Source: Actinacidiphila cocklensis (GTDB lineage: Bacteria > Actinomycetota > Actinomycetes > Streptomycetales > Streptomycetaceae). Taken from it: 64,000 nt of DNA. Positions 1 through 64,000 of the stretch are shown here, one piece after another; positions within the stretch are counted from its first letter, which is position 1; each line of letters opens with the position of its first letter. The notes beneath the pieces were generated by a model that did not search any database, had not been told where the DNA came from, and saw nothing but the letters and a program-made list of their open reading frames with translations. A program made the translations under genes and the position numbers. Location of the stretch: contig NZ_CAJSLV010000048.1 of NCBI RefSeq assembly GCF_907177275.1, positions 1 to 64,000 on the forward strand, in the 5' to 3' direction.

Positions 1-887
1 CCCGCGAGCAGCCCGGCGCGGGCGGCCAGCCGCAGCACCCGGCGGGCCGCGGCCTCCACCAGCTCCGCCCGCACCTCGCCGGCCCTGACCGCGGCGGCCA
101 GCACCTCGCCGTAGACCGTGTACGGCCCCGGCATCGCCAGGTCGAGGCCGCCGCGGATCGCGCCCGCGGTGGAGCGGGCGGCCAGCCAGTCGGAGACGAC
201 GACCCCGTCGAAGCCCCACTCGCCGCGCAGCACGCCGTTGACCAGCTCGGCGTGCTCGGTCATGGTCACGCCGTTCACCGCGTTGTACGCGGCCATGACG
301 CCCCACGGGCGGGCACCCTCGACGATCGCCTCGAAGGGCGCGAGGTACAGCTCGCGCAACGCCCGCGGCCCGATGCGGTTGTCGACGGTGAAACGGTCGG
401 TCTCGGCCTCGTTGCCGACGAAGTGCTTGACGGTGACGCCCACGCCGCCGTCCTGCACCCCGCGCACGTACCCGGTGCCGATCGCCCCGGTGAGCAGCGG
501 GTCCTCGCTGTACGCCTCGAAGTGCCGCCCGCCCAGCGGGCTGCGGTGCAGGTTCACCGTCGGCGCGAGCAGGACGTGCACGCCCTTGCGGTGGGCCTCC
601 TGGGCCAGCAGCCTGCCCGCCCTGCGGGCCAGTTCCGGGTCCCAGGCGGCCGCCAGCGCGGTGGGGCTGGGCAGGGCCACGGACGGGTCCTCGGCGGACC
701 AGCGCCGGCCGCGTACGCCGATCGGGCCGTCCGACATCACCAGCGAGTCCAGCCCGATCGCCGGGAGCGCGGGCAGCGACCACATGTCCTGCCCGGCCAG
801 CAGCCGAGCCCTGTCCTCCAGGCCGAGTTGCCGCAGCGCGGCCTCCACGGCTCGCTCGCGCTCGGCGTCACCCGTATCGACCGTCAT
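1..887 (-). CDS. Beta-glucosidase, glycoside hydrolase family 3 (3' end missing, off left edge)
   Basis: This is a GH3 enzyme expected to hydrolyse beta-glucosidic bonds in the cytoplasm, since no signal peptide is visible. The reading frame runs for 295 codons from an ATG at 887 and leaves the window before any stop. Family marks include KHFVGNE at residues 154-160 and VVVSDW, with the nucleophile Asp at about residue 233; the SDGPIGVR segment near residue 52 is also typical. Full GH3 enzymes are 700-900 residues, so only the N-terminal catalytic barrel is present here. The ATG at 894 is out of frame and closes at once, which supports 887. The tandem repeat array lies directly upstream. The GH3 assignment is firm; the exact sugar specificity cannot be read. 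Confidence 0.93.
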   Translation of the reverse strand, partial: MTVDTGDAERERAVEAALRQLGLEDRARLLAGQDMWSLPALPAIGLDSLVMSDGPIGVRGRRWSAEDPSVALPSPTALAAAWDPELARRAGRLLAQEAHRKGVHVLLAPTVNLHRSPLGGRHFEAYSEDPLLTGAIGTGYVRGVQDGGVGVTVKHFVGNEAETDRFTVDNRIGPRALRELYLAPFEAIVEGARPWGVMAAYNAVNGVTMTEHAELVNGVLRGEWGFDGVVVSDWLAARSTAGAIRGGLDLAMPGPYTVYGEVLAAAVRAGEVRAELVEAAARRVLRLAARAGLLA

Positions 888-1104
888 CGCCCCATGCTCA
901 ACCCTCCGGGGGCTCAGCACAATCGTCTGCGTCGGGCCTGGAGGGGGGTGCCGCCTCCCCTGCCCCTTGCGGTGCGCTGCCTCCCCGCGGCGCGGTGGGT
1001 GGCTCGTCTCGCAGTTCCCCGAGCCCCTGATGTCCTGTCCCTTGCAGTGCGCCCGCATCCTCCTGCGCCTCGCGGTTGCGCGGCCCCAGCGCTTCGCCTG
1101 GGGG

Positions 1105-1562
1105 TACCCCCAGCGCCCCTTCAGGTCCTGCCCCCTACGGTGGGCGATCGCCTTTCCCGCCATCCCGGCTGAGCGCGCAGTTCCCCGCGCCCCCGGGTGA
1201 TTGCCCCTTGCGGCCGGCTCGCACCCTCCGGTGCGTCGTGGTTACGCGCGCAGTTCCCCGCGCCCCCGGGTGATTGCCCCTTGCGGCCGGCTCGCACCCC
1301 CCGGTACGTCGTAGTTACGCGCGCAGTTCCCCGCGCCCCTTCAGGTCCTGCCCCCTACGGTGGGCGATCGCCTTTCCCCTCGCGGGGGCTGAGCGCGCAG
1401 TTCTCCGCGCCCCTTCAGGTCCTGCCCCCTGCGGTGGGCGCTCGCCTTTCCCGCCATCCCGGCCGAGCGCGCAGTTCCCCGCGCCCCCGGGTGATTGCCC
1501 CTTGCGGCCGGCTCGCACCCCCCGGTACGTCGTGGATACGCGCGCAGTTCCCCGCGCCCCTA
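1105..1562. repeat. Tandem array of 73/74-bp C-rich repeats
   Basis: The core CGCGCAGTTCCCCGCGCCCC begins at 1174, 1247, 1320, 1394, 1468 and 1541, giving periods of 73, 73, 74, 74 and 73 bp (the 1394 copy has one T for C). Two unit types are mixed. Type A continues with GGGTGATTGCCCCTTGCGG; type B continues with TTCAGGTCCTGCCCCCTACG. From 1174 the order is A, A, B, B, A and a truncated unit, with one more B-type body just upstream at about 1108-1173. An inverted relative of the core lies at about 1597-1625. Short open frames over the array are artefacts of the repeat. No gene is seen between 888 and 1695. Confidence 0.9.
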
Positions 1563-1596
1563 TGGGGTGCCCCTCTGCGCGGAGGGTGAGCGTTTT

Positions 1597-1682
1597 TCAG
1601 GGGCACGGCGAACCGCGCGACAAGCCCACGGTGCAGCCGCGGGCGGGCAGCGCACCGCAAGGGGCAGGGAACCCCCGAAAGA
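1597..1682. repeat. Inverted copy of the C-rich intergenic element
   Basis: The stretch AGGGGCACGGCGAACCGCGC, with a downstream CACCGCAAGGGGCAGGGAA, reads as the reverse complement of the core found in the neighbouring array (GCGCAGTTCCCCGCGCCCCT), with some divergence. Together with the last forward unit at 1541-1562 it can form a long imperfect hairpin. It lies just downstream of the quinone-oxidoreductase-like gene and may help end its transcripts; that role is inference. Confidence 0.6.
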
Positions 1683-1695
1683 AAGGAGCGCACCC

Positions 1696-2649
1696 TCATG
1701 GGGTGAGAAGGGTCGCCCCGATGGTCGCCCGGGCGGCGAGCCGCTCGTGGAGGGCCGGGGCCTCGCCGAGCGGGCGCACCGTGTCGATGCGGGCCGTGAG
1801 GGCGCCCGCAGCGGCAGCCGACAACACCGAGGCTGTGGCCGCGCGTTGGACCGCCGGGGGCTGCGCGAAGGCGATGCCCGCCGCGCCGACGACTGTGAGG
1901 CCGCGGGAGGCCACCGTGACCGGGTCGAAGTGGGTCCACGTGCCGGACGTGAAGCCGTAGAAGCCGAACCGCCCGCCCCCGCCGCGCACCGCGGCGAGCG
2001 CCTGGCCGCCGATGTCGCCGCCGACCGCGTCGAGGACGACGTCCGCGCCGCCGACCCGCTCGGCCCAGCCGGGCTCGGTGTAGTCCACGACGGCGTCCGC
2101 CCCGAAGGCGGTGGCCGCCGCGGTCTTGGCGGGGCCACCGGCGGCCCCGACGACGGTCGCCCCGGCCGCCTTGGCGAGCTGGACGAGGAGCGAGCCGACG
2201 CGCCCGGCGGCCGCGGTGACCAGGACGGTGTCCCGCGGCCTGACACGCATCGCGGAGAGCAGCCCGGCCGCCAGGCCGCCGGCCTGGAAGACGGCTACGG
2301 CCTGGTGCAGCGCGAGCCCGTCGGGCACGAGGTGGAGGTCGGCGACCGCCACGCGGGCGAGTTCGGCGTAACCGCCGCTGGAGCGGGGGGTGGTGGCGAC
2401 GACCAGCCGGCCGAGCAGCGCCTCGTCCGCGCCGGGGCCGAGCGCGACGACCCGCCCGCCGACCTCCAGCCCGGGCACGTACGGCAGCGGGAAGGGGTAG
2501 CCGCCGGAGCGGACGATGACGTCGCCGTAGATCACCCCGGCGGCCTCGACGGCGACCACGACCTCGCCCTGCGCGGCCTGCGGCTCCGGTGCCTCCGCGA
2601 CCCTGAGCACCTCGGGTGGCCCGAACTCGCTGACCCTGATGACCCGCAT
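1696..2649 (-). CDS. Zinc-independent MDR family NADPH:quinone oxidoreductase-like protein
   Basis: This 317-residue protein belongs to the medium-chain dehydrogenase/reductase superfamily, quinone oxidoreductase branch, and should reduce quinone or enone substrates with NADPH in the cytosol. The N-terminal GroES-like half begins MRVIRVSEFGPPEVL and includes PYVPGLEVGGRV. The Rossmann half carries VTAAAGRVGSLLVQLAK, a variant of the AAxGGVG nucleotide-binding motif. No structural zinc-binding cysteine cluster is visible. The ATG at 2649 is preceded by AAGGGA at ribosome-binding distance. A strong hairpin separates it from efeB upstream, so it is probably its own unit. Substrate is unknown. 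Confidence 0.88.
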   Translation of the reverse strand: MRVIRVSEFGPPEVLRVAEAPEPQAAQGEVVVAVEAAGVIYGDVIVRSGGYPFPLPYVPGLEVGGRVVALGPGADEALLGRLVVATTPRSSGGYAELARVAVADLHLVPDGLALHQAVAVFQAGGLAAGLLSAMRVRPRDTVLVTAAAGRVGSLLVQLAKAAGATVVGAAGGPAKTAAATAFGADAVVDYTEPGWAERVGGADVVLDAVGGDIGGQALAAVRGGGGRFGFYGFTSGTWTHFDPVTVASRGLTVVGAAGIAFAQPPAVQRAATASVLSAAAAGALTARIDTVRPLGEAPALHERLAARATIGATLLTP

Positions 2650-2682
2650 GACCTGTCCCTTCGCCGTGAGACCCCCGAACGC

Positions 2683-2726
2683 AAGTGATCCTCGCCGGGC
2701 GCCGGAGCGCCCGACAAGGATCATTT
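2683..2726. terminator. Strong two-part hairpin between efeB and the oxidoreductase gene
   Basis: An outer stem AAGTGATCCT / AGGATCATTT (one mismatch) encloses a perfect inner stem CGGGCGC / GCGCCCG. It lies downstream of the efeB stop and upstream of the next start on the same strand. It could terminate the efe operon or act as an operator for the oxidoreductase. There is no long T tract on either strand. Confidence 0.55.
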
Positions 2727-2773
2727 GCCGGGTTCTGTCGCGAACGGGACAGTCCGCGGGATCTGTCTCGCGC

Positions 2774-2807
2774 GAGCGCGCGAACGCGCGAACGCGCGAA
2801 CGCGCGG
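2774..2807. repeat. 8-bp tandem repeat (AACGCGCG)n
   Basis: Three perfect copies of AACGCGCG run from 2783 to 2806, preceded by a degenerate copy. They sit just before the efeB stop codon. The array has Z-DNA-like CG alternation and may be length-variable between strains. Confidence 0.8.
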
Positions 2808-2816
2808 GCTCACGCC

Positions 2817-4157
2817 CTAGCCGAAGAGCTGGCGCCCCCAGTCCTGCCCGGCGGCCAGCCCCGGCGGCACGGCGAAGACGCCGCTGCCGATGTGCTGGAT
2901 GTACTCGTTGAGCGCGTCGTGCGCGCCGAGCACCCGCTGGAGGGTGACGAACCGGTCGGGGCTGTTCATGAACGCGATGAAGAACAGCCCGCCCAGCAGG
3001 TCGCCGGTGGTCTTGTCGATGCCGTCGGTGTAGGAGTAGCCGCGGCGCAGGATGCGCAGGCCCTTGTTGTTCTCGGGCGCCGCGAGCCTGATGTGCGCGT
3101 CGTCCGGGATGACGTACGCGCCGCCGGACTTGGCCGCGAAGTCGGGGGTGTCGAACTCGCGGTGGCCGGTCAGCGGGGCTCCGCTGCCCTTGTAGCGGCC
3201 GAAGACGTCCTGCTGGTCGCCGAGCCGGTCGCGGTCCCACTGCTCCATGCGCATCTTGATCTTGCGGCTGACCAGGTACGAGCCGCCGCGCACCCAGCGC
3301 TGCGGCTCCTCCTCGCCGATCCAGACGTGGCGGCCCATGACGTTCTCGTCGCGGGCGTCGATGTTGCGGGTGCCGTCCTTGAAGCCCATCAGGTTGCGCG
3401 GGGTGGCCTGCTGGGGGGAGGTGGACGACGTCCGCCCGAAGCCCAGTTCCATCCAGCGCGGGAGGACGGTGCCGAAGCCGAGCCTGCGCAGGTTGCGTAC
3501 CGCGTGGAAGGCGACCTGCGGGTCGTCGGCGCAGGCCTGGACGCACAGGTCGCCGCCGGTGACCGCGGGGTCCAGGTTCTCGCCGGGCAGCGCCGGCAGC
3601 GGCCTGAGCCCGCTGGGGCGGCGGGCGGCGAGGCCGAAGCGGTCGTCGAAGAGCCCGGGGCCGTAGCCGATGGTGATGGTGAGCCGGCCGGGGGTCAGGC
3701 CGACCGCCTCGCCGGTGTCGTCCGGCGGGGTGTTGAGGTCGCCCTCGTCGCCGGGCACCTGGCGGCCCAGGGTCATCGCCTCGGCCGCGGCGGTCCAGGC
3801 GGTGAGCAGCGCGGCGAGGTCGGCGCGGGTCGCGTTCTGCGCCACGTCGAAGGTCGCGAAGCACAGCCGGTCCTGGGAAGGGGTGGCGATGCCGGCCTGG
3901 TGGGCGCCGCGGAAGTCGACCGTGGCGGCGGCCGCTTCGCCGCCGGGGGCGGCGCTGCCCGACCCGCTGTCGCGGGTGGCCAGCGCGGTGCCGCCCGCGC
4001 CGAGCGCGGCGCCGGCGACCGCCGCCCCGGCCCCGACCGCGCCGAGCAGCCGCCGCCGGCTGACCGGGGCGGGAGCGGGGTGCCCGGCGGGGTCGGGGGT
4101 GATGTCGGGGGTGCCGTCGGCGCCGGCGGCCGGGTCGTGGGAGGAGGAGGAGGTCAC
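2817..4157 (-). CDS. efeB: EfeB: Tat-exported Dyp-type haem peroxidase of the iron uptake system
   Basis: EfeB is the periplasmic or extracytoplasmic haem peroxidase of the EfeUOB system, thought to oxidise ferrous iron or recover iron from haem. The 446-residue product has a twin-arginine signal, SRRRLLGAV at about residues 33-41, followed by a hydrophobic Ala/Gly stretch. The Dyp hallmark GXXDG appears as GFKDG inside LMGFKDGTRNID. Length matches the family. It is the last gene of the operon and starts only a few bases after the efeO stop. Loss of haem-binding residues is not apparent. Regulation is expected from the iron box in front of efeU. Confidence 0.95.
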   Translation of the reverse strand: MTSSSSHDPAAGADGTPDITPDPAGHPAPAPVSRRRLLGAVGAGAAVAGAALGAGGTALATRDSGSGSAAPGGEAAAATVDFRGAHQAGIATPSQDRLCFATFDVAQNATRADLAALLTAWTAAAEAMTLGRQVPGDEGDLNTPPDDTGEAVGLTPGRLTITIGYGPGLFDDRFGLAARRPSGLRPLPALPGENLDPAVTGGDLCVQACADDPQVAFHAVRNLRRLGFGTVLPRWMELGFGRTSSTSPQQATPRNLMGFKDGTRNIDARDENVMGRHVWIGEEEPQRWVRGGSYLVSRKIKMRMEQWDRDRLGDQQDVFGRYKGSGAPLTGHREFDTPDFAAKSGGAYVIPDDAHIRLAAPENNKGLRILRRGYSYTDGIDKTTGDLLGGLFFIAFMNSPDRFVTLQRVLGAHDALNEYIQHIGSGVFAVPPGLAAGQDWGRQLFG

Positions 4158-4160
4158 GGC

Positions 4161-5342
4161 TCAGGCGATCTTTCCGGCGATCTTGGACACCGACTCGGCG
4201 TACGCGTCGACGGCCTGGGCCAGGACACGGCGCTGCGCGTCGGTGACCTTGCGGTAGTCGACGTAGCCGCTGTTCTCGTAACCGGGCGTGGCCGCGTAGG
4301 CCTTGAGGGCGGTGGCGGTGGCCTGGTAGCGCTGGGTGACGGTCGCGGCGAGCGTCGGGTCCTTCGCCTTGAGCACCGGCAGCAGCACGGTGACCGCCTC
4401 GTTCGCACCGGCCAGGTTGCCGTCGAAGTCGAGCAGGTCGATGTGCGAGTAGCGCTCCTCCTCGCCAGTGATCTTGGAGGACTGGATCTCGTTGACCAGG
4501 TCCGTGGCGCCGTTGGCGATCGCGGCGGGCTGGTACTCGACGGTCTGCACCTTGGTGTAGAGGTCGTGCACGTCGGCGCTCAACTGGTCGGCGAGCGCGC
4601 CGAGTCCCGCGGTGGAGTTCTTCTCCCACAGCGCCTGCTCGATGCGGTGGAAGCCGGTGAAGTCGGCGGCGGTGGGGGCGTCGTCGATGCGGCCGTCGAT
4701 GCGGCCGTCGATGTCGCCCCAGATCTCCGCGGTCGGCTCGATGCGCTCGTAGTGGATACGGGCCTTGCCGTAGAGCGTCTTGGCCTCGTCGGTCTTGCCC
4801 GCCTTGACCGCGGCGGTGAACGCGTCGGTGCCGGTGACGAGTTCCTTGACCTCGCCGGTGACCCAGGTCGCGTACTGCTGGGTGGCGGCGACCAGCGCCG
4901 GGTCGTCCTTCCAGGTCTTCTTCGCGGCGCCGGTCACGGTGAAGTCGGTCTTCTCGGTCTTCGCGCCGGGGCAGTAGATCTGGTACTTGCCGGCGTCCAG
5001 GTTGAGGGTGAAGTCGCCGGACAGACCGGGCGTCAGGTTCTCCTTCTCGCCCAGGATCTTGCCGCCGTCGAGGAGTTCGGCCTCGGTGACCTTCGCGGAG
5101 CCCTTGTTGCTGATGTCGAACTTCACGGTGCCCGCGGTCACGGTCGCCGGGTCGGGCGCGCAGTCCTTGTCGCTGATGGCGATGGCGACGGTGGCGGACT
5201 TGGCGGAGGCGTTCTTGCCGTCAGCGGACCCGGAGCCCTTCGAGTCGTCCTTGTCGCCACCGCAGGCCGCCAGCAGCAGGCCTGCGGAGATCACGGTGGC
5301 CGCGCAGGCCAGGGCTCGGCGGTGGGTGGCTCGGGGGGTCAC
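4161..5342 (-). CDS. efeO: EfeO: iron-binding lipoprotein with cupredoxin and M75 (imelysin-like) domains
   Basis: EfeO captures iron outside the membrane and passes it to EfeU. From the GTG at 5342 the product is 393 residues. It has a lipoprotein signal ending LLLAAC, with the lipid-attached Cys near residue 27. A cupredoxin-like domain follows (about 45-150, with IYCPGA), then an M75 domain with the HxxE metal motif in FHRIEQALW. I chose the GTG because CAGGAG precedes it at correct distance; the frame is open to 5408, which would add 22 residues before the signal peptide. A 12-bp triplicate at about 4683-4718 encodes the repeat DGRIDGRID, a small in-frame expansion. Confidence 0.94.
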   Translation of the reverse strand: MTPRATHRRALACAATVISAGLLLAACGGDKDDSKGSGSADGKNASAKSATVAIAISDKDCAPDPATVTAGTVKFDISNKGSAKVTEAELLDGGKILGEKENLTPGLSGDFTLNLDAGKYQIYCPGAKTEKTDFTVTGAAKKTWKDDPALVAATQQYATWVTGEVKELVTGTDAFTAAVKAGKTDEAKTLYGKARIHYERIEPTAEIWGDIDGRIDGRIDDAPTAADFTGFHRIEQALWEKNSTAGLGALADQLSADVHDLYTKVQTVEYQPAAIANGATDLVNEIQSSKITGEEERYSHIDLLDFDGNLAGANEAVTVLLPVLKAKDPTLAATVTQRYQATATALKAYAATPGYENSGYVDYRKVTDAQRRVLAQAVDAYAESVSKIAGKIA

Positions 5343-5420
5343 GGTCAGCTCCTGTTGGGGGTTGCGTACGTACGGGGACGGGTACGGCGCCGGTCGGTCG
5401 GTCGTCACGGGGGGGGGCGG

Positions 5421-6251
5421 TCAGGCGGCGGGTTGCGGGGCGGGGGCCTTGCGGGCGCGGGCCGGCCACAGCACGACGGCGGCCATCGGGATCGCGTAGA
5501 CCAGCCAGCCGGTGACCATCGTCCAGTCGGGGTACGGCTGGATGCCCAGGACGCCGGTGGCCACGGAGGAGGTGGGGGTGCCGGGGCGCACCAGCCATGA
5601 CAGGTCGAACGCGCGGGTGCCCTGCTCCAGCCAGCCGCCCTCGACTGCGGTCATCAGCGCGGTGGCCACCAGCCCGGCGGCGACCAGGATCAGCACCAGG
5701 CCGGTGACGCGGAAGAAGCGCGAGAGGTTGATGCGGACGCCGCCGCGGTAGATGCCGTAGCCGATGACGGCGGCGAGCACGACGCCGAGCGCGGCGCCGG
5801 TGCCGCCGTAGGCGGGGTTGTCGCTCTCGTTGAAGGTCGCCAGCAGGAAGACCGAGGTCTCGAAGCCCTCGCGCAGCACCGCGAGGAAGGCCATCAGCAC
5901 CAGCGCGGAGGCCGAGCCCTCGGTCAGTGCGCGGCCGGCCGCGCCCTCCAGGTCCTTGCGCAGGTCGCGCGAGTGGCGCTTCATCCACAGCACCATGTAG
6001 CTGACCATGACCACGGCGATGGCGCCGATGACCGTCTCCAGCTGCTCCTGCTGCTTCTGCGGCAGGTCGCTGGAGTAGATCTGCAGCCCGACCCCGACCG
6101 CGACGCAGATCGCCACCGCGATGGCGACCCCGAGCCACACCTTCTTCAACGCGTCCCGGCGCCCTTGCTGGGCCAGGAAGGAGGCGATGATGCCCACGAT
6201 GAGCGCCGCCTCCAGTCCTTCGCGGAGTCCGATGACGAACGTGGGGAGCAT
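5421..6251 (-). CDS. efeU: EfeU: FTR1-family ferrous/ferric iron permease
   Basis: This 276-residue integral membrane protein is the channel of the Efe iron uptake system. It has the two REXXE iron-translocation motifs of the Ftr1/OFeT family: REGLE at residues 10-14 and REGFE in the middle of the protein (LREGFETSVFLL). About seven hydrophobic segments are visible. The ATG at 6251 is preceded by AAGGA. It is the first gene of efeU-efeO-efeB, followed by efeO after a short gap, and the iron box at 6297-6315 lies 46 bp upstream. Confidence 0.96.
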   Translation of the reverse strand: MLPTFVIGLREGLEAALIVGIIASFLAQQGRRDALKKVWLGVAIAVAICVAVGVGLQIYSSDLPQKQQEQLETVIGAIAVVMVSYMVLWMKRHSRDLRKDLEGAAGRALTEGSASALVLMAFLAVLREGFETSVFLLATFNESDNPAYGGTGAALGVVLAAVIGYGIYRGGVRINLSRFFRVTGLVLILVAAGLVATALMTAVEGGWLEQGTRAFDLSWLVRPGTPTSSVATGVLGIQPYPDWTMVTGWLVYAIPMAAVVLWPARARKAPAPQPAA

Positions 6252-6296
6252 GAGGGTCCTTCGGGAGCGGGGGACGGAAGGTAAGGCAGTCCTTAT

Positions 6297-6315
6297 TTAG
6301 GTTAGGGCAACCTTA
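6297..6315 (-). promoter_or_regulatory. Iron box (DtxR/IdeR/DmdR-type operator) for efeUOB
   Basis: The 19-bp site TTAGGTTAGGGCAACCTTA matches the actinobacterial iron box TTAGGTTAGGCTAACCTAA at 16 of 19 positions. A further palindromic half-site pair, TAAGG-CAGT-CCTTA, overlaps its left side (6282-6295). This predicts repression by iron-loaded DmdR1 or DtxR and induction of efeUOB under iron limitation. Confidence 0.85.
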
Positions 6316-6456
6316 TTAGAGGGTCTGCATCGGGGTGCCGTCAAGAGCCCCCACCTGCACCGATTTGGGGTGCGCGGGAATTTCCCGGCAAAGCCGGGAC
6401 AAGCGGATGGCCGGGGTTTCGGGACGCCACAGGAGTCCCATAGGGTCCATTCCGCC

Positions 6457-7092
6457 ATGGACTACTGCTACGCGTGCCGCCGGCACCTCAACGGCGCCTA
6501 CTCGTGCCCCGGGTGCGGCACGCCCGCTGACCAGCTGAAACTGCCGCAGATCGGCGAGACCGCACAACTGCCGCTCATCGTCGACGACGACGGCGAGCCG
6601 GGCGGACCGCCGTTCCCGGGCGGCGGCCGCGCGGCCGCGCGCGGCCGGCAGCGCAGGAAGTCCCGCAGCAGGCAGCAGCGGGCCGCCGTCTACGGGGTCG
6701 GCCTGGTCGCCGTCCTCGGCGCGCTGGGGATGCTGTCGATGGCCGCGCTGTCCGGCGGCGGCTCCGGCGACACGACGCCGACGGCGCCCGTCGTGAACGT
6801 CACCCACCACCGGCCGACCGGAACCGCCTCGCCGGACGCGGCCGGGTCCACCGCACCGCACAAGGGCGGCTCCCCCGGCGGCCCGCGGCACTCGCAGAGC
6901 CCGACCGACACCCCGAGCACCACCAGTGCGACGCCGACCGCCCCGGCCACCACCGCGGGCCCGCCCGCCACCACCCCCGGCGCCCCGCCCAGCGCGACCG
7001 GCGCGCCGCCCCCGACGTCGCCGAACCCGACCCACTCCTCGCACCCGTCGCCCTCGCCCACCTGCAAGCAGGTGCTGTGGTGGTGCCAGTAG
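6457..7092 (+). CDS. Zinc-ribbon, single-pass membrane protein with Pro/Thr-rich external tail
   Basis: This is an unrecognised 211-residue protein with a clear architecture. An N-terminal zinc ribbon has two Cys pairs (CYAC near residue 4 and CPGC near residue 17). A basic stretch (GRQRRKSRSRQQR) comes before one transmembrane helix (AVYGVGLVAVLGALGMLSMAAL). A long Pro/Thr/Ser/Gly-rich tail follows and ends in CKQVLWWCQ, a terminal Cys pair that could form a disulfide. The topology suggests a cytoplasmic zinc ribbon and an extracellular tail. The ATG at 6457 puts the zinc ribbon at the very N-terminus. It is divergent from efeU across the iron box, so iron control is possible but unproven. 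Confidence 0.75.
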   Translation: MDYCYACRRHLNGAYSCPGCGTPADQLKLPQIGETAQLPLIVDDDGEPGGPPFPGGGRAAARGRQRRKSRSRQQRAAVYGVGLVAVLGALGMLSMAALSGGGSGDTTPTAPVVNVTHHRPTGTASPDAAGSTAPHKGGSPGGPRHSQSPTDTPSTTSATPTAPATTAGPPATTPGAPPSATGAPPPTSPNPTHSSHPSPSPTCKQVLWWCQ

Positions 7093-7182
7093 GACCGCGG
7101 GCGCCCGGGAGCTTCGCCCGGCACCCCGCCAGGACGGGGCGCCGCTCGGCGAGCCCCAGGGCGGCATGAAATATTCAGGCCC

Positions 7183-8220
7183 ATGGTTAATTCCACGAGC
7201 ACGCCGACGAGTACGTCCACCGGGCGCGAATGGCAGCTGGCGGCCCGGCCGCACGGCTGGCCGACACCGGCGGACTTCGCCCTGGTCGAGACTCCCGTCC
7301 CGGAGCCGGGGCCCGGCCAGATCCTGGTGCGCAACCTCTTCCTGTCCGTCGACCCCTACATGCGCGGCCGGATGAACGACGTGAAGTCGTACATGCCGCC
7401 CTTCGGCCTGGACCGGCCGATGGACGGCGGTGCGGTCGGCCGGGTGGTGGCCTCGCAGGCCGACGGCGTCCCGGTCGGCACGCACGTCCTGCACGGGCTC
7501 GGCTGGCGCGAGTACGCCCTCGTCGACGCGGCGAAGGCCGCGGTCGTCGACCCGGCGGCGGCACCGCTGTCGGCGTACCTCGGGGTGCTCGGCATGACCG
7601 GCATGACCGCCTATGTGGGCCTGCTGCGTATCGCCGAGATGGCCCCGGGCGAGACGGTGTTCGTCTCGGGCGCGGCCGGCGCGGTCGGCAGCCAGGTCGG
7701 GCAGATCGCCAAGCTCAAGGGCGCCGCCCGGGTCATCGGCAGCGCGGGCTCCGACGAGAAGTGCGCGCAACTGGTGGAGGAGTACGGCTTCGACGCCGCC
7801 TTCAACTACAAGAAGGAGCCGGTGGCCCAGCAGTTGGCGGCCGCGGCGCCCGACGGCATCGACGTCTACTTCGACAACGTCGGCGGCGACCACCTGGAGG
7901 CGGCGATCTCCGCGCTGCGGTTGAACGGCCGGGCCGCGCTGTGCGGGTCCATCGCGGCCTACAACAGCACCGAGCCCCCGCCGGGACCGCGCAACCTCGG
8001 TCTGCTGGTCGGCCGGCGGCTCACGCTGCGCGGCTTCATGGTCGGCGACCACCACGACCTCCAGGACGACTTCGTCCGCGAGGTCGGCGGCTGGCTGCGG
8101 GACGGGCAGCTGCGCTACCGCGAGACCGTCACCACCGGAATCGATCAGGCCGTGGCCGCGTTCCTGGGGATGCTGCGCGGCGAGAACTCCGGCAAGGCGG
8201 TCGTCGCCCTCCCGGAGTGA
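7183..8220 (+). CDS. NADP-dependent MDR oxidoreductase (PTGR / curcumin reductase CurA-like)
   Basis: This 345-residue enzyme belongs to the leukotriene B4 12-hydroxydehydrogenase / prostaglandin reductase branch of the MDR superfamily, which reduces activated C=C bonds of enones with NADPH. Features are NLFLSVDPYMRGRM in the N-terminal half, VSGAAGAVGSQVGQIAKLKG (nucleotide-binding AAGAVGS), and DVYFDNVGGDHLEAAI. It is zinc-free. The ATG at 7183 has no good ribosome-binding site, so it may be leaderless or start slightly elsewhere. It ends at a strong hairpin and is separate from ohr downstream. Confidence 0.9.
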   Translation: MVNSTSTPTSTSTGREWQLAARPHGWPTPADFALVETPVPEPGPGQILVRNLFLSVDPYMRGRMNDVKSYMPPFGLDRPMDGGAVGRVVASQADGVPVGTHVLHGLGWREYALVDAAKAAVVDPAAAPLSAYLGVLGMTGMTAYVGLLRIAEMAPGETVFVSGAAGAVGSQVGQIAKLKGAARVIGSAGSDEKCAQLVEEYGFDAAFNYKKEPVAQQLAAAAPDGIDVYFDNVGGDHLEAAISALRLNGRAALCGSIAAYNSTEPPPGPRNLGLLVGRRLTLRGFMVGDHHDLQDDFVREVGGWLRDGQLRYRETVTTGIDQAVAAFLGMLRGENSGKAVVALPE

Positions 8221-8227
8221 CGCACCC

Positions 8228-8251
8228 GTGCCGGGGCTCAGGCCCCGGCAC
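8228..8251 (+). terminator. GC-rich terminator hairpin after the CurA-like gene
   Basis: A perfect 10-bp stem GTGCCGGGGC / GCCCCGGCAC with a 4-base loop lies 8 bp after the stop codon. No T tract follows, as is usual for Streptomyces terminators. Confidence 0.7.
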
Positions 8252-8292
8252 ACCCCGCTGACTTCGCTGACCCCCATTGATGAGGAGCCCTC

Positions 8293-8721
8293 ATGACCAT
8301 CCAGTACGTGGACGTGCTGTACACCGCCGTCGCCACCGCGGAGAACGGCCGCGACGGGCGGGTCGCCACCGACGACGGCAAGCTCGACGTCATCGTCAAC
8401 CCGCCCATCGAGCTGGGCGGCACCGGCGCCGGGACCAACCCCGAGCAGCTCTTCGCGGCCGGCTACAGCGCCTGTTTCCAGAGCGCGCTCTCGGTGGTCG
8501 CCCGGCGGGCCAAGGTGGACGTGTCCGGCTCGCGGGTGACCGCCAAGGTCGGCCTCGGCAAGACCGAGTCCGGCGGCTTCGGGCTCACCGTCGAGCTGGA
8601 CATCGCGATCCCGGACCTTCCGGCGGACACCGCGGCCACGCTGGTCGAGCAGGCCCACGAGGTCTGCCCGTACTCCAACGCGACCCGCGGCAACGTGGAG
8701 GTGACGCTGTCGGTGGTCTGA
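8293..8721 (+). CDS. ohr: Ohr-type organic hydroperoxide resistance protein
   Basis: This is a 142-residue thiol peroxidase of the Ohr/OsmC fold that detoxifies organic and fatty-acid hydroperoxides. Both reactive cysteines are present: one in AAGYSACFQSAL (peroxidatic) and one in VCPYSNATRGN (resolving). The start PIQYVDVLYTAVATAENGRDGRV-type region and the NPEQLFAAGYSAC segment match Ohr rather than OsmC. GAGGAG precedes the ATG at 8293. No adjacent OhrR-type MarR repressor gene is present, so its regulator is encoded elsewhere or absent. Confidence 0.94.
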   Translation: MTIQYVDVLYTAVATAENGRDGRVATDDGKLDVIVNPPIELGGTGAGTNPEQLFAAGYSACFQSALSVVARRAKVDVSGSRVTAKVGLGKTESGGFGLTVELDIAIPDLPADTAATLVEQAHEVCPYSNATRGNVEVTLSVV

Positions 8722-8736
8722 GCCGGCCGGTGCGGC

Positions 8737-10998
8737 TCAGTGCGAGGAGCACACCGAGGTGAGCGGGCTCCTGCCGGTACGCTCCTTGATCTTGTCGAGG
8801 ATCGCGAGCTGGTCGTCCAGGCTCTCGGGGTCGGCGAGGAAGCGCAGCACGGCGAGCGCGAAGGCGTCGCGGACCTCGGCCGGCATCGCGTCGGAGGCGT
8901 CGTAGCAGCGGAGCGCCGTGGGGTCGCGGAGGGTGCCGGTCATGCCGGTGTCCGGATAGCCGTCCAGCACGGAGCCCTTGACGGAGAAGCCGGACCGGGT
9001 TCCGGCCCAGGCGCGTTGGGCCTCGTCGGAGGCGAGGTAGGCGATCAGCTTGGCGGACTGCGGGGTGCTGTGCAGGACCGCGGCGAGGTCGCCCGAGACC
9101 TCCCAGCTGTTGCGGGCCACCGCGCCGGGGATGACGTCGGCGGAGTGGACGTACGCGGCCCCGGCCGCCTTCCAGCCGTCGCTGCCCTGGGCGATGGACG
9201 ACTGGTGCTCCAGGCGGCAGGTCGGCGGCTTCATCGCCACTCCGTCGGCGGCGTGCCCGAAAGGCGTGGTGAGGCGGGCGGGCGTCAGATCCGGTCTGCC
9301 CGCGCCCACCATGTCGCCCCAGGTGGTCCAGGCGCGGCGGACCCTGGGGTCGTGCTGCCACGACAACCCGCCGCTGACCCAGCTGTCGTAGGTGGCCTTG
9401 TCGGTCTGCTGGAGCAGGATGTCCTCGATCCAGTCCGAGCCCGGCCAGCCGGAGGTCGCGTCGCTGCCCATGCCCAGGCACCAGGACGCGGGCGTCCGCG
9501 CGGCCTGCGCGACCCCTGCGGCGTCCAGGTCCTTCGGGTGCCACACCATGCTCTTCAGGTCGGTCTTCATCGGCAGCCAGTACGTGTGCTCCTTGCCGTC
9601 GGTGCCCTTGACCGGGGTGACCCACGTCGAGGCGAAGTCGCCCTCGGCGACCAGGTCGTCGAGCGGGGTGAGCAGGCCCTCCGCCGCGTAGCCGGCCAGT
9701 TCGCCGGGTCCTGGCAGTATCGCCACGTCCGGCGGCGTGCCGGACTCGACGTCGGCGGCCAGCACCTGGCTCTCGGCGGAGCTGCCCTGGTAGACGACGT
9801 GGATACGGTATTCGTCCTCGAACTTGTCGATCACCTGCTGCTGGAACCGCTCCTGCTCCGTACCGGTCCAGTTGGCGAGCAGGGTGACCGAGCCCTGCCA
9901 GCCGGTGGCCCGGAAGACGATGGCGCCGCCGCCTGCGAGCACCACCAGGCACGTCGCGACGATCCCGACCGTGCGCAGCCGCGGCCATTTCAGCGTGACG
10001 GCCCCGACCCGGTACTCGTTGGTCCGCGGCTGGAGCCCCAGCAGGACCAGCAGCGCCAGCAGCAGGCCGCCGACCGGGATCCAGCCGGTCACCGCGGCAC
10101 GGAAACCGGTGTCGGCGAGCCTGCCCGAGACCTGCGCCCCGGCGCGCGGGATGGCGTTGCCGGCCAGGGGACGGGCGAGCGCCGTACGGGCGTCGGCCAT
10201 CGCGGCATGCGTCAGCGCGGTGAAGGCGACCAGCACGGCGACCCCGGCGACCAGCAGGACGCAGGCGGCGAGCAGCGGGACATTGAGCTGCCGCCGGAAG
10301 CGCGCCCCGGAGAAACGGTGCGCCTCGGCGAGCAGCAGCAGGAGTGCCAGGGCCAGGGCGAGCGCGACGCTCCACTCCAGCCACAGCAGCGGCCCGAAGT
10401 CGGTCTGCCGGCGCACCGATTGCTCCTGCTCGGCGTGCAGCGCGGCCAGCCTGCCCATGACGGTGGCGTCCGCCGCGGGACCGGTGACCTCGATGCCGAG
10501 CGTGCTGACGGCGTAGGACAGATAGGCCTGCCGCAGCGGGCTCATGGCGGGTTGGGCCTCGGCGTCCTCGATCCACCCGGAGTACGTGGCGATCAGGCCG
10601 GTCACGGTCTGGATCGTCTGCCGCCCGGCCACGTCGGCTCCACCGGCGGCCCGGGCGAGGCTCAGGTTGGCCACCGACAGGCGGGTGTGGAAGTCGCCCG
10701 TGCTGCCGTCGTTGAGATCGATGTCCTTCTGGGCCTCGATCAGCGCGTCCTTGGCGGTGTCGACGGCCAGCACGCCGGGGGCCCCGGCCGACTTCAGCGG
10801 CACCGCGTCGGAGTGCACCCCTCGGTAGGCCTGGAAGAGCGTCCCGGTGGCCAGGACCACCAGGACGAGCAGCAGCAGTGTGCGGCGGGTCAGTTCGCGC
10901 AGGGTGCGGCTGGTGCCCGGCGCGGTGGCCCCCGCGGGCACCGCCGCTGTCGCCGCGGCGGTCCGGGTCTGCGGTATCGGGGCCGCGCGGTCGCTCAT
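8737..10998 (-). CDS. Membrane sensor fused to an extracellular solute-binding domain (GlnX/GlnH-like fusion)
   Basis: This 753-residue protein joins two modules usually encoded separately. Residues 1-370 hold a helix at about 41-58, a helical extracytoplasmic domain (about 60-200), and four more hydrophobic helices near 200-228, 240-265, 305-325 and 345-367. Residues 370-753 resemble a family 1 (sugar-type) solute-binding protein: TEQERFQQQVIDKFEDEY and GTPPDVAILPGPGELAGYA are typical. Five helices with the N-terminus inside place the binding domain outside. In mycobacteria GlnX (membrane sensor) and GlnH (binding protein) signal to PknG. The ATG at 10998 overlaps the vWA stop by 4 bp, and a PknG orthologue lies two genes upstream. 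Role as a ligand sensor for the kinase is inference. Confidence 0.8.
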   Translation of the reverse strand: MSDRAAPIPQTRTAAATAAVPAGATAPGTSRTLRELTRRTLLLLVLVVLATGTLFQAYRGVHSDAVPLKSAGAPGVLAVDTAKDALIEAQKDIDLNDGSTGDFHTRLSVANLSLARAAGGADVAGRQTIQTVTGLIATYSGWIEDAEAQPAMSPLRQAYLSYAVSTLGIEVTGPAADATVMGRLAALHAEQEQSVRRQTDFGPLLWLEWSVALALALALLLLLAEAHRFSGARFRRQLNVPLLAACVLLVAGVAVLVAFTALTHAAMADARTALARPLAGNAIPRAGAQVSGRLADTGFRAAVTGWIPVGGLLLALLVLLGLQPRTNEYRVGAVTLKWPRLRTVGIVATCLVVLAGGGAIVFRATGWQGSVTLLANWTGTEQERFQQQVIDKFEDEYRIHVVYQGSSAESQVLAADVESGTPPDVAILPGPGELAGYAAEGLLTPLDDLVAEGDFASTWVTPVKGTDGKEHTYWLPMKTDLKSMVWHPKDLDAAGVAQAARTPASWCLGMGSDATSGWPGSDWIEDILLQQTDKATYDSWVSGGLSWQHDPRVRRAWTTWGDMVGAGRPDLTPARLTTPFGHAADGVAMKPPTCRLEHQSSIAQGSDGWKAAGAAYVHSADVIPGAVARNSWEVSGDLAAVLHSTPQSAKLIAYLASDEAQRAWAGTRSGFSVKGSVLDGYPDTGMTGTLRDPTALRCYDASDAMPAEVRDAFALAVLRFLADPESLDDQLAILDKIKERTGRSPLTSVCSSH

Positions 10999-12422
10999 GA
11001 CGCCCCCAGTACGTGGCCGCAGTGGGTGCAGAAGCGGGACCTGGACGGGATGCGCCGGCCGCACCCCGGGCAGTCGATCAAAGCCGCGCCCGGCTGCAGG
11101 CCGGGATCAGGCCCCACGCCTCCGGGCTCGGGGCCGTAGGTGCTGTGGGTGCTCGCGGTGATCAGGTGCTGGAAGTCCACCGGGTCGATCTTCCGGCGCA
11201 GCGACACGATGCCCGCGGCGGCGTCGTGGATCTCCACCAGCCGCCGCAGATCGGCGAGTTGGCGCTGGGCACCGGACCGCGCCGCGAGGGCGACGGCCGT
11301 ACCGAGCAGCTGCTCGGCACGGTCGAGGTCGTCGCGGTGGTAGGCGTCCGCGGCGGCCGCGGCAGCCTCGCCCAGTTCCTCCCAGTGCTGGAAGTGCAGC
11401 ACCTGCTCGTCGGTCATACCGGACAGCGCCGGGTCGTCGGTCCAGTTGACCACCAGCGGCTGGGGCGCGGGCGGCCGCAGACCGGCCTGCGCCGGGAGCC
11501 GGACCCCGACCTCGGCGACCATCAGCTCCTCCCCGTGCAGCTGCCCTTCGGGATCGGCGGCGACACAGACGTGGAACCGGCGGGCCTCGTTGCCCCAGGC
11601 CCGGGTGACGTACGCCCCCGGCTCGCCGGCCTCCGCGGTCAGCAGCGCCTCGTTGGGGAAGGTCTGCCGGACGTAGCGCAGCCGGCTGCCGGCGAACGCC
11701 TCCACGGTGAGGGTCAGTTCCGGCACCGACTTGGCGAGCAGGCCGAGCATCAGCTGCGTGTACGCACCGACGAGTTCGGACTCCGCACGGACGGCGTCCG
11801 CGGAGCCGTGCAGGGCGCCGGCCACCTGGAGCAGCACGTGGGCGTCCCAGCCCTCGCCGATGCCCCAGGCGTCGCAGACGAACCTCCCCGCGGCCGCCTC
11901 CAGGACGCCGGCCAGCGGCCGGAAGTGGTCGTGCTTGTTGCGCCCGTCGGTGAGCATCAGCACGTGCTTGATCGGGGCGGACTGCCCGGCGAGCAGTTCG
12001 CCCGCCCGGTGCAGCCAGTTGCCCACGCAGGTGCCGCCGCCCACGACCATCCTGTGCACCGCCATCTCCGCCGCGTCCTTGGTGGCCGCGGAGGCCACCG
12101 CCATCTCCGTGGGCGCCTCGCCGGTCTGCGGCGGGTAGGCGGTGGCCGCGAGGTGGTTGCCGGCGACGACGGCGAAGGGCGTGCCGTCCGGGAGCAGCCG
12201 GATCGCGGCGATCGCGGCGTTCCTGGCCTCCCGGAACTTCTCCTCCGGGTCGTTCATCGAGGTGGAGCAGTCGACCACCAGGACCTCGGCGAGCGCGGGT
12301 CCGGGCATCGCGCCGTCGGCACCGCTGACCTCGACGGTCACGATGGCGTGCAGGTCCTTCTCGCCCGCAACGGCGGGGAGGTACTTCTGCTGGCTGACCG
12401 CGAGGCCGATCGTGGTGTCCAC
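10995..12422 (-). CDS. vWA-domain protein with C-terminal zinc ribbon
   Basis: This 475-residue cytoplasmic protein has a von Willebrand A domain with an intact MIDAS: DCSTS in LVVDCSTSMN, a Thr in VVGGGTCVGNW, and Asp in MLTDGRN. An Ala-rich helical segment follows (EELGEAAAAAADAYHRDDLDRAEQLL region). A zinc ribbon closes the protein (CPGCGRRIPSRSRFCTHCGH). It starts at a GTG at 12422 after GTGAGGAG. It lies between the PknG-like kinase and the fused sensor and overlaps the sensor start, so all are co-transcribed. It could act as a metal-dependent scaffold or FHA-independent kinase partner; no direct evidence shows this. Confidence 0.88.
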   Translation of the reverse strand: MDTTIGLAVSQQKYLPAVAGEKDLHAIVTVEVSGADGAMPGPALAEVLVVDCSTSMNDPEEKFREARNAAIAAIRLLPDGTPFAVVAGNHLAATAYPPQTGEAPTEMAVASAATKDAAEMAVHRMVVGGGTCVGNWLHRAGELLAGQSAPIKHVLMLTDGRNKHDHFRPLAGVLEAAAGRFVCDAWGIGEGWDAHVLLQVAGALHGSADAVRAESELVGAYTQLMLGLLAKSVPELTLTVEAFAGSRLRYVRQTFPNEALLTAEAGEPGAYVTRAWGNEARRFHVCVAADPEGQLHGEELMVAEVGVRLPAQAGLRPPAPQPLVVNWTDDPALSGMTDEQVLHFQHWEELGEAAAAAADAYHRDDLDRAEQLLGTAVALAARSGAQRQLADLRRLVEIHDAAAGIVSLRRKIDPVDFQHLITASTHSTYGPEPGGVGPDPGLQPGAALIDCPGCGRRIPSRSRFCTHCGHVLGAS

Positions 12423-12496
12423 TGTGGTCGTGACTCCTCACCGATGAGCTGCTGCTGCCGTGGGGTTGCGGGGGGCGTTGGGAGGTCGGGGGCCGG

Positions 12497-14893
12497 TCAG
12501 AACCGGCTCTGCGGGCGGACGGCGTAGGCGCGGTCGAGCAGTTCGGGGCGGTCGGCGGCCGGCGCCTGGCCGACGAGGGTGCGCAGCGACCCGTAGAGCA
12601 GCTGGGCCAGCGCCCTGCGGCTGCCGGCGCCCTGGAACAGCTCCCCGGGGGGCAGCGGGGTGAAGTCCTGCGTGTCGGGGCCGGACAGGGTCAGCGCGAG
12701 GACCAGCCGGGCACGCCAGGAGGCGGGCCGGGGCGGTGCCGGGTGGCCGGCCAGGACGTTCTCCCGGATCTCGGCGACCAGCCGGTCCCTGGCGTCGTCC
12801 TGCGGCTGTTCCGCGAGCCGCACCACGGCCTTCGTGAGGTCGGCGGACGAGGGCGCGGTGCCGCCGACCCGGCCGGTGAGGATGCGCAGCGCGGCGATCC
12901 GGGCGAGGTTGTAGTTGCGGGAGGTCGTGGGCACCTGGTCCAGCACCCGTACCGCGGCGGCCCGGTCGCCGTGCAGCAGCCGCAGCCTGGCCAGTCCGAA
13001 GGCCGCGCTGGTGTGCGCCTTGTCGCGCTGCCAGACGGCCCGGTAGTAGGCCTCGGCCTCGGTCGCCGCGTTCTCCGGGTCGATGCCGGCGCGCAGGTAC
13101 TCGGCGCAGTAGCCGAGCGCCAGCTTCGGCGCCCACTCGCCCGGCACTGTCGCGTAGACGGCGGCGAACTCGCCCTGCGCGTCCCTGACCTGCCCGCGCA
13201 TCAGGTGCAGCAGCCCGCGGTGCCACGGCGGCCGCCAGTCGTAGCCGGCGACGTCGCGCCCCATCAGCCGTACGGCCTCGTCGAGCCAGTGCTCCGCCGC
13301 CGCAAGGGCCTTCCCGCCCGCCGGGCCGGGCTCGCCGGACAGCAGATACGACCGGCACAGCCACAGCGCGACCTCGACGGTCTGCAGCGCTGGGTCCTCG
13401 CGGGCCCGCTCGGCCGTGCGTTCGGGCGCGTCGCCCGCCAGGCCGCCGAGCAGCACCGCCGCCGGGTCGCCCGGGTCGGCGATCGGTCCCGGCAGCGCGC
13501 GGGCGGTCTCGTGCGGTGCGGGCGCCCGCGTGGCCAGGTCGGGCGGCGCGACGCCCTCGGGCCGCTGCGTCCAGTGGGTGAGCGCGGGGACCGTGCCGAG
13601 GGCGGCGCCGAACGCGACCGCGGTCGGCTCGAAGCGGGTGGAGCGCTCGGGGAAGGGCTCGCAGCCTTCCAGGGCGCGGTGTTCGCGCAGCACCTCCCAC
13701 AGCTGCCGGGACATCTGCGCGGCGGAGGTGAAGCGAGCGGCGGGGTCGGCATGGGTGGCGCGGCCGATCAGCCGGTCGAAGGAGCGGGCGGCGAGCCCGG
13801 CGGGGACCTTGGCGCGGGTCGCGAGCGCGGCCAGCGTGCGGCCGACGGTGAACAGGTCGGTGTCGACCCGGAAGCCGCGCGCGTCGCGCTCGCGCTTCTG
13901 CGGGGCGAAGCCCGGGGTGTAGACCAGGGCGCTGGTGCGGTCGTCGATGCGGCGGACCGCACCGAGGTCGATGATCTTGATCTGCCGCTCGTAGTGGATG
14001 ACGTTCTCGGGCTTCATGTCGCAGTACAGCAGGTCCTGGTCGTGCAGGTACTCCAGGGCGCCGAGGATCTTGCAGCCGTAGGTGACGACGTGGTCGAACG
14101 CGAAGGGCCCGCCGAACATCCGGGACAGTTCCTCGTCGGACGCCTTCAGCAGCTGGTCCAGCGGCCGGCCGGCGACGTACTCCATGACGATGTAGTCGGT
14201 GGGCTCCGCCTCGCCCGCGCGCCGGTGCTGCTTGGACGCGATGATCCCGACGATGTCGCGGTGGTGCAGCGTGGTCAGGGAGCGCCGCTCCTCGACGGCC
14301 TTGCGGCGGGCCGCCGCGTCCTGGGTGTTGATCTGCGTCTTGAGCACCACCCGCTGGCCCGGCAGGTCGAGGTCCTCGGCGAGGTAGACCCAGCCGGTGC
14401 CGCCGGGCGAGAGGTACCCGATCACGCGGTACTGCCCGGCGACCACGTCACCGGGGCCGAGCTGCGGGCGGAAGGAGTAGCGGGTGCCGCACAGCGGGCA
14501 GAAGCCCTCGTCGGGGGCCGGCCCGCCGTCGTAGGACACCCCGATGGTGCCGGCGCAGTCCGGCACGCCGCAGCGCCGGCCGCCCTCGGGGCGGCGGACG
14601 GTGGCGCGGACGACGTCCTCGTCCGCGGGGCGCGGGAAGCCGGGCAGCTGGACCAGGCCGTCCCGGTCCAGGCCGCCTGCGGACCCGGCCGGGCGCGGCG
14701 CGGCGGGCGCGTCCGTGTCGGACGGCGCGGGCCGCGGTCCCGGTACGGTCGCCTGCCCCGTGGTCCCGCGTGCGGGGGCGGTGTCGGCGCCGGGTGCCGT
14801 CGAGGGGTGGCGGTGGCAGGTGCCGCAGTAACCGGAGGCCCGGATGGTGCCCTTGCAGGGCACGTGCGGGCACGGTGAGCCGGGCGCGGTCAC
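12497..14893 (-). CDS. pknG: PknG-type Ser/Thr protein kinase (rubredoxin-like, kinase, TPR)
   Basis: A close relative of mycobacterial PknG, 798 residues from a GTG at 14893 that overlaps the upstream stop as GTGA and follows GGAGG. Order: an N-terminal zinc knuckle (C8, C13, C23, C26), a disordered Pro/Ala linker, a rubredoxin-like ribbon (C108, C113, C132, C135, with FCPLCGTRYSF), a kinase domain and TPR helices. Kinase marks are GPGDVVAGQYRV, VVLK (about Lys185), YCDMKPENV in place of HRDLKPEN, and IDLGAV in place of DFG. Those two departures match PknG (YNDLKPEN, IDLGAV). The C-terminus ends AVRPQSRF, like PknG. PknG controls 2-oxoglutarate dehydrogenase through OdhI/GarA in other actinobacteria; the target here is not in the window. 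Confidence 0.93.
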   Translation of the reverse strand: MTAPGSPCPHVPCKGTIRASGYCGTCHRHPSTAPGADTAPARGTTGQATVPGPRPAPSDTDAPAAPRPAGSAGGLDRDGLVQLPGFPRPADEDVVRATVRRPEGGRRCGVPDCAGTIGVSYDGGPAPDEGFCPLCGTRYSFRPQLGPGDVVAGQYRVIGYLSPGGTGWVYLAEDLDLPGQRVVLKTQINTQDAAARRKAVEERRSLTTLHHRDIVGIIASKQHRRAGEAEPTDYIVMEYVAGRPLDQLLKASDEELSRMFGGPFAFDHVVTYGCKILGALEYLHDQDLLYCDMKPENVIHYERQIKIIDLGAVRRIDDRTSALVYTPGFAPQKRERDARGFRVDTDLFTVGRTLAALATRAKVPAGLAARSFDRLIGRATHADPAARFTSAAQMSRQLWEVLREHRALEGCEPFPERSTRFEPTAVAFGAALGTVPALTHWTQRPEGVAPPDLATRAPAPHETARALPGPIADPGDPAAVLLGGLAGDAPERTAERAREDPALQTVEVALWLCRSYLLSGEPGPAGGKALAAAEHWLDEAVRLMGRDVAGYDWRPPWHRGLLHLMRGQVRDAQGEFAAVYATVPGEWAPKLALGYCAEYLRAGIDPENAATEAEAYYRAVWQRDKAHTSAAFGLARLRLLHGDRAAAVRVLDQVPTTSRNYNLARIAALRILTGRVGGTAPSSADLTKAVVRLAEQPQDDARDRLVAEIRENVLAGHPAPPRPASWRARLVLALTLSGPDTQDFTPLPPGELFQGAGSRRALAQLLYGSLRTLVGQAPAADRPELLDRAYAVRPQSRF

Positions 14894-16710
14894 GTCGGCG
14901 TACCTCCATCGTCGCGGTGCGGGGCGCCGGGGGCGGGCTCCGCGGCGGGGGCGGGCGGCTGTACGGCGGGGGCCGGCGGCTGTACACCGGGGGCCGGTCC
15001 GGCGGCGGGCGGGCGGGTGCCCGGGCGGTCCACGAGGTCGCGGAAGGTACGGACCGCGGCCTCCGCCGCCGCCACATCGCAGGGGCGCTCGCGCAGCAGC
15101 CGGTGGGCGGTGAGGTACAGCTCGTCGGCCTCCAGGTCCTCGCCGCGGGCGGCGCTCTCCTCGTACAGCCGGCGGTACGACGCCAGCTCGCCCCGCAACT
15201 CGTCGCGCCGGAGCAGCAGTTCGTTCAAGGACGTGAGGGCGTGCGCCAGATGGTGCTCGGCGCGGGACGCCACCCGCGCGTAGCGCGCCAGGTCGGGGCC
15301 GTCCTCCGGCGGTACGGCGAAGGCACCCTGGCCCGCGGCCAGTTCGGCGCGCGCGGTGATCACGTGGATCAGCGCGTCGACCGCCCTGTCGGTCAGCTCG
15401 TCGTCCCCGCGCACCCGGGCCATCAGGCGGTCCAGCTCGCGGCCAGGGCCTTCGATGATCCGCGCGAGCCGGTCGCCGAGCCGCGCCCGGCCCTCCAGCG
15501 CGGGCCGCAGCAGCAGCTCCTCCCGGGCGCGGGCCGCGTACCCGCCCGCGCTGCGGAAGACCAGCAGCACCCGGCTGCCCCGGGCGACCAGCAGCCCCAG
15601 CAGGCCGATCAGCGACGGCGGGTCCGCGGCCGCGTCCACCCCGTCCACGACCAGCGTGATGGTCACCGTGGCCGTCGCGATGCGCTCGGCGGCGGGCAGT
15701 TCGAGGTGCTGGAGCAGTCCCATCCGGCCGGCGATCCGCTCGGCGATCTCGTCGGTGCTGCGGCCGGTCGCGATGACCGCGAGGTCGAGGCCGCCGGCCG
15801 CCGGCACGGTGCCGGGCGCGTCCAGCGAGGGGCGCCCGGTGGAGAAGCGGCTGCGCAACTCCCGGTCGGCCAGGGTGATCGCGCGGCGCAGGGTGGCCGC
15901 GCGCACCCGGTCGCCGTCCGGTACGAGGCTGATCTTGACCTGGCGGGCCGTGTCGCCGCCGCGCAGCCAGAGGGCCAGCCGCTCGGCGAAGGGCTGGTCG
16001 AGCAGCGCCTCGTCGTCGCCGGACGCGGCCGAGCGCAGCTCCTCGTCGACCGCGGTCATGCCGACCGTCCACGCGCCGACCTCGGGCAGGTGCTGCACCA
16101 CGGTCTCGGCGGGGCTCATGAAGGTGAAGCCGCCGCCCTCCTCCGGCGACCTGGCCAGCACCATGCCGATGACCTTGTCGGTGGCCAGGTCCACCACCCC
16201 GCCGCCGCTGAACCCGCGCCGGGCGATCTGCCCCGGGCTGGTCGGCTGCAACAGCACCTGGCCGTCCCGGCCGCAGCCGCCGAGGATCGTGGCGGGCAGC
16301 CACAGGCCGCCGTTGTAGTGCTCGGGGAAGCCGTACATCCGCACCTGGCGGCCGGGGGCGGACACCCGGTAGAGCGACGTCGCCTCGGACGCGGGCCGCG
16401 GGCGGTCCAGTTCGAGCAGCGCGACGTCGCCGACGGGGTCGCCGTTGCGGTCCCGCTGCTCGGGACGGTAGGCGTCCCCCACGACCCTGGCGGCCACCTC
16501 CGGCACCTGGTAGCCGGTCGCGCTCCCGGCCGCGCCGACGAACTCGGCGGTGACCTTCTCCTCGCGGCCCACCACATGGGCGCAGGTCAGCACCCGGTCA
16601 GGGCTCAGCAGAATCCCGCTGCCCGCGATCGTCCCGTTGGCCCGCCGGATCCGCACCGCCCAGGACGGCGTCGCCAGGGGCCCGGTACCGATTCCCCCGT
16701 CGGCCTCCAT
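14890..16710 (-). CDS. Trypsin-like serine protease with degenerate STAND/AAA-like region and coiled coil
   Basis: This 606-residue protein has an S1-type protease domain in its first 200 residues, with His in LTCAHVV, Asp in GDVALLEL and Ser in RRGFSGGGVV. No signal peptide is present, so it acts in the cytoplasm. The middle has a Walker-B-like strand (ITLVVDGVDAAAD) followed by RVLLVFRS, reminiscent of STAND NTPases, but the matching P-loop position reads VIATGRSTDEIAERI and lacks the GKS/T. The C-terminal third is helical. I prefer the ATG at 16710 after TAAGG; GTG 16719 is an alternative. It is first in the PknG operon and divergent from a trypco2-like gene. Confidence 0.82.
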   Translation of the reverse strand: MEADGGIGTGPLATPSWAVRIRRANGTIAGSGILLSPDRVLTCAHVVGREEKVTAEFVGAAGSATGYQVPEVAARVVGDAYRPEQRDRNGDPVGDVALLELDRPRPASEATSLYRVSAPGRQVRMYGFPEHYNGGLWLPATILGGCGRDGQVLLQPTSPGQIARRGFSGGGVVDLATDKVIGMVLARSPEEGGGFTFMSPAETVVQHLPEVGAWTVGMTAVDEELRSAASGDDEALLDQPFAERLALWLRGGDTARQVKISLVPDGDRVRAATLRRAITLADRELRSRFSTGRPSLDAPGTVPAAGGLDLAVIATGRSTDEIAERIAGRMGLLQHLELPAAERIATATVTITLVVDGVDAAADPPSLIGLLGLLVARGSRVLLVFRSAGGYAARAREELLLRPALEGRARLGDRLARIIEGPGRELDRLMARVRGDDELTDRAVDALIHVITARAELAAGQGAFAVPPEDGPDLARYARVASRAEHHLAHALTSLNELLLRRDELRGELASYRRLYEESAARGEDLEADELYLTAHRLLRERPCDVAAAEAAVRTFRDLVDRPGTRPPAAGPAPGVQPPAPAVQPPAPAAEPAPGAPHRDDGGTPT

Positions 16711-16804
16711 GCCGTGCACCTTACGCCTGACGGCACGTCATGTCGCGTGAAAGTGCCTACACTTGTGCCTTTGGTCCGCTCGATCACCTGTGGGGGCAAC
16801 CGCC

Positions 16805-17092
16805 GTGGAATCGTCGTCCTTCGTCGGCCTGGCCGAGGTCATCGAGCAGATCCGCGCCGAGCTGGAGCAGGCGCGGGCGGCGTCCGAGGGCAAGGCGATC
16901 GGCTTCACCGTCGACAAGGTGAGCGTCGAGTTCACCGTCGAGGTACGCCGCGAGGGCACCGCGGGCGGCGGGCTGCGCATCGGCGTGGTGACCGCGAACG
17001 TCGGCGGCTCCACCGACCGCGGCACCACCCACCGCATCCAGGTCGACCTGCAGCCGCACATGGAGTCCGGCCGCCTCAGCGTCGGCCGCTGA
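16805..17092 (+). CDS. Small trypco2-like (trypsin-co-occurring domain) protein
   Basis: A 95-residue protein whose body (FVGLAEVIEQIRAELEQAR, then GFTVDKVSVEFTVEVRR and HRIQVDLQP) matches the pattern of the trypsin-co-occurring domain 2 family: a helix with I/L-RxEL-Q, then beta strands ending in the H-R-I/V-x-v-x-L-x-P signature. Aravind and co-workers described trypco domains next to trypsin/STAND genes in predicted conflict systems. Here it is divergent from exactly such a protease. The GTG at 16805 follows GGGGG; the frame is open to a TTG at 16763. A possible -10, TACACT, lies at 16758-16763. It may bind and restrain or present substrates to the protease, which is inference. Confidence 0.78.
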   Translation: MESSSFVGLAEVIEQIRAELEQARAASEGKAIGFTVDKVSVEFTVEVRREGTAGGGLRIGVVTANVGGSTDRGTTHRIQVDLQPHMESGRLSVGR

Positions 17093-17567
17093 CCCCCTGG
17101 CCCCTCGGCTGCGGCAGGCGACTTCCGCCGCCCATAACACGCTCCCTCACGTGAGGGTCGAAACGCGGATTCCGGACCGGCAGACGGCATAAGCCCTGCG
17201 GCCGGGGATACACAGGGCAACCCGCCTGCCCCATGAGGCGGGTGTGGTGTCGGCCGCCCGCCAGGTCACCCGCCCGCAACACATTTAGTTTTTGTTTCAA
17301 ACACCTCTTCGAGACCAGGTCAGCGGGCTCCCCCCTGGGCACCCATGGCCGTTTGCGCCGGGTTCCGGCCCCTTTCCGCGTGATCCGGAATTCACCTCGC
17401 GAGCGACCTCACGAAACAAACAGCTGAACTAGATTCAGGATGAACTGATATCGCTTCAACGGCCTTCCCGGCGCATTATCCAGGGCCTAAAATCCCTGCA
17501 AGAGGCGCCATTCCCCCCCACGCGCTCATCCTTTTCCTTCACCATGCAGAGGACAGGAAAGCCGTTT
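17093..17567. other. 475-bp intergenic region with palindromes and an AT-rich patch
   Basis: I see no gene. The stretch holds a perfect 14-bp palindrome with a CACGTG centre (17144-17157), a hairpin at 17221-17242, an AT-rich island around 17279-17310 that is unusual for this genome, and a CTGAA-ctaga-TTCAG inverted repeat at 17424-17438. It probably contains the terminator of the trypco2-like gene and the promoter and operator region of the amidase operon. Confidence 0.5.
17221..17242 (+). terminator. Hairpin downstream of the trypco2-like gene
   Basis: A 7-bp stem CCCGCCT / AGGCGGG with an 8-base loop. It lies about 130 bp after the stop codon and has no T tract. Confidence 0.45.
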
Positions 17568-19478
17568 ATGCCGGAAGAACGTGTCACATCCCCAGGAGCC
17601 ACCCCCGCCACCGGCTTCAGCCGCCGGGCCGTGCTGGGCGGCGCCGCCGCCGTGACGGGCGCCGCGGCGGTCTCGGCGGCCGTCGCGACGCCCGCCGCCG
17701 CCGACCCGGGCTCGGACTCGGTGCCTTCGGCGGCGGCGCGGCTGCTCGGCGCGCTGCCCGCCGTCTCCGCCATCAAGAAGCGGTCCCGCCTCGTCGACTA
17801 CGAAGTGGTGGAACTGGCCGCGCTGATGCGCGCCCGCGTCGTCACGGCGGTCCAGGTCACCACGGCGTACCTGGACCGTATCGACCGGTTCAACGGCCCC
17901 TTCGAGACCTACGGCGACAACGGCCTCTACAACGCGTTCGTGCGGATCGACCGGGAGGGCGCGCTGGCCCAGGCGGCCGCCGCGGACGCCCGGTTCGCCA
18001 GGGCCAGGCACACGCACGAGGACCTTCCGCCGCTGCTCGGCATCCCCTTCGGCGTCAAGGACTCCGTCGCCGTCAAGGGACTTGAGGCCAAGGACGGCAG
18101 CCACGCCTTCGACGGCAACGCGGCGCTGCGGGACGCCACCGCCGTGCACCGGCTGCGCGAGGCGGGCGCGGTGATCCTCGGCCACACCGTCGCCTCGGCC
18201 TTCTCCGGCTCGATCACCGGCACCTTCGCCGGCAACGCGTGGAACAAGGCGTACGTGCCCGGCGGTTCGAGCCAGGGCTCGGGCGTCGCACCGGTCGCGC
18301 GGCTCGCGGCGGCCGCGATCGGCGAGGAGACCGGCGGCTCCATCATGATGCCCTCGGCCGCGAACGGCGCCAGCGGCATCAAGCCGTCGCTGGGCACCAC
18401 CTCGGTCGCCGGGCTGATGCCGCTCTCCCCCGGCTACGACGTGCTCGGCCCGATCGCCCGCTCGGTACGCGACGCCTCGCTGATCCTCTCGGTGATCCTC
18501 GGCCCCGACCCGGCGAACGACCCGCTGACGCTGTCCGCCCCCGACCCCTTCCCCGCCATGCCGCTCACCGCCCGCAAGGGCCGCAGCCCGCTGGCCGGCA
18601 CCACCATCGGGATACCGCAGACCGACTGGATGCGCACCAGCCGCGGCATCCAGACCGGCACCTCGCCGCAGGACACCTACGACGCCGACCACCTGGCCGC
18701 CTTCACCCGCCTGAAGGACCAACTCACCTCGCTGGGCGCCACGGTGAAGGAATTCCCCGGCCTCGACGTCACCGTGCCCGCCAACGACCCGTACTTCTCC
18801 AGCACCGACGTGCTCGCCACCGTCGACGGTTCGCCGGTCTCGCCGTCCTCCGCGGTGCTCAGCCCCAACCGGTACGAGATCCGCTACTGGGACGCGGTCA
18901 AGGACTTCGCCGCCACCCGCCCCGCCGACCAGGCCGCCGCGCTGCTCGCGCAGTACGGCCGCAAGGCCCCGGGCGAGACGGCGGCCTCCTTCGAGTCGGC
19001 CAGCAGGTTCGCCGGCCAGGTCCCGGCCGCCGTCCGCGTCGAGGGCGAGCACCGCCGCCGCACCCTCCAGGCCAACTACCAGGCAGCGCTGGACGCCGCG
19101 GGCGTCGACTTCATGCTGGTCTTCTCGCTCGGCGCGCAGATCGGCCTGCGCACCGGCGGCGGCTTCCCGGTCTACCGGGCCTACTACCAGCTGCCCAACG
19201 CCCTGGCCTGGCCGATGGTCTCCTTCCCCGTCGGCTACGACAGCACGGTCGGCCTGCCGATCGCCGCGCAGTTCTGGGGGCCGCGGTTCAGCGAGCCGCA
19301 GATCGTGCAGGCCGCCATCGACTACCAGGAGCACTTCCCGCAGTACCACAACGCGGCGCCGCCCGACCCGGACACCACCGCCGCCAAGGTCGCGCCGCGG
19401 ATGCTGCGTTCCGCCGAGCCGGCCACGCCGCCCGAGCTGTCCAACGACCCGCTGGTCGCCGAGGAGGCGCTGCGATGA
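17568..19478 (+). CDS. Tat-exported amidase-signature hydrolase
   Basis: This 636-residue secreted enzyme should hydrolyse amide bonds. The N-terminus has a twin-arginine signal, GFSRRAVLGGAAAVTGAAAV, ending in an Ala-rich cleavage region. The amidase-signature triad is visible: Lys in PFGVKDSVAVKG, the cis-Ser in AIGEETGGSI, and the Gly/Ser-rich PGGSSQGSGVAPVARLAAAA. I prefer the ATG at 17568, preceded by AGGAAAG; ATG 17544 would add 8 residues. It is first in a three-gene run in which each start overlaps the previous stop by 4 bp. Natural substrate is unknown; peptide amides or acyl amides of environmental polymers are possible. Confidence 0.9.
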   Translation: MPEERVTSPGATPATGFSRRAVLGGAAAVTGAAAVSAAVATPAAADPGSDSVPSAAARLLGALPAVSAIKKRSRLVDYEVVELAALMRARVVTAVQVTTAYLDRIDRFNGPFETYGDNGLYNAFVRIDREGALAQAAAADARFARARHTHEDLPPLLGIPFGVKDSVAVKGLEAKDGSHAFDGNAALRDATAVHRLREAGAVILGHTVASAFSGSITGTFAGNAWNKAYVPGGSSQGSGVAPVARLAAAAIGEETGGSIMMPSAANGASGIKPSLGTTSVAGLMPLSPGYDVLGPIARSVRDASLILSVILGPDPANDPLTLSAPDPFPAMPLTARKGRSPLAGTTIGIPQTDWMRTSRGIQTGTSPQDTYDADHLAAFTRLKDQLTSLGATVKEFPGLDVTVPANDPYFSSTDVLATVDGSPVSPSSAVLSPNRYEIRYWDAVKDFAATRPADQAAALLAQYGRKAPGETAASFESASRFAGQVPAAVRVEGEHRRRTLQANYQAALDAAGVDFMLVFSLGAQIGLRTGGGFPVYRAYYQLPNALAWPMVSFPVGYDSTVGLPIAAQFWGPRFSEPQIVQAAIDYQEHFPQYHNAAPPDPDTTAAKVAPRMLRSAEPATPPELSNDPLVAEEALR

Positions 19479-19663
19479 GCTTCCTGACCGTCGGCTGGGA
19501 GCCGGTGATCAACGCGGGGCTGCTCCCGCAGCACCCCGGGGACGGCACCTCGCCGGTCGCCACCGTGGGCTGGCTCCCCAAGCTCGGAACCGCCTTCTAC
19601 CCCTACGCAGGCGACGACCCCGACCAGGCCGCAGCGCGGCAGGACGGGGCACCGCACCAGTGA
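19475..19663 (+). CDS. Small 62-residue protein between amidase and hydrolase
   Basis: An unrecognised small ORF whose ATG overlaps the amidase stop (ATGA) and whose stop overlaps the next start (GTGA). That double coupling and the normal codon bias argue for a real gene. The protein has two similar segments, TVGWEPVIN and TVGWLPKLG, separated by a Pro/Gly turn region, and an acidic, Gln/Ala-rich tail. It has no Cys, no signal peptide and no membrane helix. It could be a cytoplasmic partner or chaperone of the two exported enzymes; this is a guess from context. Confidence 0.65.
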   Translation: MSFLTVGWEPVINAGLLPQHPGDGTSPVATVGWLPKLGTAFYPYAGDDPDQAAARQDGAPHQ

Positions 19664-22410
19664 GACGAGGCACCGCACACGTGAACCGCACCGCACTCGG
19701 GAACGGCACCGCACGCGCGAACCGACGCATATCCGGGCGGCCGCTGCGCCGCCCGCTCACCGCGCTGACCGCGGGACTCCTGGTGATCGGCGGGTCGACG
19801 GCCGCCGCCCTGCCGGCCGCCGCGGCGGCCCCGGGATCGCCCGCTCCGGCCGTGGTCGCCGAAGGGGACGGCTGGACGGTGGCACGTGCCGCCGCCGGGT
19901 ACACCGTCTCGCTGCGGCTGGACACCGCACTGCCGGTCAGGGACGACGTGCCCGAACTCCTCGCGGACGGCGCCGATCTCGGCCCCGCGGCGGAGTCGGC
20001 GGACGGCCGTACGCTGACCGCCACGACCACCGACCCCGCGGTCGCCGACGCGTCGTCCATCGCCTGGCAGTGGTCGACCGGCGGCCGGAGCACCGCGGAT
20101 GGACCCACCTCGCTGACCTCCGCCGCCGACCAGCTCAGGTCCTGGCGCAAGACCCTCGACACCGCCCGCGCGCACGGCCGCCCCGCACCGGTCGCGCCCG
20201 GCGGCAGCGGCAGCACCACCGCCGACCCGACCACCGTCGGCACCGGCAAGTACACCGTCGCCGACTACGACTTCGGCGCCCAGTCGATCCCGCTGGCCGA
20301 CATCGGCGGCATACGCGGCGAGTTGGAGGGCCGGATCTACCTCCCGGCCGACCACCGCCCGCACCCGCTGGTGATCTTCCTGCACGGCCGGCACAGCGCC
20401 TGCTACAACACCACGACCCTCAAGGGCGCGAGCGGCTGGCCCTGCCCGGCCGGCACCACGCCCATCCTCAGCTACGCAGGCTACGACGGTGCCGGCGAGG
20501 CCCTGGCTGCCGACGGCTACACCGTCGTGTCGATCTCGGCGAACGCGGTCAACGCCAACGACAACCAGCTCTCGCCCGACGACGGGGCCGCCACCCGCGG
20601 CCAGTTGGTGCTGGACACCCTCACGATGCTCAAGGCCGCCGACAGCGGCCGTACGGTCGGCTACCACGACGCCGCGACCGACCGGGACGTCACCCTCGAC
20701 CAGGCGCTGGCCGCGGGCCGGACCACGTACCCGGGCGGCACCCTCACCGCCGGCGGCCTCGCCGGCACCATGGACTTCGGCAGCATCGGCCTGATGGGCC
20801 ACTCGCGCGGCGGCGAGGGCGTCGTCACCGCGGCCACCCTCAACGAGGCGCTGCCGCACCCGTGGAGCATCAAGTCGGTCTTCGCGCTCGCGCCCATCGA
20901 CTTCACCCGCGCCACGCTGCCCGACGTCGTCACCACGACGCTGCTGCCGTACTGCGACGGCGACGTCTCCGACCAGCAGGGCCAGCACTTCTACGCCGAC
21001 TCGCGCGACGGCACCTTCGCCGACGACGTGCAGCGCTCGGACATCTGGGTGATGGGCACCGACCACGACTTCTACAACTCCTCCTGGACACCGCCCTATC
21101 CGGCGGCCTCCGACGACTGGTCGAAGGCCGACGACCCGGTCTGCGGCACCAGCGCCACCGCGCTGGCCTCCGGCCAGAACATCCGTCTGACCGCGGCCCA
21201 GCAGTACCAGGTCGGATCGGCGTACATCGCCGGCTTCTTCGAGGCGAGCCTCGGCCGGCAGGCCCGCTTCCAGGGCATGTTCGACGGCTCGGGCCAGGAG
21301 CCGCCGTCGGTGTCCGGCTACGCCGACGTCCGCACCGTCGCCCAGCAGCCGCAGTCCTCGCGCAGCGACATCGCCACCTTCCAGGCCGCCTCGCCGCTGG
21401 TGACCGCGACCGGCGACGTGGCCGCCAGCGTCTGCGCCAACATGTACGGGCGCACGGTGCCCGAGGCGCTGCCCGCCTGCACCAACCCCGGCAGCACCCT
21501 GGCCAAGCAGCAGGTGCCGTACTGGACGCCCGCGAACTACGCCCCGAACGTGCCGCTCAACCCGATGACCCACCTGACCTGGACCGGCACGCAGGGCGGC
21601 GTGAGCGTCGCCGTACCGCCCGGCAGGCGGGACGTGTCGCGCTACGACGAGATGACCGTCGGCATGTCACCCGACGAGAGCGTCACCACCGGCACCGACC
21701 TCACGCTCTCGGTCACCGACGCCTCCGGGCACCGGTGGAGCTCCCCGGTCTCCGCCCTCAACAGGTGGGGCGTGGACCGGATGCCGGCGAGCACCTCGAC
21801 CACGCTGGGCAAGATCGTGCTCCAGCAGGTCCACGTACCGACCTCCGCGCTGCGGAAGGCGGGGCTCGACCTGCGCCGCGTCGCCTCGGTCGGCTTCGCG
21901 CCCGCGGTCGGCGCCGACGGCAGCACCTCGGGCGGGGCGTACCTGTCCGACCTGGGCTTCGACACCAAGGCGCTGGGCACACCGCACTCCCGGCAGCGGT
22001 CGACGGTGAACGTGGCGTCCACCGCGGTGGAGGAGGGCTCGGGTCCGGCCACCGACCAGGTCGCGGTCTACCTCTCGCGCCCGAGCGCCACCCCGGTCAG
22101 CGCCTGGTTCACGGTGCTCGGCAGCGCGACCGGCGCGCTCGCCCCCGCCATGAGCCAGGTCACCTTCCCGCCCGGCACGACCTGCCGGGCGGTCCAGGTC
22201 CCGATGACCGGCGACTCCCTCCCGGGCGCGACGCCGACCACGTCGTTCAAGATCGCGGTTTCGAACTCCAGCGGCGCCGTCCTCGGCGACCACGACTTCG
22301 GAACCATCACCGTCCGCGAGGACGACGGCGTGACCGGCACGGCCGCCCCCGCCCCGCCCGTCCCCCCACAGGGCGACGTCTGCGCCCCCTACCAACACGG
22401 CCACCACTGA
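19660..22410 (+). CDS. Large secreted alpha/beta-hydrolase with C-terminal beta domains
   Basis: This 916-residue protein has a Sec-type signal (hydrophobic LTALTAGLLVIGGSTAAALPAAAAA core after a long basic n-region). An alpha/beta-hydrolase domain follows: LVIFLHGRHSAC (oxyanion-hole region) and GLMGHSRGGEG with the nucleophile Ser in GHSRG. Asp/His candidates occur in VMGTDHDFYNSSW. The last third is beta-rich; its end (VAVYLSRPSATPVSAWFTV and FGTITVREDD) looks like a Calx-beta repeat. The start GTG overlaps the small ORF stop; an alternative GTG lies at 19681. It may be an esterase working with the upstream amidase on an extracellular substrate. Specificity is unknown. Confidence 0.82.
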   Translation: MRRGTAHVNRTALGNGTARANRRISGRPLRRPLTALTAGLLVIGGSTAAALPAAAAAPGSPAPAVVAEGDGWTVARAAAGYTVSLRLDTALPVRDDVPELLADGADLGPAAESADGRTLTATTTDPAVADASSIAWQWSTGGRSTADGPTSLTSAADQLRSWRKTLDTARAHGRPAPVAPGGSGSTTADPTTVGTGKYTVADYDFGAQSIPLADIGGIRGELEGRIYLPADHRPHPLVIFLHGRHSACYNTTTLKGASGWPCPAGTTPILSYAGYDGAGEALAADGYTVVSISANAVNANDNQLSPDDGAATRGQLVLDTLTMLKAADSGRTVGYHDAATDRDVTLDQALAAGRTTYPGGTLTAGGLAGTMDFGSIGLMGHSRGGEGVVTAATLNEALPHPWSIKSVFALAPIDFTRATLPDVVTTTLLPYCDGDVSDQQGQHFYADSRDGTFADDVQRSDIWVMGTDHDFYNSSWTPPYPAASDDWSKADDPVCGTSATALASGQNIRLTAAQQYQVGSAYIAGFFEASLGRQARFQGMFDGSGQEPPSVSGYADVRTVAQQPQSSRSDIATFQAASPLVTATGDVAASVCANMYGRTVPEALPACTNPGSTLAKQQVPYWTPANYAPNVPLNPMTHLTWTGTQGGVSVAVPPGRRDVSRYDEMTVGMSPDESVTTGTDLTLSVTDASGHRWSSPVSALNRWGVDRMPASTSTTLGKIVLQQVHVPTSALRKAGLDLRRVASVGFAPAVGADGSTSGGAYLSDLGFDTKALGTPHSRQRSTVNVASTAVEEGSGPATDQVAVYLSRPSATPVSAWFTVLGSATGALAPAMSQVTFPPGTTCRAVQVPMTGDSLPGATPTTSFKIAVSNSSGAVLGDHDFGTITVREDDGVTGTAAPAPPVPPQGDVCAPYQHGHH

Positions 22411-22415
22411 CCCCC

Positions 22416-22456
22416 CGGCGCCCCGCCCCCGCCCCCACGGCGGGGGCGGGGCGCCG
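22416..22456 (+). terminator. Very strong terminator of the amidase operon
   Basis: A perfect 16-bp stem, CGGCGCCCCGCCCCCG and its complement, with a 9-base loop, begins 6 bp after the hydrolase stop codon. Confidence 0.85.
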
Positions 22457-22579
22457 CAACCATGCGTCGGTACCAGCGGTCACCCGCTCACCGGCGGACA
22501 AGGCCCGGCCGTCAACAACGCGCTACAGCCCAGCGGGAGGCCGACGCCGGCCAGTAGCCGGGACGCTCCCCGCACGGCG

Positions 22580-22611
22580 GAGAGCCCCGGTCGGGAACGA
22601 CCGGGGCTCTC
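22580..22611. terminator. 14-bp perfect hairpin between convergent genes
   Basis: The stem GAGAGCCCCGGTCG / CGACCGGGGCTCTC has a GGAA tetraloop and is symmetric. It lies between the hydrolase operon and the convergent protease/lectin pseudogene and could end transcription from both sides. Confidence 0.8.
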
Positions 22612-22692
22612 GTGGCGCTGTTACCTACCGGAACTCATGTCGGCCGGATCTCGGGGGCCGGAATCCGCTCTCCCGGAAGGGGCTGCGCGCCG

Positions 22693-23869
22693 CTAGGGCA
22701 GGTTCCAGTGCTGGTTGGCACCGCCGTCGCAGTCCCAGATGTCGAGCTGCGTGCCGTTGGTGGTGCTGAAGCCGGGGTCATCCAGGCACCTGCCGGAGGC
22801 CGGGTTGACCAGGCTGCCGTTCGCTCCCGGCTGCCAGACCTGGTTGCCGCCGCCGTTGCAGTCCCACAGCTCCACCAGAGAGCCGTTCGCCGTGGCGGCA
22901 CCGGTGATGTCCAGGCACTTGCCGTTGACGGTCAACGTGCTGCCATTGCTGGTCCACTGCTGGGCAGGGGTGCCGTTGCAGTCCCACAGATCAGCCTTGG
23001 TGCCGTTCGCCGAGGCGCCCGCGAAGTCGTCCAGGCACTTGCCCGCCACCCCGGACGTCACCGGGCCGGTCCTGCCGGAAGAGCCGCCGCCGCCGCCGGC
23101 TCCGCTGAAAGCTCCGAGACCGTTGGGTGTTCCCAGGCCGGTCGGGCCGTCGTAGCCCGCTCCCGCGTTGCACAGGTAAGACGCGCTGCACGAACCGTTG
23201 GAGCCCGACGTGATGTCGTTGAGGCTTCCGGCATGGGCGTACACGACCGAGGCCGCCGGATCGGCGGGAGCTCCGGCCAGGGCGTAGACAGCGGCGATCA
23301 GCGGGGACGAGGCGCTGGTACCGCCGACCACGAACCAGCCGCCCTGCCCGTAGGTGTCGTAGACCGCGACGCCGGTGCCGGGGTCGGCGACCGCCGAGAC
23401 GTCGGAGACACTCCGCCCGGAGCAGCCGGTGTCGTGCTGCCAGGACGGCTTGGCCTCGTACGACGAGCAGCCCGAACCGGCGCCTGACCACGCCGCCTCC
23501 GACCAGCCCCGCCCGGTACCGGAGCTCTTCCTCAACGAGGTGCCGCCGGCCGCGATCACGTACCGGGAAGTGGCCGGGAAGCTCGTCCCGTAGCCGTCGT
23601 CTCCGGAACTGGCGACCTCCACCACACCGGCGTGGTTGTAGGAGGAATCGGCGTTGCCGGCGCTGTCTCCGGTGCCCCAGCTGTTGGAGATGAAGTGCGC
23701 GCCGAGCGAGCCGCCGTCCGCGGTTGCCGCGGTTCAGGTCGGGGGCGCCCCCGGCGGCGGACGGCATCACCTGGAACAGGTCGCGGTCGCCCATCCACGG
23801 GCTCGGCTCGTGGCTGATGCCGAGCGCCTGGAGCGTCGGCAGGTTGTCGCCGTTATAGCCATGAGCACG
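22693..23869 (-). pseudogene. Broken S53/subtilase-type protease with C-terminal ricin B lectin domain
   Basis: The intact 3' part encodes the C-terminal half of a sedolisin-like serine protease (GGTSASSPLIAAVYALAG with the catalytic Ser) followed by a ricin-type beta-trefoil with three QxW-type repeats (AQQWTS, NQVWQP, NQHWNL). Upstream, DNLPTLQALGISHEPSPWMG and DRDLFQVMPSAAGGAPDLN lie in another frame, and homology resumes as ADGGSLGAHFISNSWGTGD after a one-base slip near 23725-23745. The 5' end stops at an in-frame TGA at 23870-23872, with no prodomain or signal peptide. The Glu/Asp half of the active site is missing. It is a degraded secreted lectin-protease; a sequencing error could explain the frameshift but not the missing 5' end. 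Confidence 0.8.
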
Positions 23870-23875
23870 TCAATG

Positions 23876-24121
23876 GTAGGGACAAAGCGCCGGCCTTCCC
23901 GGCCGGGCGTGCCCGGGGCGGCTGGGCGGCCCCCGCCGGCCACGGCGCCCGCAGGGCGGACGAACGTGACCTCGCGGGACTGTCCGAGGACTGCAAGTAC
24001 GCCCGTGACGGCGACCACGACACCCTGACCGGCCTGCTGGCGGAGGAGGTCACCGGCTGGCCGCTCGCCGGAGCGGCAGGGTGCCTCCAGGCCGTCGGCA
24101 CCCCGCCGGATGATCGGGTCG
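23876..24121 (+). other. Coding-like remnant without start, between two minus-strand genes
   Basis: On the plus strand one frame has strong Streptomyces codon bias and reads like protein, for example ADERDLAGLSEDCKYARDG followed by DHDTLTGLLAEEVTGWPLAG. It has no start codon and fades into antisense of the TPR gene. It looks like a fragment of a lost gene, but I cannot name the family. Confidence 0.35.
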
Positions 24122-25306
24122 TCAGCAGGCCTCGCGGGCTGCGCGGGTGCCGGGGTGGTCGGGGCCGAGGTGTGATGCCCAGTCGGCGGCCACGGTACGC
24201 ATCTCTGCGGGGGAGGCGCGGATACGGGCCAGCAGGGTACGGATCTGAAGGACACGGGGGTGGCCTGGGGCGAACAGGACGGTGGCGGCCTGAAGGGCCT
24301 CGTTCGCGGCGGCCTCGGCCCGCCCGGTCCGGCCGAGACCGTGCAACGCCTCGGACAGGAGCATCTGGTGCCGGCCCGCGTCGTAGCATCCCCAGACCGC
24401 AGGCCCGTCGAGCAGGGGCAGGGCGGCTTCGTAGCGTCCCTGAGCGATCAGCGCGGCGGCCAGTGCCCGCCGCAGCACCCCGGCGTGGTGGCTGTAGGGG
24501 CCTTTGAGGTCCTCGGCTTCGGCCAGCACTCGCCGTACGGCTTCTTCCGCCTCCTGCGGCCGGCCGGCCTCCAGCAGGCAGCAGGCCAACTGCTCGTAGG
24601 CGTCGTATCGGTCCCCGGGGTCGGGCCGGCCGGCTGCGGCCAGCCTCGCCTCGGTGGCGATCACCGTCTCGCACTCGGCCAGGGCCTCGCCGGCTCGTCC
24701 GAGCGCGGCCAGATGGGCGCTCCGCAACAGCCGGTGCTGCGAGACATCCGTGTGGTCGGCCCCCAGCGCGGCGATCATGTCCGGGAGCAGCGCACTGCCC
24801 GCGTCGAGCCCTTCGCGGAACCGGCCGGTGCAGTACAGCACCAGGTTCTGCAACCACCTGCCCCGCAAGTGGTAGCGGGGCAGCAGCACTTCGAGATCGC
24901 GGCCGCCGCCATAGGCCTGCTCCATACGCTTCGCCGCATCGGCCGCCTCAGCATGCCGCCCGGCGAGGACCGACACCAAGACGACCAGGCTCCGCAGCGG
25001 CGGGATCACGGCGAATTGGGTCCCACGATGGCGCTCGGCCTCCGCCAGAGCCGTCGTCACGATCGGCAGCGCCTCCTGGGGGCGGTTCAGCGCGAGCTGA
25101 GCCGTGCCCAACGCCAGACGGACCGACACCCATCGACGATCGTCAGGGCGCAGCTTGGTCTCGCATGCAGTGAGCAGTTCCCGCAAGGCGCTTTCACCTT
25201 CTTCGGGGCGGCCTTGCGCGATCAAGCGCTCACTACGTGCCACCCCGGCACCGATGTCGATCCGGCCGCGCCGGGCACGCAGCCTGACGCCCGCGAGCAC
25301 TCCCAT
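24122..25306 (-). CDS. TPR-repeat protein of unknown function
   Basis: A 394-residue helical protein with Ala/Leu-rich tetratricopeptide-like repeats throughout (for example LALGTAQLALNRPQEALPIV, LAALGRAGEALAECETVIAT, LACCLLEAGRPQEAEEAVRR). It has no DNA-binding domain, signal peptide or membrane helix. Such TPR proteins in Streptomyces often act as adaptors or as the sensory halves of regulators. I chose the ATG at 25306, with GGGGAG upstream; the frame is open to 25405. It lies among broken genes near a tRNA cluster, so it may be part of an acquired island. Confidence 0.75.
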   Translation of the reverse strand: MGVLAGVRLRARRGRIDIGAGVARSERLIAQGRPEEGESALRELLTACETKLRPDDRRWVSVRLALGTAQLALNRPQEALPIVTTALAEAERHRGTQFAVIPPLRSLVVLVSVLAGRHAEAADAAKRMEQAYGGGRDLEVLLPRYHLRGRWLQNLVLYCTGRFREGLDAGSALLPDMIAALGADHTDVSQHRLLRSAHLAALGRAGEALAECETVIATEARLAAAGRPDPGDRYDAYEQLACCLLEAGRPQEAEEAVRRVLAEAEDLKGPYSHHAGVLRRALAAALIAQGRYEAALPLLDGPAVWGCYDAGRHQMLLSEALHGLGRTGRAEAAANEALQAATVLFAPGHPRVLQIRTLLARIRASPAEMRTVAADWASHLGPDHPGTRAAREAC

Positions 25307-25456
25307 CCCTGCTCCCCCTTCGCAAACCGGCCGGGCATCACGCGAGGCTATCGACTCCGCAACAACCCCACGCACACTCCCCCACCACAAGGCCCCCCGG
25401 GACAAGGCGGTCGCATGTGGAGACGCTCGTCCGCAGTCATCCGGCCTGTCGGACGA

Positions 25457-25936
25457 TCACTCGTACACCCGCTTGACCACCGCCTCGCCTGCGGCCGCGG
25501 CGAGGGCGTAAAAGCGCTGCATGTCGCCCAGGAGGCGGCGCAGCTCCGTCGAGAGGTACGAGACGTCGTCGGGGAAGTACACCAACTGCTTACGCCGCCG
25601 CTCGAAACAATCGTCAAAGTCGATGCCGTCCAGATATGCGTGGGCCTCGCGAACACGGTCGGCGTCCAGCCAGGTCATGATGTCGACCTGGCTGTTGAAG
25701 CTTGCCACGTGCACGCCGCCGAGGACCGGAAGCGAGGCGAGCCCGTCGGGGAAGTCCTCACCGGTGAGCAGTACGTTCATCCGGGTCCAGTCCTCGCCGA
25801 GACTGCAGAGGGTGCCGGCTGCACGCTCACGGCGAAACACCTCGTTCTGCAGGGTTGCCGAAAATCCGTCCTCCAGGACGGCGATCCCACGTTCCAATTC
25901 GTCTGCCGGAACCCTGCGCATATCCAGCGATTGCAT
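25457..25936 (-). CDS. DUF1877-like protein
   Basis: A 159-residue cytoplasmic protein. The order of features resembles the DUF1877 (YfbM-like) family: an N-terminal MRRVPADELERG motif, a central WLDADRVREAHAYLDGID helix, and a C-terminal DMQRFYALAAAAGEAVVKRV helix typical of these proteins. Function of the family is unknown. GAGGAG precedes the ATG at 25936; GTG at 25942 is an alternative. Its 5' end abuts the truncation point of the SAH-hydrolase-like gene on the other strand, so it may have arrived with the event that broke that gene. Confidence 0.6.
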   Translation of the reverse strand: MQSLDMRRVPADELERGIAVLEDGFSATLQNEVFRRERAAGTLCSLGEDWTRMNVLLTGEDFPDGLASLPVLGGVHVASFNSQVDIMTWLDADRVREAHAYLDGIDFDDCFERRRKQLVYFPDDVSYLSTELRRLLGDMQRFYALAAAAGEAVVKRVYE

Positions 25937-25946
25937 CACCACTCCT

Positions 25947-26618
25947 CAGTCCGTGGCCCGCTCCCCGCTCAAGGACCCCGAGGACTTCCTCGTCGGCCAG
26001 TCCGTCGTCTTCTCCACCGAAGCGCTCATGCGCGGCCGCGGCGACATCCTCCACGGCCGCCCCACCCTCGTCCTCGGCTTCGGCAAACTCGGCTCCAGCA
26101 TCGCCCGCCTGCTCCACGCCAAGGGCGTCCCGGTCACCGTGTACGACATCGACCCGATCCGCCACGCCCAAGCCCTCAGCCAAGGATTCACCGTCGCCCG
26201 CGACCGCGACTCCGCCCTCCGCAACGCCGGCCTCGTGCTGTGCGCCACCGGCTCGATATCCCTGCGCGGCGAGGACTTCTCCTCCCTCCGCAACGGGGCC
26301 TACGTCGCCACGGTCACCAGCAGCGAGGACGAACTCGACCTGGCCGGCTTGCCCGAGGTCTACAAGTGCGCCCGCGACGGCGACCACGTCACCCGGTACC
26401 AGACCACCGGCCACTACTTCTACCTGCTCAACGGCGGCAACGCCGTCAACTTCCTGCACGGCGCCAGCGTCGGGCCGTTCATCTTCCTCGTGCAGGCCGA
26501 GATACTCGCGGGAATCCGCATGCTCGCCCGAGGCGACCTCGCCAGCGGCATGCACGAAGCGACGGCCGCGGACCGACGCGTCATCGCCGACACGTGGCTG
26601 AACTACTTCAACCGGTAA
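25947..26618 (+). pseudogene. 5'-truncated SAH-hydrolase-like NAD-binding protein
   Basis: The frame encodes 223 residues that look like the NAD-binding half of an S-adenosylhomocysteine-hydrolase-like protein: VLGFGKLGSSIARLLHAKG (GxGxxG), a following acidic strand VYDIDPIR, and VLCATGSISLRGEDF. The N-terminal substrate domain is absent, and homology starts abruptly at the promoter of the DUF1877-like gene. The first in-frame ATG (26029) would cut into the domain. The 3' end is intact and lies 8 bp before the NUDIX gene. It probably was the partner of that NUDIX hydrolase in a small-molecule pathway before truncation. Confidence 0.65.
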
Positions 26619-26626
26619 GGAGACCC

Positions 26627-27172
26627 ATGCCGATCACCGAGCAGCATGTCCGCGACACCCTCACCGCCTACCTCGACCAGCGCCCCCTGGACAAGGACTC
26701 CCTGTCCGTCCTGTCCGAGGTGCTCGACGAGGCCGGCGGCCACATCGTCGGGCGCGGGGAGTACCGGGGCCACGTCACCGCCGGAGCGCTGCTGCTCCGC
26801 CCCGACGGGCGAGTGCTCCTGATCGAGCACCTGGCGCTGAGGAAGTGGCTGTTCCCGGGCGGGCACCTCGAAGACCCCGACGAGACCCTCAGGGGCGCCG
26901 CCCTGCGGGAGCTGGCGGAGGAGACGGGCATCGACCCCGCTCAGGTCGTGCCGGACGGCACAGTGCCGCTCCACATCGACGTGCACCCCATCCCGGCCAA
27001 CCCCGCCAAGGGTGAGCCGGACCATCAGCACTTCGACTTCCGGTTCCTGTTCCGCACCACAGCCGACGTGACCGGCCTGCAGGCCGAGGAGGTCACCGAC
27101 TACTCGTGGACGTTCCCCGACATGATCACCGCCGAGCCCCTGCGCAGCCGCCTGCTCGCCCTTACGCCCTGA
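26627..27172 (+). CDS. NUDIX hydrolase
   Basis: A 181-residue NUDIX-family pyrophosphohydrolase. The box reads GGHLEDPDE, then seven residues, then RELAEETGI, with one extra residue after the GG compared with the canonical spacing, as in many actinobacterial relatives. Catalytic Glu pair and Arg are present. The domain begins near HVTAGALLLRPDGRVLLIEH. GGAGA precedes the ATG at 26627. It is probably translated with or after the truncated SAH-hydrolase-like gene. Substrate is unknown. Confidence 0.9.
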   Translation: MPITEQHVRDTLTAYLDQRPLDKDSLSVLSEVLDEAGGHIVGRGEYRGHVTAGALLLRPDGRVLLIEHLALRKWLFPGGHLEDPDETLRGAALRELAEETGIDPAQVVPDGTVPLHIDVHPIPANPAKGEPDHQHFDFRFLFRTTADVTGLQAEEVTDYSWTFPDMITAEPLRSRLLALTP

Positions 27173-27637
27173 CCCTTCAGCCGGCTGCTACGACCCCGGT
27201 CGCCTGTCGCCCCCGTGTAGGCGGCAGGCACCCCGGCGGGCGCTGACCAGCCCTCGCGATCTCACGGGAGATGGCGCCGCCGCAGCGGCAGACCGTCGTG
27301 TACATCGCTTCGGTGAGTCCTTCCGGTACGAGGGGGCAGTACGAGGGGCGCGTCGCCCCTCTCCTCACCCATGAGGTGGCCGCACGCACTCCGGGACAGC
27401 TTCCCGCTGGTAGGGCCCTGTGCGACGCGCCGGAGCAGCCACTGAGAGCGGCCCTGTCGGCGCCCAGGAGGGCCTACTCCAGGGATCGTTGGTAGCTCGG
27501 CCCTTGGGAACAAGATCGCCGACCTCCCGGGCCGGCAGGGGGCCGGCCAACGATCACTCGGAGGTGTGGCCATCGGTGGCGCCGGCGCCCCGGGCGCTCC
27601 GGCACCGGTCACGGAGCTGACCCCGATCGGGCCGTGG
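27173..27637. other. 465-bp stretch with no confident gene
   Basis: Short frames exist on both strands but none has convincing codon bias, a ribosome-binding site or a known domain. One minus-strand frame around 27177-27389 has a few Cys residues (VCRCGG) and could be a remnant. The stretch separates the decayed accessory region from the tRNA genes. Confidence 0.4.
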
Positions 27638-27711
27638 TGGGGCGGGTGGGACTCGAACCCACGACCGGCGGATTATGAGTCCGCTGCTCTAACCGGCTGA
27701 GCTACCGCCCC
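27638..27711 (-). tRNA. tRNA with CAU anticodon (Ile2 or Met)
   Basis: The reverse strand folds as a full tRNA: 7-bp acceptor GGGGCGG/CCGCCCC, D arm with AGCTCAGCCGGTTAGAGC, anticodon loop CTCATAA on a GCGGA stem, and TTCGAGTC T loop. Anticodon is CAU. It is not the initiator type. Elongator Met and lysidine-modified Ile2 cannot be separated with certainty by eye; I lean to Ile2. CCA appears to be encoded at the 3' end (27635-27637). Confidence 0.9.
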
Positions 27712-27835
27712 GTACGGCGTGGCGTGCGCGCCGTCTGCCGCAGCATAGCCGCTCATACGATCTGTCGCCCTCGTGGGTCACAGACCCGTCATCCGGTGGA
27801 CTCGCAGGCCCTGGCGGCTGGTTCCCCCGGGCACG

Positions 27836-27858
27836 AAAAAGGACCCCGAAGGGTCCTG
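27836..27858 (-). terminator. Rho-independent terminator of the tRNA-Asn operon
   Basis: On the minus strand AGGACCC-TTCG-GGGTCCT is followed by a run of five T. It begins 9 bp downstream of the second tRNA-Asn and separates it from the CAU tRNA. Confidence 0.85.
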
Positions 27859-27866
27859 ATCCTGCG

Positions 27867-27939
27867 CTCCCCCGACTGGACTCGAACCAGTAACCTGCCG
27901 GTTAACAGCCGGCTGCTCTGCCAATTGAGCTACAGGGGA
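27867..27939 (-). tRNA. tRNA-Asn (GUU), copy 2
   Basis: A 73-nt tRNA with acceptor TCCCCTG/CGGGGGA, anticodon loop CTGTTAA (GUU, Asn) and T loop TTCGAGTC. It is identical to the upstream copy and separated from it by only 4 nt. Confidence 0.96.
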
Positions 27940-27943
27940 CCAG

Positions 27944-28016
27944 CTCCCCCGACTGGACTCGAACCAGTAACCTGCCGGTTAACAGCCGGCTGCTCTGCCA
28001 ATTGAGCTACAGGGGA
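27944..28016 (-). tRNA. tRNA-Asn (GUU), copy 1
   Basis: Identical to the 27867-27939 copy; the two form a 77-bp direct repeat. It is the first gene of the two-tRNA transcript, with promoter sequences expected between 28017 and about 28110. Confidence 0.96.
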
Positions 28017-28203
28017 TCGCACTCGTGCACCGAATGCACCTGCCCGGGTGGTCCCGGAAGGCGCTCGGTCGGTGCGACACATACATTAGCGCAAGTGAGG
28101 GGGTGCTCCGCCAACCGTTAGCCCCGGGGTTGTGATCCGGATGCGCAGGGTAGGCGCCGAGCACAGGCGCGGTGCGACGAGACCGGTGAGGAAAGGTGGA
28201 GCC

Positions 28204-28500
28204 ATGCGCTACAAGCTGACGTTCATCATGGGAGCCGCGTTCGGCTTCGTGATCGGCGCACGCGCGGGGCGGGAGCGGTACGACCAGCTGGCGGCGGCCG
28301 CGCAGCGCTTCGCCAAGAACCCCGCCGTACGCAACGCCGCCGAGTCCGCCGCGCAGCAGAGCAGGACGGTGGCGGGGAAGGCCGCGGACACCGTGACGGC
28401 GAAGGTCGGGCCACGGTTGCCGGACGCGCTGGCCGACAAGGTGCGCTCGCTGCGCAACGGCAGCGGCCCCGACGACGACTGGGGCACCTCGAACACCTGA
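28204..28500 (+). CDS. YtxH-like small membrane-associated protein
   Basis: A 98-residue protein with one N-terminal membrane helix (LTFIMGAAFGFVIGARAG) followed by a basic/amphipathic region (GRERYDQLAAAAQRFAKNP) and Ala/Thr/Lys-rich helices, as in YtxH/general stress proteins. AGGTGGAG precedes the ATG. The protein probably lies on the inner face of the membrane. Function is unknown. Confidence 0.75.
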   Translation: MRYKLTFIMGAAFGFVIGARAGRERYDQLAAAAQRFAKNPAVRNAAESAAQQSRTVAGKAADTVTAKVGPRLPDALADKVRSLRNGSGPDDDWGTSNT

Positions 28501-28569
28501 GCCCCTGGGAGACCGGAGGACGCCGAACCGTGAGGCGCGACGGGTGCCCGGTACGGCATCATCGCCCCT

Positions 28570-30084
28570 ATGGGCAAAGTGGCCGGTATAGACAGCTCCA
28601 CCGCGGGTACCACCGTCGTCGTATGCGATTCCGACACCGGTGAGGTCCTGCGGCAGGGGTACGCACCCCACGAGGTGCCGGACGGCGAGAAGCCGACCGA
28701 GATCGACCCGCAGGCGTGGCTGCTGTCGCTGGGCGAGGCCGCCAAGGGCGGGGTGCTCGAAGGCGTGCAGGCGATCGGGATCTCCGGGCAGCAGCACGGG
28801 CTGCTCGCGCTGGACGCGGGCGGCGTGACCGTGCGCCCCGCGCTGCTGCGCGGGGACAAGCGGGCGCAGGTGCAGGCCGCGGACCTGATGCAGGAACTGG
28901 GCGGGGCCGCGGGCTGGGCCGACGCGGTGGGCGCGCAGCCGCAGGCGGCGTACCCGGTGGCGAAGCTGCGCTGGCTGGCCCAGAACGAACCGGCGGCGGC
29001 CAAGCGCATCGCGGAGGTCATGCTGCCGCACGACTGGCTGGTGTGGCAGCTGCTCGGCCAGCCCGCCCGCCGCACCACCGACCGCGGCGACGCGTCCGGC
29101 ACCGGCTACTGGTCGGCGGCGACCGGCGAGTACCGCAAGGACCTGGTCGAGCTGGCGCTCGGCCACCAGGTGGCGCTGCCCGACGTGCTGGCGCCCGCGG
29201 AGCCCGCGGGCCAGACGCCCGAGGGCCTGCTGATCTCGGCCGGCACCGGCGACAACATGGCCGCGGCCCTCGGCCTCGGGCTCGGCCCGGGCGACGCGGT
29301 GGTCTCGCTGGGCGCGGCCGGCACCGTCTTCGCGGTGCACCACGAGGCCCTGAAGGACCCGACGGGTACGGTCACCGCCTTCGCCGACGCGACCGGCCGC
29401 CACCTCCCGGTGGTCCAGGTGCGCAACGCCGTACGGACCCTGCGCGGCACCGCGGAACTGCTGGGCACCGACCTGGCGGGCCTGTCGGAGCTGGCGCTCC
29501 AGTCGACGCCGGGGGCGTACGGGCTGGTGCTGCTGCCCTACTTGGAGGGCGAGCGGACCCCCGACCTGCCGCACACCGCGGGCACCCTGACCGGGCTGCG
29601 GCGCGAGTCGATGAAGCGCGAGCACCTGGCGCGGGCGGCCTTCGAGGGCATGCTGTGCGGGCTTGCCGACGCGCTGGACGTGCTGCGCAACAAGGGCGTG
29701 GAGGTCCGCCGGGTCTTCCTGCTGGGCGCGGCGGCCGAACTGCCCGCGGTGCAGGCGCTGGCGCCCGCGCTGTTCGGCACCCTGGTCGTGGTGCCGCCGG
29801 CAGCGGAGTACGCGGCGATCGGCGCGGCCCGGCAGGCTGCCTGGTCGCTGGGCGCGGTGCTCGGTTCGCAGTCGCAGAGCGAGCCCCCGCACTGGCCGAT
29901 GCCCGGCGCTGTCCTGCTCGACCCGGCCGACGGCGAACCGGCCGAGGGCACCGGCCACGGCGGGCACGGCAGCCCCGAGGGCAGGAGCAGCGGAGGCGGC
30001 GGCGCGGCGGTCGGCTCGGCGGTGCGCCAGCAGTACATCGCTGTGCGCGAACAGACCCACCCGGGAGCTTTTGCCTCGCTTTAA
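28570..30084 (+). CDS. xylB: FGGY-family carbohydrate kinase, xylulokinase-like
   Basis: A 504-residue ATP-dependent sugar kinase, most like D-xylulokinase. The N-terminal phosphate loop is GIDSSTAGTTVVV; a central FGGY signature region includes LPHDWLVWQLLG and TDRGDASGTGYW; the catalytic Asp is in SAGTGDNMAAALG. The C-terminus has a Gly/His-rich insert before the final helix. No isomerase or transporter gene is adjacent, so the in vivo sugar is uncertain. It is monocistronic, followed by the ABC exporter after 100 bp. Confidence 0.87.
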   Translation: MGKVAGIDSSTAGTTVVVCDSDTGEVLRQGYAPHEVPDGEKPTEIDPQAWLLSLGEAAKGGVLEGVQAIGISGQQHGLLALDAGGVTVRPALLRGDKRAQVQAADLMQELGGAAGWADAVGAQPQAAYPVAKLRWLAQNEPAAAKRIAEVMLPHDWLVWQLLGQPARRTTDRGDASGTGYWSAATGEYRKDLVELALGHQVALPDVLAPAEPAGQTPEGLLISAGTGDNMAAALGLGLGPGDAVVSLGAAGTVFAVHHEALKDPTGTVTAFADATGRHLPVVQVRNAVRTLRGTAELLGTDLAGLSELALQSTPGAYGLVLLPYLEGERTPDLPHTAGTLTGLRRESMKREHLARAAFEGMLCGLADALDVLRNKGVEVRRVFLLGAAAELPAVQALAPALFGTLVVVPPAAEYAAIGAARQAAWSLGAVLGSQSQSEPPHWPMPGAVLLDPADGEPAEGTGHGGHGSPEGRSSGGGGAAVGSAVRQQYIAVREQTHPGAFASL

Positions 30085-30187
30085 TCATGTGCAGCCGGGG
30101 GATGCCTGAGGATAGTGTTGCGCGCCGGTCGGGGGCACCAGCCGGACCGGGCCGTCCCAGCCGAGCCGACCGACCCGAGGTAGAAGT

Positions 30188-31924
30188 GTGCTGATCCGAC
30201 TCCTGCGGTCCCACCTGGGACCGTACAAGCGACCCATCGGCGTGCTTGTCGCGCTGCAGTTCGTCCAGACGATCGCCGCGCTCTTCCTGCCCACCCTGAA
30301 CGCCGACATCATCGACAACGGTGTGGTCAAGGGTGACTCCGGTTACATCCTGGGGATGGGCGCGACCATGATCGGCGTCACCGTCGTGCAGGTGGTGTGC
30401 GCGATCGGTGCCGTCTACTACGGCGCGCGGACCTCGATGGCGGTCGGCCGGGACATCAGACGGGCCGTCTTCGACCGGGTGCAGAGCTTCTCGGCCCGCG
30501 AGGTGGGGCAGTTCGGCGCCCCCTCGCTGATCACCCGCACCACCAACGACGTCCAGCAGGTGCAGATGCTGGTGCTGATGACCTTCACGATGATGGTCTC
30601 GGCGCCGATCATGTGCGTCGGCGGCATCGTGATGGCGCTCGGCCAGGACGTGCCGCTGTCGTCGCTGCTGCTGGCCGTGGTGCCGGTGCTGGGCGTCGCG
30701 GTCAGCCTGATCATCCGCAGGCTGCGCCCGCTGTTCCGCACCATGCAGAAGCGGGTCGACACGGTCAACCGGGTGCTGCGCGAGCAGATCACCGGTATCC
30801 GGGTGATCAGGGCCTTCGTCAAGGACGACTACGAGCAGCGGCGCTTCGGCAAGGCCAACGACGAGGTCACCCAGGTGTCGCTGGCCACCGGGCGGCTGCT
30901 GGCGCTGATGTTCCCGGCCGTGATGGCGATCGTGAACATCTCCAGCGTGGCGGTGCTGTGGTTCGGCGCGCACCGCATCGACAGCGGCGGGATGCAGATC
31001 GGCGCGCTGACCGCGTTCCTCAGCTACCTCATGCAGATCCTGATGTCGGTCATGATGGCCACCTTCATGTTCATGATGGTGCCGCGCGCCGAGGTGTGCG
31101 CCGAGCGCATCGAGGAGGTGCTCGGCACCGCCTCCAGCGTCGTCCCGCCGAAGGCGCCGATCACCACGCTGCGGCGGCACGGCGAGCTGGAGCTGTTCAA
31201 CGTCGACTTCGCCTACCCGGGCGCCGAGGCCGCGGTACTGCGGGGCGTCGACCTGATCGCCAGGCCCGGCGAGACGACCGCGGTGATCGGCTCGACCGGC
31301 AGCGGCAAGTCCACGCTGCTCGGCCTGATCCCGCGGCTGTACGACGCGACCGGCGGCCGGGTGCTGGTGGACGGCGAGGACGTGGCGGAGCTGGACCCGG
31401 CACTCCTGGCCAGGACGGTCGGCCTGGTGCCGCAGAAGCCGTACCTCTTCTCCGGGACGGTGGCCTCGAACCTGCGCTACGGCAAGCCCGACGCGACCGA
31501 CGAGGAGCTGTGGCACGCGCTGGAGGTGGCGCAGGCCAGGGACTTCGTGACGAAGCTGGAGGGCGGCCTCGACGCGCCGATCGCGCAGGGCGGCAGCAAC
31601 GTCTCCGGCGGGCAGCGGCAGCGGCTGGCCATCGCGCGGGCGCTGGTGCGGCGCCCGGAGATCTACCTCTTCGACGACTCCTTCTCCGCGCTCGACTACG
31701 CCACCGACGCGGCGCTGCGCGGCGCGCTGGCGGCGGAGACCGCGGAGGCGACGGTGGTGATCGTGGCCCAGCGGGTGTCCACGATCCGTGACGCCGACCG
31801 GATCCTCGTACTGGACGAGGGCCGCGTCGTCGGCACCGGTACGCATGCCGAGCTGATGGCCGAGAACGAGACCTACCGGGAGATCGTGTTGTCCCAGCTG
31901 ACCGAGCAGGAGGCGGCGGCATGA
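30188..31924 (+). CDS. ABC exporter half-transporter A (degenerate catalytic carboxylate)
   Basis: A 578-residue half-transporter: six membrane helices (type IV exporter fold) then an ATPase. Walker A is GSTGSGKST, the signature NVSGGQRQR is canonical, but Walker B reads IYLFDDSFSALD with Asp in place of the catalytic Glu. The start is GTG at 30188. Its stop overlaps the ATG of the partner as ATGA. The pair should form a heterodimeric multidrug or lipid exporter of the TM287/288 or BmrCD type. Substrate is unknown. Confidence 0.93.
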   Translation: MLIRLLRSHLGPYKRPIGVLVALQFVQTIAALFLPTLNADIIDNGVVKGDSGYILGMGATMIGVTVVQVVCAIGAVYYGARTSMAVGRDIRRAVFDRVQSFSAREVGQFGAPSLITRTTNDVQQVQMLVLMTFTMMVSAPIMCVGGIVMALGQDVPLSSLLLAVVPVLGVAVSLIIRRLRPLFRTMQKRVDTVNRVLREQITGIRVIRAFVKDDYEQRRFGKANDEVTQVSLATGRLLALMFPAVMAIVNISSVAVLWFGAHRIDSGGMQIGALTAFLSYLMQILMSVMMATFMFMMVPRAEVCAERIEEVLGTASSVVPPKAPITTLRRHGELELFNVDFAYPGAEAAVLRGVDLIARPGETTAVIGSTGSGKSTLLGLIPRLYDATGGRVLVDGEDVAELDPALLARTVGLVPQKPYLFSGTVASNLRYGKPDATDEELWHALEVAQARDFVTKLEGGLDAPIAQGGSNVSGGQRQRLAIARALVRRPEIYLFDDSFSALDYATDAALRGALAAETAEATVVIVAQRVSTIRDADRILVLDEGRVVGTGTHAELMAENETYREIVLSQLTEQEAAA

Positions 31925-34059
31925 GCGGCCAGGAGGGCAAGGGCGGTGGCAGCGCCGGCGACGACCCGCTGAGCAAGGGCGCCCCCGCGGAGGGCGGCGG
32001 CCCCGACGGCGCCGGCGGCTCCGGCTCTGGCGGTCCCGACGGCTCCGGCGGCTCTGGCGGTCCCGACGGCTCCGGCGGCCCTGGCGGCCCTGGCGGCCCT
32101 GGCGGCAAGCCGATGGCCGTACCGCGGCGCGGCCCGTCCCCCATGGGCGGCCCCGCCCGCTTCATGAGCGGCGGCCCGATCGAGCGCTCGATGGACTTCA
32201 AGGGCTCGCTCAAGCGCCTGCTCGGCCTGATGCGCCCCGACCGCCTGCTCCTGTGGGTCGTCTTCGCCTTCGGCACGGTGAGCGTCGCGCTCGCCGTCAC
32301 CGGCCCGCGCATCCTGGGCCACGCCACCGACCTGATCTTCGCCGGCGTCATCGGCCGCCAGCTGGCCGGCACCACCAAGGACCAGGCGCTCGACTCGCTG
32401 CGCGAGCACGGCAAGGGCGGGGTCGCCGACATGCTGTCGGGCATCGACTTCACCCCGGGCAGGGGCATGGACTTCGGTGCGATCGGCGGCGTGCTGCTGA
32501 TCGCGCTCGGCGTGTACCTGGCGGCGTCGCTGTTCAGCCTGGTCCAGATGCGGATCGCGACCACGGTCATCAACCGCACGGTGTTCCGGCTGCGCCGCGA
32601 CATCGAGGCGAAGCTGTCCCGGCTGCCGCTGTCGTACTTCGACCAGCAGCCGCGCGGCGAGGTGCTCAGCCGCGCGACCAACGACATCGACAACATCGGC
32701 CAGACCATGCAGCAGACCATGGGCCAGCTGATCAACTCGCTGCTGACCATCGTCGGTGTGCTGGCGATGATGTTCTGGATCTCCTGGCTGCTGGCGCTGG
32801 TCGCGCTGGTCACCGTGCCGGTGACGCTGCTGGTGGCCACCCGGGTCGGCAAGCGTGCCCAGCCGCTGTTCGTGCAGCAGTGGAAGACCACCGGCACGCT
32901 GAACGCGCACATCGAGGAGATGTACACCGGCCACTCCCTGGTGAAGGTCTTCGGCCGCGCCGAGGAGTCGGCGGAAACCTTCCGGCAGGAGAACGAGGAG
33001 CTCTACGACACCGGCTTCAAGGCGCAGTTCATCTCCGGCACGATCCAGCCGATGATGATGTTCATCGGCAACCTGCAGTACGTCCTGATCGCCGTCGTCG
33101 GCGGTCTGCGGGTCGCGTCCGGCGCGCTGTCCATCGGTGACGTGCAGGCCTTCGTGCAGTACTCGCGGCAGTTCAGCCAGCCGCTGACGCAGGTCGCGAG
33201 CATGGCGAACCTGATCCAGTCCGGTGTCGCCTCGGCCGAGCGGGTCTTCGAGCTGCTCGACGCCGAGGAGCAGTCGCAGGACCCGAAGGCCCCGGCCAGG
33301 CCGGCCGAGCTGACCGGGCGGGTCGCGCTGGAGGACGTGTCCTTCCGCTACGACCCCGACAAGCCGCTGATCGACAGCCTGTCGCTGGCGGTGCAGCCCG
33401 GGCACACGGTCGCCATCGTCGGCCCGACGGGCGCGGGGAAGACCACCCTGGTCAACCTGCTGATGCGCTTCTACGAGGTCTCCGGCGGCCGGATCACCCT
33501 GGACGGCACGGACGTCTCGGCGATGTCCCGGGAGGAGCTGCGCTCCTCGATCGGCATGGTGCTCCAGGACACCTGGCTCTTCGGCGGCACGATCGCCGAG
33601 AACATCGGCTACGGCACCGAGGACGCCACCCGCGAGGACATCGAGGCGGCGGCCAGGGCGGCGCACGCCGACCGCTTCATCCGCACCCTCCCCGACGGCT
33701 ACGACACCGTCATCGACGACGACGGCGCGGGCGTCAGCGCGGGCGAGAAGCAGCTGATCACCATCGCGCGGGCCTTCCTGTCCGACCCGGTGATCCTCGT
33801 CCTGGACGAGGCGACCAGCTCGGTCGACACCCGCACCGAGGTCCTCATCCAGCGCGCGATGGCCCAGCTCAGCCACGGCCGGACGAGCTTCGTGATCGCC
33901 CACCGCCTGTCCACGATCCGCGACGCCGACGTGATCCTGGTGATGGAGTCCGGCGCGATCGTCGAACAGGGCACCCACGACGAACTCCTGGCCGCGGACG
34001 GCGCCTACGCCCGCCTGTACGCGGCCCAGTTCGCCCAGGCGGTGGCGGAGGTGGACTGA
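31921..34059 (+). CDS. ABC exporter half-transporter B (degenerate signature motif)
   Basis: A 712-residue partner of the previous protein. It begins with about 70 residues of Gly/Pro/Ser repeats (GGSGGPDGSGG type), an unusual low-complexity cytoplasmic tail, before the membrane domain. The ATPase has Walker A GPTGAGKTT and a canonical Walker B with Glu (VILVLDEATSSVD), but the signature is VSAGEKQ in place of LSGGQ. Combined with protein A this gives one competent and one degenerate ATP site, as in known heterodimeric exporters. Confidence 0.93.
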   Translation: MSGQEGKGGGSAGDDPLSKGAPAEGGGPDGAGGSGSGGPDGSGGSGGPDGSGGPGGPGGPGGKPMAVPRRGPSPMGGPARFMSGGPIERSMDFKGSLKRLLGLMRPDRLLLWVVFAFGTVSVALAVTGPRILGHATDLIFAGVIGRQLAGTTKDQALDSLREHGKGGVADMLSGIDFTPGRGMDFGAIGGVLLIALGVYLAASLFSLVQMRIATTVINRTVFRLRRDIEAKLSRLPLSYFDQQPRGEVLSRATNDIDNIGQTMQQTMGQLINSLLTIVGVLAMMFWISWLLALVALVTVPVTLLVATRVGKRAQPLFVQQWKTTGTLNAHIEEMYTGHSLVKVFGRAEESAETFRQENEELYDTGFKAQFISGTIQPMMMFIGNLQYVLIAVVGGLRVASGALSIGDVQAFVQYSRQFSQPLTQVASMANLIQSGVASAERVFELLDAEEQSQDPKAPARPAELTGRVALEDVSFRYDPDKPLIDSLSLAVQPGHTVAIVGPTGAGKTTLVNLLMRFYEVSGGRITLDGTDVSAMSREELRSSIGMVLQDTWLFGGTIAENIGYGTEDATREDIEAAARAAHADRFIRTLPDGYDTVIDDDGAGVSAGEKQLITIARAFLSDPVILVLDEATSSVDTRTEVLIQRAMAQLSHGRTSFVIAHRLSTIRDADVILVMESGAIVEQGTHDELLAADGAYARLYAAQFAQAVAEVD

Positions 34060-34083
34060 CCGCTCCGCGCACCGGCGGGTCCG

Positions 34084-34710
34084 TCATGCTCGGCGCAGAG
34101 CCTCCTCTGCCAGGGTCTGCGCATGCGCGCCGTGCTCGCCCATCACGTAGAAGCTCAGCCGGTCGAAGACCCAACTGCCGGGTACGGACGCCCGCGCGTC
34201 CGCAGCTCTGACGAGTGATCGCGCGGCGTCCTCCCCGGTACGACCCAGGGTGATGTGCGGCGCATACGCCTCTCCGGTGTACCGGTAGCCGTACCGGGCA
34301 TGACTGGCGCGCTCGCCGTCGGCGTACCCGGATGTGTCCTCCGACTCGCCGAACGCCCTGCGGTCCAGGTGGGGTGCCAGCGCAGCAAGGACGACCTCCT
34401 GCAGTTTCTCCAGCAGGGGAGGACGCTCCAGCGACAGGAACACCCAACCCACGGGCTGGTGGACGATGCCGGTGAACGTCAGGCGGATCTCCCGAGGGAG
34501 GGTCAACGCGGTCCTGATCCGGTCCAGTTCGCGACCCGGCACCACGGAATCGAGGAACGGCCCCTGATAAACGGTGGCGTGCGGCAGGTTTCCTCTGCTG
34601 GTCAGCATGGGCTGCAGTCCGTCGTCACCGGCCACCTCCCGCTGCACCCGGATGGCGGACCGCTGGTGGTCCGAGCGCGGTAGCAGTGCTACGCCAAGCC
34701 ACCTGGTCAT
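34084..34710 (-). CDS. 2H phosphoesterase / 2'-5' RNA ligase family protein
   Basis: A 208-residue cytoplasmic protein with the two HxT/S motifs of the 2H superfamily: HATVYQG near residue 47 and HITLGRT near residue 155. Such enzymes hydrolyse or ligate 2',3'-cyclic phosphate ends of RNA or small nucleotides. AGGAG precedes the ATG at 34710, though the frame is open further upstream to 35130. It is convergent with the ABC exporter. Confidence 0.8.
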   Translation of the reverse strand: MTRWLGVALLPRSDHQRSAIRVQREVAGDDGLQPMLTSRGNLPHATVYQGPFLDSVVPGRELDRIRTALTLPREIRLTFTGIVHQPVGWVFLSLERPPLLEKLQEVVLAALAPHLDRRAFGESEDTSGYADGERASHARYGYRYTGEAYAPHITLGRTGEDAARSLVRAADARASVPGSWVFDRLSFYVMGEHGAHAQTLAEEALRRA

Positions 34711-34891
34711 GGGCGAACTCCTGTCTGCGTCACGAGGGGCTGTCGGCGGGACTGGCCGAAGTTCAGCGGTGGGTGGTCCGGATCTCGTGGTAGGCGATGT
34801 CGTGGAGTGTGGCCGGAGGCGGCGCTCGGGAGGCCCGGCGCGGCGGTCGGGCGCACTATGGGGGGAAGGTGGCTGGACGGCGGGAGCGGTT

Positions 34892-35827
34892 ATGCGTAGA
34901 GGGCGAGTGTGGGGGGCCGGGGCCGTGGGGGCGGCCGGGGTTGCGCTCGCGCTCGTTGCGGGGTGTACGGGTGGGGGTGGCGGCGGGGGGCCGGAGCCCA
35001 CGGGGACGACGAGCGGGGCCGCGCGGTCGTTCCTGACCGGGGAGCCGGGGGCCGCGGGCCATGTGCTGGCCGTGAAGATCGACAACGTGCCCGCCGCCCG
35101 GCCGCAGACCGGGCTGAACGATGCGGACATCGTCTACGCCATCGAGGTCGAGGGCGGCCTGTCCCGGCTGATGGCCGTCTACGACAGCGAGCACCTGCCC
35201 TCGGCCGTCGGCCCGGTCCGCAGCGCCCGGCAGACCGACATCCAGCTGCTCGCCGAGTACGACAAGCCCGCGCTCGCCTTCTCCGGCGCCCAGAGCGAGC
35301 TGCTGCCGGTGCTGAAGAAGAGCGACACCCTGGTGGCGGTGACCGGCACGAAGGACTTCTTCCGCAACCACGACCGGCCCGCCCCGCACAACGAGTACCT
35401 GCACCCGGAGGCCGCCGCGGAGAAGGGCGGCACCGCCAAGGACATCGGCCTGCGCTTCGCCACCGCCGTCCCGGCCGGCGGCACCGCGGTGAACACCGCC
35501 TCGGCGAAGATGCCCGCCGCCCGCTTCTCCTTCGCCTGGAACGGCTCCGACTACCGCGTCTCCATGGACGGGAAGCAGTCCCCCTGGAAGGCCGACAACG
35601 TCATCATCCAGCACGTCGCGGTCAAGCAGTCCGACTTCCACAGCCGCACCGGCTTCGTCCCCTTCTCCCAGACCGTCGGCCACGGTTCGGCGCAGATCCT
35701 GCGCAACGGCCGCTCGTACGCGGCCACATGGGACCGGCCGTCGGAGACGGACGGCACGGCGTACACCGTCGACGGCCGTACGCTGCCGCTGCAGCCCGGG
35801 CACACCTGGATCGTCCTGGAGCCCTGA
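34892..35827 (+). CDS. DUF3048 lipoprotein (YerB-like)
   Basis: A 311-residue lipoprotein. The signal VGAAGVALALVAGC has a clear lipobox with Cys near residue 25. The mature part matches DUF3048: VKIDNVPAARPQTGLNDADI, EGGLSRLMAVYDS, GPVRSARQTDI and HNEYLHPEA are conserved landmarks. It is exposed on the outer face of the membrane. The function of the family is not established. GGGAG precedes the ATG. Confidence 0.9.
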   Translation: MRRGRVWGAGAVGAAGVALALVAGCTGGGGGGGPEPTGTTSGAARSFLTGEPGAAGHVLAVKIDNVPAARPQTGLNDADIVYAIEVEGGLSRLMAVYDSEHLPSAVGPVRSARQTDIQLLAEYDKPALAFSGAQSELLPVLKKSDTLVAVTGTKDFFRNHDRPAPHNEYLHPEAAAEKGGTAKDIGLRFATAVPAGGTAVNTASAKMPAARFSFAWNGSDYRVSMDGKQSPWKADNVIIQHVAVKQSDFHSRTGFVPFSQTVGHGSAQILRNGRSYAATWDRPSETDGTAYTVDGRTLPLQPGHTWIVLEP

Positions 35828-35838
35828 CCGCGCTACCG

Positions 35839-36261
35839 CTACGACGGCGGCGCGCACACCGCCCACACCAGCTTCCCCACCCCGCCGCGGCTGCTCACGC
35901 CCCACTGGTGGGCGGTGACCGCGTCGACCAGCAGCAGGCCGCGGCCGCCCTCGTCCGTGTCGGCCGCCCGCCGCAGCACCGGCCGGTGGTCTCCCGCGTC
36001 GTGCACCTCGATCCGCAACCGGCCGTCGGAGAGCCGGCAGAAGCGCGTCTCGATCTCCCGGCCCCGCGGACTGCCCGCGTGCGTCACGGCATTGGTGACC
36101 AGCTCCGACAGGACGAGGACGGCGGTGTCCTCAAGGTCGGTGAGTTTCCACTCCGCCAGCGTGTCCAGCAGCTCGCGCCTGGCGCGCGGCACCGACCGCG
36201 CGGAGTTGGGCCAGCGGCGGACGACCTGTGCGTCGCCCGCCGTGCCGATGTCGGTTCCCAT
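35839..36261 (-). CDS. RsbW-like ATP-binding protein (HATPase, anti-sigma or histidine-kinase-like)
   Basis: A 140-residue stand-alone GHKL ATPase: ARRELLDTLAEW, LSELVTNAVTHA (N box), VHDAGDHRPVL (G1) and GGRGLLLVDAVT (G2). Such proteins are very numerous in Streptomyces and often pair with XRE/DUF397 genes. The ATG at 36261 lies next to a TTG at 36264; AAGGTCC is nearby. It is divergent from the XRE regulator and probably controls it or is controlled by it. Confidence 0.88.
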   Translation of the reverse strand: MGTDIGTAGDAQVVRRWPNSARSVPRARRELLDTLAEWKLTDLEDTAVLVLSELVTNAVTHAGSPRGREIETRFCRLSDGRLRIEVHDAGDHRPVLRRAADTDEGGRGLLLVDAVTAHQWGVSSRGGVGKLVWAVCAPPS

Positions 36262-36390
36262 CAATGGACCTTTCGCCGTTCTTGTCCCATGCCTCCCTGG
36301 CTACTCCTAGGCTGTCGACCAGCCACAGAAAGTGATAGAGCGTCAGCCTGGACGGCACCCCCCGTCCATCGGCCCCGGGAGGGCACGCCC

Positions 36391-37215
36391 ATGAGCGTCG
36401 ACACCGAGATCAGCACCGACCCCACCGCCTCTCCCCTGCGCTATTTCGGTTCCGAGGTCAGACTCGAACGCGAGCGACTCGGCATGACGCGCGCCGAGTT
36501 GGGCAAGATCGCCTGCTGCAGCTACTCGCTGGTCGCGAAGATCGAGACCGGCGACCGTGTTCCTACGCTGGACTTCGCACGCGCCTGCGACGCCACTTTC
36601 CCGTACGCCAACGGCCGTTTCGAACGGTTCTGGCCACTGGCGCTGCGGTACGCCTTCCCGCCCTGGTTCCGGCCTTACGCGGAGCTTGAGTGGAAGGCGA
36701 CGGTGGTGCGGACCTCCCAGCCGATCCTCATCCCGGGCCTCGCCCAGACTCCCGAGTACGCGAGGGCACTCCTGCGCAGTGGTCGACCCGCGAACCTGGA
36801 GGATCTGGTGACGGCCCGCATGGAGCGTCAGCACGTCCTGACCCGCGAGCACGACCCGGTCCGGCTCTGGATCGTGATGCGAGAGAACGTTCTGACGAAC
36901 ACGGTCGGCGACCCGGAGGTGATGCGCGAACAGCTGATCCATCTACGGAAGTTGGCCGAGACTCCGCACCACCGGGTACAGATCCTGCGTGGGAATAGCG
37001 ACATCTACGGAGCCGCGAGCCCGTGGAACCTGGTGTCGTTCAACGAGGGCGCCGACATCGTGCACGTCGACGGATTCCCACGGGGCTACAACCTCGCCGA
37101 TCCAGACGACGTCGCAGCGGCTCAGGACGCCTATGATCTGCTCACGGCCAACGCTGAACCGCCCAATGCGACGGCCGAGTTGATCGACTCCGTCCTGAAG
37201 GGCCACTACGCATGA
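36391..37215 (+). CDS. XRE-family regulator with DUF5753 sensor domain
   Basis: A 274-residue regulator. The helix-turn-helix lies in residues 15-60 (SEVRLERERLGMTRAELGKI then SYSLVAKIETGDRVPTLDFA). The rest is the DUF5753 domain (QPILIPGLAQTPEYARALL, RMERQHVL, VQILRGNSDIYGAAS). It is translationally coupled (ATGA) to the DUF397 gene downstream. Relatives of this pairing include the WhiJ/BldB-type systems that tune development and antibiotic production in Streptomyces. Confidence 0.93.
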   Translation: MSVDTEISTDPTASPLRYFGSEVRLERERLGMTRAELGKIACCSYSLVAKIETGDRVPTLDFARACDATFPYANGRFERFWPLALRYAFPPWFRPYAELEWKATVVRTSQPILIPGLAQTPEYARALLRSGRPANLEDLVTARMERQHVLTREHDPVRLWIVMRENVLTNTVGDPEVMREQLIHLRKLAETPHHRVQILRGNSDIYGAASPWNLVSFNEGADIVHVDGFPRGYNLADPDDVAAAQDAYDLLTANAEPPNATAELIDSVLKGHYA

Positions 37216-37430
37216 CGCACCGCAGCATCCCCGCAGGCCACTGGCTCAAGTCCTCCTACAGCCAGGGAAACGGCGGCGACTGCGTCGAGTGGGCGCCCTC
37301 CCACATCCCGGCAACGGGCGAGGTCCCGGTCCGCGACAGCAAGGACCCCCACGGCCCGTCCCTGTCCTTCTCCCCCACCGCCTGGACCTCCTTCCTCACC
37401 GCCGTGAAGTCGGGCTCCCTCACCGCCTGA
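37212..37430 (+). CDS. DUF397 small regulatory protein
   Basis: A 72-residue DUF397 protein: WLKSSYSQGNGGDCVEWAP and VPVRDSKDPHGPSLSFSP are the two family blocks. It starts inside the stop codon of the XRE gene and is expected to bind or oppose that regulator. Confidence 0.95.
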   Translation: MTHRSIPAGHWLKSSYSQGNGGDCVEWAPSHIPATGEVPVRDSKDPHGPSLSFSPTAWTSFLTAVKSGSLTA

Positions 37431-37488
37431 GAGCGGTCCCGGCCCATACTCTTGGGCCAGGCATAGGTGCCGTACAGGGGGAGGAACC

Positions 37489-39678
37489 GTGGCGGAACGC
37501 GTGCTGTCCGGGCGCTACCGGCTGGTAGAACGCCTCGGGGCGGGCGGCATGGGCGTGGTGTGGCGTGCGGAGGACCTGGTGCTGCATCGCGAGGTGGCGG
37601 TGAAGACCGTTGCGGGACCCGGCGTCACCGATGAGGCGGCCGCACGGCTGGAACGCGAGGCCAGGGCGGCCGCTGGGCTCACCGACAACCCGCATGTGGT
37701 CACCGTGCACGACTTCGGCCGGGACGGCGACACCCTCTTCATCGTGATGGCCCTCGCGGCGGGGCAGCCCCTCGACCGGGTGCTGTCCGTCGACGGTGTG
37801 CCCTCGCCCGCGCGGGCGGCCGACTGGGCGGGCCAGGTGTGCGCGGCTCTGGAGGCTGCGCACTCGTTAGGCGTGGTGCACCGCGACATCAAACCGGCGA
37901 ACGCGGTGCTCGGCCCGGACGGCACCGTCCGCGTACTCGACTTCGGCATCGCCTGGTTCCACCCCGACCTCGGCCTCGATCGGCTCAGCCGAACCGGGGG
38001 CGTCATCGGCAGCGCACCCTGGATGTCGCCCGAGCAGGCCCGCGGCGAGGAGGTCGGACCGGCCTCAGACCTGTACGCGCTCGGCTGCCTTCTCTACCAA
38101 CTACTCACGGGGGAACCGCCGTTCGGGGGTCGCGAGGCGCTGAGCCAGATCGTGGCCCACGCCATGGAGGTGCCCGAGCGGCCTTCGGTGCGGCGGCCGG
38201 GGCTGCCTGCCGCACTGGACGACCTCGTGGTTGAGCTGCTGGCCAAGGACCCGCGTGACCGACCCGCCTCGGCCGCCGTCACCGCCGCCCGGCTCGGCGC
38301 CATCGCCCGTGAGCTGGGCGAGCGGGAGACGGCGGGCCGTCCGACACCGCCCCCGGTGCCCCCGGCAACCCTGACGGCCCCCGAGCCCGACCGGCGACCG
38401 GTGCGGCGGCGTACCGTCCTGTTCGGCGTGTTCGGGGTGGTCGCGGTCTCGTCGACGGCGGCGGTGTTCGTACCGCAGGTCCTCGACGGCGGGGGCGACC
38501 CGGGCGGGAACAGCAAGGGCGGCACGGACGGCACCTCCGGCACGGGCACCCTGGAGTACCGCTGGAAAAAGACCACGCCCATGGAACCCTTCGCCGCCGC
38601 GGGTCCCGTCGTGCTCACCCGGGACGGCGACGACCATTTCGTGGCGTACGACACGAAGACCGGCGGCGAGCGCTGGCGCGGGCCCGACAACACCGGCGAC
38701 GAGTATTCGAAGTCCTCGAGCGCGGTGTACGTCACGGTGGACGATGTGGCGCTGCACTGCCTCGACCCCGCCACGGGAAAACGCCGCTGGGAGTTCGCCC
38801 CGCTCGGCGCCCACGACACGACAGCCGGGGTGTCACTGGTCGTGGCCCCGGAGGCCGTCTATGTGGGCATCGGCTCGCATGTGTACGCGGTGGACCACGC
38901 CACCGGACATGAACGCTGGCACTACCAGCTGGACAACAGCGTGGCGAACGTCGACGACCTGTGGCAGGTGGGCGGACTGCTGCTGGCCCGCGTCGAGTCC
39001 AGTGACACGAGCTTCGTCATGATCAGCACCTTCACCGGATTGCCGCACTGGCCCCGGCCCTGGACCGCCCCGGACACCATCGCGTCCTTCATCGGCGCGG
39101 TGGGCGACCGGCTCTTCTTCGCCGTTGACGGAACGACCGTGGTCAGTGCCACCAGCGGCACGGTGATCCAGACCTACAAGAACATCAGGGTGTCCAAGGT
39201 CGTCCCCGAGCACGAGGTGCTGATCAGCGACCTGGACACCTCGGTAAGCGCCTGGTCGGCCGTCGACGGCTCAGCTCTGTGGACCGTGGTGGATGCGCGC
39301 ATCCCCTCCGTCGTGCAGGACACCGTGCTCATGAACAAACTCATCGGCGGCGGAACGACTGCCGCCACGGTCGGCATCAACCTGCTCAGCGGCGCGGAGG
39401 TGTGGCGCCAATCGGGTTCGTGGCTTTTTTCGACATTGGATCCCGATCAGCCGGTGCTGCTCGGGGTCGGCGCAGGCACCGGGATGGCCCGGGTCGACCC
39501 GAAGACCGGCGCACTCGGCCCGGTCCGCCGGCTGCCTGACAAGGAGCTGGACTACGCCCAGGCGTACGGCGACACGGTGTACGCGCGCTGCTTCGACCTC
39601 CCCTACGACTCCAACCATCCCGACGCGGACCGCGGCGGCCCCCGCCTCTACGCCGTGGACCTCGCGAAGTTCGCGTGA
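37489..39678 (+). CDS. Membrane Ser/Thr protein kinase with extracellular PQQ-like beta-propeller
   Basis: A 729-residue Hanks-type kinase. The kinase domain (residues 8-265) has GAGGMGVVW, VAVKTV, HRDIKPANAV, DFGIAW and APWMSPEQA. A Pro-rich juxtamembrane segment leads to one helix (TVLFGVFGVVAVSSTAAVFV, about 306-325). The outer part is a repeated Trp-containing beta-propeller of PQQ type (GGERWRG, KRRWEF, HERWHYQ, SALWTVV, EVWRQSG). It probably senses an extracellular ligand or envelope state. The start is a GTG at 37489 after GGGGAGGAACC. Confidence 0.93.
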   Translation: MAERVLSGRYRLVERLGAGGMGVVWRAEDLVLHREVAVKTVAGPGVTDEAAARLEREARAAAGLTDNPHVVTVHDFGRDGDTLFIVMALAAGQPLDRVLSVDGVPSPARAADWAGQVCAALEAAHSLGVVHRDIKPANAVLGPDGTVRVLDFGIAWFHPDLGLDRLSRTGGVIGSAPWMSPEQARGEEVGPASDLYALGCLLYQLLTGEPPFGGREALSQIVAHAMEVPERPSVRRPGLPAALDDLVVELLAKDPRDRPASAAVTAARLGAIARELGERETAGRPTPPPVPPATLTAPEPDRRPVRRRTVLFGVFGVVAVSSTAAVFVPQVLDGGGDPGGNSKGGTDGTSGTGTLEYRWKKTTPMEPFAAAGPVVLTRDGDDHFVAYDTKTGGERWRGPDNTGDEYSKSSSAVYVTVDDVALHCLDPATGKRRWEFAPLGAHDTTAGVSLVVAPEAVYVGIGSHVYAVDHATGHERWHYQLDNSVANVDDLWQVGGLLLARVESSDTSFVMISTFTGLPHWPRPWTAPDTIASFIGAVGDRLFFAVDGTTVVSATSGTVIQTYKNIRVSKVVPEHEVLISDLDTSVSAWSAVDGSALWTVVDARIPSVVQDTVLMNKLIGGGTTAATVGINLLSGAEVWRQSGSWLFSTLDPDQPVLLGVGAGTGMARVDPKTGALGPVRRLPDKELDYAQAYGDTVYARCFDLPYDSNHPDADRGGPRLYAVDLAKFA

Positions 39679-39735
39679 CAGCGCCCGCCTTGCGGCCCAT
39701 GTTGGTCGCGTAGGCCGATCGCAGACATAGCCACC

Positions 39736-39980
39736 ATGGAGACGGACACCGCGGAGTACCGGCTCACCAGCGCGGGCAGCACAGGTCCGCGGGGCCGCTC
39801 GACCTGCTTCTGTGCGCCACCGCCGTCCATCACGACCTCATCGTCCTGCACGTGGACAACGACGTCGCCACGGTGGCCGCCCCCCTCAAGGAAGTAAGGC
39901 AGCGGGACATCCGCACCGCGGCGGGACAGCTGGAAATAGACAGCCAGCTGTACAGTTGGCTGCATAAGCGTTACCGTTGA
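39736..39980 (+). pseudogene. Remnant of a PIN-domain (VapC-like) gene
   Basis: From 39795 to the TGA at 39978-39980 the frame reads PLDLLLCATAVHHDLIVLHV followed by DNDVATVAAPLKEVR, the C-terminal part of an actinobacterial PIN ribonuclease. An upstream piece from the ATG at 39736 (EYRLTSAGSTG) lies in another frame and could be the preceding strand. The N-terminal acidic residues are missing. The gene has decayed, and its 3' end now carries the operator of the following MarR gene. Confidence 0.7.
39941..39962. promoter_or_regulatory. 22-bp inverted repeat, probable MarR operator
   Basis: CAGCCAGCTGT and ACAGTTGGCTG form a palindrome with a single mismatched pair, centred 32 bp before the marR ATG. 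Size and position fit autoregulation by the adjacent MarR protein and control of the downstream hydrolase and transporter. Confidence 0.7.
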
Positions 39981-39983
39981 AGC

Positions 39984-40439
39984 ATGAACGGACAGCAGGC
40001 CGCACCCCCGCACGCGGACACCGCGGCGCTCGCCGGTGAGCTGCGGGTCGCGCTGGCGCAGCTGGTGCGGCGGTTGCGGGAGCAGGCGGACGGGATGGAC
40101 CTCACGCGGTCGCAGTCGTCCGTGTTGCTGCGGCTGGAGCGGGACGGGGCCGCGACCGCGACCGCGTTGGCTCGCGCCGAAGGCGTACGGCCGCAGTCGA
40201 TGGCGAAGATCGTGCAGGCGCTGGACGCGGCCGGGCTGGTCAGCGGGGCGCCCGATCCCAAGGACGGGCGCAAGACGCTGCTGAGCATCACCGAGGCCGC
40301 TCGCGAGGAGTTCAGGACCGGGCGGCTCGCCAAGGAGGACTGGCTGACGCGGGCGCTGGACACGATGCTCTCCCCCGCCGAGATCGAGCAGCTCGCCTCG
40401 ACCGCAGACCTGCTGCGGCGGCTGGCGCAGTCGCCCTGA
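39984..40439 (+). CDS. MarR-family transcriptional regulator
   Basis: A 151-residue winged-helix repressor: LTRSQSSVLLRLERDG, TATALARAEGVRPQSMAKIVQ (recognition helix) and wing DPKDGRKTLLSITEAA. It probably binds the palindrome 22-43 bp upstream of its start and represses itself plus the isochorismatase-like and MFS genes that follow. Its ligand is unknown. Confidence 0.93.
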   Translation: MNGQQAAPPHADTAALAGELRVALAQLVRRLREQADGMDLTRSQSSVLLRLERDGAATATALARAEGVRPQSMAKIVQALDAAGLVSGAPDPKDGRKTLLSITEAAREEFRTGRLAKEDWLTRALDTMLSPAEIEQLASTADLLRRLAQSP

Positions 40440-40491
40440 CCGGGCCTGGCCGCCTCATTCACACGCTTTCCGATCCACCGAAGGGTTCACC

Positions 40492-41052
40492 ATGCCCGTC
40501 ACCACCCTTGACCCGACCTCCGCCCTGATCGTCATCGACCTCCAGAAGGGCGTCATCGGCCTGCCCCTCGCGCACCCAGCGGAGGACGTCGTCGCCCGGA
40601 CGACGGACCTGCTGCGGGCGTTCCGCGAGCGCGGGCTGCCGGTCGTGCTCGTGAACGTCGCGGGGGCGCCGGGCGGGCGGACCGACGGCGGGGTGCGGAC
40701 GCTCGACTTCCCCGAGGGGTGGACCGAGCTGATCCCCGAGCTGGAGCAGCAGGCCGGCGACCTGCTCGTCACCAAGTACGCCCGCAGCGCGTTCACCGGG
40801 ACCGGGCTCGCCGAGCGGCTGCGCGGCCTCGGGGTGACGCAGGTGGTCGTCACCGGGATCGCCACCGGCGGCGGCGTCGAGTCGACCGCCAGAGACGCGC
40901 ACGAGCAGGGCTTCCACGTCACGCTGCCTGTCGACGCGATGACCGACCGGGACATGGGGCAGCACGAGCACAGCGTCGTGCGGCTCTTCCCGCGGATCGC
41001 GGAGACCGGTACGACCCGGGACGTCCTGGACGCCCTCGCCGCCCGGTCGTGA
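40492..41052 (+). CDS. Isochorismatase-like hydrolase lacking the nucleophilic Cys
   Basis: A 186-residue protein of the cysteine hydrolase fold. The Asp (VIDLQKGV) and Lys (TKYARSAFTGT) of the usual triad are visible, but the site of the nucleophile reads GIATGGGVESTARDA with no Cys. Many members of this GIATS-type subfamily share that change, so it may be a non-hydrolytic binding protein or use another chemistry. It overlaps the MFS start as GTGA and belongs to the MarR locus. Confidence 0.85.
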   Translation: MPVTTLDPTSALIVIDLQKGVIGLPLAHPAEDVVARTTDLLRAFRERGLPVVLVNVAGAPGGRTDGGVRTLDFPEGWTELIPELEQQAGDLLVTKYARSAFTGTGLAERLRGLGVTQVVVTGIATGGGVESTARDAHEQGFHVTLPVDAMTDRDMGQHEHSVVRLFPRIAETGTTRDVLDALAARS

Positions 41053-42449
41053 GCGCGACCACCACGGAGCAGACGCCCGCCCCCGCCGGCGGGAAGCCCT
41101 TCGGGCCGCGCTTCGTGAGCCCGCTGCTGCTCGGCTCGACGCTCAACCCGATCAACAGCTCGATGATCGCGACCGGCCTGGTCGGGATCGGGCTCGACTT
41201 CCACAAGGGTCCCGGGACCACGGCCTCGCTGATCTCCGTGCTGTATCTGTGCAGCGCGGTGGCGCAGCCCACGATGGGCAAGCTGGCCGCCGTCTTCGGC
41301 GCCCGCCGGGTGTTCCTGTCCGGCGTGGCGATACTGCTGGTCGCGGGTGTCATCGGGGCCGCGGCCCCGGCGTTCGGCTTCCTGCTGGTGTCGCGCGCGC
41401 TGATCGGCATCGGCACGTCGGCCGCGTATCCGACGGCGATGGCGCTGGTCAGGAAGCGGGCCGACGAGGTGGGCACCGGTGTGCCCAGCCGGGTGCTGGG
41501 CAACTTCTCGATCGCCTCGCAGGTCACGATCGTCGTCGGACTGCCGCTCGGCGGGCTGCTCGCCGGGGCGTGGGGGTGGCGGGCGATCTTCCTGGTCAAC
41601 GTGCCGCTCGCGCTGGTCACCCTGGTCTTCACGCTGATCGGCGTGGCGCCGGACCGGCCGGCTGCGAAGGGCTCGCGCGGCTCGCTGTTCACGACGGTCG
41701 ACGTGCCCGGCATCGCGCTGTTCGCGGGCACGATCGTCAGCCTGCTGCTCTTCCTGTCCGACCTGACCTCCCCCACGTGGTGGCTGGTGCCGGTGACCTT
41801 CGTCCTCGGGGCGGCCCTGGTGGTGTGGGAGCGGCGGACGCCGAGCCCGCTGGTCGACGTGCGGATGCTCGGGCGCAACCAGCGGCTGCTGCGGACGTAC
41901 GTCCGGCAGGCGCTCGTCTCGCTGGGCACGTACACCGCGCTGTACGGCACCAGCCAGTGGATGGAGGAGAGCGCGCACTACAGCGCCTCGCAGGTCGGCC
42001 TGATCCTGCTGCCGCTGTCGGGCGTGAGCGTCGTGGTCGCGCGGCTGGTGTCGGGGCGCGGCTGGGTGCGCTGGCCGCTGATCCTGACCGGCGTCTCGCT
42101 GGTCCTGACCGGCGCGGTGATGCTGCTGATCACCCACACCTCACCGGTGCTGGTCCTGCTCGGCATGTCGGTGCTCTTCGGCTTCGCCAACGGCTTCAGC
42201 GGCTACGCCAACCAGGCCACGCTCTACGTCCACTCCCCCGCCGCCGAGATCGCCGTGGCCTCCGGCCTCTACCGCACCTTCGCCTACTTCGGCGCGATCT
42301 TCTCCTCCAGCCTGATCGCCATCGCTTTCGGCCACGCGGCCACCGACGCGGGCTTCCACGCGGTGTCGTACGTGATCGCCGCGATCGGCGCGCTTCTGCT
42401 CCTGCTGACGGTCCTGGACAAGCACATCCCGGCCCGCGCGGACCGCTAG
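41049..42449 (+). CDS. MFS drug/metabolite efflux transporter (DHA2-like)
   Basis: A 466-residue transporter with 12-14 membrane helices. It begins SPLLLGSTLNPINSSMIATG, typical of EmrB/QacA-like permeases, and has the motif-C-like IVVGLPLGGLLAGAWGWRAI. The GTG start overlaps the hydrolase stop. Its stop overlaps the convergent hypothetical gene by 4 bp (CTAG). Induction by a compound sensed by MarR is expected. Confidence 0.92.
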   Translation: MSATTTEQTPAPAGGKPFGPRFVSPLLLGSTLNPINSSMIATGLVGIGLDFHKGPGTTASLISVLYLCSAVAQPTMGKLAAVFGARRVFLSGVAILLVAGVIGAAAPAFGFLLVSRALIGIGTSAAYPTAMALVRKRADEVGTGVPSRVLGNFSIASQVTIVVGLPLGGLLAGAWGWRAIFLVNVPLALVTLVFTLIGVAPDRPAAKGSRGSLFTTVDVPGIALFAGTIVSLLLFLSDLTSPTWWLVPVTFVLGAALVVWERRTPSPLVDVRMLGRNQRLLRTYVRQALVSLGTYTALYGTSQWMEESAHYSASQVGLILLPLSGVSVVVARLVSGRGWVRWPLILTGVSLVLTGAVMLLITHTSPVLVLLGMSVLFGFANGFSGYANQATLYVHSPAAEIAVASGLYRTFAYFGAIFSSSLIAIAFGHAATDAGFHAVSYVIAAIGALLLLLTVLDKHIPARADR

Positions 42450-42799
42450 CGCCTGTCGTAGCGGGACTTGAGGTCGGGCTGGGCCTGCGAGGCCGCCGCC
42501 CAGCCCGCGCCGCCGGACTCCTCGCCGGTCTCGTCGTGGGTGGTCGCGTCCCACCCGATGCCGGTGGACGAGCGGGTGGCCCGCACGACGTGGTCGCCCT
42601 CGCCGAGGGCGGTGATGCCCGGCATCAACGCGTGGGCGGCGTCGGACAGTTCGTGCGGGGTGCCCTCGGCCAGGACGAACGGGCCGCCCATGGAGGGGAC
42701 CTGGGCCACCAGGGTGCCGCCGACCACGTCGAGGGCGGTGACGCGCTCGGCGGGGATCAGGGTGCCGCCGTCGAGGCTCTGGATCCGGACGCTGCTCAT
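42446..42799 (-). CDS. Conserved-looking hypothetical protein
   Basis: A 117-residue acidic/neutral protein of unknown function (begins MSSVRIQSLDGGTLIPAERV). It has a beta-rich N-terminal half (VTALDVVGGTLVAQV, MGGPFVLAEGTPHEL) and a polar, likely disordered C-terminus ending in basic residues. No signal or membrane helix is present. GGGAAC lies before the ATG. It could be cotranscribed with the upstream marR gene at 42892-43359. Confidence 0.6.
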   Translation of the reverse strand: MSSVRIQSLDGGTLIPAERVTALDVVGGTLVAQVPSMGGPFVLAEGTPHELSDAAHALMPGITALGEGDHVVRATRSSTGIGWDATTHDETGEESGGAGWAAASQAQPDLKSRYDRR

Positions 42800-42891
42800 G
42801 GCGGCGTTCCCTTCGGTCGGCCCCCCGGATGGGAGAGCGCCTGCCCTTCAGGACGCGGGCGGCGCGGTGGGGGTTGCCGCGGGAGGGCGGG

Positions 42892-43359
42892 TCAGCGGGT
42901 CGGGGCGGGGGCGTCCACCAGCTCGACGGCCTTCACCAGGGACGCCAGCTCGGGGTTCCTGCTTGCCTCGTCGAGGGCTTCCCGCAGCGCGGTGTCGTTG
43001 GTGGGCCGGGCCTCCTCCAGGAGGTTCAGCCCCGCCTCACTGACGTCGGTGTAGATGCCGCGCCGGTCGGTCGGGCACAGGTAGCGGGACAGCAGCCCGC
43101 GGTCCTCCAGGCGGGTGACCAGGCGGGTGGTGGCGCTCTGGCTGAGGACGACCGCGTCGGCGACCTGCTTCATCTGCAGATGCCCGCCCTCGCCGTCGTG
43201 CTGGCGGCTGAGCACGTCCAGCAGCGAGTACTCCCGCACGCTCAGGTCGTGCCCGGACTGCAGTGCCCGCTCGATGTGCGCCTCGATCCTGCCGTGCAGG
43301 AGGGAAAGGGCCGCCCACCCGTTGGCGAGGGCGGTGAGCGCCGGGTCCACAGCGGTCAT
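42892..43359 (-). CDS. MarR-family regulator
   Basis: A 155-residue MarR protein: LSVREYSLLDVLSRQHDG, KQVADAVVLSQSATTRLVTR (recognition helix), LCPTDRRGIYTDVSEAG (wing). GGAGG precedes the ATG at 43359; the frame extends upstream to 43449 without support. It is divergent from an MFS exporter and is likely its repressor through sites in 43360-43602. Confidence 0.93.
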   Translation of the reverse strand: MTAVDPALTALANGWAALSLLHGRIEAHIERALQSGHDLSVREYSLLDVLSRQHDGEGGHLQMKQVADAVVLSQSATTRLVTRLEDRGLLSRYLCPTDRRGIYTDVSEAGLNLLEEARPTNDTALREALDEASRNPELASLVKAVELVDAPAPTR

Positions 43360-43525
43360 GAGGGGCCTCCTTCCGGCTCGCGGCCTGAGGAAAGGGTACG
43401 ACGTCGACAGGAATACCGGCCAGCGCGCGTAGAGGGCAGACGCAAGCAACTCGTCGGTCGTCCACGTCGGGACGGATATGACGCGACGCGCCCGTCCGAC
43501 CCCGCAGCGTGAAAATTAGCTGCGG

Positions 43526-43577
43526 TTGCACATATAGCGCGTCTGCAACTATTGTGAAAGCTCACTAGAAGCTCACT
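43526..43577. promoter_or_regulatory. Operator-like repeats in the marR/MFS divergent region
   Basis: An inverted repeat GTTGCA / TGCAAC with 12-13 bp between arms spans about 43525-43549, and a direct repeat AAGCTCACT occurs at 43558 and 43569. The region is less GC-rich than its surroundings and lies just before the MFS start, so it probably holds the promoter and the MarR binding site. Confidence 0.5.
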
Positions 43578-43602
43578 CAAGCAACCTTGGAGGGTCGAGC
43601 CC

Positions 43603-44802
43603 ATGCCTCTCGCGCTTCTCGCCCTGGCCATCGGGGCCTTCGGCATCGGGACCACGGAGTTCGTGATCGTGGGCCTGCTGCCCGAGATCGCGGCCGACTA
43701 CGGGGTCTCCATCCCCTCCGCGGGCCTGCTGGTCACCGGCTACGCCCTGGGCGTGGTCGTGGGTGCACCGCTGATGACCGCGCTCGGCACAAAGATGAGC
43801 CGCAAGCGCATCCTCATGCTGCTCATGGGCCTTTTCGTGGCCGGCAACCTGATATCCGCGACCGCGCCGACCTTCGGGGTGATGCTCGCCGGGCGCATCG
43901 TGGCCTCGCTGGCCCACGGCGCCTTCTTCGGCATCGGTTCCGTCGTCGCCGCCGACCTGGTCGCCCCGCAGAAGAAGGCGGGGGCCATCGCCACCATGTT
44001 CACCGGGCTCACCGTCGCCAACATCGTCGGCGTACCGCTGGGCACCCTGGTCGGCCAGGCGGTCGGCTGGCGCGTCACCTTCGCCGTCGTCGCCGCGCTC
44101 GGTGTCGTCGGACTGCTGGGCGTCGCGAAGCTCGTACCCGACCTGCCGCGGCCCGAAGGCGCGCATCTGCGACGGGAGTTGACCGCCTTCCGCAACCCGC
44201 AGGTGCTGCTGGCCATGGCGATGACGGTGCTCGGCTTCGGCGGCGTCTTCGCCGCGATCACCTACATCGCGCCGATGATGACGCACGTGGCCGGCTACTC
44301 CGACGGGGCTGTCACCTGGCTGCTGGTCCTCTTCGGCATCGGCATGTTCCTCGGCAACCTGCTCGGCGGGCGCTACGCCGACCGCGCGCTGATGCCCATG
44401 CTCTACGCCACCCTGGCCGGCCTCGCCGCGGTGCTGGCCCTGTTCACCGTGACCGCGCACAACGAGATCCTCGCCGCGGTCACCGTCGTCCTGGTCGGCG
44501 GCCTCGGATTCGCGACCGTGCCGCCGCTGCAGAAGCGCGTCCTGGACCATGCCCACGGCGCGCCCACCCTGGCCTCCGCGGTCAACATCGGGGCCTTCAA
44601 CCTGGGGAACGCGCTCGCCGCCTGGCTCGGCGGCCTCGTCATCTCCGCCGGCCTCGGCTACACCGCTCCCAACTGGGTCGGCGCCCTCCTGGCGACCGCC
44701 GCCCTGCTGCTGGCCTTCTGGTCCGCCGCGCTGGAGCGCCGCGACCGCGGGCGCGGGTCCGTCACGCCGGACGCGGCCGCCCGCACACCCGTCCACCACT
44801 GA
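43603..44802 (+). CDS. MFS transporter, DHA1 family (AraJ/Cml-like)
   Basis: A 399-residue 12-helix drug:H+ antiporter-like protein: FGIGTTEFVIVGLLPEIA at the N-terminus and the loop LGTKMSRKRIL are characteristic of this branch. GGAGG precedes the ATG. A GlcG/HbpS-like gene follows after 41 bp and is probably in the same transcript. Confidence 0.93.
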   Translation: MPLALLALAIGAFGIGTTEFVIVGLLPEIAADYGVSIPSAGLLVTGYALGVVVGAPLMTALGTKMSRKRILMLLMGLFVAGNLISATAPTFGVMLAGRIVASLAHGAFFGIGSVVAADLVAPQKKAGAIATMFTGLTVANIVGVPLGTLVGQAVGWRVTFAVVAALGVVGLLGVAKLVPDLPRPEGAHLRRELTAFRNPQVLLAMAMTVLGFGGVFAAITYIAPMMTHVAGYSDGAVTWLLVLFGIGMFLGNLLGGRYADRALMPMLYATLAGLAAVLALFTVTAHNEILAAVTVVLVGGLGFATVPPLQKRVLDHAHGAPTLASAVNIGAFNLGNALAAWLGGLVISAGLGYTAPNWVGALLATAALLLAFWSAALERRDRGRGSVTPDAAARTPVHH

Positions 44803-44843
44803 CCCGACTGCCACCGTTCACAGTTCACCCCAGGAGAAACACC

Positions 44844-45263
44844 ATGACCAGCACCGCCGTTGCCCCCCTCACCACCGCCGACGCCGAGTTCCTGCTCGCT
44901 GCCGCCCACCGCGCCGCCGAGGCCGCCGACGTCCCGGTCAGCATCACCGTCCTCGACGCCGGCGGCCACCTGCTGGCCTTCCGCCGCGACGACCGCGCCG
45001 TCCTGATCTCCGGTGAGACCAGCACCCGAAAGGCCTACACCGCCCTCCAGCTCGACGCGCCGACGGCCGATCTCGTCGAGGCCGTCCAGCCCGGCGCGGC
45101 CTTCCACACCCTGCCCACCGCGCTCGACCGGCCGCTGCTGTTCATCGCCGGGGGTGTCCCCGTCCGCCGTGACGGGCGCCTGGTCGGAGCGCTGGGCGTC
45201 GGCGGCGGCGCCCCCGCGCAGGACCACTCCTTCGCCACCGCCGCGCTCACGGAACTCGGCTGA
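44844..45263 (+). CDS. GlcG/HbpS-family (DUF336) protein
   Basis: A 139-residue protein of the HbpS/GlcG (DUF336) family: VPVSITVLDAGGHLLAFRRDD, STRKAYTALQLDAPT, and GGVPVRRDGRLVGALGVGG are the family blocks. Relatives bind haem or cobalamin-like ligands or sit next to diol utilisation genes. No signal peptide is visible, so this one is probably cytoplasmic. CAGGAG precedes the ATG. Confidence 0.88.
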   Translation: MTSTAVAPLTTADAEFLLAAAHRAAEAADVPVSITVLDAGGHLLAFRRDDRAVLISGETSTRKAYTALQLDAPTADLVEAVQPGAAFHTLPTALDRPLLFIAGGVPVRRDGRLVGALGVGGGAPAQDHSFATAALTELG

Positions 45264-45281
45264 CGGCCTCGGCTGACGGCC
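45255..45281. repeat. 14-bp direct duplication at the 3' end of the GlcG-like gene
   Basis: CTCGGCTGACGGC occurs at 45255 and again at 45269. The first copy contains the stop codon; the second repeats it out of frame. It is a recent-looking tandem duplication. Confidence 0.7.
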
Positions 45282-45384
45282 CGTAGCGCGCAGGAGGTCC
45301 TCGCCGACCGCGGCCGGCGTCCGGGAACGGGGGATCCCTGCCCGGCCGGCCGGCAGTGAGGCATTCCGCAGCCGGGCAACGCCG

Positions 45385-45909
45385 TCACCCGGACGGCCCG
45401 CCGCTCACTGTCACCGTGACCTCGTAGGCGCTCTGCCCCGGCGGGCAGCGCATCGCCTCGCCGCAGGAGGAGCGGTGGGCGGTGATGCGGGCGGTGCCGG
45501 GGTGTGCTGCGGCGAAGCGGGCCGAGCTCACGCCGCAGCCGCCGCCGGGCGGGCACGAGCCTGTGGGAGAGCTTCCGCCGCCGCCGGGCACGAGCACGTC
45601 GGGGTCGGAACTCGTGGGCGTCGACCAGTAGGTGCTGTGCAGGAGGACGACGACGGCCGTGCCGTTGGTCACGTGCACGCTGGTCCGCAGGGCGTGCTCG
45701 TCGAGGGTGAGCGTCGCGGGGGACGCCGTGGCGGCGGGTGTCGTGGTGTGCGATGGCGGCGAGCCGGCGGTGGACCGCGGAGGCGGGCCCGACGCGGAGG
45801 AGCAGGCGCCGGTCGCTCCCAGTACGGCGGCGAGGACCAGAGCCGGCAGTGAGGCGGGCAGCCTGCGCCCGGCGGGCACGGCCACCTTGCGGGTCGTTCG
45901 GCTGGACAT
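45385..45909 (-). CDS. Small secreted lipoprotein, possibly chagasin-like
   Basis: A 174-residue protein with a lipoprotein signal (LPALVLAAVLGATGAC). A Ser/Thr/Pro linker precedes a beta-rich domain (LRTSVHVTNGTAVVVLLHST then YWSTP, then GTARITAHRSSCGE and AYEVTVTVSG). The alternation of strands and the YW-containing loop recall the chagasin (I42) protease-inhibitor fold, but the canonical NPTTGY motif is not clear, so this is a guess. I chose the ATG at 45909 with GGAGGC upstream. It lies downstream of a secreted protein gene on the same strand. Confidence 0.7.
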   Translation of the reverse strand: MSSRTTRKVAVPAGRRLPASLPALVLAAVLGATGACSSASGPPPRSTAGSPPSHTTTPAATASPATLTLDEHALRTSVHVTNGTAVVVLLHSTYWSTPTSSDPDVLVPGGGGSSPTGSCPPGGGCGVSSARFAAAHPGTARITAHRSSCGEAMRCPPGQSAYEVTVTVSGGPSG

Positions 45910-46002
45910 CGGCCTGCCTCCTGAGCTGTGACGTCTTCGTGGTCCCGGGTACCGCGGTGGTGGGGCGGGCCTCAAGCCCCACCACCGCGGACCGCTGTGC
46001 TG

Positions 46003-47889
46003 TCAGGAGGCGTTCAGTGCCGTGTCGTCGATCACGAAGCTGGTCTGGAGCGTGGAGTCCTCGGTGCCTGTGAACTTCAGCGTCACCGTCTGCCCGGCGT
46101 AGCTGGACAGGGAGAAGGACTTCAGGGTGTAGCCGGTGGCTGCGTTCGCGTTGGAGTAGGTGGCCAGTGTCGTGCTGCCGACCTGGACGGTCAGCTTGTC
46201 GTAGGCCGTGCTGCCGGACTCGGCCGTGTCGATGTGCAGGTAGAAGGAGAAGGTCGCCGCGCATCCGGCCGGGATGGTGACGGACTGGGAGACGGTGTCG
46301 GTGTGGGTGGTGCCGTAGCCGTTCATCCACGCTTTCCAGCTGCCGGTGTGTGCGGCCTCACCGGAGCTGTTGTCGATCACGCCGGAGCTGGCGGTCCAGG
46401 GGGCGGCCGTGCCGGTCTCGAAGCCGGGGTTGCCGATCTTCTGGCCGGGGCTGGCGCAGCCGCCGCCGGTGGTGCTGACGGTCCAGGTGAAGGAGGTGCT
46501 GCCGGAGGCGCCTGTGGTGTCCTTGGCGGTGACGGTGGAGGTGGAGGTGCCGCTCGTGGTGGGTGTGCCGGTGATCAGGCCGCTGGAGGAGATGCCCAGC
46601 CCGGCGGGAAGGCCGGTCGCGCTGTAGGTCAGGGTCTGTCCCGAGGCCGAGTCGCTGGCCGAGATCTGGAGCGAGACCGCGGTGCCGACGGTCGAGCTCT
46701 GGTTGCCGGGGCTGGTCACGGTGACGGTGTTGCCGCCGCCGACGATCGGGTGCGAGATGGCGCAGGAGTTGGTGTCGTTGGACCAGCTGGCCTGCTCGGC
46801 GAAGGTGCCGGTACCCATCGTGATGTTGGCTGCGCCGCCGGTCGTGCCGGGGTTGAGCCAGGCGCACTCGTCGGAGTTCTCCTGGCCGTCGTAGGAGCTG
46901 CCGGTGTGGTTGGTCCAGCCGCCGGCCGGGTTCTGGTCCGACATCATCTCGTGCCACTCGTGGCCGAGCGTCATCGTCCACCCGTCGAGAGCTCCGGGGG
47001 AGTTGACGAAGCCGACGCCGCAGCCCGCGCCGGAGTCCATGTTGTAGGGCTGGTTGCTGAAGGCGACATCGCCGACGGTCGATGACACGGCGCCGCCGGT
47101 CAGCGTGGTGTCACCGTTGTAGTCGTGCCAGGCGCAGTACTGGCCCTGGTAGCTGTCGGGGTTGGTGCCGTGCGGGGAGAGGATCACGTAGTAGGCGTCC
47201 CGGTTGGCCGCGGCGGTGGTGTTGCCGAAGTGGCTGGCCGCCTTCACGGCCTCCACGCCCAACTGGTGGCCGGTGGCCGCGCTGGGCGAGGCGGCGGCGT
47301 TGTCGTACCAGACGCCGCTGAGCACGCCACCGCTCTGGTACGGCACGAAGCTGGCGTTCGAGGGGCAACTGGTCGCACCGGCCGAGACGTTCGGGCCGTC
47401 ACACCACTGCGTGAGGTCGGCCGACCACAGCTCGCTGCCGGTTCCGATGCCCTTGAACATCTCCTGGGCCACCGGGGCGGCGCCCTTCGCGTCGCCGGAG
47501 AACGTCAGGTCGCCGCTGCTGTTGGTGCTCTGCGTGCCCCACTGGGTGCCGTAGAAGACCAGGTAGACCTTCGAGTGGCCGCTCTGGACTCCGATGCCGT
47601 CGATGCCGCCGCCGTAGGACAGCGTCTCCGGCCCGGTCGCCGCAGGCGACGCCTGAGCGGCGGCCCACGACTTCATCTTGGCGTTCTGCTGGAGGGTCGG
47701 CACGACCCCGTGCCGGTAGGCGTGGTCGTGCGCGGGGCTGTAGGGGTTGGCGACCGACTGGCCGGGTGCAGGTGTCGGCGCGGCTGCCGCCAGGGGTGCG
47801 GCGGCGAATGCTGCGCCGGTGACGAGGGCGAGCGACGCGAGGCCTGTGAAGGCCGCTCGTGCCGCTCCGCGGTGAAAGGTCTTGACCAT
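46003..47889 (-). CDS. Secreted multidomain protein with putative peptidase, Ig-like and beta-sandwich domains
   Basis: A 628-residue Sec-exported protein (signal [20 protein letters not shown]). The N-terminal 330 residues include [24 protein letters not shown] and [18 protein letters not shown]. The His/Glu-rich HEWHE could bind zinc, but it is not HExxH. A Put-Ig/cadherin-like domain follows ([20 protein letters not shown] to [11 protein letters not shown]). The end is a beta-sandwich of CBM type ([18 protein letters not shown] to [11 protein letters not shown]). It is probably an extracellular enzyme acting on protein or polysaccharide. The ATG at 47889 fits the signal peptide. Confidence 0.75.
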
Positions 47890-48622
47890 GGGTTGGAGGA
47901 ACCTCTCTTCGCAGATTCCGGCTGCCGGTGGGCAGCACTGATCTGCACGCAGGGACGGAGGAGGGCGCACCGGGACAGCCCCGACGACGGTCGGGGCTGA
48001 ATTGCCGGGTGAACAAACGACTCCGGGCCGGGCCGGTTTCGGGTCGCGCGGAGATGATGCGGACATGCCAGGCCGCAGGGACGAGCCGGCCGAGCGGGGG
48101 ACATGACCGAGCAATCCACCAAGGCCCCTGGCGGAGCTCTCGATGGACACAGAACCGACTGCGATGGTGCGTGCCGAGGATCCGACAGGTGGGTGGTGGG
48201 GGTGCGCCGTGCGACAGAGAAGCAGATTGGCGTGACCCGGTCAATAGTCGAAAACGGCGCCCTCACCAGCCGGTACGCCTCCGCTGGGTCCCGATTCGGG
48301 GGTTACGCAGCCACTTCGTCTACAGAGATACGTCGGTCGGCGTGGGGAAAACTTGACAGTTCACGGCCAATTCTTTACTCACGCCTGGACCGGCGCGCGG
48401 ATCGGAGTCAGGCCGTCGCCCGGCTACCGGGCGCGGCGGGTTCGGCGCGGGTCCGGCCGGCGGCGCGCTCGACGACCGACAGCGGCGGTCCGGTCCGGCA
48501 GCGCTCGGGTGCACGGCCTGTCCCGCGCGGGACGGCGCCCCCTGCTTGCCCATCCGTCGACGGCACGGCGTCAACGGATGGCGCGCCCGGACCCGACGAC
48601 CGGCTGATCCGAACGAAACTGC
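47890..48622. other. 730-bp intergenic region
   Basis: No convincing gene on either strand. It holds a 9-bp perfect hairpin (AGCCCCGAC / GTCGGGGCT, 47977-47998) in the probable 5' leader of the secreted protein gene and a plus-strand TTGACA at 48352-48357 inside a locally AT-richer stretch. The 3' end of hrdA closes the region, and no obvious hrdA terminator is seen. Confidence 0.5.
47977..47998 (-). promoter_or_regulatory. Leader hairpin upstream of the secreted protein gene
   Basis: A perfect 9-bp stem with a 4-base loop lies about 88 bp before the start codon. It could stabilise the mRNA or attenuate transcription. Confidence 0.4.
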
Positions 48623-49720
48623 CTAGTCCAGGTAGCCGCGCAGCTGGTCCGCGAAGGTGTGGTCGCGGAGCTTGTTCAGGGTCTTGGACTCGATCTGGCG
48701 GATGCGTTCGCGGGTGACGCCGAAGAGGCGGCCGATCTCCTCCAGGGTGCGGGGGCGGCCGTCCGCGAGGCCGTAGCGGAGCTGGACGACCCTGCGTTCG
48801 CGTTCGCCGAGGGTCGACAGGACCGCTTCGAGGTGTTCGCGCAGCAGCAGGAAGGCGGCGGACTCCACCGGGGAGGCGGCGTCGCCGTCCTCGATGAGGT
48901 CGGCGAGGGCCACGTCGTCCTCCTCGCCGACCGGCGCGTGCAGCGACACCGGTTCCTGGGCGAGGCGGAGGACTTCGCAGACCCGCTCGGGCGTGATGTC
49001 GAGCTGGACGGCGACGTCCTCGGGGGTGGGTTCCTGGCCGCGTTCCTGGAGCAGCCGGCGCTGGACGCGGATGACCCGGTTGATCAGCTCCACGACGTGG
49101 ACCGGGACGCGTATCGTCCGGGCCTGGTCGGCGAGCGCGCGGGACATGGCCTGGCGGATCCACCACGTGGCATACGTGGAGAACTTGTAGCCGCGGGCGT
49201 AGTCGAACTTCTCGACAGCCCTGATCAGCCCGAGATTGCCCTCCTGGACGAGGTCGAGCATGGTCAGGCCGCGCCCGACGTAACGTTTCGCCACCGACAC
49301 CACCAGGCGCAGGTTCGCCTCGATCAGGCGGCGCTTGGCCACCCGGCCCTGCACCACGATGCAATCCAGGTCCACCGCGAGCTGCGAGTCCAGGTCGGGG
49401 AAGGCGGTCAGCTTCTCCTCGGCGAAAAGCCCCGCCTCGACCTGCCGGGCCAGCTGGACCTCCTGCTCGGCGGTGAGCAGCGGGATGCGGCCGATCTCGC
49501 GCAGATACTGCCGGAAGAGGTCCGCGGACGGCCCGCTCGGGTCGGCCCGCGGGCGGCGCGGGACCGCCGGTTCGGCCACCACCTCGGCCACGGGGTCGGC
49601 CACGGGTTCCGCCGCGGCGTCGTCGGTCGGTTCGAAGTTCGGCGTCTCGTCGAGCGGCGGTTCCGGCTCTGCGCGCTGCTCCGGCACCCTGGCATGAGCT
49701 GTTCTGGTTTGCGTCTGCAC
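48623..49720 (-). CDS. hrdA: Principal-like sigma factor HrdA (sigma-70 family, group 1/2)
   Basis: A 365-residue sigma-70 protein. After a disordered acidic N-terminus (about 60 residues) come region 1.2 ([20 protein letters not shown]), regions 2.1-2.4 ([51 protein letters not shown]), region 3 and region 4.2 ([20 protein letters not shown]). Region 1.1 is much reduced compared with HrdB. Position next to dnaG is the known location of hrdA in Streptomyces. The GTG start at 49720 follows GGAGG. Confidence 0.9.
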
Positions 49721-49943
49721 GGAAGCGACCTCCGCGGTGAGCGCGACATTGGGCTCTGAGAGGGCTCGGAGAAGGCTCGGGAGGGAGCCGAGGCGGGCTC
49801 TGGGCCGTCACCCAGTGTGGCCCACGCAGGGCCGATGCCACGAGGGTCGTGCGCCCGCTTTTTCGTTTTCCGTCACGCTTCGCGTTCGTTCCGCCACGCT
49901 CACCCCTGAGCATGCCGCGCGTGGCCTCAATGGAGCGCATCGC

Positions 49944-50231
49944 CTAGAAGGCGCGCGGAGCCGTTCCCAGGGCGGCGACTGCGAGACCGGCCGTCACCCA
50001 CACGTGGCCGCTGAAGCCGGCGAAGACGGCGACAGGGACCAGGAGCGCCAGGGAGACCCGGGCCAGTACCCGGGCCTTCTGCCTGCTCTGCTGTATGAGG
50101 GTCGCACCCTTCCCGCGGTACTCGCCGTCCCGGAGGCCGGACGGCCGGCAGACCCCCTCCGGCAGGGAGGTGGCCGGCTTCAGTCTGGCACCCGCGGCGG
50201 AGCGGGAGCCGGCGAACGGGGAACTCCCCCG
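49944..50231 (-). CDS. Start-less small membrane protein frame between dnaG and hrdA
   Basis: The frame from the dnaG stop to a TAG at 49944 reads with good codon bias; its end (QKARVLARVSLALLVPVAVF then AGFSGHVWVTAGLAVAALG) encodes one or two membrane helices. No ATG, GTG or TTG occurs before the hydrophobic part. It may use a rare start (an ATA or CTG codon lies after GGGAAGG), be read through from dnaG, or be a decayed gene. The true 5' end is unknown; the start given is approximate. Confidence 0.35.
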   Translation of the reverse strand, partial: RGSSPFAGSRSAAGARLKPATSLPEGVCRPSGLRDGEYRGKGATLIQQSRQKARVLARVSLALLVPVAVFAGFSGHVWVTAGLAVAALGTAPRAF

Positions 50232-50243
50232 AGTCCGGGCGGC

Positions 50244-52169
50244 CTACAGCGCCGCCGCGCCCTGCTCCCGCAGTCGCTGCCCGTACTGCTGGAGCGCCCA
50301 CAACTCGCCGAGGGCCGCGGTGACCTCGGGGGCGTCCGGGCGGACGCCCTGGGCCGTGAGGCGGGCCTGGGTCGCGTGGACCTGGGCGACGCGGCGCTCG
50401 ACGGCCAGCAGGCGCACCCGCACCAGCACCTCGCCCGCGTAGAACTCCGGGGACTTGTGCATGACCGGCTCCACCGCCAGCTCGGTCACCATCATCCGTA
50501 CGGTGTCGTCGGGCGCGGCCTCGCGCACCCGGATCAGGAATTCCGCGTCCGCCTGCTCCACCCCGCCGACCTCGGCGATCACCCGGCGCACCTGGACGTA
50601 GGGCGGGCCGGTGAACTCGTCCTCGCCGTAGGCGTCGAAAGCCGGGGAGACCAGCGCCGGATACTGCAGGGCCAGCTTCAGCAGCTCGCGCTCCACCCGG
50701 TGCGCGGGGCTGCGCAGGTCCAGGCGCGGCCCGCGCGGCACGTTCTGCGGGGACGGTGCGGTGGCGGCCGGCCCGCGCTCGGGTCGGCGGGCGTACTCCG
50801 GGCGGCCCGTCGTGGCGCCGCCGCCGGCCGCGCGGGCGCGGGACATCGCCCGCACCCGGCGGATCATCGAGACCTCCTCGGCCTGCGTGCCGATGCCCGC
50901 CATGCCGACCAGCCGGATCGCGTAACGGTCGCGCAGCGCCTGGTTCTTGATCGCCGCGACCACGGGGACGGCCGCGTCGACCGCCGCGACCCGGCCCTCG
51001 TCGGTGTCCAGGTTGTAGCGCGACACGATCGAGCGCAGCGCGAACGCGAACAGCGGGGTGCGCCCGTCGATCAGCCGCTGCACCGCCGCGTCGCCCTCGG
51101 CGAGCCGCAGTTCACAGGGGTCCATACCGCCGGGGGTGACCGCGATGGACGTCTCGGCGGCGAACTTCTGGTCGTCCTCGAACGCCCGCAGCGCCGCCTT
51201 CTGCCCGGCCTCGTCGCCGTCGAAGGTGAAGACGACCTCCGAGGTGGCGTTGTCCATCAGCAGGCGGCGCAGGATCTTGATGTGGTCGCCGCCGAAGGAC
51301 GTACCGCAGGTGGCGATGGCGGTGGTGACCCCGGCCAGGTGGCAGGCCATCACGTCGGTGTAGCCCTCCACCACGACCGCCCGCCCGGTCCTGGCGATCT
51401 CCTTCTTGGCCAGGTCGATGCCATAGAGCACCTGGGACTTGCGGTAGAGCGGGGTCTCCGAGGTGTTCAGGTACTTCGGCCCCTGGTCGTCCTCGCGCAG
51501 CTTGCGCGCGCCGAAGCCGATCACCTCGCCGGTGATGTCCCTGATCGGCCAGATCAGCCGGCCGCGGAAACGGTCGATCGCACCGCCGCGGCGGCTCTCC
51601 AGGGCCAGCCCCGCGGTGATCAGCTCCTTGTCGGAGAAGCCCTTCCCGCGCAGGAACCGCACCAGGTGGTCCCACCCGGCGGGGGCGTACCCGACCCCGA
51701 AGTGCTCGGCCGCGGCCTGGTCGAAGCCCCGCGCGGCCAGGAACTGCCGGCCGATCTCGGCCTCGGCTCCGCCCAGTTGCTCGACGTAGAAGGCGGCGGC
51801 CGCCCGGTGCGCCTCGACCAGCCTGATGCGCTCGCCCTGCTGGCGGCCGGGCACGTGCCCGCCCTCCTCGTACCGCAGGGTGATGCCGGCCTGCCCGGCC
51901 AGCCGCTCGACGGCCTCGGTGAAGGACAGGTGGTCGACCTTCATCACGAAGGCCAGGGTGTCACCGCCCTCGCCGCAGCCGAAGCAGTGGAAGAGGCCCT
52001 TGGACGGGCTGACCTGGAAGGACGGCGACTTCTCGTCGTGGAAGGGGCACAGGCCCTTCAGATTGCCGCCGCCGGCGTTCTTCAACTGGAGGTACTCGGA
52101 GACGACGGCGTCGATCGGGACGGCGTCCCGTACCGCCTTCACGTCGTCGTCCCTGATCCTGCCCGCCAC
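50244..52169 (-). CDS. dnaG: DNA primase DnaG
   Basis: A 641-residue replicative primase. It has an N-terminal zinc-binding domain (C41, H44, C62, C65 in CPFHDEKSPSF and FHCFGCGEGG), the RNA polymerase/TOPRIM core with VVVEGYTDVMACHLAG and FTFDGDEAGQKAALRAF, and a C-terminal helicase-binding helical domain (DAYGEDEFTGPPYVQVRRVI). It starts at a GTG at 52169. It primes Okazaki fragments with DnaB. hrdA lies downstream. Confidence 0.97.
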   Translation of the reverse strand: MAGRIRDDDVKAVRDAVPIDAVVSEYLQLKNAGGGNLKGLCPFHDEKSPSFQVSPSKGLFHCFGCGEGGDTLAFVMKVDHLSFTEAVERLAGQAGITLRYEEGGHVPGRQQGERIRLVEAHRAAAAFYVEQLGGAEAEIGRQFLAARGFDQAAAEHFGVGYAPAGWDHLVRFLRGKGFSDKELITAGLALESRRGGAIDRFRGRLIWPIRDITGEVIGFGARKLREDDQGPKYLNTSETPLYRKSQVLYGIDLAKKEIARTGRAVVVEGYTDVMACHLAGVTTAIATCGTSFGGDHIKILRRLLMDNATSEVVFTFDGDEAGQKAALRAFEDDQKFAAETSIAVTPGGMDPCELRLAEGDAAVQRLIDGRTPLFAFALRSIVSRYNLDTDEGRVAAVDAAVPVVAAIKNQALRDRYAIRLVGMAGIGTQAEEVSMIRRVRAMSRARAAGGGATTGRPEYARRPERGPAATAPSPQNVPRGPRLDLRSPAHRVERELLKLALQYPALVSPAFDAYGEDEFTGPPYVQVRRVIAEVGGVEQADAEFLIRVREAAPDDTVRMMVTELAVEPVMHKSPEFYAGEVLVRVRLLAVERRVAQVHATQARLTAQGVRPDAPEVTAALGELWALQQYGQRLREQGAAAL

Positions 52170-52227
52170 GCGTGAAGTCTACGGCTCGGCTCGGACAGCT
52201 TCCGCCGCCGCGGTCACGGCCGCGCGG

Positions 52228-52683
52228 TCACGGCCGGTCGAGGTCCTTCGTCACGAAGACGTAGTGCGGGCCGCTCGGCTCGATCGTGAACTCCTCGCCG
52301 ACGGCCGTGAAGCCCAGGTGGTGGTAGAAGCCGGTGGCCGCGATCCGGCCGTTGCACCACACCACGGCCGCGCCGCGGGCCGCGCTCTCGCGCAGGCCCG
52401 CGGTGAGCGCGGCGCCGCCGAAGCCCTGGCCGCGCACCTCGGGCGCGCTGCCCATACCGCGGAAGCGGTACGCTGTGGCCGCCTCGCCCGGAAGGGCGTC
52501 GGGGAAGAAGGTGGCGCAGCCCTGGACGGCGCCGGCCTCGTCGTAGGCGGCGACGTGGAAGGTGCCGGGCAGCGCGTCCTCCGGGTAGATCGCGGTCTCC
52601 CGCGGCAGCCCGGTCCGCAGCACCGCCCACCGCAGGGCGAATATCTCCTCGACGGGTACGACGGCGGTGCGCGAAACGGGCAT
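52228..52683 (-). CDS. GNAT-family N-acetyltransferase
   Basis: A 151-residue GNAT protein: FRGMGSAPEVRGQGFGGAAL contains the acetyl-CoA-binding R/QxxGxG/A segment and FYHHLGFTAVGEEF the C-terminal strand. It acetylates an unidentified amine substrate in the cytosol. It lies between dnaG and the flavoprotein gene. Confidence 0.88.
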   Translation of the reverse strand: MPVSRTAVVPVEEIFALRWAVLRTGLPRETAIYPEDALPGTFHVAAYDEAGAVQGCATFFPDALPGEAATAYRFRGMGSAPEVRGQGFGGAALTAGLRESAARGAAVVWCNGRIAATGFYHHLGFTAVGEEFTIEPSGPHYVFVTKDLDRP

Positions 52684-52702
52684 GGCGGGGCGTCCTTCCT
52701 GG

Positions 52703-53965
52703 TCAGTCCAGGAACGAGGTTAGCGGGACCGACGGGTCCGACAGCGCCTCGGGGTCCACCTGTCGGCCGGAGCGGATCAGCTGCTGGATCTGCTCGGTCA
52801 CGTCCCAGACGTTGACGTTCATGCCCGCCAGCACCCGGCGGTCGCGCAGCCAGAAGGCGATGAACTCCCGCTTTCCGAGATCGCCGCGGCACACCACCTG
52901 GTCGTACGAGCCGGGGACCGCGTGGCCCGAGTACTCCATGCCCAGGTCGTACTGGTCGGAGAAGAAGTACGGCACGCGGTCGTAGGACACCTCGCGGCCG
53001 AGCATGGCCTTCGCGGCCGCGGGGCCGCCGTTCAGGGCGTTCGCCCAGTGCTCGGTCCGCAGCCGGCCTCCCAGCAGCGGGTGCTCGGCGTTCGCGACGT
53101 CGCCCGCCGCGAAGATGTCCGGGTCCGAGGTGCGCAGGGAGGCGTCCACCGCGATGCCGCCGCCCTCCTCCCGCGGGACCAGCGCCAGGCCCGCGACCTC
53201 CGCCAGCGCGGTGCGCGGGGCCGCGCCGATCGCGGCGAGCACGTCGTGCGCCGGGTGCTCCTGGCCGTCGTCGGTGAGGGCGGCCAGGACCATGCCGTCC
53301 TGCCCGGTGATCTCGGTCAGCCGCGCGCCGAAGTGGAAGCGGACGCCGTGCTCGACGTGCAGGTCGGTGAAGACCGCTCCCAGCTCCGGGCCGAGCACCC
53401 CGTGCAGCGGGGTCGGGCCGGGCTCCACCACGGTCACCTCGGCGCCGTAGCCGCGGGCCGCGGCTGCCACCTCCAGGCCGATCCAGCCGGCCCCGGCGAT
53501 CACCAGGTGGCCGTTCTCCCGGCCGAGGCTGGTCAGTACGTGCTTGAGCCGGTCCGCGTGCGCGAGCCGGCGCAGGTGGTGCACGCCGGCCAGGTCCGTA
53601 CCCGGGATGTCCAGCCGCCGCGGCTCCGAGCCGGTCGCGAGCAGCAGCTTGTCGTAGATGAGCGTCGAACCGTCGCCGAGGGTGATGGTGCGGGTCTTCT
53701 TGTCCAGATGCACCACGGGCTGGCCCAGGTGCAGTTCGACGTCGTGTTCCGCGTACCAGCCGGGTTGCTGCACGAAGGCGGAGTCGCGCTCCGCGCTGCC
53801 CGTCAGATACCCCTTGGACAGGGGTGGCCGTTCGTACGGGTGGTCGCGCTCGTCCCCGATCAGTATCACCCGGCCGGTGAATCCCTCGGAGCGCAGCGTC
53901 TCCGCGGCTTTCGCCCCGGCGAGCCCTGCTCCGACGATCACGAAGGTCTGGTGTGCGTCCACCAC
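52703..53965 (-). CDS. FAD-dependent ferredoxin-reductase-like oxidoreductase
   Basis: A 420-residue flavoprotein of the ferredoxin/rubredoxin reductase (BphA4-like) group. The FAD site is FVIVGAGLAGAKAAETLRSE; the NAD(P) site is HLVIAGAGWIGLEVAAAARG; the second FAD motif is DIFAAGDVANAEH. A C-terminal Reductase_C domain follows (GMEYSGHA, WDVTEQIQQLI). It begins at GTG 53965 after GGGGAGG. It may feed electrons to a ferredoxin for a monooxygenase encoded elsewhere. Confidence 0.9.
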   Translation of the reverse strand: MVDAHQTFVIVGAGLAGAKAAETLRSEGFTGRVILIGDERDHPYERPPLSKGYLTGSAERDSAFVQQPGWYAEHDVELHLGQPVVHLDKKTRTITLGDGSTLIYDKLLLATGSEPRRLDIPGTDLAGVHHLRRLAHADRLKHVLTSLGRENGHLVIAGAGWIGLEVAAAARGYGAEVTVVEPGPTPLHGVLGPELGAVFTDLHVEHGVRFHFGARLTEITGQDGMVLAALTDDGQEHPAHDVLAAIGAAPRTALAEVAGLALVPREEGGGIAVDASLRTSDPDIFAAGDVANAEHPLLGGRLRTEHWANALNGGPAAAKAMLGREVSYDRVPYFFSDQYDLGMEYSGHAVPGSYDQVVCRGDLGKREFIAFWLRDRRVLAGMNVNVWDVTEQIQQLIRSGRQVDPEALSDPSVPLTSFLD

Positions 53966-54099
53966 TGTGCGCCTCCCCTGCCTGTCTTTCCTTACCCGTG
54001 AGCGTCCCTCACGCCGCGCCCCTCGGGAAGAGCGCCACGCCATGTCTTCCCGGGGCACCCCCCGTCCTGCCCTCATCCGTCCCCCGGGACCGCGCCCCG

Positions 54100-54195
54100 C
54101 TGGGGGCTGGCCGCGCGAAAGATGCCAGCCCGCCGCAAGGGGCATGACCTTAGGGGCGCGAGGAACTGCGCGCGCAACCCGCCACCGGGGGAAGG
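54100..54195. repeat. Dispersed C-rich intergenic element, inverted orientation
   Basis: CGCAAGGGGCATGACCTTAG and GGGGCGCGAGGAACTGCGCG form the reverse complement of the array unit at 1174-1562. It sits between dgt and the flavoprotein gene in a 270-bp gap that holds no gene. Confidence 0.75.
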
Positions 54196-54236
54196 TCCCG
54201 GAGACGGCCGGGAGGGGCTGGGCGGGGGGACAGCGG

Positions 54237-55532
54237 TCACCGCGTAAGGCGTGCGTGCAACGCCGTCGCGGCCGCGTCCGTGAGGGACGCGATCTGGTCG
54301 ACGACGGCACGCCGCCGAGCCGCGTCGTCCGGAGCGGCAGCGAAGATCGCCGCGAACTGCGGGTCGAGCCCTATGGGCGCTCGGGCCAGCAGCGCGGCTG
54401 CAAGCTCGGCGATGACGACGCGCTGCTCGGCACGCCTGCGCGCCTGCGCGGCCCGCTGCATGACGTAGCAGTCGGCCACGGCCTTCAGGACGGCGCACTC
54501 CAGCCGCTGCTCGCGCGGCACGACGAGCTCGGCCCCGTACCGCGTCAGCCGGGCCGTGCCGTACCGCTCGCGCGTCGCGCCCTCGGCGGCGAGGCAGAAG
54601 CGCCCGATGAGCTGCGAGGCCGCGTCCTTGAGGCGGGCCTGGTCGAGGGCGGTGCCGTCGTAGTGGCCCGGCCACCACGGCTGGGCGAGCAGCCGGTCGA
54701 GGGCGGCGGCCAGTTCCTCGGGCGAGGCGTCGGAGGGCGCGTAACGGGCCGCGGCGCACGCGAAGACCTCCCCCCGCTCGGGACCCGAGGTCAGTGCGCG
54801 GGGGTCGATGTGCCCGGCCTGCAGGCCGTCCTCGACGTCGTGCACGGAGTACGCGACGTCGTCGGACCAGTCCATGACCTGCGCCTCGAAGCACTGCCTG
54901 CCGTCCGGCGCGTCCTGCCGCACCCAGCCGAAGACGGGGAGGTCGTCCTCGTAGACCCCGAATTTGGGGCTCCCGGGCGCACCCGGGTTGCCGCCCCGCG
55001 GCCACGGGTATTTGGTGGCGGCGTCGAGCGCCGCCCGGGTGAGGTTCAGCCCCACGCTCACGTCCGCGGACGCGAACCGCTTGGGTTCGATCCTGGTGAG
55101 CAGCCGCAGGCTCTGCGCGTTGCCCTCGAAGCCCCCGCAGTCCGCGGCGATCTCGGCCAGCACCATCTCGCCGTTGTGCCCGAAGGGCGGGTGCCCCAGG
55201 TCGTGCGCCAGGCACGCGGTCTCGACCAGGTCGGGGTCGCAGCCGAGGGCCGCGCCCAGTTCGCGGCCGACCTGCGCGCACTCCAGCGAGTGCGTGAGCC
55301 GGGTGCGCGGGCTCGTGTCGGGCACGGCGGCGTCGCTGACGCCCGGGTCGACGACCTGCGTCTTTCCCGCGAGACGGCGCAGCGCGGCGGAGTGCAGCAC
55401 CCTGGCCCGGTCGCGCTGGAAGGCGGTACGCCCGGGGCGCTTGTCCGGCTCGGGGACGTAACGGTCCGTGTCGGCCGCCCCGTAGGGGCCGTAGCGCTCG
55501 TAAGTGCCCAGACGCAGGTCATCGCGGTCCAT
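54237..55532 (-). CDS. dgt: Deoxyguanosinetriphosphate triphosphohydrolase-like HD protein
   Basis: A 431-residue dNTP triphosphohydrolase. The HD metal site is [15 protein letters not shown]; upstream [18 protein letters not shown] supplies another His; [11 protein letters not shown] holds a further metal/base residue. It releases triphosphate from dNTPs and helps set dNTP pools, logical beside dnaG. A C-terminal Arg/Ala-rich helix closes the protein. Confidence 0.95.
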
Positions 55533-55562
55533 GCGCCCGACGGTAGCGGGCGAGCGGCTGTT

Positions 55563-56321
55563 TCAGCTCGCGCGGGCGAGCAGCAGGGGCAGCCGCGCGG
55601 GCGCGCGCAGCGCGCGTACGGCCTCGTCGTAGCGGTGCAGGACGAGCCGGGCCATCGCCTCGTGCGCGCCGAGCGGTGCCGCCGCGATCCAGGGCGCCGC
55701 CGCGGACGTCTGGGTGGCGAACCGCCCGGGCGCGGTGAAGTACGACGCCACCGCAATGTGCCGCGGATCGATGCCGCGGGCGGCGAGCGCGTCGACCGCG
55801 TCGCCGACGGTGGGTGCGGCGGCGGAGGCGTACGCGGGCAGCACGGGCACCCCGAGGCGGGCGGCGAGCATCTCCGCCATGCGCCCGGTGTCGGCGGCTG
55901 AGTCCGGGTCCCGCGACCCGGCGGCGGCCAGGACGACGGCACGCCCCGCCGCTGCACCCGGGCCGGGCGGCCAGCCCGCCGCGAGCAGCCGGTCGTGCAG
56001 GACCGCCGCGAGCAGCGGGTGCGGGCCGAGCGGGGCGGCGACCGTGCCGCGCAGCCAGTGCGCCGCGGACAGGGCCGTGGGCAGGTCGTGCTTGACGTGG
56101 TGGCCGCGGCCCAGCAGCAGCGGCACCAGCACGGCTTCGCCGCGCAGCGCGGCAAGGGTGTCGGGGAGCAGCGGCTCGTTCAGCTCGACATGGCCGAGCC
56201 TTACGTCAAGGCCGGGCCTCGCCGCCCTCACCCGTTCGAGCAGCGCGCGCACGGCCGGCAGCGCGCGGGGGTCACGGCTGCCGTGGGCGACGGCCACCAG
56301 GGCGGGGCGGATGAATGTCAT
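55563..56321 (-). CDS. CbiX/SirB-type sirohydrochlorin chelatase
   Basis: A 252-residue double-domain CbiX protein: VAVAHGSRDPRALPAV supplies the N-terminal His, VPLLLGRGHHVKHDLPTA the second His motif, and LAAAGSRDPDS plus IAVASYFTAPGRFATQ the second repeat. It inserts Fe2+ into sirohydrochlorin to make sirohaem, or Co2+ for cobalamin. With nirB/nirD 4-8 kb away, sirohaem supply is likely. I chose the ATG at 56321. Confidence 0.88.
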   Translation of the reverse strand: MTFIRPALVAVAHGSRDPRALPAVRALLERVRAARPGLDVRLGHVELNEPLLPDTLAALRGEAVLVPLLLGRGHHVKHDLPTALSAAHWLRGTVAAPLGPHPLLAAVLHDRLLAAGWPPGPGAAAGRAVVLAAAGSRDPDSAADTGRMAEMLAARLGVPVLPAYASAAAPTVGDAVDALAARGIDPRHIAVASYFTAPGRFATQTSAAAPWIAAAPLGAHEAMARLVLHRYDEAVRALRAPARLPLLLARAS

Positions 56322-56387
56322 ACGTCCATGGTGCGCGAAAGGCGTTGCGTCGCCGTTGCGCAAGGGTCACGGATCTTTGCCCGGGCA

Positions 56388-56834
56388 TCACAGGCCGGTG
56401 CCGCCGCCGGTGAGCTTGTCGCGGTTGCGCCAGTCGCCGCCGGGGATGCGGTCGGCGCTCGGCAGCAGGTCCCTGGTGGTGACGGGGCCTGCCAGGTACA
56501 CCCACGCCTCGGTCTGCCCGCGCTCGCCGCGCACCGCCCGGCTCACCCGCTCGTAGCGGTTCGCGGGGTCGCCCGGCGTGTAGTCCTCCAGGCGGTCCAG
56601 GTCGGCGAGAACGGCGTCGTACATTGCCTCGGCTATGTCCACTACCTCGCCGTGCACCACTCCCGCACCCGCCGGGTCCGCCACGGCGAAGGGATACCCC
56701 GGGCCGCGGAAGATCAGCGCGCCCGGCAGCACCGCCGGGGTCCACGAGCGGGTACGCCCGGCCAGCAGCCGGTGGTTGCGCTCACCGGGCAGCAGCGTGC
56801 CGTAGACGAAGAACGGCAGACGGCGGTCGGTCAC
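56388..56834 (-). CDS. Gamma-glutamylcyclotransferase-like protein
   Basis: A 148-residue GGCT-fold protein: FFVYGTLLPGERNH at the N-terminus is the substrate-binding YGTL motif, and DRLEDYTPGD contains the catalytic Glu. It may release 5-oxoproline from gamma-glutamyl compounds. The GTG at 56834 follows GGAGG. Confidence 0.9.
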   Translation of the reverse strand: MTDRRLPFFVYGTLLPGERNHRLLAGRTRSWTPAVLPGALIFRGPGYPFAVADPAGAGVVHGEVVDIAEAMYDAVLADLDRLEDYTPGDPANRYERVSRAVRGERGQTEAWVYLAGPVTTRDLLPSADRIPGGDWRNRDKLTGGGTGL

Positions 56835-56944
56835 GGGGGCCTCCGGGCTCTGCGATGCGGGCCGCGTTCCTCAGAGGATGCCGCACGAGGCCGCAACCGG
56901 GGGTGCTCCTGCCGCGTCGGACACCGTGACGAGGGGGGTACGGC

Positions 56945-57613
56945 ATGCGTGGACTGCGGCTGCCACGGACCCGCACGGGGTGGCGGCGCACCGTGCAGGT
57001 GATCGCGGCGCTCTGCACGGTCGGGCTGCTGCCGGCGGTGTGGGTCCAGCTCGCGGGCGGCGGGCGGGTGCGCGACCTGGCCGACGTACCGGCCGAGCCC
57101 GTCGGCGTCGTCTTCGGCGCGGGCCTCAACGGCGGCCACCCGTCGCCGTACCTCGCGCACCGGCTCGACGCGGCGGCCGAGCTGTACCGGGCCGGGAAGG
57201 TGCGGGTGCTGCTCGTCACCGGGGACAACAGCCGCACGGCGTACGACGAGCCCGGCGCGATGCGGACGTATCTCGTCGCCCACGGGGTGCCGTCCGACCG
57301 GGTGGTCGTCGACGACGCGGGGTTCGACACGTGGGACTCGTGCAGTCGCGCGAAGCGCGTTTTCGGGGTGCGGCGGGCGGTTCTGGTCAGCCAGGGCTTT
57401 CACATCCGGCGGGCCGTGGCCCTCTGCGAGGCGGCGGGCCTCGACGTTTACGGCGTCGGCGTCGACGAGCCGCACGACGTGACGTGGTTCGCGGGCGGCG
57501 CCCGCGAGATCCTTGCCGCCGGGAAGGCGGCGGTGGACGCCGCCGTCCACCCGTCGCCCCGCTTCCTGGGACCCCCGGACCCCCACATACCCGCTGCCCT
57601 GGCACAGCCCTGA
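56945..57613 (+). CDS. SanA/DUF218 family membrane-anchored protein
   Basis: A 222-residue protein with one N-terminal helix (VIAALCTVGLLPAVWVQLAG) and a DUF218 domain: VGVVFGAGLNGGHPSPYL, LLVTGDNS, DDAGFDTWDSCSRA, and VSQGFHIRRAV. Relatives affect envelope permeability to vancomycin and other large compounds. The domain probably lies outside the membrane. Confidence 0.9.
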   Translation: MRGLRLPRTRTGWRRTVQVIAALCTVGLLPAVWVQLAGGGRVRDLADVPAEPVGVVFGAGLNGGHPSPYLAHRLDAAAELYRAGKVRVLLVTGDNSRTAYDEPGAMRTYLVAHGVPSDRVVVDDAGFDTWDSCSRAKRVFGVRRAVLVSQGFHIRRAVALCEAAGLDVYGVGVDEPHDVTWFAGGAREILAAGKAAVDAAVHPSPRFLGPPDPHIPAALAQP

Positions 57614-57651
57614 GCCCCCTCCCCGGGTACGCATACCCCGGGACCCCCGGG

Positions 57652-57765
57652 GGGGTGAGTGCCCCTTGCGGGTAAGCGGTCGTCTTTCCCGCCACGGCGG
57701 CTGAGCGCGCAGTTCCCCGCGCCCCAGGTGAGTGCCCCCTGCGGCGCATCCCTTACCTGCGGCCG
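57652..57765. repeat. Dispersed C-rich intergenic element, direct orientation
   Basis: GTGCCCCTTGCGGGTAAGCG followed by TTTCCCGCC and GAGCGCGCAGTTCCCCGCGC matches type-B array units, with a second partial start GTGAGTGCCCCCTGCGG. It fills the gap between the DUF218 and GntR genes. Confidence 0.8.
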
Positions 57766-57816
57766 CATCGTGGCTTGCCAGGCACGCGCGCAGCGCAAGG
57801 GCACTCCCGCGGGGGC

Positions 57817-57845
57817 TGCATGCAATGCATACCGTGCACGCGGTA
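57817..57845. promoter_or_regulatory. Inverted repeats in front of the GntR gene
   Basis: TGCATGCAATGCA (57817-57829) is itself nearly palindromic, and TACCG-tgcacg-CGGTA follows at 57830-57845, 10 bp before the ATG. This is a plausible autoregulatory operator and core promoter. Confidence 0.5.
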
Positions 57846-57855
57846 CGCTGGTGGC

Positions 57856-58479
57856 ATGCAGCAGACAGACGCAGCGCACGCGCGATTGCGGGAGCTGATC
57901 GTGGGGGGCGCGTACGCGCCCGGGGAGCGGCTGACCGAGACGGAGGTCGCCGGCGTGCTGGCGATGAGCCGGACGCCGGTCAGGGAGGCACTGCGGGGGC
58001 TGGAGGCCGACGGCCTGGTCAGGAGCGCGGACGGCCGCGGCGTCGTGGTGACGGCGCTGGACGCGGCGGCGCTCCGGGACACCTACCGGGTGCGGGCGGC
58101 GCTGGAGGCGCTGACCGCGGAGCTGGCCGCGGAACGCCAGGCCGCAGGCCGGATCGCCCCGGCGGAGCTGACAGCGCTGGAGGCGGACACGGCCCTGACG
58201 GAGGAGGCCACCGCGGCGGGCCGTTTCGCGGAGGCGGTGACGTACAACCGCCGCTTCCACAGCCGCATCGCGGCCCTGTCCGCGAACGCCCCCGCGCAGG
58301 CCGTCCTGGAGCGCCTGTGGGACCAGATCGTGGTCTCCACGCGCGCCTCGCTCGACCCGCCGCACCGACCGGCGCTGGTGAACGGCCAGCACCGCGATCT
58401 GCTGGCCGCGATCACCGAGGGCCGGGCAGCGGACGCAGCCGGTATCGCCCGCCGGCACGTACTCGACACCTGCGGCTGA
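57856..58479 (+). CDS. GntR-family regulator, FadR/FCD subgroup
   Basis: A 207-residue regulator with an N-terminal winged helix (LTETEVAGVLAMSRTPVREA then LRGLEADGLV) and a helical FCD ligand domain (RVRAALEALTAELAAER, YNRRFHSRIAALSAN, GQHRDLLAAI with metal-binding Asp/His candidates). It is followed by an osmC-type gene after 14 bp and likely controls it. Confidence 0.92.
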   Translation: MQQTDAAHARLRELIVGGAYAPGERLTETEVAGVLAMSRTPVREALRGLEADGLVRSADGRGVVVTALDAAALRDTYRVRAALEALTAELAAERQAAGRIAPAELTALEADTALTEEATAAGRFAEAVTYNRRFHSRIAALSANAPAQAVLERLWDQIVVSTRASLDPPHRPALVNGQHRDLLAAITEGRAADAAGIARRHVLDTCG

Positions 58480-58493
58480 AAGGACCCGCCCTG

Positions 58494-58982
58494 ATGGCGT
58501 CAGCGAACACCCACACCTACCGCACCGACCTGGTGTGGACCGGCAACCTCGGCTCGGGCACGAGTAATTACCGCGCCTACGAGCGCGCCCACGAGGTGTC
58601 AGCCCCCGGCGTGCCGGTCCTGCTCGGGTCGTCCGACCCGGCCTTCCGCGGGGACGCGAGCCGCTGGAATCCCGAACTGCTGCTGCTCGCCGCCCTGTCG
58701 CAGTGCCACATGATGGCGTATCTGCACCTGTGCGCGGTCAACGGCGTGACGGTGACCGGCTACACCGACCAGGCCGCCGGCACGATGGTCCAGACCCCGG
58801 ACGGCGGCGGGCACTTCACCGAGGCGGTGCTGCACCCGGCGGTGGAGGTCGCCGACGCGGCCATGGCGGAGAAGGCCGCCGCCCTGCACGCCGACGCCCA
58901 CCGGCTGTGCTTCATCGCGAACTCCGTCAACTTCCCCGTCCGCCACAGCCCGGCGGTGACGGTCACGGCGTCCGCGCCCTGA
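58494..58982 (+). CDS. OsmC-family thiol peroxidase
   Basis: A 162-residue OsmC-like protein with the two reactive Cys: one in LSQCHMMAYLHLCA and one in HRLCFIANSVNFPV. The family reduces organic hydroperoxides. AAAGGACC precedes the ATG. Its 3' end overlaps the convergent AraC-type gene by 20 bp. Confidence 0.9.
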   Translation: MASANTHTYRTDLVWTGNLGSGTSNYRAYERAHEVSAPGVPVLLGSSDPAFRGDASRWNPELLLLAALSQCHMMAYLHLCAVNGVTVTGYTDQAAGTMVQTPDGGGHFTEAVLHPAVEVADAAMAEKAAALHADAHRLCFIANSVNFPVRHSPAVTVTASAP

Positions 58983-59871
58983 GCCTGCGCAGCATCCTCG
59001 CGTCCTGGAAGCCCACCGCCCGCGCCGCGGACTCCACCGTCGTGCCGTGGGCGATGAGGTGTTCCGCACGTTCGATGCGCAACTCGTGCTGGTAGCGCAG
59101 CGGTGTCAGGCCGGTGGCCGCGGAGAAGCGGCGGGTGAGGGTGCGTTCGCTCAGGCCGGTGGCGGTGGCCAGGTCGGCGAGGGCGAGGCGGTCGCCGTAG
59201 CGGGCGTCGATGAGGTCCTGGGCGCGGTGGACCGCGTCGCTGACGTGGGAGCGGTGCCTGAGCATCGCGCTGGTCTGCTGCTCGTCGCCGTTGCGGCGGG
59301 CGTAGACGACCATCTCGCGGGCGATGCGCGCCGCGGCGCCGGGGCCGTGCTGCACGGCGACCAGGTGCAGGGCCAGGTCGATGCCGCTGGCGATGCCGGC
59401 GGAGGTGACGACCCGGCCGTCGACGACGTAGAGGACGTCGCGTACGACGGTGGCCCGCGGGTAGCGGCGGGCCAGTTCGTCCTGGACGTCGTGGTGGGTG
59501 GTGCAGCGGCGGCCGTCGAGCAGGCCGGCGCGGCCCAGCGCGTCGGCCCCCGCGCAGACGCTCGCGACGGTGCCGCCCGCCGCGTGGTGGTCGCGCAGCC
59601 AGTCGAGGGTGGCGGGGGCCAGCCGCCCGTTGTCGCGCAGGCTGTGCGAGCGCCAGCCGGGCACGAGGATCAGGTCGCCCGCGCCGAGCGCGGGCAGCAC
59701 CGGGTCGGCGCGCAGCGCGATGCCCTGCGCGGTGGGTACGTCCGCCTGCTCGGCCGCGTAGTGCAAGGTGTGTCCGAGGCCCTGGTCGGCGGCGGTGGAG
59801 AACACCTGGGCGGGTCCCGCGAGGTCGAGCAGATGCAGCCGCGGGACGAGCAGGAAGACCACCCGGCTCAC
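58963..59871 (-). CDS. GlxA-type AraC regulator with DJ-1/PfpI domain
   Basis: A 302-residue protein. The N-terminal DJ-1/PfpI-like half (VVFLLVPRLHLLDLAGPAQV, ASVCAGADALGRAGLL with the family Cys) is a ligand-sensing domain. The C-terminal AraC half has LADLATATGLSERTLTRRFS and VESAARAVGFQDARMLRR. It starts at GTG 59871, which overlaps the stop of the hydrolase gene (GTGA), so the two are coupled. Confidence 0.92.
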   Translation of the reverse strand: MSRVVFLLVPRLHLLDLAGPAQVFSTAADQGLGHTLHYAAEQADVPTAQGIALRADPVLPALGAGDLILVPGWRSHSLRDNGRLAPATLDWLRDHHAAGGTVASVCAGADALGRAGLLDGRRCTTHHDVQDELARRYPRATVVRDVLYVVDGRVVTSAGIASGIDLALHLVAVQHGPGAAARIAREMVVYARRNGDEQQTSAMLRHRSHVSDAVHRAQDLIDARYGDRLALADLATATGLSERTLTRRFSAATGLTPLRYQHELRIERAEHLIAHGTTVESAARAVGFQDARMLRRLRARTP

Positions 59872-60473
59872 GATCCGGTCAGCTCCTTGACGGTGGTGAC
59901 GGTGGCGAAGCGACCCGCCAGCGCGTATTCGGTACGGGCGATGATCTCGGCGGGCAGCAGCGTACGCGGGTCGGCGAGCACCTCGGCGATCGGGCGCCCT
60001 GCGGGCGCGTCGCGGTGCGCGATGGGCTCGGTGGCGGTGGCGTCGACGACGAAGGTGACGTCGTAGCCGAGGTCGCTCGCCAGCCGGGTGGTGGTCTCGA
60101 CGCACTGCTCGGTGCGGATGCCGCAGGTGGTCAGGGCGCGGATGCCCCGCTCGGTCAGGATCTGCTGCAGGTTGGTCGTGGTGAAGGCGTTGTGCGACGT
60201 CTTGGTGAGCACCGGCTCGCCGGGCGCGGGGGCCAGCCCCTCGATCGGCCGGACGTGGCCGAGCGCGGGGTCGAAGACGGTGCCGCTGCCGGGCTCGGAG
60301 TGCAGCACCCACACCACCAGGTGGCCGTGCAGCCGGGAGTGTTCGACCAGCAGGGCGACCTTGTCGGCCACGTCGGGGTCGGAGGCGGCCTGCCAGCTGT
60401 CCCGCTGCCTGAAGGACTCCTGGACGTCGACGACGATGAGCGCGGTGTTCGCGGTGTTACCGATGGCTGTCAT
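59868..60473 (-). CDS. Isochorismatase-like cysteine hydrolase
   Basis: A 201-residue hydrolase with a complete triad: Asp in IVVDVQESF, Lys in LTKTSHNAFTTT and Cys in GIRTEQCVETTTR. It may hydrolyse a nicotinamide-like, isochorismate or N-carbamoyl substrate. The ATG at 60473 is preferred over the longer frame to 60554. It is cotranscribed with the GlxA-type regulator, which may sense its substrate or product. Confidence 0.9.
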   Translation of the reverse strand: MTAIGNTANTALIVVDVQESFRQRDSWQAASDPDVADKVALLVEHSRLHGHLVVWVLHSEPGSGTVFDPALGHVRPIEGLAPAPGEPVLTKTSHNAFTTTNLQQILTERGIRALTTCGIRTEQCVETTTRLASDLGYDVTFVVDATATEPIAHRDAPAGRPIAEVLADPRTLLPAEIIARTEYALAGRFATVTTVKELTGS

Positions 60474-60682
60474 AGCCGGAATCCTGCGCGACGCGGCGGT
60501 GCCGCCGCCAGACACGATCGCGACCCGGTGCGGAACGATCCGGTCACCGCCCACAGGACCGGCTCACAGTCCGGCGCGGGGGCGGATGAGCGCACCGTTC
60601 CTTTCGGTTAATGGCGGGGATGCGGGTGGGAAACAGCCGCGGCCCAGGCTCGGGGCATGGCCGACGACGGAGGTTTCTGAGC

Positions 60683-63277
60683 ATGGCTGTCACCACGGCT
60701 ACGAGCCGCAACACCAGGGACAACACGATCGTGCTGGTCGGTCACGGGATGGTCGGCCAGCGCTTCCTCGAAGCCCTCGCCGACCGCGGGGTGACCGAGC
60801 GGGCGCGGGTCGTCGTGCTGTGCGAGGAGCCGCGCCCGGCGTACGACCGGGTGCACCTGACGTCGTACTTCTCCGAAGGAGCCAGCCCCGAGGACCTGTC
60901 GATGGTCGAGGACGGCTTCATGGCGCGGCACGGCATCGAGCTGCACGTGGGCGACCCGGCGGTCGCAGTGGACCGCGAGTCCTGTACGGTGACGGCCCGT
61001 TCGGGCCTGACGGTGGGCTACGACACGCTGGTGCTGGCCACCGGCTCGTACCCGTTCGTCCCGCCGGTGCCGGGCAAGGACGCCGACGGCTGCTTCGTCT
61101 ACCGCACCATCGAGGACCTGCTGGCGATCGAGGCGTACGCGCAGGGCGTCAGCAGCGGTGCGGTGGTCGGCGGCGGGCTGCTGGGACTTGAGGCGGCGGG
61201 CGCGCTCAGGGGCCTCGGACTCGACACGCACGTCGTGGAGTTCGCGCCGCGCCTGATGCCGGTGCAGGTCGACGAGGGCGGCGGCCAGGCGCTGCGGCGC
61301 AGCGTCGAGGGGCTCGGGGTGACCGTGCACACCGGCGTCGGCACGCAGGAGATCGCCGTCGGCGACGACGGCCGGGTCAGCGGGATGGCCCTGTCCGACG
61401 GCTCGGTGCTGCCCACCGGCATGGTGGTCTTCTCCGCCGGCGTCCGCCCGCGGGACGACCTGGCGCGGGACTGCGGGCTGCCGGTCGGCGAGCGCGGCGG
61501 CATCGTCGTGGACGAGCAGTGCCGTACGCAGGACCCGGCGGTCTTCGCGATCGGCGAGTGCGCGCTCGCCTCCGACGGCCGGGTCTACGGCCTGGTGGCG
61601 CCCGGCAACGAGATGGCCGAGACGGCGGCGCGGACCATCGCGGGCGACGCGGGTTCCTTCACCGGCGCCGACCTGTCGACCAAGCTCAAGCTGCTGGGCG
61701 TGGACGTGGCGAGCTTCGGCGACGCGCACGGCACCACCGACGGCTGCCTCGACGTCCGCTACTCCGACGCCCGTTCCGGGATCTACCGCAAGCTGGTGGT
61801 CGGCTCCGACGGGACGCTGCTGGGCGGCATCCTGGTCGGCGACGTCGAATCGTACGGTGTGCTGCGGCCGTTGACGGGTTCGGTGCCGCCGGTCGCGCCG
61901 GAGCACCTGGTGCTGCCGGCCGGCGCGGGCGCCCCGGTCACCCTCGGCCCGACCGCGCTGCCCGACGAGGCGGTGATCTGCAGCTGCAACAACGTGACCA
62001 AGGGCGCGATCCGCGGCGCCGTCACCGACCATGACTGCACCAGCGTGCCGGACGTGAAGAAGTGCACCAAGGCCGGTTCCAGTTGCGGCAGTTGCGTGAA
62101 GGTGCTGGGCCAGCTGGTGACCGCGGAGCTGGAGGCAGGCGGCGTCGAGGTGGACAAGGGCCTGTGCCCGCACTTCGCGCAGACCCGCGCCGAGCTGTAC
62201 GAGATCGTGCTCGCGCTGCGGATCTCCTCCTACCGCGAACTGCTGGACGCCCACGGCCGGGAGGGCGCGCGCGGCACCGACGGCTGCGAGGTCTGCAAGC
62301 CGGCCGTCGCCTCGATCCTGGCCTCGCTGGCCGCCACTGTCGGCGCGAGCGTGCACGTCCTGGACGGCGAGCAGGCCGCGCTGCAGGACACCAACGACCA
62401 CTTCCTGGCCAACATGCAGAAGAACGGCTCGTACTCGATCGTGCCGCGCATCCCCGGCGGTGAGATCACCCCCGAGCGGCTGATCGTGATCGGCGAGGTG
62501 GCGCGCGACTTCGGCCTCTACACGAAGATCACCGGCGGCCAGCGCATCGACCTGTTCGGCGCCCGGGTGGAGCAGCTGCCGCTGATCTGGACACGGCTGG
62601 TGGACGCCGGCTTCGAGTCGGGCCACGCGTACGGCAAGGCGCTGCGGACGGTGAAGTCCTGTGTGGGGCAGACCTGGTGCCGCTACGGCGTGCAGGACAG
62701 CGTCAGGATGGCGATCGACCTGGAGCTGCGCTACCGGGGCCTGCGCTCGCCGCACAAGCTCAAGTCGGCTGTCTCCGGCTGCGCCCGCGAGTGCGCGGAG
62801 GCGCAGAGCAAGGACTTCGGGGTGATCGCCACCGCCAACGGCTGGAACCTGTACGTCGGCGGCAACGGCGGCGCCACTCCGCGGCACGCCGACCTGCTGG
62901 CGCAGGACCTCTCGGACGCCGAACTGGTGCGGCTCATCGACCGCTTCCTGATGTTCTACATCCGTACCGCCGAGCCGCTGGAGCGCACCAGCGTGTGGCT
63001 GCAGCGCATCGCGGGCGGCCTGGACCACGTGCGCGACGTCGTCGTCCACGACTCGCTGGGCATCTGCGACGAGCTGGAGGCCCTGATGGCCGCGCACGTC
63101 GCCGGCTACCGCGACGAGTGGGCGGACACCATCAACGACCCGGAGCGGCTGAGCCGTTTCGTGTCCTTCGTCAACGCGCCCGACACCCCCGACCCGACCG
63201 TCCGCTTCGTTCCGGAGCGCGGCCAGATCAAGCCCGAGCCGATCCTGCTGGCCCTGACAGAAACGGTGACCGCATGA
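60683..63277 (+). CDS. nirB: Assimilatory nitrite reductase large subunit NirB
   Basis: An 864-residue NADH-dependent nitrite reductase that turns nitrite into ammonium in the cytosol. Order: FAD/NAD domain (IVLVGHGMVGQRFLEAL, GAVVGGGLLGLEAAGAL), a Bfd-like [2Fe-2S] region (VICSCNNVTKGAI, CTKAGSSCGSCVKV), and the sirohaem/[4Fe-4S] core (SCVGQTWCRYGVQDSV, SGCARECAEAQSKD). The ATG at 60683 follows GGAGG; the open frame extends to 60611. nirD overlaps its end. Confidence 0.97.
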   Translation: MAVTTATSRNTRDNTIVLVGHGMVGQRFLEALADRGVTERARVVVLCEEPRPAYDRVHLTSYFSEGASPEDLSMVEDGFMARHGIELHVGDPAVAVDRESCTVTARSGLTVGYDTLVLATGSYPFVPPVPGKDADGCFVYRTIEDLLAIEAYAQGVSSGAVVGGGLLGLEAAGALRGLGLDTHVVEFAPRLMPVQVDEGGGQALRRSVEGLGVTVHTGVGTQEIAVGDDGRVSGMALSDGSVLPTGMVVFSAGVRPRDDLARDCGLPVGERGGIVVDEQCRTQDPAVFAIGECALASDGRVYGLVAPGNEMAETAARTIAGDAGSFTGADLSTKLKLLGVDVASFGDAHGTTDGCLDVRYSDARSGIYRKLVVGSDGTLLGGILVGDVESYGVLRPLTGSVPPVAPEHLVLPAGAGAPVTLGPTALPDEAVICSCNNVTKGAIRGAVTDHDCTSVPDVKKCTKAGSSCGSCVKVLGQLVTAELEAGGVEVDKGLCPHFAQTRAELYEIVLALRISSYRELLDAHGREGARGTDGCEVCKPAVASILASLAATVGASVHVLDGEQAALQDTNDHFLANMQKNGSYSIVPRIPGGEITPERLIVIGEVARDFGLYTKITGGQRIDLFGARVEQLPLIWTRLVDAGFESGHAYGKALRTVKSCVGQTWCRYGVQDSVRMAIDLELRYRGLRSPHKLKSAVSGCARECAEAQSKDFGVIATANGWNLYVGGNGGATPRHADLLAQDLSDAELVRLIDRFLMFYIRTAEPLERTSVWLQRIAGGLDHVRDVVVHDSLGICDELEALMAAHVAGYRDEWADTINDPERLSRFVSFVNAPDTPDPTVRFVPERGQIKPEPILLALTETVTA

Positions 63278-63654
63278 CCGCCACGACCGACCTCTCCTCC
63301 CCCGCCACCGCCCTGCGCGGCACGGTCGAACTGCGCACCGCGGACGGCTGGCTGGCGGTCTGCTCCGCCGAGGAGCTGCTGCCGGGCCGCGGGGTGGCCG
63401 CGCTGCTGCCCGACGGGCGGCAGGCCGCGCTCTTCCTCGACCGTTCGGGGCGGCTCTACGCGATCGGCAACGTGGACCCCTTCACCGGCGCGGGCGTGCT
63501 CAGCCACGGCCTGCTCGGCACGGTCCAGGACCGTACCTACGTCGCCTCGCCGCTGCTCAAGCAGCGCTTCGACCTCGCGGACGGGCGCTGCCTCGACGAC
63601 GACACGGTGGCGGTGGCCAGCTACCCGGTGCGGGTGGAGCCCGCGCGGGCCTGA
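63274..63654 (+). CDS. nirD: Nitrite reductase small subunit NirD
   Basis: A 126-residue Rieske-fold subunit of the NADH nitrite reductase (RGTVELRTADGWLAVCSAEE, LFLDRSGRLYAIGNVDPFT). The Cys/His cluster ligands of true Rieske proteins are absent, as is normal for NirD. The ATG overlaps the nirB stop (ATGA). Confidence 0.95.
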   Translation: MTATTDLSSPATALRGTVELRTADGWLAVCSAEELLPGRGVAALLPDGRQAALFLDRSGRLYAIGNVDPFTGAGVLSHGLLGTVQDRTYVASPLLKQRFDLADGRCLDDDTVAVASYPVRVEPARA

Positions 63655-63667
63655 CCGCTCCCCGGGG

Positions 63668-64000
63668 TCAGCCGCGGCCGGCCAGGAGCGCCGCCGCGAT
63701 GGCGTCGTACGCGGGCTTGGGCCGGTAGTGCGCGTCGTAGGGGGTGGCGGCGCCCTGGCCGTGGAAGGCGCCGGGCACCCATGAGGTGGCGTCGCTGAAG
63801 CCCCAGACGGTGACGCCGCGGCAGCGGGCGACGGCCAGGCAGGCGCGCAGCACCGCGTCGTAGTCGTCGGCCTGCTGCCGCAGCGAGGCGGCGTCGGGCG
63901 GGGTCGGCATCCGTACGTCGAGCTCGGTGACGGCCACGTCCAGGCCGAGGCCGGCGAAGCGCTGCAGGTTCGCCCGGAAGTCGGCGGGCACGCGGCCGAG
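63668..64000 (-). CDS. Endo-1,4-beta-xylanase, GH10 (5' end missing, off right edge)
   Basis: The last 110 or so residues of a GH10 xylanase. The nucleophile Glu lies in [28 protein letters not shown] and [14 protein letters not shown] are further family landmarks. The protein stops at 63668 and continues beyond the window. It is probably secreted and works on xylan; the signal peptide is out of view. It is convergent with nirD. Confidence 0.93.

Follow-up and report, generated by a model that had tools for sequence, protein, structure and literature searches.

A second, paralogous PknG-type operon in Actinacidiphila cocklensis with a fused GlnX-like sensor and a protease adaptor

The GlnX-GlnH-PknG-GarA/OdhI relay is known from mycobacteria and corynebacteria (PMC6069109, PMC9769921, PMC8546545). 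A topology of four transmembrane (TM) helices has been established for GlnX of C. glutamicum (PMC9769921), and the main texts of PMC6069109 and PMC9769921 propose that the cytoplasmic parts of GlnX meet the TPR domain of PknG, naming no motif; figures and supplements aside, the string 'EYR' occurs in neither main text. A second point of comparison is offered by the vWA-centred conflict systems which, in the part of PMC7159879 that concerns them, involve trypsin/Trypco, iSTAND and VMAP components, the iSTAND systems being described as almost absent from actinobacteria.

The operon described here comprises four genes, all on the minus strand at 8737-16710 (ORF calls and Pfam) of the window, by which we mean the whole 64,000-nucleotide stretch analysed. 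Its features are as follows.

14890..16710, minus strand: protease-adaptor gene; the ORF is also open from GTG 16719, from which domain residues are numbered
16108..16659, minus strand: trypsin-like domain, residues 21-204 (Pfam Trypsin_2, E 1.3e-11; structure model), His/Asp/Ser triad intact
15556..15996, minus strand: alpha/beta domain, residues 242-388 (structure model), resembling a STAND-type NTPase without Walker A
15028..15543, minus strand: C-terminal helical domain, residues 393-564, common to the coiled-coil partner of canonical PknG
12497..14893, minus strand: pknG-like kinase gene, a paralogue (ORF, Pfam, tree)
14459..14659, minus strand: rubredoxin-like domain (Pfam PknG_rubred), four Cys kept
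13808..14413, minus strand: kinase domain (Pfam Pkinase), K185, E203, D292, N297 and D309 intact
12749..13648, minus strand: PknG-type TPR domain (Pfam PknG_TPR, E 2e-46)
10995..12422, minus strand: vWA gene (Pfam), metal-site motif DCSTS...GGGT...LTDG kept
11007..11078, minus strand: zinc ribbon at the vWA C-terminus, like that of the canonical PP2C (hhalign probability 87, E 4e-6)
8737..10998, minus strand: fused GlnX-like/solute-binding membrane protein, from ATG 10998; the ORF is also open from GTG 11064, from which residues are numbered
10009..10881, minus strand: GlnX-like part, residues 62-352, four TM helices and an outside helical bundle (NCBIfam GlnX, E 2.9e-13)
10282..10296, minus strand: cytoplasmic loop RRQLN between TM2 and TM3, its R..N conserved in GlnX
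10009..10026, minus strand: tail motif R-T-N-E-Y-R just after TM4 (alignment)
9913..9969, minus strand: TM5, linking the GlnX part to the binding protein (model, TM pattern)
8740..9891, minus strand: solute-binding domain of family 1 (Pfam SBP_bac_1, E 2.7e-12), residues 392-775

The four genes form a tight operon. The protease gene comes first and shares 4 bp (14890-14893) with the kinase gene, a gap of 74 bp separates the kinase and vWA genes, and a start of the membrane-protein gene at ATG 10998 would give it a 4-bp overlap with the vWA gene. An earlier note on this DNA had pointed to such overlaps or close spacing, and had described a rubredoxin-kinase-TPR kinase with YxDxKPEN/IDLGAV motifs at 12497-14893, neighboured by a cytoplasmic trypsin-like protease, a vWA/zinc-ribbon protein and a single membrane protein with sensor and binding domains. 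This outline is borne out: Pfam gives the order PknG_rubred, Pkinase, PknG_TPR; the motifs read YCDMKPEN and IIDLGAV; and both domains of the vWA protein are recovered by Pfam. Across the related cassettes, K185, E203, D292, N297, D309 and G311 are kept in 25-26 of 26 kinase rows, a gap accounting for the one that is missing.

The same note took the kinase for the PknG orthologue. Some 260 kb away on the same contig, however, lies a canonical PknG locus (contig 273.6-283 kb) of the order glnX-glnH-coiled coil-pknG-PP2C-vWA followed by an FHA ORF (loci L003 and L060). In a tree built by a quick method with SH-aLRT rather than bootstrap support, a branch with SH-aLRT 100 sets 36 canonical PknGs, ranging from Mycobacterium to Streptomyces, apart from the window kinase, which does not group with mycobacterial PknG. 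Of the 68 canonical loci that were named, 24 went into the tree, hand-picked for spread, and L042 and L044 were left out of it; the named loci are the best 80 of 561 confirmed, and the canonical count was taken after 12 of the 80 had been removed as non-canonical. Since a true orthologue with standard neighbours occurs in the same genome and the tree separates the two, the window kinase is, on this phylogeny, a PknG paralogue outside the canonical clade. The tree does not establish that all cassette kinases are monophyletic. Likewise, the operon is an addition to the standard PknG system and not the alternative that had been proposed; nor do the gene counts, at least six in the canonical locus against four here, bear out its description as larger.

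In the canonical locus of the same genome there is an equivalent for each of the window vWA protein, kinase, GlnX part and helical partner domain, the two vWA proteins matching over their full length (hhalign probability 100). The window operon differs in having neither a PP2C nor an FHA gene, in carrying its zinc ribbon on the vWA protein instead of the PP2C, in its added trypsin and STAND-like domains and in another class of binding protein. In TerY-type triads the kinase, PP2C and vWA genes are adjacent, as they likewise are in the canonical pknG locus; the window operon departs from such triads in its want of a PP2C. With the mycobacterial and corynebacterial relay it shares the rubredoxin-kinase-TPR kinase, a GlnX-type sensor of four TM helices whose cytoplasmic ends are short, an outside binding protein and a GarA-like FHA protein in the genome. 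It differs from that relay in the position of its kinase outside the canonical clade, in the fusion of GlnX to the binding protein and in the protease adaptor and vWA protein encoded in the operon.

Taken together, these comparisons lead us to read the operon as a second, paralogous and remodelled PknG module of a soil actinomycete, a relay from solute to kinase, with a probability of roughly 60%. A membrane-anchored family-1 binding protein would capture an outside solute and act on the GlnX-type helical sensor, here within the same chain. The signal would then cross the four TM helices to the cytoplasmic R..N loop and R-x-x-E-Y-R tail; by touching the second PknG at its TPR domain, these two elements may switch how selective or how active the kinase is. 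The protease adaptor would serve as a scaffold partner of the kinase and the vWA protein as a second scaffold, and the operon proteins would together form a physical complex. A candidate substrate is a GarA-like FHA protein (L152) encoded in the same genome. It carries SETTSTISISG ahead of its FHA domain; an ETT motif of this kind is the GarA phosphosite.

The membrane protein is a fusion of a GlnX-type sensor with a family-1 binding protein. It has five TM helices, the four of GlnX and one more, and displays the GlnX topology of four TM helices, helical bundles outside the cell and a short tail in the cytoplasm, the second outside bundle being much shortened (4 of the 28 alignment rows behind the fusion model, and the L049 row in the TM comparison, have a wrong-frame N-terminal half). 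The GlnX resemblance that the earlier note had offered as a check is thus found in sequence, TM pattern and tail. Judged by profiles it is a remote similarity: the window GlnX part scores 49.7 bits against a cut-off of 250 bits for NCBIfam NF058618, which none of the 14 valid cassette GlnX proteins reaches (best 104.9 bits, a separate gene). Fifteen cassette GlnX rows nevertheless match canonical GlnX by hhalign (probability 98.1, E 6e-14), and separate cassette GlnX genes match the NCBIfam model in 9/9 cases (E 5e-30 to 6e-4). The GlnX-like protein of L061 gives E 0.008 and that of L059 no match. Separate genes encode the sensor and the binding protein in 6/15 genus loci (L047-L050, L052, L053), and also in distant cassettes.

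As to what is sensed, no family-3 (amino-acid-type) glnH was found beside the window kinase by Pfam or hhalign, and homology of the outside domain to GlnH was rejected (hhalign probability 0.1). The majority of the 50 PDB matches listed for the solute-binding domain are sugar-binding proteins, and some are dinucleotide or opine binders. The ligand is most likely a sugar or oligosaccharide, an assignment that is weak because identity to solved sugar binders among those 50 matches is just 11-18%. In this the cassette runs counter to the stated expectation of amino-acid ligands for binding proteins linked to PknG.

Setting side by side two paralogous systems that differ in their binding proteins draws attention to the six-residue GlnX tail. 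R-x-x-E-Y-R is almost invariant in canonical and cassette systems alike, conservation at R..EYR being 0.97/0.98/0.96/0.93 across 99 GlnX rows, where the median over columns is 0.40. The canonical rows include one from the non-canonical L078 and the orphan GlnX of L009; L076 and L095, outside the 99, both show EYR by eye. The window fusion has both the R..N loop and the R..EYR tail, a feature defined in this analysis and without a published definition. The tail is a candidate kinase contact, although its conservation may reflect membrane topology instead of docking. An orphan GlnX beside which no PknG was found also bears it.

The adaptor itself appears to be a composite. Its helical C-terminus matches the coiled-coil partner encoded beside canonical pknG (hhalign probability 96.8, E 3e-10) as against 0.2 and 0.3 for PP2C and GlnX profiles, and the corresponding positions of the adaptor profile match a separate gene in 10/296 phylum genomes, 1.3-2.1 kb upstream of a same-strand PknG_TPR match. 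Onto this scaffold domain the trypsin-like domain, whose model has 3k6z as its best PDB match, and the alpha/beta domain would have been grafted. The latter is modelled with pLDDT 77-97 in blocks of ten, one block at 54; it has no Pfam match and no PDB identity (best row E 0.014, a designed protein). A single modest profile match (E 9e-5) to a region holding GSPGVGKS and VIDALDEA in a trypsin protein suggests that it is STAND-like with a decayed nucleotide site. The adaptor has no hydrophobic N-terminus, and the peak of its hydropathy profile (residues 370-388) coincides with a helix and strand in the modelled alpha/beta domain, so that the cytoplasmic location claimed for the protease is reasonable.

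Closely similar kinases occur in 15/35 Actinacidiphila genomes, supporting the claim that the genes belong together, although in one of the 15 the protease gene is on another contig. The neighbourhood comparison proposed in the earlier note came out differently for the two kinds of kinase: those of the window type are accompanied by the protease, and canonical PknGs are not. Five other genera also have related cassettes, with variants. Two observations count against the relay reading: in L078 the trypsin, kinase and vWA genes are paired with a GlnH-type protein, and L057/L147 has a PknG-like kinase beside which no binding protein was found (alignment A3 was made without L074, L078 and L095). 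Across Streptomycetaceae the full-length adaptor is present in 16/91 genomes, all 16 of which have at least two PknG_TPR matches; among the 75 genomes without it, 10 do (Fisher p 2e-11, the genomes being related and not independent).

A different reading of these parts would be a conflict or cell-death system, in which the trypsin, vWA and STAND-like parts make up an effector complex under the control of the kinase, and a molecule derived from an invader or competitor is what the binding protein detects. We consider this unlikely, although it has more in its favour than the other alternatives. Distribution across the genus is patchy, and the trypsin domain weakly matches the defence protein LmuA (E 8e-7). 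Trypco1 (trypsin-co-occurring) genes were not among the four window proteins (Pfam), but one follows the cassette in L061 (Pfam), and Trypco1-like genes follow it in L059, L076, L087 and L142 and lie beside it in L078. Furthermore, relatives of the adaptor include proteins that combine trypsin and STAND parts and whose Walker A is intact. The relevant part of PMC7159879 has trypsins with vWA proteins, nearly all inactive in one position, and a kinase-PP2C-vWA theme; the often triad-less trypsin, the vWA protein, the Trypco1 of related cassettes and the STAND-like domain all recall those systems. Against this, none of the four window proteins is a MoxR ATPase by Pfam, and the module has a PknG-type kinase and a nutrient-type solute sensor. 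PADLOC yielded kinase-domain matches (among the best 25 of 32) together with weak trypsin matches and no specific model, and so does not support a defence-system identity. The operon also mostly stays in place, as efeU/efeO or a quinone oxidoreductase gene lies near it in 9/14 genus relatives. None of 72,556 plasmid records held 80% of the kinase at E 1e-40; three matched at that threshold, each over 41-44% of the query (one record is 11.85 Mb long), and plasmid-borne spread is thus unsupported.

Somewhat less probable again is that the protease adaptor is itself the output, released or activated by phosphorylation, the kinase having no metabolic target. Its gene is the first of the operon and overlaps that of the kinase, and the triad is intact in 9/14 genus adaptors compared and in all seven distant ones aligned (L046, at a contig end, was left out of the trypsin alignments). 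In the remaining 5/14, one whole clade, the triad is lost and the operon is nevertheless kept; hence proteolysis is not a universal output. L075, moreover, has a coiled-coil-type partner without a trypsin match while retaining kinase, vWA protein, GlnX and binding protein. Under the relay reading, an adaptor with an intact triad may cleave a partner on signal, whereas a triad-less one could do no more than bind. That the kinase is a PknG orthologue in an enlarged complex, as its domain order and motifs might suggest, is very improbable given the true orthologue in the same genome and the split in the tree.

It is tempting to go further and see in PknG-GlnX a general platform for outside solutes with an exchangeable binding protein, in R-x-x-E-Y-R a universal kinase-switching contact, and in the cassette a scaffold that captured a trypsin-STAND conflict protein to become a nutrient-gated protease or peptide-binding complex; we advance this tentatively, as a possibility with the odds against it. 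We found no description of a second PknG operon of this kind in the open-licence literature, which does not prove that none exists. The natural fusion of sensor and binding protein offers a handy single-chain construct for ligand screening and structural work. Relatives of its family-1 binding protein are present in 10 of the 12 non-canonical named loci.

All four genes of the operon described in the earlier note are open reading frames on the minus strand and carry the domains claimed for them, in the order protease, kinase, vWA/zinc ribbon protein and membrane protein:

14890-16710, minus strand: protease, here called the adaptor (Trypsin_2 domain)
12497-14893, minus strand: kinase (PknG_rubred, Pkinase and PknG_TPR)
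10995-12422, minus strand: vWA protein with a zinc ribbon
8737-10998, minus strand: membrane protein (SBP_bac_1; N-terminal half GlnX-like)

The protease and kinase genes overlap by 4 bp, 74 bp separate the kinase gene from the vWA gene and, given a start at ATG 10998, the vWA and membrane protein genes also overlap by 4 bp. Two genes that we take to be EfeO and EfeU lie near the operon at 4161-6251, and at least one of them was found close to the operon in 8 of 14 genus relatives. A further protein kinase is encoded on the plus strand at 37501-38109 (30% identity across the kinase domain).

The kinase had been regarded as a PknG orthologue; it is instead a paralogue. The PknG rubredoxin and TPR families identified two loci in this genome, both on the same contig, and the second, at 277.9-280.3 kb, is a far stronger match than that of the window. 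Its consecutive genes encode GlnX, a family-3 (GlnH-type) binding protein, a coiled-coil protein, PknG, a PP2C with a zinc ribbon and a vWA protein, after which comes an FHA/zinc-ribbon ORF. With at least six genes and the FHA ORF, this canonical locus occupies L003:7597-16932 and L060:433-1482 (contig C47, 273.6-284 kb); in literature excerpts the pknG locus is given as glnX-glnH-pknG alone. Furthermore, a tree of 63 kinases (quick method, SH-aLRT support, no bootstrap) placed 36 canonical PknGs, from Mycobacterium, Nocardia, Amycolatopsis, Micromonosporaceae, Streptomyces and others and including the other copy of the window genome, together on one side of a split supported by an SH-aLRT of 100. 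The window kinase groups with Streptomycetaceae cassette kinases in a clade of 17 rows (support 98), and the remaining cassette kinases also lie outside the canonical side, those of the divergent loci L059 and L061 on a branch of 1.69; the tree does not establish one clade for all 25. Their broad distribution may reflect either an ancient duplication or transfer between families. The second locus, with its glnX and GlnH-type neighbours, and the tree split overturn the claim of orthology. In its place comes a more precise statement than the earlier note made: the operon is a paralogous PknG module whose binding protein has been exchanged, whose sensor is a natural fusion and whose scaffold bears a protease.

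Profile comparisons indicate canonical counterparts for every part of the window operon other than its binding domain and the domains that were added. The window-type kinase matched PknG (prob 100) and the vWA protein its canonical equivalent over almost its full length (prob 100), while the zinc ribbon of the vWA protein matched that of the canonical PP2C (prob 87). The protease C-terminus aligned with the canonical coiled-coil partner (prob 96.8, E 3e-10; controls against PP2C and GlnX, 0.2 and 0.3), as did the GlnX part of the 15 genus loci with canonical GlnX (prob 98.1, E 6e-14; controls 0.2 and 0.3). GlnH gave no match to the outside domain (prob 0.1). Across 296 genomes of the phylum, the whole-adaptor profile matched a separate gene through C-terminal positions 387-574 in 10 genomes, in all 10 of which that gene lies 1.3-2.1 kb upstream of a same-strand PknG_TPR match. 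Of the 68 canonical loci that were named (6 shorter than 19 kb), the coiled-coil gene was found in 40, PP2C in 37 and vWA in 35; the coiled-coil gene is absent from 22 of 23 in Pseudonocardiaceae and 4 of 5 in Mycobacteriaceae.

The adaptor model (mean pLDDT 80.9) comprises a trypsin fold, for which 3k6z is the best PDB match, an alpha/beta domain and a long helical part. Pfam had no match for the alpha/beta domain, whose profile aligns (E 9e-5) to a region bearing GSPGVGKS and VIDALDEA in L170, a trypsin protein from another genome of the same family. This modest sequence evidence suggests a STAND-type domain that has lost its nucleotide site, and the adaptor may derive from an L170-like protein. 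In L170 itself (G216:C9:215318) the STAND-type nucleotide site is intact. The catalytic His/Asp/Ser triad is present in the window and in L040-L045, L047 and L048, as it is in each of the seven distant adaptors in the alignment (L059, L061, L072, L073, L076, L087 and L142). It is replaced in L049, L050, L052 and L053, and in L051 the protease gene (L051:11466-13441) is interrupted by a frame break and retains none of the three residues. Since L049-L053 form one clade of the kinase tree (support 100), a single loss explains them; since that clade keeps the operon, proteolysis cannot be universally needed.

The membrane protein is a fusion of a GlnX-like part and a binding protein. Its N-terminal half matches the GlnX family at E 2.9e-13 (49.7 bits, below the family cut-off of 250), and its five hydrophobic helices correspond to the four of GlnX plus one before the binding protein. 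The structure model agrees on the helices (mean pLDDT 84.7; 4 of 28 alignment rows had a wrong-frame N-terminal half). One ORF encodes both parts in 9 of the 15 genus loci (the window, L040-L046 and L051); two do so in the other six (L047-L050, L052 and L053) and in the distant cassettes L059, L061, L072-L075, L077, L087 and L142. Because L051 stands apart from the other fused loci on the tree, its fusion may be independent. Separate GlnX genes from nine cassettes were compared with NCBIfam GlnX, and each matches it (E 5e-30 to 6e-4) below the cut-off; the same family gave E 0.008 on L061 and no match on L059. The nearest folds of the outside domain are, among the matches listed, mostly sugar binders, though at 11-18% identity, and these together with its family 1 membership suggest that the ligand may be of the sugar type.

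GlnX proteins end, after TM4, in R-x-x-E-Y-R; the fused proteins carry it at the same position, followed by a linker and TM5. We aligned 99 GlnX-type proteins: 75 tagged canonical (including the L009 orphan and one from L078), 9 distant cassette and 15 genus cassette rows, which are related and over-weight Streptomyces and Amycolatopsis. The motif residues had majority fractions of 0.97, 0.98, 0.96 and 0.93, compared with a median of 0.40 across 427 columns, and an R..N pair in the TM2-TM3 loop reached 0.95 and 0.94; some periplasmic and TM columns are equally conserved. Full E-Y-R occurs in 15/15 genus cassettes, 7/9 distant cassettes and 68/74 tagged canonical proteins, the exceptions being L074 (DYR), L087 (EYQ), L078 (RYL), L114 (EYH), L127 (EFG) and L118, L120 and L146 (EFL). 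Passages of two papers propose that GlnX cytoplasmic parts meet the TPR domain (PMC6069109, PMC9769921); that the tail is a candidate kinase contact is our own suggestion. In the proposed mechanism, a solute would be bound outside the cell, the signal would be relayed via the helical sensor, the loop and tail would contact the TPR domain, and a target would then be phosphorylated. A candidate substrate of both kinases is the GarA-like protein encoded at G000:C96:30829-31023 (L152), with a zinc ribbon, SETTSTISISG and FHA. The genome also holds an orphan third GlnX-like gene (G000:C44:102623-103900; L009:8498-9904) with 176.7 bits, four TM helices and the tail RRFAEYR; no module query matched at E 1e-8 in the 18 kb around it, a search that missed the orphan gene too.

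Window-type kinases (at least 60% identity) occur in 15 of 35 genomes of the genus, Actinacidiphila. The vWA and GlnX/binding-protein genes adjoin the kinase in all 15 and the protease in 14; the exception is G014 (L046), where the kinase gene borders the end of its contig and the adaptor sits on a different one. A divergent form that includes a Trypco1-type gene is found in two further genomes (L059, L061). Twelve non-canonical loci were found among the best 80 of 561 confirmed loci:

Streptomyces: L072-L074, L077
Actinomadura: L075 (coiled-coil-type partner, no trypsin match)
Streptosporangium: L076, L078
Amycolatopsis: L087, L142
Saccharopolyspora: L095 (match limited to the helical part)
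Actinacidiphila: L071, L147

PknG_TPR is present in 193 of 200 genomes. Of 91 Streptomycetaceae genomes, 16 have a full-length adaptor; at least two PknG_TPR matches are present in all 16 of these and in 10 of the other 75 (a count of two may occasionally be one split gene). Two further forms of PknG-like kinase were seen: one fused to the post-vWA part of the canonical vWA protein and zinc ribbons (L057:8693-12298 and L147), and one in a very long open frame (L058:9539-15412) in the genome that also holds L041.
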